From the IMG/VR virus record IMGVR_UViG_3300045999_005738, positions 1-28,220 of that record: a stretch of 28,220 bases of DNA; one strand, given 5' to 3'. The notes under the pieces were generated by a model. That model saw nothing but the letters and a program-made list of their open reading frames with translations. It was not told the origin of the DNA and made no database searches. The translations under genes were made by a program, and so were the position numbers. Below, piece by piece: positions 1 to 28,220 of the stretch (positions are counted from its first letter, which is position 1; the number at the start of each line of letters is the position of its first letter). The stretch is from a virus.

Positions 1-2742
1 CTCGTAGTAGGAGAAGTTCGGATCCAGCTCACCGGCATCCCATGCGAAGCGGGGCGAGATGCTGGAGAAGACAGAGCTGCTCGTCTCATCGAGCATACGG
101 AGGTTGCTCGCGGGGCCGACAGGGCGAACCTCGCCGACGACCTCATAGGCCAGCGACACCGACACAGAGTCCCGGCCTTCGATGTCGATCGCGAAGACGG
201 TCCAGCGGTGGACGCCCACGTCCACTCGCTCGAAATCGATCGTCAGCTGGTCGGTCTCGACGGAGTTGACGACAACACTGTCGACCGAGTGGACGACCCT
301 GTAGCGCCGGACCCAGGCCGACGGGGGCCGGTCCCAGGCGAGGGTCAGAACGCGAATGGACCCCGCACCAACCTGCTTGACGGTCGGGACCACCCGCAGG
401 TTCGAAATCGGCGCCACGTTGCCGCCGGCGTGCGCCGAGTAGGCTGGCGGTTCGAAGAACTCAGCCGTGTCGATGTAGGCCCACTTGTTGCGGTTCACCT
501 CCAGGGCGGTGATCGTGAGCTGATCCACCGACCCATCGGGGATTTCGATCTTGACGATCTTGTAGGGCTTGGGTGTGCCCATGATGCCAGCCGCTTCGAT
601 CGAGAAGTTCGCGTACTCGGGCAGCTCAGGCAGATCCGACGCGAACGTCAGGCTCGAGGTGGCTCCCGGCCCATTTGTGATCGTGCGGCGTTCGATGCGA
701 TACGGGATTGCAGATGTCGCGGGGTAGTCCGGGTTCACCGTGTCGAAGCTGGCGACGTAGGTGACCCCGGTTTCAAAGGAGATGGGGTCACGCAGGCTGA
801 CCGCCCGGGCGCCGGTGACAGCCCGCACTCGTCCCGAAATACCGCGACCCATGTCCGCGTCGGCGACGAGGATCGTGTCCCACTCGCTGAGGTATCGCCC
901 CTTGCGGTTGGTCTTGAAGGTGACGAATTCCTTCTCGGTCAGACCTGTGACCAGACGCTGGCGAGCCCGGGCGGTCGCTTCGTCCACATCCGTACACGCC
1001 ACGGCGATGAAGGGTAGGGGGACGCGCCCGATGTCAGTGATGCTCTCGTCATTCCGGACGATCCGCTTGTCCTCCGACCACTCCAGGTCGGGGTTGATGA
1101 ACGAAACGATGACCTCGTTCGCACGGGTCTGCGGATCCGTGTAGCTGTAGCTGAAGCCATCCTCGCCCACACTCTCGAGCGTGAACAGGCAGACGGCCTC
1201 CTGGTCCTTGTCGATGATGATGTCGACGATCCCGTTTCCGTCGTCGACATACCGAGCACCCGCCGCGCCGGCGATGTACTGAGCCATCTCGCGGGCCTCG
1301 CGAGGCTCCTGAATGTAGTCGTTGAACGTCCAACGGGGGCGCAACGTCCCGTCGGGGCGAGGCACCATCACGTCACACCACTGTGCCCACTCGTAGACTT
1401 TGTCAGCGTTGCAGACGTGAGGGTACAGTGACGAGAGGCCGAAATCATCATTCTCGACGAAGTCCAGGAACACCCACGCCGGGTTGTTCGTGAACGCCAT
1501 CTTGTAGACGCCGTCCCAGACCCCGGTGTAGGTCCGAGCTTCCTCGTCATAGTTACTCGGCACCCGGACGATGCGTCCGTCGAAGATCCCGCTGAGCTCA
1601 GGAAGGGCGGTGAACTGATCGCTGGCTTTGCCGATCAGACGCACCATAGCTGTGCCCGTAAACGTCATGGCAGAGCGTTTGATCTCTTGGATGCTCTCCC
1701 AGGCGACCGTGATCGTTACGTCGTCGCCGGGGGTTGTGAGCTGGGTGACGCGGTACTGCGTCAGCTCAGTGGTTGGCGGGAAGAAGATCCGAATGTCCTT
1801 GGGGGTGGTGCTGGTCACCTTGTCGTTCATGGACCAGATGCCGCTGGTGCTAACGATCGGGGGTGGTTGGACCGCAGAGGAGTAACCCTCGACCCAGGCC
1901 ATCCCGTTCCAGATGAGCAGTTTCGATCCGTCGTAGCGCCAGAGGTCGCCAACCCGCGCGTCGGCAGGGGTCGTCACCGTTTGCTGGTCGTAGACGCGAC
2001 GAACCTCACCCGAGGCGGGGTCAGTGAAGGTGACATAGCCGGTGTAGCTGGTGGTCGGCACACTCTCCCAGGACGTCGTGCCGGTGTTCCAACTGTGAAG
2101 GGTGCTGTCCCAGGCCAACGGGTCCGCCGTGGGGTAGTCGGGAGGCGTGCTGGTCGTGGTTTGGGTTCGCCGATCGCCAAAGAAACTGTCGAGCACATCC
2201 CGAATATTTCTGATCTGGAAGGACTGGTCAGCCCCGGTCCCGACCAGGGTTGCCGTCAGGTCGGTTCCGAGCGTCGACACCCAGGCGGGAGACCATGTGG
2301 GTTGGCTGACGGTCTTGTACTCGAACTTCAGCTGCAGAGGGGTCGTTCGCATACCTTTGTCGGTGCTGCGGAAGAGCGCTCCGATCACGATACGGAAGTC
2401 CGCGGCGTCAATGCCAAGCTGGGCGCCCGTACGAGTGACCGCGATATTCGGCGCCAGCGTCTGGCCGACAACTACCGGGGAGGAGAAGCCTCCCAGAGAC
2501 AGTTTCACCGTGTGGCCGAGGGGGCTCCCGGGCCAGGTGTCCAGCTGGAAGTCCCTGAAGTTCGGAGTGTTGTTGACGTCAACCAGAGCGGTGTTGTCGA
2601 ACATGAAGCTCTTGGGGCCGTTGCTCAGTCCCTTGATGGGGCCGCGCGATACGCCCAGGAGGACTTCGATCACATCTTCGCTGCCCAGCGAGTCAGGGGA
2701 ATCCGAAGGTCCGCCGCCCTTGGAAAACTTGATCACGTCCAT
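1..2742 (-). CDS. J: Tail tip / host-specificity protein (lambda J family), partial
   Basis: The frame is open from ATG at 2742 to the left edge (914 codons) and continues outside the window. Lambda J proteins form the tail tip and contact the host receptor. The N-terminus has the J-family look: DSLGSEDVIEVLLGVSRGPI followed by KGLSNGPKSF. Around residue 410, NNPAWVFLDFVENDDFGL matches the usual 'NPA-x-x-x-x-D-x-x-x-N-x-x-x-G' segment of phage tail proteins of this type. Near residues 780-830 there is a fibronectin type III-like stretch (ISNLRVVPTV, then LTLAWDRPPSAWVRRYRVVH). The start overlaps the stop of the metallophosphoesterase gene by one base (TGATG), so translation is probably coupled. 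The visible length is already close to a full J, but the C-terminal receptor-binding part is not seen. The family call is firm; receptor and host are unknown. Confidence 0.9.
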   Translation of the reverse strand, partial: MDVIKFSKGGGPSDSPDSLGSEDVIEVLLGVSRGPIKGLSNGPKSFMFDNTALVDVNNTPNFRDFQLDTWPGSPLGHTVKLSLGGFSSPVVVGQTLAPNIAVTRTGAQLGIDAADFRIVIGALFRSTDKGMRTTPLQLKFEYKTVSQPTWSPAWVSTLGTDLTATLVGTGADQSFQIRNIRDVLDSFFGDRRTQTTTSTPPDYPTADPLAWDSTLHSWNTGTTSWESVPTTSYTGYVTFTDPASGEVRRVYDQQTVTTPADARVGDLWRYDGSKLLIWNGMAWVEGYSSAVQPPPIVSTSGIWSMNDKVTSTTPKDIRIFFPPTTELTQYRVTQLTTPGDDVTITVAWESIQEIKRSAMTFTGTAMVRLIGKASDQFTALPELSGIFDGRIVRVPSNYDEEARTYTGVWDGVYKMAFTNNPAWVFLDFVENDDFGLSSLYPHVCNADKVYEWAQWCDVMVPRPDGTLRPRWTFNDYIQEPREAREMAQYIAGAAGARYVDDGNGIVDIIIDKDQEAVCLFTLESVGEDGFSYSYTDPQTRANEVIVSFINPDLEWSEDKRIVRNDESITDIGRVPLPFIAVACTDVDEATARARQRLVTGLTEKEFVTFKTNRKGRYLSEWDTILVADADMGRGISGRVRAVTGARAVSLRDPISFETGVTYVASFDTVNPDYPATSAIPYRIERRTITNGPGATSSLTFASDLPELPEYANFSIEAAGIMGTPKPYKIVKIEIPDGSVDQLTITALEVNRNKWAYIDTAEFFEPPAYSAHAGGNVAPISNLRVVPTVKQVGAGSIRVLTLAWDRPPSAWVRRYRVVHSVDSVVVNSVETDQLTIDFERVDVGVHRWTVFAIDIEGRDSVSVSLAYEVVGEVRPVGPASNLRMLDETSSSVFSSISPRFAWDAGELDPNFSYYE

Positions 2743-3911
2743 CAGGCGGCCTGCAGCATTGAAGCGTCGAAGATCTGGCGACTGAACTCGCCGTAGGTGC
2801 GGTGGAGGCAGATGCTGTGCATGTTCCGGCGGGCCCGGTAGCCTTGGCCGTGGTGCCAGGCATCGCCGGCCGCGAGCGTGTTGAAGGACTCCACCACGAC
2901 GCCGGGGTGCTCCTTCATCGTCTTGTGGTGGATGTGCCCGACGTAGAAGTAGCGGTGCTTGGTGTTCCCCCAGTCCTCAGAGCGATCGGTCGCCATCAGG
3001 AGAGGCAGGTCCCCCATCTTGGTGGCGTGCCCGTGATGGGCGCCGACCAGGACGTCGCCGAACTTCAGGTACTTGAAGAGCGAGGTGGAGAGGTCGACGT
3101 GGACCCGCTCGTTGTTGGAGAAGTAGGCGTCCAGGGCCAGTGCCAGGGCGAAGCTCGAGTGGGGATCGTGGTTGCCCGGCATCATCCAGGCGTGGACGGT
3201 CTTGTGCTTCTCGGCGAGGCGCTGGATGCAGTAGACCATCGCGCGCAGGCCGATCTGCATGATCTGGCCGTAGCGCCCGTCCACGTCGAGCGGGTTGCCG
3301 CTGTTGGGCGTGGCGTTGGTCGACGAGTCGGCGTGGAAGAAGTCGCCCAGGTTCAGCAGGATGGCCGTCTCGGCCGGCGGGGTGGCGGCGATCAGATGAT
3401 CGACCGCGGCGCACGTCAGCTGCTCAGCGATCTTCAGATCGAAGTCAGCCCCCGTCTCCTTGATCCAGGAGTAGAGCCCGAAGTGGGGGTCGCCCATCGG
3501 GTAGATCGCCACGAGGTCCGCGTTGGTGTGGCTCGGCGCGGAGACGGCCGGCGACAACCCCCGGGCCCCTTGAGCCAGATCGGTGATGAAGTCCCGGATG
3601 ATCTGTTCGGCGACGTCGCTGTTGAGCTTCGTCTTCACCCACTGCAGCTTCTGGACACCGTCGGGGCCGTACAGGGTGCTGGTGCCCTTGACCTGGAAGG
3701 CGCTCGGGGCGACGTGGGTCATGTCGGCCTCAGGGGCGTAGCCCTGCACTTCGGCCCGGGCTCTCAGCCTGGAGATTGATTGTCGAGCGCTGTCGTGCGG
3801 GAGGCCCAGATGCCGGCCAGCTGCACGGAACGACCCCAGCTCGTTGACCTTGTCGATCAGTTCGACCTGGGCCGGCGAGGCCCATTGCTTCAGCTCAATG
3901 TCGACGATCAT
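2742..3911 (-). CDS. HTH-domain metallophosphoesterase (calcineurin-like)
   Basis: 389 residues in two parts. Residues about 15-55 look like a helix-turn-helix (GSFRAAGRHLGLPHDSARQS). Residues 131-340 carry the full set of calcineurin-like metallophosphoesterase motifs: GDPH (D141, H143), GDFFHAD (D190), GNHD (N247, H248), GAHHGH (H293, H295) and GHIHH (H326, H328). These residues bind two metal ions and hydrolyse phosphodiester or phosphomonoester bonds. A DNA-binding domain next to this fold suggests a nuclease or DNA-end-processing enzyme, but the substrate cannot be read from sequence. The ATG overlaps the stop of the upstream I gene by four bases (ATGA), and J starts inside its own stop codon, so it is co-expressed with tail-tip genes. 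It is not a known part of the lambda tail. Confidence 0.88.
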   Translation of the reverse strand: MIVDIELKQWASPAQVELIDKVNELGSFRAAGRHLGLPHDSARQSISRLRARAEVQGYAPEADMTHVAPSAFQVKGTSTLYGPDGVQKLQWVKTKLNSDVAEQIIRDFITDLAQGARGLSPAVSAPSHTNADLVAIYPMGDPHFGLYSWIKETGADFDLKIAEQLTCAAVDHLIAATPPAETAILLNLGDFFHADSSTNATPNSGNPLDVDGRYGQIMQIGLRAMVYCIQRLAEKHKTVHAWMMPGNHDPHSSFALALALDAYFSNNERVHVDLSTSLFKYLKFGDVLVGAHHGHATKMGDLPLLMATDRSEDWGNTKHRYFYVGHIHHKTMKEHPGVVVESFNTLAAGDAWHHGQGYRARRNMHSICLHRTYGEFSRQIFDASMLQAA

Positions 3912-4459
3912 GATGGGTTCGTGGCTCTGGCGTCGATGTTGATGGAGAGGATGTGCGGCGAGGCGCGATACGTTCCGTAGAGGACCGGGATGGGCGTCCC
4001 GATCCTCACCGTGTTCCCCTTGGCGGGGATGTACTTCGAACGGTCCCCCGGCTTGTCGATTGACGGGGCGGGGGTCAGCATCTGCATGACGCCCCCAATC
4101 ACCATGCCGATGCCGGCTGAGCCGATGGCGATGGCCACGTTGGGGAAGTAGGGAAAAAGAAGGACAGCAGTCACGATCAGCACGAAGCCGATGACCGTCT
4201 GGATCAGGCCCTGATCCTTCGCGAAACTCATCGCAGGGAAGATGTGAATGTCGGTCGTCGTGGAGGGGGCGAACTGGCTCTCGATGGAGTTGTGTCCCGC
4301 CACCTGGATGCGTTTGCGGCCTCGGATCGCGTCCGGGCGAAAGCCTTCCAACTGACTGGTCACACGCAGGATCGCTTCAGCCACGGTCTTGGCGAAGACC
4401 TCGATCGGACCGTCGTGGAAGGCCTTGAACCCGCCGTGGAGGTGAACGCGCCTAAGCAT
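3908..4459 (-). CDS. I: Tail assembly protein, lambda I family
   Basis: 183 residues. The opening MLRRVHLHGGF is typical of lambda gpI, which is needed for tail-tip assembly but is not clearly retained in the virion. Residues about 88-130 form two hydrophobic segments (GFVLIVTAVLLFPYFPNVAIAI and IGSAGIGMVIGGVMQML), followed by the family-typical TPIPVLYGTYR near residue 160. The gene lies between the JAB protease (overlap of 8 bases) and the metallophosphoesterase (overlap of 4 bases), the usual place after K and before J. Apart from the insertion of the metallophosphoesterase, order and length fit lambda I. Confidence 0.85.
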   Translation of the reverse strand: MLRRVHLHGGFKAFHDGPIEVFAKTVAEAILRVTSQLEGFRPDAIRGRKRIQVAGHNSIESQFAPSTTTDIHIFPAMSFAKDQGLIQTVIGFVLIVTAVLLFPYFPNVAIAIGSAGIGMVIGGVMQMLTPAPSIDKPGDRSKYIPAKGNTVRIGTPIPVLYGTYRASPHILSINIDARATNPS

Positions 4460-4799
4460 TGATCACCGCCGGCCCTTTGACCGCGTACCAGCGGATCCCG
4501 TCGGTGCCGACGATCGCGTGCAAGCACTGGGGCCACATTATGAAGGACTCAGAGTCCTGGCTGGACAGGTTCGCAGTTGCGTCAGGATGTGTGTGCCAAG
4601 TCGCCGCGATCTGGTCGCTGATCTCGATCAGCGGGGTCAGATCAAGAACCGCACCGTTGTCGGGGTCGGCGTATTCATTGACCAGCTCGACGATCTCTCC
4701 ATCGAAAAGAACCACGCCGGCCCTTTCCGGACCGGCGTGGAACTTTGCCAGGAGGGCCGCGTCAATTTCCGGGGTCTTCCATGGAGGCGGTGCAAGCAT
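4452..4799 (-). CDS. JAB/MPN metalloprotease (N-terminal half of lambda K)
   Basis: 115 residues matching the Prok-JAB domain that forms the N-terminal half of lambda tail protein K. The JAMM zinc motif is complete: E25 (PERAG), H69 and H71 in WHTHPDA, S79 and D82 in LSSQD, with exactly ten residues between H71 and D82. It should be a zinc isopeptidase-like or peptidase domain acting in tail-tip maturation. In lambda the JAB and NlpC/P60 domains are one protein, JAB first. Here they are separate genes and the NlpC/P60 gene comes first in the transcript. The ATG at 4799 has no clear Shine-Dalgarno sequence. It follows a 68-base gap holding the repeated element (4852-4866) and a small hairpin. 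Confidence 0.88.
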   Translation of the reverse strand: MLAPPPWKTPEIDAALLAKFHAGPERAGVVLFDGEIVELVNEYADPDNGAVLDLTPLIEISDQIAATWHTHPDATANLSSQDSESFIMWPQCLHAIVGTDGIRWYAVKGPAVINA

Positions 4800-4819
4800 C
4801 GAACACTTAGTGATCGACG

Positions 4820-4836
4820 GTAGACATCAAGTCTAC
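4820..4836 (-). promoter_or_regulatory. Small hairpin upstream of the JAB gene
   Basis: GTAGAC and GTCTAC flank a five-base loop (TTGAT when read on the minus strand). It sits 21 bases before the JAB start codon and downstream of the 4852-4866 repeat. A hairpin with the same loop, TATAG-TTGAT-CTATA, occurs upstream of the prohead protease gene (19986-20000). It has no T-run, so it is not a terminator; it could be a leader structure or a protein-binding dyad. Confidence 0.4.
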
Positions 4837-4851
4837 AATAACCTTCTCGCG

Positions 4852-4866
4852 TTGTGTACTGGACTA
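4852..4866 (-). promoter_or_regulatory. Repeated intergenic element, copy 6 (toward JAB gene)
   Basis: Minus-strand TAGTCCAGTACACAA, 14 of 15 identical to copy 5. Five bases downstream both share the block GAAGGTTAYT (here 4837-4846), so copies 5 and 6 form a subclass. It lies 53 bases before the JAB start and next to the TAA stop of the NlpC/P60 gene. Confidence 0.65.
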
Positions 4867-4878
4867 ATTAGTCCAGTA
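4857..4878. repeat. Perfect 22-bp palindrome formed by two opposed copies of the element
   Basis: TACTGGACTAA is followed immediately by its reverse complement, TTAGTCCAGTA. With one mismatched pair the symmetry extends to 4854-4881. Half of it lies in the 3' end of the NlpC/P60 gene and contains that gene's stop codon. A palindrome without a loop is more like a dimeric protein-binding site than a hairpin. Confidence 0.8.
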
Positions 4879-5320
4879 GACTCTTCTTGGTCTCAGCATC
4901 TTCTAGCCGGCGCCGTACATGGGGAGGGAGCAGGGTGCGGATGTCCACCGTCGACTCCGGAATCTTCCCCTTCACCCCTTCGTGGCGGTAAACGCCGACG
5001 GTCGTGTTCCTGAACATACCGCCGTAGTTCGTCACCGCCGACCGTTGGCCGACCAGGTGGTGCAGCATCTTTCCGTTGTCGAGGATCACGCCGAGGTGGT
5101 TCCCCACGGTGGACTCGATCGCCATGACAATCGCATCACCGGGTTCGAACTCCCGTGGGTTGCGGCTGATGGGGAGAAAGCCCTCCGACGACGCGAGGGT
5201 TCTATAGAGGTCGAGGCCATTGCCCCACCAGTCGGTGGGGCAGGCGTAGTCCGGGATGTCGATCTCGAAGTTGTCGTGGAAGAAGTCCCTGAAGGTGGTG
5301 AAGCAGTTCTGCTTCTCCAT
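4868..5320 (-). CDS. NlpC/P60 peptidase (C-terminal half of lambda K)
   Basis: 150 residues from the ATG at 5320. This start is chosen because AAGGAG lies six bases before it; an in-frame TTG at 5365 would add 15 residues and overlap L but has no such site. The NlpC/P60 triad is visible: Cys6 in QNCFTTFRDFF, His75 in GNHLGVIL, and His87/88 in MLHHL. Enzymes of this family cleave peptide bonds in cell-wall stem peptides; on a phage tail this would help penetrate the murein or mature the tip. In lambda this domain is the C-terminal half of K, but here it is free-standing and upstream of the JAB gene. Its last codons and TAA stop lie in the palindromic element at 4857-4878. Confidence 0.85.
   Translation of the reverse strand: MEKQNCFTTFRDFFHDNFEIDIPDYACPTDWWGNGLDLYRTLASSEGFLPISRNPREFEPGDAIVMAIESTVGNHLGVILDNGKMLHHLVGQRSAVTNYGGMFRNTTVGVYRHEGVKGKIPESTVDIRTLLPPHVRRRLEDAETKKSLLD
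4869..4883 (+). promoter_or_regulatory. Repeated intergenic element, plus-strand copy inside the NlpC/P60 3' end
   Basis: Plus-strand TAGTCCAGTAGACTC, the second half of the palindrome. It would point into the NlpC/P60 gene in antisense, with no plus-strand gene behind it, so it may be only the other half of a symmetric binding site. Confidence 0.45.
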
Positions 5321-5351
5321 GTCGAACTCCTTGCCCAGGAGGTGGTCGATC

Positions 5352-5837
5352 TTAAAGGACGACAAAGGGATACTCCGGAGGCATGTAGAAGCTGTTGGGG
5401 GTCTTCCAGGAGGGCATGTCGAGGGGCGAGCGAAGCTCAGCCTGGATGACCTGGCTGTTCACAAGGATGATCCGACCGAGGATCCAGATCCTCTGTTGCG
5501 ACAAGCCGATGTCGTCCAGCAGATGCCTTTGCATCACCCTTCGACGGACGACCAATGCCAGGTCGAGCAGTCCCTCGGCGGCGAACGATCCGAAGAGTTT
5601 TTCAGGGTTCAGAACCGTCAGGGTAGGTCGGTTATTCTCGTCCCCTGCGCTCAAGCCTTCTCCAGTCATTTCCGACGCGAGCCCCTCATAGAGGTGACCC
5701 TGCCACGTCACGGCCGGACCATTCCTGAAGCGGATGATGGTTCCGCCGCGGAGGGTGATCGTGAAGAGGTCGATGACGGCGTCCGCCTCGAGCTTCAGGG
5801 CCTCTTCGATGTGAGAGACGGGAGCGGTCGTGGTCAT
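5352..5837 (-). CDS. L: Minor tail protein, lambda L family
   Basis: 161 residues. VTWQGHLYEGL, then RPTLTVLNPEKLF near residues 70-85, then LVVRRRVMQRHLLDD follow the lambda L pattern (VTWQG-x-x-Y, RPTLTV, VVRRKV). Lambda L acts with M, K, I and J at the tail tip. The protein is shorter than lambda L and lacks its C-terminal cysteine-rich part, ending soon after MPSWKTPNSFYMPPEYPF. The ATG overlaps the stop of M by four bases (ATGA). Confidence 0.87.
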   Translation of the reverse strand: MTTTAPVSHIEEALKLEADAVIDLFTITLRGGTIIRFRNGPAVTWQGHLYEGLASEMTGEGLSAGDENNRPTLTVLNPEKLFGSFAAEGLLDLALVVRRRVMQRHLLDDIGLSQQRIWILGRIILVNSQVIQAELRSPLDMPSWKTPNSFYMPPEYPFVVL

Positions 5838-6223
5838 AGGGGCTGCTCGATGAACTGGATCTCAAAGTTGTCGGTGGTGCCGTTGCCGTTCTTCAGGGAC
5901 TGCGGCACCTCGAGGGCCTGTTCGAACCGAACGATCAGCGTCCCGTAGATCGGGTGCGGATAGTAGAAGCGGCGACTGGTGTAGACCCGCTCGTAGAAGG
6001 CCACGAGGAGCTGCATGTTGATGAGCGGCTCCGTTGTCGTGTCGACCGAACCGTCGCTGTTCAGGAACCACTTCATCGCTTCAAACTTGAGTCGGAAGGA
6101 TCGCTGCAGCGGCAGAACAGGGTCCTGTGCGAACTGATACCCACGGCCCAGTTTCATCGCGTCGCCCTGGGGGTAGCGGTGAGTGGGTGTGTGGTAGGGA
6201 AAGTTGAAGGTCTCCATGGTCAT
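5834..6223 (-). CDS. M: Minor tail protein, lambda M family
   Basis: 129 residues. KLGRGYQFAQDPVLPLQRSF corresponds to the RFGDGYSQR region of lambda M. The rest follows the family: a body ending in RRFYYPHPIYGTLIVRFEQA and QFIEQPL. M-family proteins sit at the distal tail end beside the tape measure. The start overlaps the tape-measure stop by one base (TGATG); a second ATG two codons on is also possible. Confidence 0.86.
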   Translation of the reverse strand: MTMETFNFPYHTPTHRYPQGDAMKLGRGYQFAQDPVLPLQRSFRLKFEAMKWFLNSDGSVDTTTEPLINMQLLVAFYERVYTSRRFYYPHPIYGTLIVRFEQALEVPQSLKNGNGTTDNFEIQFIEQPL

Positions 6224-9200
6224 CAGAGACCTCCCATCGCTACGGCCTTGATCAGTTGCTTCACGCTGCCCCCTCGGGCGATGTCATCGGAGATGGTTGC
6301 GATGATGTCCTTCTTGCCCATCGGGGGCTGCTGGTTGGGGGCGACGACGTAGACGTTGACCATGTCGGGCTCCTTCTGGATGACCCGGGTGGCGGCTTGG
6401 TTGACGTTGTTCATCTGACGCCCGCCAGCGTTGTTCATGGCCATCAGGTTGTCCTCGCCGGCCATGTCCACGGCCGATCGGTTCATGATCACCTCGCCCG
6501 GCTGGGCTTTGATGTAGACGCTGTCCCGGCCTATGGAGCCGACGTTGGTCGGGATCTTCCCGCCTCCGCTGTACCCCTTCGCCCGGACGGTGCCGCCTTG
6601 GGTGATGGATTGGAAGTTGGACGGACCCGACACATTGGCCCCTCCGTGAGCACCAGCACCTGGGGATAGCCCACCCCCGAACATGCTCAACACGAACATG
6701 ATGATCTGCTTGGCGAGGATCTGCGCGACGAGGTCGAGCAGCGCGGCCATCACCGACTTGGCGAAGTCGCGGAAGGCGTCAGCCATCGTCTTGGTGCCGT
6801 CGAGGACGCTTACGAACAGCGTGCCCATTGAGGTCTTGGCGGTGTCCATCACCCCGACGAGTCCGTCAGCCATCTGTTCGAACACGGGTTGGTTGACCTT
6901 CGCCTGCTCGGCAAAGGTCCGCCAGGCGCTGCCCAGGGCCTCAGAGAATGTGGTGAAGGGCTTGGCCGTCTCGGTCAGCCGGCGCAGTGCCATGTCCGCG
7001 GTGTCCGCCGCGGTGACGAGACCCTCCATCTCAAGCCGAGCCGTGTGCAGCTGCGTCTTCAGACTCTCCGCGACGGTGACGTCGGTGGTGCCGGCCAGGG
7101 CCGCCTCGAGGCCGCTGATCTGAGCCCCCTTGGCCGTCATCTTACCCTGGGCCAGGGTTTGTTCGCTGCGCGCACTGTCGACCGCGAGGCCCTCAGCCGC
7201 CCGAGCACCGTCGGCGCGGTGAGCGTCGCCGATGTTGCGGTTGCCCCAGGGAGAGCTGAGCAGATCGATGCCCAGCTGCTTGCCGGCGATGACCCGGTCG
7301 CGCTTGGCGGCCTCACGGTCGAGGGCCGCGGAGGCCCCGTCGAACGCCGCCTGTTGGATCGCGACAGCTGCATCACCGGCCTTCTGGGCGGCGTCACGGA
7401 CCATCTGCTGGATGGCGGCCTTCTGCGTCGGCGACAGCGAGGGGTCGACGTCCGGATTGGCGGCCTTGAACGCTGCGTTGGAGGCGTCGATGGCGTCGAG
7501 CAGGGCCTGCGCCTGGGTGTCGGCAACAGCCTTCAGCGAGTCGGCCACAGAGCCGCCACCGGCCAGCTGGGTGTTGATGGCGCCGCTCAAGGTATCTTCC
7601 GCCGCCCGGGCGGAGGCGTCGGCGATGAGCTGCTTGGCCTCCGAGATCTTGCCCGTCAGGATCTTGTCGGAGTAGTCCTTCAGCTCGACATCGAGATCGT
7701 CGAGCTTCTGGGCCATGTCGGTGTCCGACAGCCCCGAGCTGGTTTCCTTGACCTCCGCCTTGCGGGTCGAGACGTACTCCGCGAGCATCGCCTTCAGGAC
7801 GTCGTCCGCCCCACCCTGTGCGGCGGCGGTTTCGATCGCCCGGCGTTGGGCCTTACCCTTCGAGGCGTAGGAGGCGGCGCGAGATCCACCGCCACCGCCG
7901 CCATTGCCTCGGCGGGCGTCGGCGGCGACCGTCGCGGCGTCGGCAGTCGCCTGCTCGCCGTCGGCGAACAATACGGCCTCGGGACTGTCACCCTGCTCTT
8001 CAGCCTTCTTGACGTCGTAGTCACGCATCTGTTGAGCCGCCAAGGCTTGGAGGCGTGTGCGCTCCGCCCCCGGAGCAGCAGCATCCGCCAGCTCCTTGGT
8101 CCGCTTTGCCGTCGCCTTGATCGTTGCGGAGGTGTCACTTTGGCTGGTGAGGCCGGCGTTGGCACGGGCACGGGCAAACTGAGGAGTAGCAGCTCGAACG
8201 GCGGCAGCATCCGGGTCGCTGTCAGGGAAGATATTGGCCAGGTCGATGGCTGCCGCCGCGCGCGCGGCAGCAGCAGCAGCCATACGCTCGCGGGGAGTCT
8301 TCAGCTTTGCACCCTTGGCGATGGCGTCCTGATACCTCGTCTCGGACTCATCAGCCAGGTTTTGTCGCCTCAGTGCCTCGGGCGAGGTTGCAGCGCGACC
8401 ATCAGCAACCACCTTAGCCGTTGTCTGCGCCTCACGCTGAGAGCCGGCCGCCAGGCTGGCTCGGGGACCTTGCGCGGTCAAAGCCTTGCCGTAAGCCTTG
8501 GCTCCGGGGGCGTTGGGGTTCTTTTCCACCCAGCCCTGCAGAAGATTGATCTCAGCCAGTGACGGTGGCGTTGTGGCTTTCGCGACCCGCTCCATGACGG
8601 CCCGGGTTTCCGGATCGATCTTGGCTCTCTCCTCGGCACTCATCATCGTGAGGGGGCTGACGGTCCGGTCGCGACGCCAGCCACTCTCCGCCGCGTCGCC
8701 GGCCTTCCTACTCACGTCCTGTTGGCCGGCCAGCAGGGTCCGAGCCGCGACGAGGGCTTCGCGCTGCTGTTCGATCCGCAGCTGGCGCAGCTTGGCGATC
8801 AGGCCGTCGACCTTGCGACCTTGGTCGTCGAGTACCAGACCCCAGGCGGCGAACTTCTGGGACGCCGCGTCAGCCGCCAGGCCGGCCTCGCCCACGTTCT
8901 GCGACAGGCGCGAGTGGCGATCGATCAGGGTGTTGATGAACTTGTCGAGCTCGGAGACGCGACCGGTGTACTCGGCCACCTTGCCGGCGGCTTCGTTGGC
9001 GGCAGCGGTGCTCTTCTGGATCTCAGCCGTGGCCATGCCCGACGCGATCTGCGCGCCGAAGAACGCCGCAGTCAGTGCTGCGATCCCCAGAGTCAGAATT
9101 CCGACCGGGCTGGTAATCATCGCCAGGGTGAAGGCGATCAAACCTCGGGTGGCCATGCTCGACGCGAGTGCAACCTGACCCTGGGCGAGGGCCATAGCGA

Positions 9201-11595
9201 CGAAGGCCCGGGTGGTGATCGTAGTGGCGGCGTGTGTATTCAACATGCCGAGCGTCAACCTGGCCAGCCACGCCAGGAAGTGTGCGGACGCGATCGACGT
9301 CAGGAGGATACCCAGAGGGACCAGGACCCCGGTCCACCCCGCGACGACCGTGATAGCACTGGCCATCCCACCCACGATGCTCTGCATCATGGCGAGGAAG
9401 GGCATGCCCGCGGTCGACGTGAAGAAGGTCACCGAGTTGGACAGCCGCTGGAACTGAGAAGCGAAGCTGTCCATCTGGATCGCCGCCGCGTCGGTGGCGG
9501 CGGACGTGCCAACGATCCCCGCCTGAAGTTCATTCATGAAGGGTAGATTGTTCGACAGAGAGGCGAAGGCCGACGCGGCCCGACGGTCGAGGGAGTCAAA
9601 GGCCTTCGAACTGTCGAACGTCGCGTCCTTCATGTTCTTCAAGGCCCCGTAGAGGCCCTGGCTCTTGACGTCGACGTCGGCGGCGGTGAGGCCAACGTCA
9701 TTGAGCGCGGCCGAGAACTTCTCGGTGGGGTTCTCCAGTTCGGTGATGAGCTGGCGCAGACCGGTGCCGAGTGTCGAGCCGGACTTGATGCCGACCTGGG
9801 CCATGGCGCCGAACGCGCTGATCAGCTCCTCCAGCTGCACGCCACCTTGGGAGGCGGCGTTACCCGCGTACTGGATGCCGAGCGACACCTGATCCAGCGT
9901 CAGCTTCGACTTGTTCAGCGCCGCGGTGAGCAGGTTGGAGACGTCGGCCGAGCGCTCGACCGACAGGTTGTAGACGGCGAGGACCGAGGTGACGATGCCC
10001 ACGGAGTCCTTGAGGGTGGCGCCGACACTGGTCGCAAGGCCGATGACGCTCGGCAGGGCCTCACCGATCTGCTGCGCGGTCATACCGGCCTGGGCCATCT
10101 CGACTGAGGCCAGGGTGATCTCCTCGGTCGAGAACTTCGAGGCGTTGGCGACTTCGAGGATCGACGCCTTCAAGCCCACCATCTCGGTGCTCGTCGCGGA
10201 CGAGATGGCCTGCAGCTGCTTCAGCGCCGACTGGAACTTGATGGTCGAGGAGGCCGCGAAGGTCAGGCCGGAGATCGCCGCGCCGATGGCGGCGTAGTTG
10301 CCCAGGAGCTTGGCCTGGACGCCCAGGAAGCCGGCCCCGCCTCGGTCGTCGAGCTTGTCGTGGATCCCCTGGATCGAGCCCGCCGCCCGCTCCTGGCGGG
10401 TGGGAGGCGGACGGCGTGAGGCGGCGACCGCCACATCACGATCCATCCGGGTGTTCATCCCGGTGGCTTCGGTGTGGTCACGCTTCCACTGAGCGTAGGC
10501 GATCCGATCCTGGGCCTTCGCCGCCGCGGCGACCTTCTTCTGGTCAGCAGCTTGCTGGGCGGCGAGCGACCTCGCGGCGGCTTCGTTCTGCGCCAGCAGG
10601 GCCTTGCTGGCTCCCGCGTTCTGGATGGCGAGCATCTCGGCCTGGAACTTCAGGGCCTCGGCGTTGGTCTTCCGCATCCAGGCGGCCTGGGACACGTCGG
10701 GGGTGCGGTCACCGATCGCGAGAAGCGCTTCCCGATAGGAGCTCCGGTTGGCGTTGGGGGTGGCGCCCTCAGTCTGGGAGCGACGGAAGATCTCCCTGCG
10801 AGCCTCAAGAGTCTTGTTGATCTGCTGCTCAGTCTTCAGGAACTGGGCGGCGGCGTCGGATTGGATGGTGGTCCGGGCACCCTTGTAAGCCTCGGTCCGG
10901 GTCTGGACATTGGCCCCGCCCACGAGGTCCAGTCGACGGGCCTTGTCGGCCGCCCGGGCCTCACGCAGGTCCCGAGCGGTGTTCATCCGCTCGGCTTGAT
11001 CCTGGTCACGGTTGAACTTCGCCGCGGCCTTGGTGGCCTCGACCAGTCGCTTGTCGTCTGCCTTCTTCTGAAGCTCGGCAGTCTTCTGCACACCCACCGC
11101 AGCCAGGTCGTTCAGTTCACGCTGGAACTTCGCCGCCTCGGCGGCGGTGCGCTTCATCGACGCTGTGCGAGCCTGTGCGTCCGACGCATCGAAGGCCCCG
11201 ATCGCCGTGAGGGACTCTCGGTATGCCGCTCGTGCTTGCGCGGGTGACTTGTTGTCAGCCGCGGCCCGGCGGTACAACTCCCGACGGGCCTCCAGGATGC
11301 GATTGAACTCCCGCTCCAGCTTTATGTTCTGGACTTCGGGGGAAGACTGGAGGTTCGCCACCGCGCCCTTGAGGCCGGCGGTGCGGAGCTGGACCTGAGG
11401 GCCGCCAGTTTGGAGCGCCTGCGACGCCTTCTTGGCGGCCTGATCCAGGCCGCCATTCATCAGCTTGATCTTGGCCTCGACGGCGCCGATCGTACCCAGC
11501 AGACCCTCGAAGGTCCGCACCAGTCCGTTGACGGATTGAACCGCGTCCCGGGCGTCGGCCTGGACTTCAATGTCGATCTCGCGGGCGTCCGTCAT
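6223..11595 (-). CDS. Tail tape measure protein
   Basis: 1790 residues, the longest gene here. At roughly 0.15 nm per residue it implies a tail near 270 nm. N-terminal residues 71-395 contain two tandem related units of about 162 residues, marked by LEARRELYRR (101) and LEARREIFRR (263), rich in Ala, Arg and Gln and probably coiled coil. Residues about 450-620 match the TP901-1-type minor tail domain (KFQSALKQLQAISSATSTEM onward). Hydrophobic segments lie near 430-450, 750-778 and 815-850. Around 1568-1640 there is the lambda-H-type C-terminal segment (LGSAWRTFAEQAK onward, ending in a hydrophobic stretch before FGGG). The protein sets tail length and enters the host envelope with the DNA. 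The ATG overlaps the stop of the GT frame by one base (TAATG). Confidence 0.95.
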   Translation of the reverse strand: MTDAREIDIEVQADARDAVQSVNGLVRTFEGLLGTIGAVEAKIKLMNGGLDQAAKKASQALQTGGPQVQLRTAGLKGAVANLQSSPEVQNIKLEREFNRILEARRELYRRAAADNKSPAQARAAYRESLTAIGAFDASDAQARTASMKRTAAEAAKFQRELNDLAAVGVQKTAELQKKADDKRLVEATKAAAKFNRDQDQAERMNTARDLREARAADKARRLDLVGGANVQTRTEAYKGARTTIQSDAAAQFLKTEQQINKTLEARREIFRRSQTEGATPNANRSSYREALLAIGDRTPDVSQAAWMRKTNAEALKFQAEMLAIQNAGASKALLAQNEAAARSLAAQQAADQKKVAAAAKAQDRIAYAQWKRDHTEATGMNTRMDRDVAVAASRRPPPTRQERAAGSIQGIHDKLDDRGGAGFLGVQAKLLGNYAAIGAAISGLTFAASSTIKFQSALKQLQAISSATSTEMVGLKASILEVANASKFSTEEITLASVEMAQAGMTAQQIGEALPSVIGLATSVGATLKDSVGIVTSVLAVYNLSVERSADVSNLLTAALNKSKLTLDQVSLGIQYAGNAASQGGVQLEELISAFGAMAQVGIKSGSTLGTGLRQLITELENPTEKFSAALNDVGLTAADVDVKSQGLYGALKNMKDATFDSSKAFDSLDRRAASAFASLSNNLPFMNELQAGIVGTSAATDAAAIQMDSFASQFQRLSNSVTFFTSTAGMPFLAMMQSIVGGMASAITVVAGWTGVLVPLGILLTSIASAHFLAWLARLTLGMLNTHAATTITTRAFVAMALAQGQVALASSMATRGLIAFTLAMITSPVGILTLGIAALTAAFFGAQIASGMATAEIQKSTAAANEAAGKVAEYTGRVSELDKFINTLIDRHSRLSQNVGEAGLAADAASQKFAAWGLVLDDQGRKVDGLIAKLRQLRIEQQREALVAARTLLAGQQDVSRKAGDAAESGWRRDRTVSPLTMMSAEERAKIDPETRAVMERVAKATTPPSLAEINLLQGWVEKNPNAPGAKAYGKALTAQGPRASLAAGSQREAQTTAKVVADGRAATSPEALRRQNLADESETRYQDAIAKGAKLKTPRERMAAAAAARAAAAIDLANIFPDSDPDAAAVRAATPQFARARANAGLTSQSDTSATIKATAKRTKELADAAAPGAERTRLQALAAQQMRDYDVKKAEEQGDSPEAVLFADGEQATADAATVAADARRGNGGGGGGSRAASYASKGKAQRRAIETAAAQGGADDVLKAMLAEYVSTRKAEVKETSSGLSDTDMAQKLDDLDVELKDYSDKILTGKISEAKQLIADASARAAEDTLSGAINTQLAGGGSVADSLKAVADTQAQALLDAIDASNAAFKAANPDVDPSLSPTQKAAIQQMVRDAAQKAGDAAVAIQQAAFDGASAALDREAAKRDRVIAGKQLGIDLLSSPWGNRNIGDAHRADGARAAEGLAVDSARSEQTLAQGKMTAKGAQISGLEAALAGTTDVTVAESLKTQLHTARLEMEGLVTAADTADMALRRLTETAKPFTTFSEALGSAWRTFAEQAKVNQPVFEQMADGLVGVMDTAKTSMGTLFVSVLDGTKTMADAFRDFAKSVMAALLDLVAQILAKQIIMFVLSMFGGGLSPGAGAHGGANVSGPSNFQSITQGGTVRAKGYSGGGKIPTNVGSIGRDSVYIKAQPGEVIMNRSAVDMAGEDNLMAMNNAGGRQMNNVNQAATRVIQKEPDMVNVYVVAPNQQPPMGKKDIIATISDDIARGGSVKQLIKAVAMGGL

Positions 11596-11963
11596 TAACC
11601 GAGTGCTTTCGTCAGAACGTCGTCCAGCTGCTGGGCGGTCTTCGGGGCGGTGGTAGGATCAGCCTGGGGGGTGGAAGACCCTCCCCCCAGAGCGGCGCTG
11701 GCCACCATCATCATGGTTTCGTAGATCTGGCTTGTGTCCGCCATCTTCTCCTCTGTCTTCATTCGGACGCGGGAGGTGATGTCGTAGAAAGTGACGCGCT
11801 CGTAGAGCTTGGGAAGCTCGCTCGGAACTAGGCCGAAGGACCAGCAGAGGCTGTCTTCGAAGCGGAGGCTGCCGAGCCATCTTGCGGTGACTGAAGGGCC
11901 GTCGCGAACTGCTCCAGCTTTGCCTTGTGGTCGTTCAGCTTGCTGAACCGTTTGAGAAAAAAA
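11595..11963 (-). CDS. T domain of tail assembly chaperone GT (made by -1 frameshift)
   Basis: This -1 frame has no convincing start of its own and is read by ribosomes that slip on the T7 run at 11957-11963 in the upstream G gene. The fusion would be about 99 residues of G plus 120 residues from this frame, about 219 in all. The T part includes LCWSFGLVPSELPKLYERVT, resembling the short downstream domains of other tail chaperones. In lambda, G and GT bind the tape measure and recruit tail-tube subunits; GT is made in a small fraction. Position between tail tube and tape measure is exactly where this pair is expected. The alternative is a sequencing error in a homopolymer. Confidence 0.8.
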   Translation of the reverse strand, partial: FFSQTVQQAERPQGKAGAVRDGPSVTARWLGSLRFEDSLCWSFGLVPSELPKLYERVTFYDITSRVRMKTEEKMADTSQIYETMMMVASAALGGGSSTPQADPTTAPKTAQQLDDVLTKALG

Positions 11964-12253
11964 TCGAGGAGGTGTTCCGTGGCCCAGGTCAGCATCGTCT
12001 CGACGTCGTCGTTCGAGATCTCGAGCGATGCGATCTCGAACTCCCAAGGACTGGTGCCGGCCGGCGCCAGGAGGACGCGCATCGCGTTCTCGGACATGTC
12101 GGGATCGATCAGAAGCTGTCCGAGGTTCTCGGGTCCTTCGAGGACGCGGGTCAGACTGTTCAGACGTTGGAAGCTCAGGAAGATCTCGACGGGAGCGCCG
12201 TTGATGTTGACGGTCAGGCGATCGTCAGGACGAGTGGCGGTATTCGTGGTCAC
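11828..12253 (-). CDS. Tail assembly chaperone G
   Basis: 141 residues from GTG at 12253, chosen because GGAG lies about seven bases upstream; a TTG at 12271 is in frame but falls in the terminator stem. The product starts MTTNTATRPDDRLTVNINGA and is mostly helical with no catalytic motif. Its place just after the tail tube and before the tape measure, and the slippery run near codon 98 leading to an open -1 frame, identify it as the lambda G equivalent. Its last 43 codons overlap the T domain in a different frame. It follows a terminator-like hairpin, so its level may be set separately from the tail-tube gene. Confidence 0.82.
   Translation of the reverse strand: MTTNTATRPDDRLTVNINGAPVEIFLSFQRLNSLTRVLEGPENLGQLLIDPDMSENAMRVLLAPAGTSPWEFEIASLEISNDDVETMLTWATEHLLDFFLKRFSKLNDHKAKLEQFATALQSPQDGSAASASKTASAGPSA
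11957..11963 (-). promoter_or_regulatory. Slippery heptamer for -1 ribosomal frameshift (T TTT TTT)
   Basis: Seven T on the minus strand, in the correct X XXY YYZ phase of the G frame (GAT TTT TTT). A slip of one base joins G to the open T frame that ends at the tape-measure start. No stop lies in the new frame until 11595. Confidence 0.75.
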
Positions 12254-12271
12254 GCATTTCTCCAAAGGCAA

Positions 12272-12306
12272 AAGCCCACCGGATCTTTATGGGATCCGGT
12301 GGGCTT
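12272..12306 (-). terminator. Rho-independent terminator or attenuator after the tail tube gene
   Basis: A perfect 14-bp stem (AAGCCCACCGGATC and its complement) with a 7-base loop. On the minus strand it is followed by a short T-run (GGGCTTTTGCC). It lies between the tail-tube stop and the G start, as expected for reducing chaperone expression relative to the abundant tail tube. Confidence 0.75.
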
Positions 12307-12328
12307 CACCAAGAGTAACCTTCCAGTT

Positions 12329-12343
12329 TTGTCTACTGGACTA
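12329..12343 (-). promoter_or_regulatory. Repeated intergenic element, copy 5 (after tail tube gene)
   Basis: Minus-strand TAGTCCAGTAGACAA; the first three bases are the TAG stop of the tail-tube gene. Shares the downstream block GAAGGTTAYT (here 12314-12323) at the same five-base distance as copy 6. A terminator-like hairpin follows within about 22 bases. Confidence 0.65.
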
Positions 12344-13132
12344 GTTGCGGATCACCGCGAACGACTTCATCGAGCCGAACTGCGCGAAGTACGGATCGGT
12401 CGAGAGCAGGGCGTAGGGGGTGAACTCGAACGGCATGTTCGCGAAGTTGTCCGTCTGGAAGGACATCTGGAAGCCCTTCATGATGCGGACCTTCGGGAAG
12501 ATCAGCGTGACCGGCGAGGCGTCGTCCGGCATCACGCCGACCAGCTTCACGCCGAAGGTCGGGATCGACGGAACGGCGCCGATCTTCACGTCGCGCATCC
12601 GGTAGACGATGGTCGTGGCGACCGGGAAGGCCGAGGTGGTCGGCATCACGAAACCCGCGGCGAGCGTCAGGGTGTTGGTGGTGATCACCGAGATCAGACC
12701 GACGTGCAGCCGATCAGGGACCAGCGTGTCCTGGATGACGATCGTGTCGCCGACCGCGAAGCCCGTGGCCGAGACCAGGACGACGGTGGCGCCGCCCACG
12801 GTGATGGCGGTCGACAGAAGGCCGGTGATGGTCGACGGGTCGAAGGCGACGCCGGAGGCGTCGAGGCCGGCCGCGTAGGCGACGTTCCGAGCCGAGTACT
12901 CGTAGATCTCGCCGGAGATCTTCACCTGGTTGCTGGTCGCGACGGAAGTAACCGTCAGGGCCTGGGTGCCTTGCGTCAGTTCGACCGACTGCATGTCGGT
13001 GGTCACCTGGACGTTCTTGATCAGGCCCAGACTGTGCAGCGCGGGCGACAGCTCCATGACCTTCGAGGACGGACCGACCATGACGGTCGCCGTGGAGAGC
13101 AGGAACTTGGAGGTAACGGCTTCGCCAGCCAT
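12341..13132 (-). CDS. Probable major tail (tube) protein
   Basis: 263 residues from ATG at 13132, preceded by AAGGA nine bases upstream. It begins MAGEAVTSKFLLSTATVMVG and is rich in Val, Thr, Ala and Ser with alternating beta-type sequence throughout (TTDMQSVELTQGTQALTVTS, later TITVGGATVVLVSATGFAVG), as in tube proteins that may carry Ig-like insertions. Position immediately before the chaperone pair and tape measure is diagnostic in siphoviruses. It has its own leader (13133-13251) with a copy of the repeated element and is followed by a terminator, consistent with high, separately controlled expression. Confidence 0.75.
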   Translation of the reverse strand: MAGEAVTSKFLLSTATVMVGPSSKVMELSPALHSLGLIKNVQVTTDMQSVELTQGTQALTVTSVATSNQVKISGEIYEYSARNVAYAAGLDASGVAFDPSTITGLLSTAITVGGATVVLVSATGFAVGDTIVIQDTLVPDRLHVGLISVITTNTLTLAAGFVMPTTSAFPVATTIVYRMRDVKIGAVPSIPTFGVKLVGVMPDDASPVTLIFPKVRIMKGFQMSFQTDNFANMPFEFTPYALLSTDPYFAQFGSMKSFAVIRN

Positions 13133-13215
13133 GGGTGAATGTCCTTCAGGTAGATGAAATCTCAGCTGAAGTGTTTGCGGCAAGCTCTAACCAGTGTATA
13201 TGTTGGAAAGTGATG

Positions 13216-13229
13216 GGATCAGATGATCC
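13216..13229. promoter_or_regulatory. Dyad GGATCA-N2-TGATCC, candidate operator
   Basis: A perfect 6-bp inverted repeat with a 2-base spacer. It lies 22 bases before the regulator gene on the plus strand, about 85 bases before the tail-tube start on the minus strand, and overlaps copy 4 of the repeated element. Ribbon-helix-helix proteins commonly bind short dyads next to their own gene. Confidence 0.45.
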
Positions 13230-13238
13230 ACTGGACTA
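13224..13238 (-). promoter_or_regulatory. Repeated intergenic element, copy 4 (toward tail tube gene)
   Basis: Minus-strand TAGTCCAGTGGATCA. A second block, GTTGGAAAGTGAT on the plus strand at 13202-13214, matches 12 of 13 bases beside copy 3, but is ten bases further away. The rest of the 13133-13251 gap shows no other clear signal apart from the dyad at 13216-13229. Confidence 0.65.
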
Positions 13239-13251
13239 AGGAAATCTCTAA

Positions 13252-13638
13252 ATGGCCGTCAAGAGAATGATCAGCATCAAGATGCCTGAGTATCTGGTCG
13301 ATCAGATCGAGGCGCGTGCGCGCATCAACTGCCGCAGTCGAGACGCCGAGATGCGCTACCTTCTGGATGTTGGCTTCGAGGCCGCCGGAGATGGTGACTT
13401 TCAACTCTCGTTGGAATTCGACCCCGGCCGGCGGATGGTGGTCAGGGTCACCGACGATGTGCTGGTGGCTCTTGAGCAGCGCTCGACAAGGCTCCGCCGC
13501 AGCGTTGCCGTGGAGGTCGTCCGCCTGGTGGCCTATGCGATCAAGGTGGGTGTGGAGCGGGATCTGGCCCTGCTCCAGGAGATGGTCGCTATTGCGGCCG
13601 GCCGCCAGCGTTCTCCATCATCCGTCGGAGTCCTTTGA
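13252..13638 (+). CDS. Tandem ribbon-helix-helix (Arc-like) regulator
   Basis: 128 residues, on the plus strand inside a minus-strand morphogenesis region. Two Arc/MetJ-type ribbon-helix-helix units are visible: residues about 5-43 (RMISIKMPEYLVDQIEARAR, then SRDAEMRYLL) and about 62-102 (RMVVRVTDDVLVALEQRSTR, then VAVEVVRLVAYAI). In each, the short beta strand that enters the DNA groove is followed by two helices. One chain therefore could supply a complete DNA-binding fold that normally needs a dimer. AAGGA lies nine bases before the ATG. The 3' end overlaps the convergent exported-protein gene by 50 bases. It is the only evident transcription factor in the window; targets may be the dyad at 13216 or the repeated element, which is inference. 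Confidence 0.75.
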   Translation: MAVKRMISIKMPEYLVDQIEARARINCRSRDAEMRYLLDVGFEAAGDGDFQLSLEFDPGRRMVVRVTDDVLVALEQRSTRLRRSVAVEVVRLVAYAIKVGVERDLALLQEMVAIAAGRQRSPSSVGVL

Positions 13639-13963
13639 CCGTCTTCTCGTCATCGCGAGCTTCGGGCGGTCCGTATCGTCCAGAAGGATGGAACATCCGC
13701 TCCCTAGCCATCATGGTCGAGCCTGTAGCCGTCGGGAAGATCGTGAAAGTGGTCTCGAAGACGAAGGCAAGCCTGTCGCCGGTCGAGCAGACCACCCGGT
13801 TCGGTTCAGCGGTCTGAACCTCGAGCTGGTAGTAGCGTAGACACATCCCCGCGATCAGCCCGGACGCTTCGGCGGGAGGTTGATCGAAGTCCGCGACCGC
13901 CTGAGGGCCCGCCAGGGCGGTGGTCGGCAGCAGGGCGAGTAGCGCGATCAGGGGAGCTTTCAT
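13589..13963 (-). CDS. Small exported protein, function unknown
   Basis: 124 residues from ATG at 13963, where AGGGGAG precedes by a few bases; a GTG five codons upstream is also in frame. Residues 1-19 form a clear Sec signal peptide (MKAPLIALLALLPTTALAG) with an ALA-G cleavage site. The mature part is about 105 residues with two cysteines (GMCLRYYQ and VVCSTGDR) that could pair in the periplasm. I recognise no family. Location between tail genes, next to an opposed regulator, resembles a moron, for example a superinfection-exclusion or host-modifying factor, but that is inference. The 3' end overlaps the regulator gene tail to tail. Confidence 0.6.
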   Translation of the reverse strand: MKAPLIALLALLPTTALAGPQAVADFDQPPAEASGLIAGMCLRYYQLEVQTAEPNRVVCSTGDRLAFVFETTFTIFPTATGSTMMARERMFHPSGRYGPPEARDDEKTVKGLRRMMENAGGRPQ

Positions 13964-13985
13964 GGACTCCCCTACCACACACGTC

Positions 13986-14429
13986 CTACAGTTGCGACTG
14001 ATCGATTAGCGCCCGCACCTCGACGAACTGGTACGAGCGAAGCTCGGCCTTCGTCATCGGCGTGACCGCCACCGGGGTGGTTGTCACCATCCAGCTCACA
14101 GGCAGGGCCGTGGTTTGGTCATAGATCGCCAGGCGGGTCGTTGGACGGACGGCTCCGTACAGCCCTGAGATCAGCTTCCGCAGGATGAAGAGGTTGGGGT
14201 CGTTGCGGGTCGCCACACCGAGGGCGAAGACGACATGAACCCCGTCCTCCTCATGAACCATCCCCACGCCGGCCGGGCCAATGAGGACGTCGTCGGCCGG
14301 CATCTCGTCGGAGTTGGCGTGGCTGTCGAAGTCGAAGTAGCCGGCCGTCGGGGCGTCCGACGCGATGAAGTTCAGGCTGAGCTTCACCACCGACTGGACG
14401 ATGTTGTTGTAGATGTCTGCGGGGTTCAT
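13986..14429 (-). CDS. Putative tail terminator protein
   Basis: 147 residues, starting directly after the stop of the upstream gene (TAGATG). It has no catalytic motif. The N-terminus MNPADIYNNIVQSVVKLSLN looks helical, followed by beta-rich sequence including DGVHVVFALGV and AIYDQTTALPVSWMVTTT. Size and place, after the tail-completion candidate and ahead of the tail tube, fit the terminator that caps the tail tube (lambda U position). Similarity to a known family could not be seen by eye. Confidence 0.45.
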   Translation of the reverse strand: MNPADIYNNIVQSVVKLSLNFIASDAPTAGYFDFDSHANSDEMPADDVLIGPAGVGMVHEEDGVHVVFALGVATRNDPNLFILRKLISGLYGAVRPTTRLAIYDQTTALPVSWMVTTTPVAVTPMTKAELRSYQFVEVRALIDQSQL

Positions 14430-15341
14430 CTATTTTCTGCTCTCTCGGAGACGCCCGATGTACTGGTTGATCGTGTTCGTGACCGTGGTCGGGATGCGGT
14501 TCAGGATGAAGAACTGAGTGATGGGCTGCAGCAGGTGTCGCTGCGGTCCGATGCCATTGCCGCTCAGGCGTTGGCGCATGGTTTGATCACCGACGTAGGC
14601 CGCCTCGAAGGCGCCGCCCGGGGTCACGTCGGACCACGAACGGCTCGACAGCATCGGCAGCAACATCGGCGAGATGTTCGGGAAGATCTTGACCGTGATC
14701 CGTCCCAGGAAGGCTTCCTCGAAGCTCCTCTCAGGCCTGGGTCCGGCCGCTCTGGCCATTGCCAGTTCACGACCACCATACCCTGTGTTGCTATCCCCAC
14801 GACCTCGACGCATCCCCTTCAACTTGACGGAGACCGTGACGCCGCCGAACTTGTTGGTGATCGTGCTCCCTTGGGTGGAGAGATACGCCTTCAGCTCTCC
14901 CGACAATTCGAAGAACTTGTCCGCGGATCCCGGGTTTTTCCTGGTCCCCGGGTACTTCCGACTCTTCGCCCAGTAGTAGCGGTCGGTGAGAGGGGCCCAT
15001 GAGACCGAGCCGCGGGTCTTCGCATTGATGCCGGCCACCGGGTTGCGGTGCATCATCGACTTGGAGTTCATCCCGCCTGGGCGCGATGCATTCGAGGAGT
15101 TCTTCTCCAGGACGTCGAACACAGTGTCCATCAGGAGGGCGGCTTCCGTGTTGGCCGCCAGTCGGATCCTCGCCGCGAGCTTCTTCAGCATCTTGGGGGA
15201 GACCGACGCGGCCTCACCGACGATGTTCTCGAGCACCATGCCGCCCATCGCGTTGGCAGCCGTCTTCATGGCTGTGGTGGGGCGGCGACTTTTGCCGGAC
15301 TCCAGGTCGGTCCAGCTACCCCTGCCTACCTTGATCCTCAT
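14430..15341 (-). CDS. Putative tail completion / virion morphogenesis protein
   Basis: 303 residues from ATG at 15341, which overlaps the preceding stop by four bases (ATGA). The frame stays open upstream to 16070, but that part is the antisense-phase shadow of two other genes. The N-terminal half is helical and basic. Near residues 115-155 is WAPLTDRYYWAKSRKYPG followed by KFFELSGELKAYL, the W-x-P-L ... tG-x-L pattern of phage virion-morphogenesis/tail-completion proteins. It should act at the head-tail junction. The length is greater than usual for that family, with an extended C-terminus rich in Arg and Pro. Confidence 0.5.
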   Translation of the reverse strand: MRIKVGRGSWTDLESGKSRRPTTAMKTAANAMGGMVLENIVGEAASVSPKMLKKLAARIRLAANTEAALLMDTVFDVLEKNSSNASRPGGMNSKSMMHRNPVAGINAKTRGSVSWAPLTDRYYWAKSRKYPGTRKNPGSADKFFELSGELKAYLSTQGSTITNKFGGVTVSVKLKGMRRGRGDSNTGYGGRELAMARAAGPRPERSFEEAFLGRITVKIFPNISPMLLPMLSSRSWSDVTPGGAFEAAYVGDQTMRQRLSGNGIGPQRHLLQPITQFFILNRIPTTVTNTINQYIGRLRESRK

Positions 15342-15853
15342 GCATGGAGCTCGAGGATCCGGACGCCGAGGGCGAAGCTGAGACGGGCCACGCGTCGTTC
15401 GTCGAGCATGTCCCCGATCTGGACCGCCGCTCCGGTGGCGACGACAGCCTGCTCCTGGGAGATGCGAAGGGTCAGGTCGGTGAACTCCCGACGCACACGT
15501 TCCTGCATGACGTAGATGGTGCCCATCGCCGTCGGCGCCCCCGCGGCGCGCTGGAGGCCGGTCAGGGTGTCGGTCGTGGTGCCCGGGCGGGTCCAGACCA
15601 TCTGGCGATCGCAGCGGAACAGGTGGTGGGTGATGTACTTGGCGGTCGCACTGTGGTCGCAGACGAGGAAGTGCTCCTCGCCCAGGGTCTTCAGAACCTG
15701 GCCGGTCCTGATCAGGCTGCCGGGCTTCACCCGACATGAGACCTTCGGGTAGGCGAATTCGACACCGGGTTGGTCGTTGTCGCTGGCGCGATGGATCACT
15801 GCCTTCGTCAGCGGACCGCCGACGATCTGAACTCGTTCCTGGAGGCGGCTCAT
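15338..15853 (-). CDS. Putative head-tail connector (stopper) protein
   Basis: 171 residues. Begins immediately after the upstream stop (TAGATG). Strand-rich N-terminal half with VSCRVKPGSLIRTGQVLKTL and EEHFLVCDHS, then HHLFRCDRQMVWTRPG, resembling the small beta-barrel of phage head-closure proteins, followed by a helical and strand-rich C-terminal part. Assignment rests mostly on position between the adaptor candidate and the tail-completion candidate. Confidence 0.4.
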   Translation of the reverse strand: MSRLQERVQIVGGPLTKAVIHRASDNDQPGVEFAYPKVSCRVKPGSLIRTGQVLKTLGEEHFLVCDHSATAKYITHHLFRCDRQMVWTRPGTTTDTLTGLQRAAGAPTAMGTIYVMQERVRREFTDLTLRISQEQAVVATGAAVQIGDMLDERRVARLSFALGVRILELHA

Positions 15854-16570
15854 CTAGGCCCCCGTGACAGGGTCGGTCGGCGTGATGATGACCATCATCG
15901 TGTAGCCGCCAGTGCGACTGGACACCACGTCGACCGCGCCGGCCAGGACGGCTTCGGCGCGACGGCGCAGGAGATTGAGGTCGATCGGGAAGCGTTCGAA
16001 GCCGACGTTGCCGTCGGTCTCCTTCTTCACCAGAAGGGTGGGGATGCTCGTCAGCAGGTTCAGCACGCACTGGGCGGTGATCGCTGCGTTTGCGCTCTGC
16101 TCGGCCTGCAGCCCCGACTCCAGGGCGGTGGCGAGGGCAGCATCTCCGATCCGGTCCGCCACCAGGTAGTAGGCGGAGGTGATGTCGATGAGGCTGTCGG
16201 GCAGCTCCTCGTCGTCGAGGCCGATGAAGTCCCGCACGGAGACCGGCCCGGCCGTCATGTTCAGCCAGGGGGAGAGCCGGTAGGGGACCGTGGTGGTGAA
16301 GGACTTTTGACCCACGGTGCCTTGGACCGTGACGAACCGCTTGGAGAAGCGCTGCGCGCCTTCGATGGCGTTGGCCCCGGACGGCACGGTGATGGCGACG
16401 TAGCTGTTCACCACGCCGGTCAGGGCGACGGCGATGTAGCCCGTGACGGGCGTCCCGTCGTGGCCTCGGAGGGTCCAGGTCAGGCCGGAAGCGTCGGGGA
16501 CGAACGGCTCAGAGTCCCGTTGGAACGGGACAATTACGGTGACGCCGGTGTTTTCGAGGAAGGTGATCAT
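15854..16570 (-). CDS. Putative head-tail adaptor protein
   Basis: 238 residues. The first about 105 residues look like a beta sandwich (ENTGVTVIVPFQRDSEPFVP, later VVNSYVAITVPSG). The C-terminal part is helical, starting VRDFIGLDDEELPDSLIDIT, which resembles the helical adaptor (HK97 gp6-like) that docks under the portal. The start overlaps the upstream membrane-protein stop by four bases. The N-terminal beta domain would be an addition to the usual adaptor fold. Moderate support from both pattern and position. Confidence 0.48.
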   Translation of the reverse strand: MITFLENTGVTVIVPFQRDSEPFVPDASGLTWTLRGHDGTPVTGYIAVALTGVVNSYVAITVPSGANAIEGAQRFSKRFVTVQGTVGQKSFTTTVPYRLSPWLNMTAGPVSVRDFIGLDDEELPDSLIDITSAYYLVADRIGDAALATALESGLQAEQSANAAITAQCVLNLLTSIPTLLVKKETDGNVGFERFPIDLNLLRRRAEAVLAGAVDVVSSRTGGYTMMVIITPTDPVTGA

Positions 16571-16761
16571 CTACGTCTCCACGCTGACTGAATGGCTTTG
16601 GAGATCAGGATCATCACCAGGACCGGCCAGCTGGCGGTCAGGAGCGCCAACTCGGTGTTGTTCCGGATGAGGCCCGCCTTGGCGGCCATCTCGAACACCA
16701 GAAGGATCGCCCCGGAGGGGATCAGGCCCACCACCCAGATCAGGAGGAGGGCCCAGATCAT
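16567..16761 (-). CDS. Small membrane protein with two transmembrane segments
   Basis: 64 residues. Two hydrophobic segments: residues about 2-23 (WALLLIWVVGLIPSGAILLV) and about 38-55 (LALLTASWPVLVMILISKA), with a basic end (SAWRRR). This is the layout of a class II holin, but no endolysin is adjacent and it is embedded between capsid and connector genes. It starts three bases after the stop of the previous gene and overlaps the next by four, so it is translated with the structural set. Function unknown. Confidence 0.6.
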   Translation of the reverse strand: MIWALLLIWVVGLIPSGAILLVFEMAAKAGLIRNNTELALLTASWPVLVMILISKAIQSAWRRR

Positions 16762-16764
16762 GGT

Positions 16765-17079
16765 CTAGGCTTCGACCTTGGGCGGCTTAGGCGGCTTGGG
16801 TGGCTTGGCCGCAGCGCCCTCGTCGAGGATCGGATGTTCGGCGACGTAGGAGGCGATGGCCAGGGCCTTGTCACCCTTGGCGGAATTCCAGCAGTCGACG
16901 AAGTCGGCGTCGGAGGCGGTGTCAGCGACCTGGGCGAGGATCTTGACCACACCCTTGCCGATGAAGCTGTCCATGAAGATGGACGGGAAGATGACCGACG
17001 GGCGGTCCGCATGGACCCACTGGTCGACCTGGGGGGTGTGGACCTGAGTATCGTCCACGGTTTCAACGATGAGCTTCAT
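16765..17079 (-). CDS. Small protein downstream of the capsid gene, unknown
   Basis: 104 residues from ATG at 17079, beginning MKLIVETVDDTQVHTPQVDQ. The frame is open further upstream into the capsid gene, but that portion is a shadow. The C-terminus has a Pro-Lys repeat (KPPKPPKPPKVEA). No domain recognised. Position right after the capsid gene suggests a capsid accessory or head-completion role, which is a guess. Confidence 0.6.
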   Translation of the reverse strand: MKLIVETVDDTQVHTPQVDQWVHADRPSVIFPSIFMDSFIGKGVVKILAQVADTASDADFVDCWNSAKGDKALAIASYVAEHPILDEGAAAKPPKPPKPPKVEA

Positions 17080-17105
17080 GTGTCGACTTTCAGAAGGAAG
17101 AGTGT

Positions 17106-17130
17106 GGGGCCGACCCTGGAGGTCGGCCCC
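17106..17130 (-). terminator. GC hairpin after the major capsid gene
   Basis: A perfect 10-bp stem GGGGCCGACC with a 5-base loop, 9 bases after the capsid stop on the minus strand. No T-run follows, so it may be a weak terminator, a 3'-end stabiliser or an RNA-processing site that favours capsid mRNA. Confidence 0.5.
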
Positions 17131-17138
17131 TGGACCTC

Positions 17139-18353
17139 TTAGACCACCAGGTTCAGGACCGAGCGGGTGTCGCCGAAGGTCAGCTTGAAGCCCGAGTTCT
17201 CGGTCCGGACGTAGGTGACTTCCTGCGTCTGGATCGACTGCTCGCTCTCGTTGATGAGCGAACCGGACTCCGTCAGCTGCTCCATCGTGTCGCCGCGCGA
17301 GTAGCCCAGGAGTTGGGCCGCCGGCATGGTCGAGGACAGCTTGAACTGGACGGTGCCGTCGATCAGCGGGATGCCGCCGATCTTGAAGCCGGCCGCGGAC
17401 AGGGCGTCCGACGTGTTCTGGCCGGTGTTCGCGTTCGGCGTGGTGAACAGGAACAGCCACTGGAGGTACATGTCCCAGTTGCCGAGCACGGTGTCGACCG
17501 GGGTGCCGGCCTGGGCGCGCGCGACCAGCCAGGCGGCCAGCGACTTGTAGTTCAGGACGCCGTTGGTGGCGGTGACGCCCGCGGCGGCGTTGAACGACGT
17601 GGTCGTGACGACCGGGGCAGCGCCGTAGGCGCCGTCACCGTTCAGCAGGACCGAGGTGCCGGCGGCGACCTTGGACCGTTCGATCTCGCGCTGGACGCGG
17701 ATCGCATACGGGGTCAGCAGGTCGAGCGAAGCGCGACGAGCGAACTCGTAGGTGGTCTTGTAGCCGGTGCCGAACTTCCAGAGCTTGACGCGCTGTTCGC
17801 TGGTCTTGATCGCGTGGATCGGGATGCGACCGCCTTCAGCCACGGCGCGGACGCCGTTGGTGTAGTCGGCCTGCGTGTCCTCGACGATGGTCGAGAGCAT
17901 CTCGTTGCCGGCGATCTGGCGGTTCTGGCTGATCATGCCGTCGATCGTCTCGAAGTTCGTCTGGCGATAGCGCCAGGCGACCATGTCGTCGATCACTTCC
18001 GGGAACAGGGCCCGCGTGCCGGTGAACGTCTGGAACGTGTCGGCGGCGGCCTGCAGCATGACGCCGGACTCGAGGTCGTCGCGGGTCGGCAGGTTCAGGA
18101 ACGAGAGGCTGGCCTCGTAGCCGTTCATGAACTCGTTGGGCGAGACCAGGAACTGGTTCTTGGCGTCACCTTCGGCCAGGCGGGGATCGATCGCCAGACG
18201 GAGGTAGCTCTTCAGATCCAGACCATGGTCACGGGCTTGGGCGATCAGCCGGGCGGCGGCGTCCTTGGACGCGCCGGTGCTGGTGATGTCCAGGAGACCG
18301 GCCAGCAGAGCTGCCGGGGCCTGGCGCTTGATATCGGAGGTGGAGCGGAGCAT
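17139..18353 (-). CDS. Major capsid protein
   Basis: 404 residues of HK97-fold size. N-terminal 90 residues are helical (RQAPAALLAGLLDITSTGAS, later AARLIAQARDHGLDLKSYLR) and could be an extension or a cleaved region. The core includes WRYRQTNFETIDGMISQNRQ and, toward the end, IPLIDGTVQFKLSSTMPAAQ and QEVTYVRTENSGFKL, typical of phage capsid subunits. It follows protease and decoration genes in the order terminase, portal, protease, decoration, capsid. AGGA lies about ten bases before the ATG, and a strong hairpin follows the stop. Confidence 0.85.
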   Translation of the reverse strand: MLRSTSDIKRQAPAALLAGLLDITSTGASKDAAARLIAQARDHGLDLKSYLRLAIDPRLAEGDAKNQFLVSPNEFMNGYEASLSFLNLPTRDDLESGVMLQAAADTFQTFTGTRALFPEVIDDMVAWRYRQTNFETIDGMISQNRQIAGNEMLSTIVEDTQADYTNGVRAVAEGGRIPIHAIKTSEQRVKLWKFGTGYKTTYEFARRASLDLLTPYAIRVQREIERSKVAAGTSVLLNGDGAYGAAPVVTTTSFNAAAGVTATNGVLNYKSLAAWLVARAQAGTPVDTVLGNWDMYLQWLFLFTTPNANTGQNTSDALSAAGFKIGGIPLIDGTVQFKLSSTMPAAQLLGYSRGDTMEQLTESGSLINESEQSIQTQEVTYVRTENSGFKLTFGDTRSVLNLVV

Positions 18354-18365
18354 CAGGACTGGTTC

Positions 18366-18770
18366 CTAGAACTTGATGACGACGGCGAAGGAGCCGCGGA
18401 CTTCGGCGACGAAGGGGAGACCGGCAGCGGCGGTGGTGGCTTTGATTTCGCCAGCGCCGGCGCCGACGACGTTCGAACCGACGGCGACAACAGCGCCGGC
18501 GGTGAGGCCGGCCTTGATCGGAAGCAGCGCAGCGAACAGGTGCTCGCAGGTGCCGACCAGGGTGCCTTCGGTGGTGCGGGCCTCGACGGTCATCAGACGA
18601 CCGACGATCACGTCACCATCAGCGGCCAGCTTCAGGGTATTGGCGGCGGCCCCAACGGACAGCGCCTTACCGATGTCGCCGGCGACGATGCCGGAAGCCA
18701 GGTTCCAGGTGAGCTGGAACGCCTTCTGGTCGAAGCCATCGAGCTTCACTTGGGTGTGGAACATGGTCAC
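18366..18770 (-). CDS. Probable capsid decoration protein
   Basis: 134 residues from GTG at 18770, with AAGGAG nine bases upstream; ATG two codons on is the alternative. Small, Ala/Gly/Val-rich and beta-type (GDVIVGRLMTVEARTTEGTL, later IKAGLTAGAVVAVGSNVVGA), like head-stabilising proteins coded just before the capsid gene. No catalytic motif. It sits between the protease and the capsid genes. Confidence 0.6.
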   Translation of the reverse strand: MTMFHTQVKLDGFDQKAFQLTWNLASGIVAGDIGKALSVGAAANTLKLAADGDVIVGRLMTVEARTTEGTLVGTCEHLFAALLPIKAGLTAGAVVAVGSNVVGAGAGEIKATTAAAGLPFVAEVRGSFAVVIKF

Positions 18771-18806
18771 GGGTTATTTCTCCTTGAGTTCGGTCAGCCG
18801 GCGCGC

Positions 18807-19958
18807 TTAGCGGGTCGGGGGCGAGCGGAAGGCAGGCGAGGCGGACCGCGCTGCCGGCTTGGATTCACCGACATCGGCGATGGCAGCGGCGGAAGCGCCG
18901 TTGATCGGGATGGCGGCGGCGAACAGAGCGCGCTTCTCGCCGATCATGGCGACCAGCTCGGCGACGGTGTCGGGGGTCTTCGGATCCGCTTCGCCCAGGG
19001 CGACCAGCATGCCGTTGGCCTCGGCCTTCAGAGCGACGACGGCGTCCGCGAGGGCGGCGTTCGAAGCCTCGACGGAGGCGGTCAGGGCGACCACGTCGGT
19101 GGAGCCAGCCTGCAGCGTCGCCAGTTCGGCGGAGACCGCGGTCAGCTGCAGGTTCGCGGCATCGAGCGCCGCTTGCAGCGGAGCAGCTTGAGCCTTGAGC
19201 GTGGCGGCATCGGTGATTGACGCGGTGTAAGCCGCCAGCATTTCAGGGGTCACGGAGGTGTCCTTCGGGGTGGGAACAGGGGTAGGGACGATCTCGACAC
19301 CCAGCTGGATGCCGTTGGTGGCCGAGGCGGCCATGCGGAGGGGTTCGGAGCGCTGGAACACGGAGTCCGAGGCGCCGACGATCCGAGCGCCCTTCACGGC
19401 GCCGCAGCCGACCAGGGACAGTTCGAAGAACAGGTCGGCGCTGTTGACGAAGACGTGGGTGTCGTCCTCGCCGACCGAGTGGCCGTTGCCACAGGTGGCC
19501 GAGTAGAAGTTGTCGTGCGTGGCCGCGGCGCTGAGGTAGTCCCAGCCACACTTCGAGCACGTCACCGACTTGGGCAGGATCCCGATCGAGACCTGGTCCA
19601 GGGTGCCGCTGTTGCACTTCGCCACGACGTCGGGGTGGACCGTGTTGTCCAGCGCGATGAGGGCGCGGAGTTCGGAGCCGCCGTTGGTGACCTTCCCGTG
19701 GAAGGCCCGGCCGAACGGCTGGGTCTCGGTGTTGTGCTGGACCTGGACCGGCACGCTCTCGCGACCCATCCAGGCGGCGAGGTCAGCATGCAGCGCGGCG
19801 GTGTTGACCGCGCCGGCGTAGATGCCCTTGGATTTCCTGAGCGGCAGGCTGTTCGAGGCGATGACCTCGAACACGGTCAGGGCGTCGAGGTTCGCGTCGG
19901 CGCCATAACTGGCCCGCAACGCGTTCAACACCTCTCCGGTTTTTTCGACCTGCTTCAT
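18807..19958 (-). CDS. Prohead serine protease with zinc-binding insert and scaffold-like tail
   Basis: 383 residues. The HK97-type prohead protease triad is visible: His75 in VQVQHN, Ser124 in LDQVSIG and Glu169 in FFELSLVGCGA. Such enzymes cleave scaffold and capsid N-termini before DNA packaging. Between Ser and Glu there is an insert with CSKC (134, 137) and CGNGH (156, 160), a likely zinc site not usual in this family. Residues about 215-345 are Ala-rich with heptad character (TPEMLAAYTASITDAATLKA onward), fitting a C-terminal scaffold. The last 25 residues are Ser/Pro/Arg-rich. No Shine-Dalgarno is evident before the ATG. The 82-base leader has copy 3 of the repeated element. Confidence 0.75.
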   Translation of the reverse strand: MKQVEKTGEVLNALRASYGADANLDALTVFEVIASNSLPLRKSKGIYAGAVNTAALHADLAAWMGRESVPVQVQHNTETQPFGRAFHGKVTNGGSELRALIALDNTVHPDVVAKCNSGTLDQVSIGILPKSVTCSKCGWDYLSAAATHDNFYSATCGNGHSVGEDDTHVFVNSADLFFELSLVGCGAVKGARIVGASDSVFQRSEPLRMAASATNGIQLGVEIVPTPVPTPKDTSVTPEMLAAYTASITDAATLKAQAAPLQAALDAANLQLTAVSAELATLQAGSTDVVALTASVEASNAALADAVVALKAEANGMLVALGEADPKTPDTVAELVAMIGEKRALFAAAIPINGASAAAIADVGESKPAARSASPAFRSPPTR

Positions 19959-19985
19959 ACGGCAGGATAAGCGTCGAGTGGACTG

Positions 19986-20000
19986 TATAGATCAACTATA
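19986..20000 (-). promoter_or_regulatory. Small hairpin in the protease leader
   Basis: TATAG and CTATA around a TTGAT loop (minus strand), 28 bases before the protease start. Same loop as the hairpin at 4820-4836. Confidence 0.35.
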
Positions 20001-20001
20001 T

Positions 20002-20025
20002 CTTTCCCGATAAAGAGTGGGAAAG
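20002..20025 (-). promoter_or_regulatory. Inverted repeat CTTTCCC-N10-GGGAAAG in the protease leader
   Basis: A 7-bp perfect inverted repeat between copy 3 of the repeated element and the start of the protease gene. Half of it is in the block GTGGGAAAGTGAT shared with copy 4. No T-run; a binding site or weak hairpin. Confidence 0.4.
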
Positions 20026-20028
20026 TGA

Positions 20029-20043
20029 TGATCTACTAGACTA
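20029..20043 (-). promoter_or_regulatory. Repeated intergenic element, copy 3 (toward prohead protease)
   Basis: Minus-strand TAGTCTAGTAGATCA; its first three bases are the TAG stop of the portal gene. It directly adjoins GTGGGAAAGTGAT (plus strand, 20017-20029), a block also found near copy 4. Confidence 0.65.
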
Positions 20044-21522
20044 CTTGCCCTTTATGACGCCATTCGACTTCGCCGCCTTGCTTCCCGTGGGGGCCAGCGA
20101 CCTTCCGAGGGGGTCTGAATTGGGCGTGACCTTGGTCTCGTCGACCGCGATCGGGGATTTATCCTGGAAGCCTGTGCCGCTCAACTGAGGCGCGGAGGCC
20201 GGAGCCGGCCGGCCGTACACCGTCATGTGGTACTGCTCGTCGGTGATCAGGCCCAGGCTCAGGTCGGTGAGCAGCCGGGCCGACCGGAGGGCCAGCATCG
20301 GTTCCAGCTCGGTCGAGGGCCGCATCTCGGCGGGAGCGAAGGTGCACTCGACGAAGCCGGGGATGCCGTAGACGTTCAGCAGGAAGGTGAAGGCCTGGTC
20401 GTAGAGCTGCTTCAGCGGCACGTTCAGCTGGTCGGCGCTGAGGCTGAAGATGCGGGCTTCGACCGTGGCGGTGTTCACACCCGACTCGCCGCGGCCGATG
20501 ATCGTGGCCATGGTCTTCAGGCCGGCCTGGTTCTGGGCGTTGAAGGTCGCGATGATGCTGTCGATGTTGATCCCGGCGCCGGGGTTCTTGTCGTTCAGGA
20601 TCTTGGCTTCGACGCTGTCGAAGTGGACGAAGGTGGAGTCCGACCGCAGGCTGCCCCAGTTGGCGGCGACCTCGGCCAGGCGTGCCGCGGCGAACAGCTG
20701 CAGCTCGGCCGGGTCTTGCTTGATGGACTCGGGCGCGTTGGCGATGACCACCTCTTCCAGGACCTTGACGTCGATCCGGGGGAAGCCCGTCAGCTGCATG
20801 ATCCGGTACAGGTCGTTGATCACCTGCTGACGTGAGGCGATCGTGTTGATGGCCGAGACGAAGTCCGAGTTCGAGTAGATCGTCGTCGGATCCCGGCGAT
20901 GGTAGGCGACGAAGAAGCTCGGGATGTCGAGGCTGACGCCGTCGCTCGAGCCGGCCACCTTCTGGGTCGGCTTGTAGACGCCGGACGTCTTCTCGTACCA
21001 GAGGACCGAGGCCATATCGATCTGCTGGAGCCGGGTCGGGACCAGTCGCTTGTCGAAGATCAGCTCACAGCCGACCGCGCCCCGGAGCATGAGCATGTAG
21101 CGGAAGTTCTGGCTGGTGGTGGCCAGGGCCTCCTGGAAGGTGAAGCCCTGCGTGTAGTCGGTGGTGCGCCACAGGGCGCGCATGATCTTGGCGAGGGCTT
21201 CGCCGGCCGCCGTGTCGATCTGGCCGTCCAGGCCATAGACCAGCATGGTCAGGGGCGTGTCGGCCATGGTCAGGTAGGCGCCGACGGTCGCCGAGACGTC
21301 CGGGTCGGTCTTGAACAGCTCCTTCAGCAGGGTCTGGGAGTTGTTCGAGATCCGCTGGTCGTAGAGCGTGTTCAGATGCTCCCGATAGGTCGGGAGCGTC
21401 AGCTGGTTCTGCGGGGCCTGGGGCTGGAAGCTGCCAGTGATCGAGACTGGGCCCTTGGGGGCCTTCTTCGGGGTCAGGGCGGCGAAGATCGAGTCGATCA
21501 TGTTGGGGTTGGCGACGGCCAT
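20041..21522 (-). CDS. Portal protein
   Basis: 493 residues, the usual length for a siphovirus portal. It follows terL with a one-base overlap (TGATG). LLKELFKTDPDVSATVGAYL near residues 64-83 resembles the start of the portal core, and the C-terminal half includes GIPGFVECTFAPAEMRPSTE and LGLITDEQYH, as seen in portal clip/stem regions. Portals form the dodecameric ring through which DNA is packaged by TerL and to which connectors attach. Ends in a basic tail (KAAKSNGVIKGK). The stop codon is part of copy 3 of the repeated element. Confidence 0.82.
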   Translation of the reverse strand: MAVANPNMIDSIFAALTPKKAPKGPVSITGSFQPQAPQNQLTLPTYREHLNTLYDQRISNNSQTLLKELFKTDPDVSATVGAYLTMADTPLTMLVYGLDGQIDTAAGEALAKIMRALWRTTDYTQGFTFQEALATTSQNFRYMLMLRGAVGCELIFDKRLVPTRLQQIDMASVLWYEKTSGVYKPTQKVAGSSDGVSLDIPSFFVAYHRRDPTTIYSNSDFVSAINTIASRQQVINDLYRIMQLTGFPRIDVKVLEEVVIANAPESIKQDPAELQLFAAARLAEVAANWGSLRSDSTFVHFDSVEAKILNDKNPGAGINIDSIIATFNAQNQAGLKTMATIIGRGESGVNTATVEARIFSLSADQLNVPLKQLYDQAFTFLLNVYGIPGFVECTFAPAEMRPSTELEPMLALRSARLLTDLSLGLITDEQYHMTVYGRPAPASAPQLSGTGFQDKSPIAVDETKVTPNSDPLGRSLAPTGSKAAKSNGVIKGK

Positions 21523-24455
21523 CAGGCGATCCTTCGTTGTTTCATGTGGGGATCCCCGAGTGTGGGCGTCCGATGGGAGGGGACGCTGACCATTCCCATC
21601 AGCGTGCGCTTGACGTCAGTGCGGGTCATGATGATGACCTGGCGGATCTTGATGCCGGCGCGCATGAGCACGAGGCTGTGCAGAAAGTGGTCCTTGCCCG
21701 TCAGCTTTTCCCAGACGGCCGGCTTGTCATCGACTTCGACCCGCACCTGGTCGCACAGGTGCTCGATGACGACCGGGCCGAGGCTGCCGTAGCCAGTCAG
21801 GCGGATCGGATCGATCCCGTTGATGCTGCGAATGAAGGTGTCGATCGCCGAGGTGCGGTTGATCTGCGCGTAGGCGACGTTGCCGTACTCGTCCTCGACG
21901 ATGCGGACCTGGGAGGGGCCGGAGTACTGGACCGCCATGATCTCGTGGCGCGAGGCCTCCGAGATCGCCATGGCGGTCGGCGTGTACGGGAGGCGGTCAA
22001 CCCCACCGCACACGACGTTGTACTGCCGGCGCAGCTCCTTGATCCGGTCCTCTATCTGCTCGGAAGGGACCTGCTCGAACAGAAAGGGGTGGGCGCGTTC
22101 GCCCTCAATGACCCCCAGGGTGAGATGGCACGTCTTGCCCATGTCGCAGCCCAGAGCGACAGGGACAGTGCTGCCCACGTCAGGCGTCGAGGCGCCAAAC
22201 ATTGCCTTGCGAACCACATCTGGCTCGAGCTTGGAATTTCCATCCGCGTATGGCTCTCCGATGACGGTGTTGTGGAAGACCTTCGGCGTGTCATCGACCT
22301 TGGACTTGAGCAGCTGCTTGATGACGTAGGCCGGCGAGATCCGGATGGTGCTGAAGGGGCGGATCCGGTAGCCGTGCGGCCCCCGGGCGGGGTAGGCCGC
22401 GACCCACTCACGGATCGACGGGTCACCCAGGTTCAGGGGCTTGTGGCACCGCTCGCAGACGAGGTGTGCGCCCTTGCGCTGCTCCTCGTTGAGCGTGTCG
22501 GCCTCCAGGGCCATCAGGTCGGCGCCGTCCCAGCCGGGGATGCGGATGAAGCTCGTCGTGAAGCGGGGCACCTGCCAGTGGCCGCAGCTCGGGGCGGAGC
22601 AGCGGATCATGTACTCGCGCTGGTCCGAGGCCGCGTACGAACTGTCGATGCCGTAGCCGGGGAGGGTGGGGGTCGAGAACTTCTGGGTGATCCCGAAGTC
22701 CGAGTTCTGCAGGCGTGAGCCGTAGAGCGAGATCAGGGCCGGGTCGGACAGGTCGAGCTCGTCGTGGAACAGGATGTCGGCCGGCGTGGAGGTGGCGGCC
22801 CCCTCGGTCATGCCGTTGATGTGGGCCCAGGAGCCGTTGATCTCGTAGAGGTCCATGGCCCGGGTGGGGCTCTCGTCGAACCCGCCGGCGTTGAACGCCT
22901 TCTCACTCGTGACCAGCGGACGGATCCGGGTCTTCGAGTTCTTCTTGAACATCACCTCGTTCGGGAACGTCAGGATGCCGGTGGCGCCGCGGTTCCGGGC
23001 CAGGAAGGCCAGGAACTTGCGGACCTGGACCTCGGTGTTGTGCGTGGGGATCATCCCCTCGCCCGCGAGGAACAGGTGGTTGGGGGAGTCCACCGAGATG
23101 CACCTCACGGGGATCGGCGGTACCGCCTCGATGTTCACGATGCGCCGGCGGAGGGCCTCAGTCGGTCGGCCCTGTGCCTTGGCGCCGAGGCGCTCTCGCT
23201 TACGCGGCAGGAGGAACGGGGCCTCTTCGGCGTATGCGACGAAGGAAACCTCAGCGCAGTCGAGTTTACTTTGAACACGATCCCCGGGCTTCGAGGTGGG
23301 CTTTCTCCACCTCACGCGAGCTTTCCAGCCCATCGAATGGATCAGGTCCACTGCGCCCCGTACCAGCCGGGGGTTGGTGTTGTAGAATGAAGCGCGACCC
23401 TGTTTGGATATGGTGCCGTCGGTGTCCATGAGCCCTGCGAGCAGGTCCAAGCGCTGGCTGCGGGAAGCCCGGAGATACTCCTCGGGGATGAACTTGACCT
23501 GGGCGAGGAGGCCCAAGCGCTTCAGTCGACGGGACAGGGTGTCGTACGAAGTGGAGGGTTCGCGGTCTTCACGACCGCGGTTCTGACGGGCGCACCGCTT
23601 GCACGAGTTCTGGCTCGTCGTCCCCTCGACACCCTTGTCGTGCCCCCGAGGGCAGATCGCACGGTCGCGGGGTAGATTGAACCCCAGCTGAATGGTGTCG
23701 TCCTTGACGGAAGACAGACGAGGTTCGACGCCCCGGCGTCCCAGCTCAGTAGCGTAGAAGCCCACGTCGTTGACGTGGGCCGTTAGCACTGCAGCGTGGG
23801 TGTTGCCGTCGCCCAACCAGAGGCCCAGCAGGTAGGGGTCCACGGACAGTGCCCGCTCGGGAAGATCGAGAGGTTGGGTCGTGGGAATGGCATAGACGTT
23901 GCGGTTACCGCGTTGGAAGGTCTTGGCGAGGAAGGCTGTCCGCAGCACGCCCTCCTTGGAAAAGTCTCGAGGGGCTCGCCCTGGCAGGCGGTGGACAACC
24001 TCACCCTTGAACGGGCTCAGGGCCTCGACGTACCAGCGGTGGTTCTCGTCCGCGACGATCTGCTCTCCGGTGTCGAAGGTGATCCGGTAGCAGGGGTGGT
24101 CGGTGAACACCGGCGAGACGTAGGTGACGTTGGTGGGCGCGCCCTTCTCGTCGAAGATGACGTCGCCCTCTTGCAGCTCTCCCATCGTTGACCAGCCGTC
24201 GGGGGTGGCCACCGGCGTGTTGACGTCGAGGGCCATGCCGACCTGACTTGGTTTGATGACCGTCAGGTCCTCAGCCATGTCGTCGAGCACGCCGCGCTGG
24301 AACTCGTACTGGTCCAGGCTGAACCGCTTCCCACGCAGGTGGGTGTTGGCCATGCACCACTCAGTCATGGACATACCGGCGCCGTCCACCGGGTAGCGGG
24401 CGCTCAGATCCTCATGAAATTGGGCTAGATGTGGGTTGACCGCCATTGGCGCCAC
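21522..24455 (-). CDS. terL: Terminase large subunit (lambda A/GpA type) interrupted by an intein
   Basis: 977 residues as translated; 578 after removal of the 399-residue intein (75-473). The packaging ATPase-nuclease cuts concatemers and drives DNA into the prohead. Walker A reads KPSQVGM|T, split by the intein; the lysine is at the front, as in lambda A (KSARVGYS). Walker B is ILFHDE (561-566). A zinc-binding pair follows (CSAPSCGH at 619-626 and CERC at 667-670). Nuclease acidic residues are likely D771 (GCDMGK) and D820 (GGVDRLP). The start is GTG at 24455, with ATG three codons on as an alternative; neither has a clear Shine-Dalgarno. Copy 1 of the repeated element lies 44 bases upstream. 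The neighbouring plus-strand genes are divergent. Confidence 0.93.
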   Translation of the reverse strand: MAPMAVNPHLAQFHEDLSARYPVDGAGMSMTEWCMANTHLRGKRFSLDQYEFQRGVLDDMAEDLTVIKPSQVGMALDVNTPVATPDGWSTMGELQEGDVIFDEKGAPTNVTYVSPVFTDHPCYRITFDTGEQIVADENHRWYVEALSPFKGEVVHRLPGRAPRDFSKEGVLRTAFLAKTFQRGNRNVYAIPTTQPLDLPERALSVDPYLLGLWLGDGNTHAAVLTAHVNDVGFYATELGRRGVEPRLSSVKDDTIQLGFNLPRDRAICPRGHDKGVEGTTSQNSCKRCARQNRGREDREPSTSYDTLSRRLKRLGLLAQVKFIPEEYLRASRSQRLDLLAGLMDTDGTISKQGRASFYNTNPRLVRGAVDLIHSMGWKARVRWRKPTSKPGDRVQSKLDCAEVSFVAYAEEAPFLLPRKRERLGAKAQGRPTEALRRRIVNIEAVPPIPVRCISVDSPNHLFLAGEGMIPTHNTEVQVRKFLAFLARNRGATGILTFPNEVMFKKNSKTRIRPLVTSEKAFNAGGFDESPTRAMDLYEINGSWAHINGMTEGAATSTPADILFHDELDLSDPALISLYGSRLQNSDFGITQKFSTPTLPGYGIDSSYAASDQREYMIRCSAPSCGHWQVPRFTTSFIRIPGWDGADLMALEADTLNEEQRKGAHLVCERCHKPLNLGDPSIREWVAAYPARGPHGYRIRPFSTIRISPAYVIKQLLKSKVDDTPKVFHNTVIGEPYADGNSKLEPDVVRKAMFGASTPDVGSTVPVALGCDMGKTCHLTLGVIEGERAHPFLFEQVPSEQIEDRIKELRRQYNVVCGGVDRLPYTPTAMAISEASRHEIMAVQYSGPSQVRIVEDEYGNVAYAQINRTSAIDTFIRSINGIDPIRLTGYGSLGPVVIEHLCDQVRVEVDDKPAVWEKLTGKDHFLHSLVLMRAGIKIRQVIIMTRTDVKRTLMGMVSVPSHRTPTLGDPHMKQRRIA
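23037..24233 (-). mobile_element. Class 3 intein with LAGLIDADG homing endonuclease, in terL
   Basis: 399 residues, inserted between Met74 and Thr474 of the TerL precursor, inside the Walker A loop. Residue 1 is Ala, not Cys or Ser (ALDVNTPVATPDGWSTMG), and the class 3 triad is present: Trp67 in ADENHRW, Cys378 in VRCISVDSPNHLFLAG and Thr397 in PTHN, followed by Thr as the +1 residue. In this class the block F Cys is the first nucleophile. Two endonuclease motifs are seen: LLGLWLGDG (135-143) and LLAGLMDTDG (264-273), both with the acidic residue kept, so it may still be mobile. A CPRGH (194-198)/CKRC (211-214) pair between them looks like a zinc finger. Splicing should restore KPSQVGMTEV. 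Confidence 0.93.
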
Positions 24456-24499
24456 GAAGAACAGTTCGGTGTCAACAATACAAGAGGAAGTACTTTCTC

Positions 24500-24514
24500 T
24501 TATCCACTGGGCTA
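24500..24514 (-). promoter_or_regulatory. Repeated intergenic element, copy 1 (toward terL)
   Basis: Minus-strand TAGCCCAGTGGATAA, one of two copies in the 149-base divergent gap between terL and the plus-strand genes (24456-24604). It lies 44 bases before the terL start. Confidence 0.6.
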
Positions 24515-24534
24515 AATTTTTGTTTTCGGAAGTG

Positions 24535-24549
24535 TACTACACTAGACAA
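24535..24549 (+). promoter_or_regulatory. Repeated intergenic element, copy 2 (toward plus-strand genes)
   Basis: Plus-strand TACTACACTAGACAA, 12 of 15 identical to copy 5, pointing at the gene starting at 24605. The two copies in this gap face away from each other, one per gene direction, which is the main evidence that the element is directional. Confidence 0.5.
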
Positions 24550-24604
24550 ATCCAAGCGGCACCCGGGATTGCGTCGATCAATACTATGCGATCTAAGCAG
24601 CCTC

Positions 24605-25096
24605 ATGAGCACACCGAAACCCAGCTACCCACCCTGCACCGACAGCGACGTCCTCGTTTTCCGTGCCCTCGAGCTGCAGCTCGTCGCGCACCCGGACCTT
24701 CTGGACCGCGCCGACTGCCCCTACTCACCGGACATCAAGGCCGTCCTGCGCCGCGCCCTTTCGAGGAGCACGTCAAGTGGTGCTGTGACTGAGCGGCTCG
24801 AAGCCGTCGCCGAGCTTGGTCACGACGACATCCTGGCCGAGATCACCCAGCTCTATCAGGAGCTCCGCCGGGACTCGGTGAACTCGATCACGTCCGACCC
24901 CAAGGAGAAGGCGGCGCTCTCCAAGACCTACGCCGACCTTCTGACCCGGATGGTCACCCTCAAGGAGCGGGGCCTGGGCGTCCGTGACGTCGCCAAGTTC
25001 CAGTCTGCGGTCATGTCTTTCCTCGAACAGATCTGCACGCCCGCCCAACGCACTGACTTCGTTCAGATCCTCGGAAAGTACATCGCCAATGTTTAG
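24605..25096 (+). CDS. Unknown protein, possible small terminase subunit
   Basis: 163 residues from ATG at 24605; the frame is open upstream to 24446, but that stretch is intergenic. Mostly helical. The C-terminal half, DPKEKAALSKTYADLLTRMV then LKERGLGVRDVAKFQSAVMS, looks like the helical oligomerisation region of some small terminases. No other small terminase gene is present in the window, and it is the gene nearest terL, though on the opposite strand. A replication-associated helper is the other option, since its 3' end overlaps the primase-helicase by 8 bases. No catalytic motif; Shine-Dalgarno weak. Confidence 0.6.
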   Translation: MSTPKPSYPPCTDSDVLVFRALELQLVAHPDLLDRADCPYSPDIKAVLRRALSRSTSSGAVTERLEAVAELGHDDILAEITQLYQELRRDSVNSITSDPKEKAALSKTYADLLTRMVTLKERGLGVRDVAKFQSAVMSFLEQICTPAQRTDFVQILGKYIANV

Positions 25097-27503
25097 TTCT
25101 CTCGCGCCGGCCTACTGGGCCGCTGGCCTCCCCGCCATCCCGCTTCGCCACAAGATGAAGATGCCGGCCATCGCGCGCTGGTCCGAGTACGCCAACGAGA
25201 TGCCGTCGGAGGAGCTCCGCGCCGAGTGGCTGCACGCCTACACGGACGGCAACATCGGCCTGCCCCTCGGCCCCTGCAGCAACATGCTCGCCCTCGACCT
25301 GGACAGCGACGATCCTCGGGTCCTGAAGGTCCTGATGGACATCATGCCGCACTCGCCCTGGGTCCGCCGGGGTAAGAAGGGCGCCGTCTACATGTTCCGG
25401 TACAACGGTGAGCGCACCACCCGGATCAAGGACAAGGACGGCAACACCCTCATGGAGATGCTGGCGCGGGGCGCCCAGGTGGTCCTGCCGCCGTCCATCC
25501 ACCCCGACACCCAGCGACCCTACGAGGCCAACTGCGAGCTGCTGTCGGTGCTCGACCAGCTGGTCCCGCTGCCGCGGGAGTTCGACACCATGCTCCGCAA
25601 GGGCCTGATCGCTGCCGGGTTTGAACTGTCGTCGGCCGGCGCCAACAAGGTCAGTGAGTGGGTTCCGTCCGGCGGGCGTGACTCGGCCCTGACGTCTATG
25701 GCCGGGCTGCTCGCCCGGGCTGTCGTCAAGGGTGAGCGCACGCTGCTCGAGGCGATCGGCGAGATCGAAGCCTGGGTCGCCACCTACACCGAGAAGGTGG
25801 TTGGTGACGCGCTGGACCCGAACAAGGGTCGGACGCTGATCCTGAACTTCATCCGTCGCGACATCCTCGAGCAAGCCCGATCGCTGCCGATCCACTGGGA
25901 CGCCGGCATGAGCGACGCCGAGAAGGTCGAGATGAAGACCTACTTCGGCGATGACATGGAGGAGTGGTCCACCGATCGGATCCTCAACCACCTGACCGAG
26001 AAGTTCACCGAAATCCCTCGGACCAACACGACGGCCAGGACGGAAGTCATTGAGGGTGTGCTGGTCCGCCTGGCCAAGTCGCAGTCGCTGACCCACCTCG
26101 ACGAAGACGTCATCCTGCAGTTCATCCATGGGGCCAACGGTCGGATGGTGACGATCGCCTCGATGCGGAAGCGGGTCAAGGAACTGCAGGCGAGTGGCAT
26201 CGCCGGCACCGACCACACCGAGATCGCCATTCACCTGATCAAGGAAATGGAACGGTACGGAGAGGTCAGGATCCATGATGGTGCGTTCTTCCAATGGGGT
26301 GGCAGCCACTGGAGCAAGCTCGAGGACTCCAAGGTCCTTGGGATCATCGCGTCCGAGTTTGGCCAGCTGGCCGCGGCCCGGAAGCACAACGACCACAAGG
26401 GCATCCTCGCCACGGCGCGAAACCAGGTGGCGCAAGGTCTGGCCGATACGAACGAGAGGGGGATCAACTTCGCCAACGGGTTCCTCAATGAGGACCTGGT
26501 CCTGAGCCCGCACGACCCGAAGTACGGCTGCACCTACTGCATGCCGTACCGCTACATGCCTGAGGGCGATGCCCCGCAGCGGTTCCTGGGGCTGCTGGAT
26601 AACTGCTGGGGGTCGACCCCGGACTACATGGACCGAGTGCAGGCTTTGCGCGAGGCCATCGCGGTCACGCTGTTCAAGAAGGCCACCGACATGCAGCGGG
26701 TGATCCTGCTCTACGGCCTGGCCGGCACGGGCAAGTCGGTGGTCAAGGACATCATCGTGGGGCTGGTTCCTGATGAAGTCTGCAGCATGGTGCCGCCTCA
26801 GGCCTGGGGTGACAAGTTCATGGCCACCGAGATGGCCGGCAAGATGATCAACATCTGCGGGGAGCTGTCGGAGTCCAATCGCATCGCCGGCGACCGCTTC
26901 AAGCTGATCGTCGAGGGCTCGGAGATGATGGGCCAGCACAAGGGCCAGCAGATCTTCAAGTTCAAGCCCGACTGCGCCCACTGGTTCGCGTCGAACCACC
27001 TTCCCAAGACCAGCGACACCTCCGAGGGCTTCAACCGACGCTGGCTCATGCTGAAGTTCAGCAAGGTGATCACCAGGGATGAGAAGATCCTGCGGATGGA
27101 CAAGATCATCCTGGAGGAGGAGGCCGAGGCGATCGTGGCCTGGGCGGTGCCGGCCATTCGCGACCTGATACGGAATGCCGACTACACCCTGCCGACGTGC
27201 CACCACGAGTTGATGGAGGAAATGTCTTCGCTGAACAACAGCGTGCGTTTTTTTATTCAAGGCGGCGGGGTGGTGGTGCACCCGTCCGGGTCTCCTTCGA
27301 AAAGCACCTCCGAGCGGGACCTGTACTCCCGATACTATGGCTTCTGCAAACTCACGGCGCATGCCGTGCCTGTGCAGTTGAAGACGTTCCGACAGCTGAT
27401 GACGGAGCTGCAGTCGGAATTCGGTTTCACCCTCGTGACCCAAGCCACCCCCTCGGGCGTGCTCGCTTCGTACGTGAACCTCACACTTGCGGAGCAGATG
27501 TAG
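25089..27503 (+). CDS. Primase-polymerase / D5-type SF3 helicase
   Basis: 804 residues from ATG at 25089, inside the end of the previous gene. The N-terminal domain is a bifunctional primase-polymerase: GNIGLPLG (54-61), catalytic DLD (70-72 in MLALDLDSDD) and the PPS-x-HPDT segment near 134-142. A linker of about 200 residues with D5-N character leads to an SF3 helicase: Walker A LYGLAGTGKS (about 541-550), Walker B INICGELSE (about 588-596), sensor HWFASNHLPKTSD (about 630-642) and arginine finger FNRRW. The C-terminal 80 residues (SERDLYSRYYGFCKLTAHAV) fit the D5 C-terminal winged domain. It should prime and unwind phage DNA at the replication fork. A seven-T run at 27248-27254 is in slippery phase; its meaning is unclear. 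Confidence 0.92.
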   Translation: MFSSLAPAYWAAGLPAIPLRHKMKMPAIARWSEYANEMPSEELRAEWLHAYTDGNIGLPLGPCSNMLALDLDSDDPRVLKVLMDIMPHSPWVRRGKKGAVYMFRYNGERTTRIKDKDGNTLMEMLARGAQVVLPPSIHPDTQRPYEANCELLSVLDQLVPLPREFDTMLRKGLIAAGFELSSAGANKVSEWVPSGGRDSALTSMAGLLARAVVKGERTLLEAIGEIEAWVATYTEKVVGDALDPNKGRTLILNFIRRDILEQARSLPIHWDAGMSDAEKVEMKTYFGDDMEEWSTDRILNHLTEKFTEIPRTNTTARTEVIEGVLVRLAKSQSLTHLDEDVILQFIHGANGRMVTIASMRKRVKELQASGIAGTDHTEIAIHLIKEMERYGEVRIHDGAFFQWGGSHWSKLEDSKVLGIIASEFGQLAAARKHNDHKGILATARNQVAQGLADTNERGINFANGFLNEDLVLSPHDPKYGCTYCMPYRYMPEGDAPQRFLGLLDNCWGSTPDYMDRVQALREAIAVTLFKKATDMQRVILLYGLAGTGKSVVKDIIVGLVPDEVCSMVPPQAWGDKFMATEMAGKMINICGELSESNRIAGDRFKLIVEGSEMMGQHKGQQIFKFKPDCAHWFASNHLPKTSDTSEGFNRRWLMLKFSKVITRDEKILRMDKIILEEEAEAIVAWAVPAIRDLIRNADYTLPTCHHELMEEMSSLNNSVRFFIQGGGVVVHPSGSPSKSTSERDLYSRYYGFCKLTAHAVPVQLKTFRQLMTELQSEFGFTLVTQATPSGVLASYVNLTLAEQM

Positions 27504-27752
27504 ATGACCTCGTCATCGACATGCAGGACCCATGGCTCCGTCAGCTCTACGCTTGGTGCTGGATCGTCTCTGAGGGAGATCATTGAGCTGACCGGCGTGA
27601 GCGCGATGGTCGCCGCGGACACCTACCGGGCGGTCCGGGTGGCTTCTGAGCGGAGCCACAAGACCCCCGAGGACGTCTGGCTCGAGTTCCGGGCCGGGCT
27701 CGAGCTGGGTCTGTCATGCAGCGCGGCTCTGGCCCGGGTAGGTGGCCTGTGA
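27504..27752 (+). CDS. Small protein of unknown function, start uncertain
   Basis: 82 residues if started at the ATG that abuts the primase stop (TAGATG). The last 58 residues look like real protein, with a helical LREIIELTGVSAMVAADTYR then TPEDVWLEFRAGLEL. The first about 20 (TSSSTCRTHGSVSSTLGAGS) look like out-of-frame sequence, while the -1 frame over the same bases reads DLVIDMQDPWLRQLYAWCWI before stopping at 27586. Either the true start is later, or one frameshift separates the two parts. The stop overlaps the GTG of the next gene (GTGA). Confidence 0.45.
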   Translation: MTSSSTCRTHGSVSSTLGAGSSLREIIELTGVSAMVAADTYRAVRVASERSHKTPEDVWLEFRAGLELGLSCSAALARVGGL

Positions 27753-28006
27753 TCCAGCTGCTGGAGAACTATTGGGTGCGGTCGGAGAACTGGGGGCCGC
27801 TGTCCTGGCTCCTGGACTACGGCATGTTCGACGACGAGCACCTGGAGGAGGCCGCCTTCGAGGCGACCGAGGACGCCGACTACGCCGCGCTGAGGATCCT
27901 CGTGGAGTTCTCCAGGCACGAGGAGGAGGTGCGGGGGCGGGCGATCGACCAGTACCGGCACTGGAAGTGGGGCTCATACCCTCCGCCGTTCATCGAAATT
28001 GAGTAG
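27749..28006 (+). CDS. Small acidic protein of unknown function
   Basis: 85 residues from GTG at 27749, overlapping the preceding stop by four bases; an in-frame ATG at 27716 would overlap more and gives a less convincing N-terminus. Acidic and rich in aromatic residues (LENYWVRSENWGPLSWLLDY, then MFDDEHLEEAAFEATEDADY), ending WKWGSYPPPFIEIE. Likely soluble. No family recognised. It is the last gene before the terminator at 28012. Confidence 0.6.
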   Translation: MIQLLENYWVRSENWGPLSWLLDYGMFDDEHLEEAAFEATEDADYAALRILVEFSRHEEEVRGRAIDQYRHWKWGSYPPPFIEIE

Positions 28007-28011
28007 AAAAG

Positions 28012-28045
28012 AAGCCCGCCGAAGCAATTCGGCGGGCTTTTTTGT
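28012..28045 (+). terminator. Rho-independent terminator
   Basis: A perfect 12-bp stem AAGCCCGCCGAA with a GCAA loop, followed by six T on the plus strand. It closes the plus-strand set of genes five bases after their last stop. Confidence 0.95.
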
Positions 28046-28220
28046 TATGATATCAGTAAAAAACGTAGAAATTTTCAAAAAAGAGAGAAACTACAGCGAA
28101 GCAACACCTGGGAGTGGGCAAGGGCAAAAGAGGTGTACCCCTCTATAGTGAAGTGCTGTTTAGCCCTCCGGAGGTGCTATTGTTGGGTTGTTACCACCTA
28201 GTGCTCTTCCCGATCCCGGC
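28046..28220. other. AT-rich non-coding end region
   Basis: About 175 bases with no credible gene. The first 50 are A-rich. Inside are the hairpin AGAGG-N6-CCTCT (28130-28145), a loop-free palindrome CCTCCGGAGG (28165-28174), and TTTAGCCC at 28159-28166, which echoes the start of copy 1 of the repeated element. It may hold a promoter, an origin or a packaging site, but none can be shown. Confidence 0.5.

Follow-up and report, generated by a model that had tools for sequence, protein, structure and literature searches.

The window analysed here, the whole stretch of 28,220 nucleotides of the IMG/VR virus record IMGVR_UViG_3300045999_005738, very probably encodes the large terminase (TerL) of a Seuss-like tailed phage in which a full-length class 3 LAGLIDADG intein, predicted to splice and to home, lies between the residues matching Tyr82 and Ser83 of lambda gpA (Table 1). 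Judged from the sequence, it is best interpreted as a selfish element lodged in the packaging ATPase and putatively able to splice and to home.

Table 1. Features of the TerL precursor gene and its intein, in positions of the window.
Feature	Position	Strand	Evidence
TerL precursor ORF	21522..24455	-	977 aa from GTG; PF05876 GpA_ATPase E=2e-12, phrog_675 terminase E=1e-95
N-extein from Met4, ends IKPSQVGM, the first part of the Walker A loop	24234..24446	-	alignment to lambda gpA and intein-less relatives
Class 3 intein with LAGLIDADG homing endonuclease, 399 aa, 44.5 kDa	23037..24233	-	WCT triplet, homology to 6bs8 and 6rix, AlphaFold2 pLDDT 92.4, PI-SceI match Z 28.1
Cys48, aligned with Cys48 of M. 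smegmatis DnaBi1, for which alone a redox role is described	24090..24092	-	phmmer-aligned; Cys in 64/67 viral inteins
Trp67, block B position 12	24033..24035	-	invariant, 67/67 viral inteins
First LAGLIDADG motif LLGLWLGDG, catalytic Asp142	23805..23831	-	column D 66/67
Zinc-ribbon-like insert C194-x3-H198...C211-x2-C214 between LAGLIDADG repeats	23592..23654	-	conserved motif in 16/36 gpA-site inteins
Second LAGLIDADG motif LLAGLMDTDG, catalytic Asp272	23415..23444	-	PF14528 match; column D 66/67
Cys378 (block F, position 4), presumed to act as the initiating nucleophile	23100..23102	-	invariant, 67/67 viral inteins
Thr397-His398-Asn399, block G end (G5-G7)	23037..23045	-	66/67, 65/67 and 66/67 viral inteins
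C-extein from Thr+1, remaining ATPase and nuclease domain	21522..23036	-	54-56% identity to Seuss, L003, L004, L005

Relatives of the terminase begin at Met4 and the ATG at 24446 is therefore the likely start; the spliced protein from this residue has a computed mass of 64.0 kDa, in agreement with the about 64 kDa expected in the initial annotation. In a Pfam search of the exteins PF05876 scored 47.6 bits (cut-off 25.6) while GpA_nuclease, PF20454, gave no match, and a gpA-seeded profile of C-exteins, which by then included the window and other members, matched the C-extein with 382 bits. The alignment also places the Asp of GCDMGKT in the C-extein in the column of lambda gpA Asp401. The closest terminase relatives are Caulobacter phage Seuss and next the SPO1/Twort-like phages, and on these sequence comparisons the host protein is gpA-like, of a divergent Seuss/SPO1-like branch of the gpA family. 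The "lambda-type" terminase of the initial annotation fits the GpA_ATPase match and the junction at the lambda position, but needs qualifying in view of the lacking PF20454 match and the divergent Seuss/SPO1/Twort-like branch. Since the Seuss genome has terminal repeats of 1,748 bases, packaging in the lambda cos style should not be assumed. A phmmer search with Seuss TerL as query found no related solved structure. Adjoining the terminase, and transcribed divergently from it as in Seuss, is a primase-polymerase/D5-type helicase gene (24984-27503, + strand), and between the head and tail genes of the window lies a 546-aa ORF (14430-16070, - strand) without a match in Pfam, NCBIfam or PHROGs.

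The borders of the intein, ORF residues 75-473, are exact to the residue because the intein-less relatives (L004, L005, Seuss and others) stop at residue 74 and resume at Thr474, aligning to residues 1-74 and 474-976 and to nothing in between. The flanks are 55-56% identical to the IMG/VR contigs L004 and L005 and 54-55% to the Seuss terminase, and the intein is likewise missing from the terminases of Achromobacter phage JWF, Pseudoalteromonas phage KB12-38 and Xylophilus phage Lumi. When aligned with gpA terminases, the sequence KPSQVGM/T (the slash marks the junction) falls on KSARVGY/S of lambda gpA, i.e. between Tyr82 and Ser83 of KSARVGYSK, so that the Thr at +1 corresponds to the Ser/Thr of the P-loop. 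The initial annotation, which had placed the insertion between GM and T of a Walker A loop, was accordingly exact in both coordinates and site. The site matches that of P-loop inteins from other terminases, TerL1-a being the classic case (PMC5050341), and DnaBi1 is inserted at a P-loop site as well (PMC6195587).

A chimeric assembly or other assembly artefact was ruled out by two further contigs. L002, 99.8% identical over 9,148 bases and with an identical TerL, spans both junctions, and L003, which opens inside an intein at this site, continues across the C-junction into its TerL (intein tail of 72 residues 77% identical to that of the window, C-extein 54%). A recent foreign origin found no backing in base composition, GC being 0.647 in the intein and 0.652 in the C-extein and the difference in GC3, 0.81 compared to 0.91, being weak although lower in the intein.

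The insertion begins with Ala1, ends with PTHN and is followed by Thr. The class 3 signature consists of Trp at B12, Cys at F4 and Thr at G5 (PMC5222942, PMC3196547, PMC5050341), and alignment with known class 3 inteins places Trp67, Cys378 and Thr397 at these very positions, so that all the residues on which the initial annotation had built its class assignment (Ala1, block B Trp, block F Cys, the PTHN end and +1 Thr) are where a class 3 intein has them. Among 67 viral inteins, a sample biased towards the query, the columns of this WCT triplet hold W in 67, C in 67 and T in 66 cases, and His65 and THN of the window intein are present and align with the sample. A phmmer search against solved chains revealed M. 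smegmatis DnaBi1 (6bs8, E=5e-24), a value which speaks against a chance match, and M. chimaera DnaB1 (6rix, 1e-23), while the class 1 intein gp41-1 was far weaker (5e-7 for the WCT-grafted form and 2e-4 for the native one). The WCT positions, together with the match in sequence and fold to solved class 3 inteins, support the assignment to class 3. This class had been described in the initial annotation as the rarest and as found mostly in DnaB and phage proteins; phage proteins do carry it, but the description understates the phage terminases, as 591 of 50,697 phage records match the window intein (E<=1e-5) and the inteins of mycobacteriophages reside most often in TerL, TerL1-c and TerL1-e being class 3 examples (PMC5050341).

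Both LAGLIDADG motifs that had been annotated are present with both their acidic residues, and LAGLIDADG_3 and Hom_end (PF14528, PF05204) score over the Pfam cut-offs. The AlphaFold2 model, built on the 67-row alignment (pTM 0.90), matches PI-SceI over 340 residues (3.7 A) as well as 6bs8 over 125 (1.1 A, Z 23.8), and confidently predicts a PI-SceI-like, two-repeat LAGLIDADG fold for the intein.

From the chemistry of class 3 inteins we infer the following steps. Cys378, activated by His65 and Thr397 and with Trp67 packed nearby, would attack the Met-Ala bond at the N-junction, after which the acyl group would move to Thr+1 and Asn399 would cyclise, joining the exteins as KPSQVGM-T and restoring the ATP-binding loop of a 64.0 kDa TerL. 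Thr+1 would in this way serve first in splicing and later in the P-loop, and the unspliced precursor would presumably lack ATPase activity. The predicted endonuclease would cut intein-less gpA/TerL genes at the conserved site, and repair would copy the intein in.

This reading has to be weighed against a class 1 intein with an altered first residue, against a dead copy and against a regulatory role. The two classes are not in every case sharply separated, Cys1 being kept alongside WCT in the inteins of Acidovorax phage ACF1 and of L043 and L086, but the window intein has Ala1, the full WCT and class 3 inteins as its closest solved relatives, and Asp62 replaces the block B Thr, which is reported as typical of class 3; the class 1 reading is therefore extremely improbable. 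Cys1 together with the class 3 Trp and Cys was observed in L016 (460-1512), L043 (3001-4146) and L086 (3001-4017), which are possibly class 1-class 3 intermediates, or reversions. An intein could also be inactive despite intact motifs, and inactive class 3-like inteins exist, the one of Arthrobacter FB24 being a pseudogene, though without CysF4 (PMC3196547). Nothing direct points to such decay in the window, where no catalytic position for splicing or for the endonuclease has been lost, the reading frame stays open through 977 codons, L002 encodes the identical protein and a dead intein would deprive the phage of its terminase, making a decaying or splicing-dead copy very improbable.

The third alternative, that a Cys48-Cys378 disulfide makes splicing slow or redox-sensitive and that the terminase, held inactive in this way, times packaging, draws on the ATP-binding loop being split by the insertion and on DnaBi1, a class 3 P-loop intein with slow, redox-dependent splicing and an inhibitory Cys48-CysF4 disulfide (PMC6195587), both cysteines of which are kept in the window intein. 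Cys48 is frequent in the query-biased viral sample (Table 1) and found in about half of 18 reference-phage inteins, while it was called non-conserved in the DnaBi1 paper (PMC6195587). As no Cys48 mutant of DnaBi1 spliced (PMC6195587), the residue may simply be required for class 3 splicing; moreover, the five mycobacteriophage terminase inteins assayed all spliced readily (PMC5050341) and close relatives of the terminase manage without an intein. Control of packaging by the intein, as suggested in the initial annotation, is possible but unsupported, and the regulatory reading appears unlikely. The selfish element predicted to splice and to home is preferred over all three.

The intein of the window is longer (399 residues) than the 18 reference-phage inteins (327-353) because of the zinc-ribbon-like CHCC insert between the LAGLIDADG repeats, which is absent from all 18. 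Neither this insert nor the Cys48-CysF4 pair had been noted in the initial annotation. The recurrent motif is C.RGH.....G...C..C.R, with C, H, C and C invariant in six aligned copies. An insert unique to the window was ruled out when further relatives were found to carry it (L033, L034, L035, L036, L037, L113-L117, L119 and L126, scattered over the intein tree), and of the 46 inteins sampled 19 have it, 16 of them among the 36 at the gpA site and 3 among the 10 elsewhere. At least nine changes are needed on the intein tree, which rules out one ancestral insert retained in every lineage. Searched as a known domain the insert gave no Pfam or PDB match of note, the query being too short for a firm answer, and among phages no match better than E about 2, nor was a published description found. 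HO/WHO were named in 2020 as the sole known intein-zinc finger fusions (PMC7282813). Based on the pattern of ligands the insert may bind zinc, it probably adds DNA contacts, and its scattered distribution is consistent with a swappable DNA-contact module. A wider proposal, of a phage and prophage family of class 3 inteins at one gpA site, in which a zinc-ribbon module between the LAGLIDADG repeats was repeatedly gained and lost to retarget homing and a Cys48-CysF4 redox pair could make terminase splicing conditional, is put forward tentatively and is somewhat doubtful as a whole.

Each scan of a collection for further examples was limited to its 80 best candidates, so the numbers given are minimum values and the sample is skewed towards the window intein. 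Among 79 further IMG/VR loci, an iterative profile search placed the intein in a gpA-type terminase in at least 19, leaving out L098, L103 and L108, which entered the gpA profile late and lie elsewhere in the intein tree, and PF05876 was strong in nine of ten C-exteins scanned with Pfam. On approximately 22 bacterial genome contigs, judged by P-loop sequence rather than profiled singly, the intein site is of this kind too; Trinickia, Methylobacter, Ramlibacter, Neoroseomonas, Hydrogenophaga, Marinobacterium and Anaerovibrio are represented. Phage ACF1 is a public isolate with an intein at the same gpA site. The reference-phage inteins have the full WCT in 17 of 18 cases and most lie directly after the GK of the P-loop. 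In Vibrio phage 1.245.O an Asn is aligned at B12; its terminase has a second Hint-like match near the C-terminus, and a hedgehog/hint gene lies downstream (locus L030, 2258-5134 and 5669-5986). Class 3-type mini-inteins without endonuclease were also observed right after a P-loop-like GK on the viral contigs L008 (1236-1679, 148 aa) and L009 (3001-3468, 157 aa).

The nearest complete inteins are 36-42% identical and hosted in gpA proteins, the C-exteins of which either give no BLAST match to that of the window or match it only in part, at 22-30%. In trees the gpA-site inteins cluster, with the window beside L045 and L129 (bootstrap 86, SH-aLRT 92). As the intein is missing from terminases 54-56% identical but has counterparts, 36-42% identical, in distant gpA terminases, homing is indicated, and the simplest reading of the sporadic distribution and a tree of modest support is that the intein moved into a homologous site by homing. 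The intein of the window is another example of a known and widespread kind; no report of inteins in gpA terminases was found in the open literature, most subscription papers lying outside the search.

Compared with named systems, the intein shares WCT, Ala1, the B-block Asp and His, Cys48 and a P-loop insertion with Ser/Thr+1 with the mycobacterial DnaB class 3 inteins (6bs8 and 6rix), but those are mini-inteins without endonuclease in a helicase while this one is full-length and in a terminase. Mycobacteriophage terminase inteins (TerL1-a to -e, Gaia, Bethlehem/Beatrix; 30-36% identity) likewise combine a terminase ATPase host with a LAGLIDADG endonuclease; they sit, however, in terminase_1/terminase_6 proteins, with the class 3 TerL1-c and -e outside the P-loop, whereas that of the window is in a gpA-type P-loop, and none sampled has the CHCC insert. 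Host family and insertion site are those of the gpA P-loop inteins of ACF1, the Hydrogenophaga contig L129 and the IMG/VR loci L033-L049, where L129 and L045 read KSARVGY/T, the lambda sequence up to the +1 residue; the exteins of this group are ordinary gpA (PF05876 and PF20454) instead of Seuss-like, and the ACF1 intein differs in its Cys1. PI-SceI (yeast VMA intein) has the same whole-length fold of a Hint domain and a two-repeat LAGLIDADG endonuclease but class 1 chemistry, 17% identity and a DNA-recognition region of its own. Yeast HO/WHO resemble the intein in joining an intein-derived LAGLIDADG endonuclease to a Cys-rich zinc finger (putative in the window), but their finger is a C-terminal domain of non-splicing proteins while the window has a short insert between the repeats and intact splicing residues.

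The P-loop of gpA terminases, at exactly Tyr82/Ser83 of lambda, is a recurrent site of class 3 inteins in many phage lineages, and the divergent Seuss-like terminase of the window probably acquired its intein by transfer. The CHCC insert hints at how these endonucleases may shift their target preference, the shared Cys48 makes the idea of a redox switch testable beyond mycobacteria, and the sequenced intein-less relatives offer a compact system for tests of intein homing in a packaging motor.
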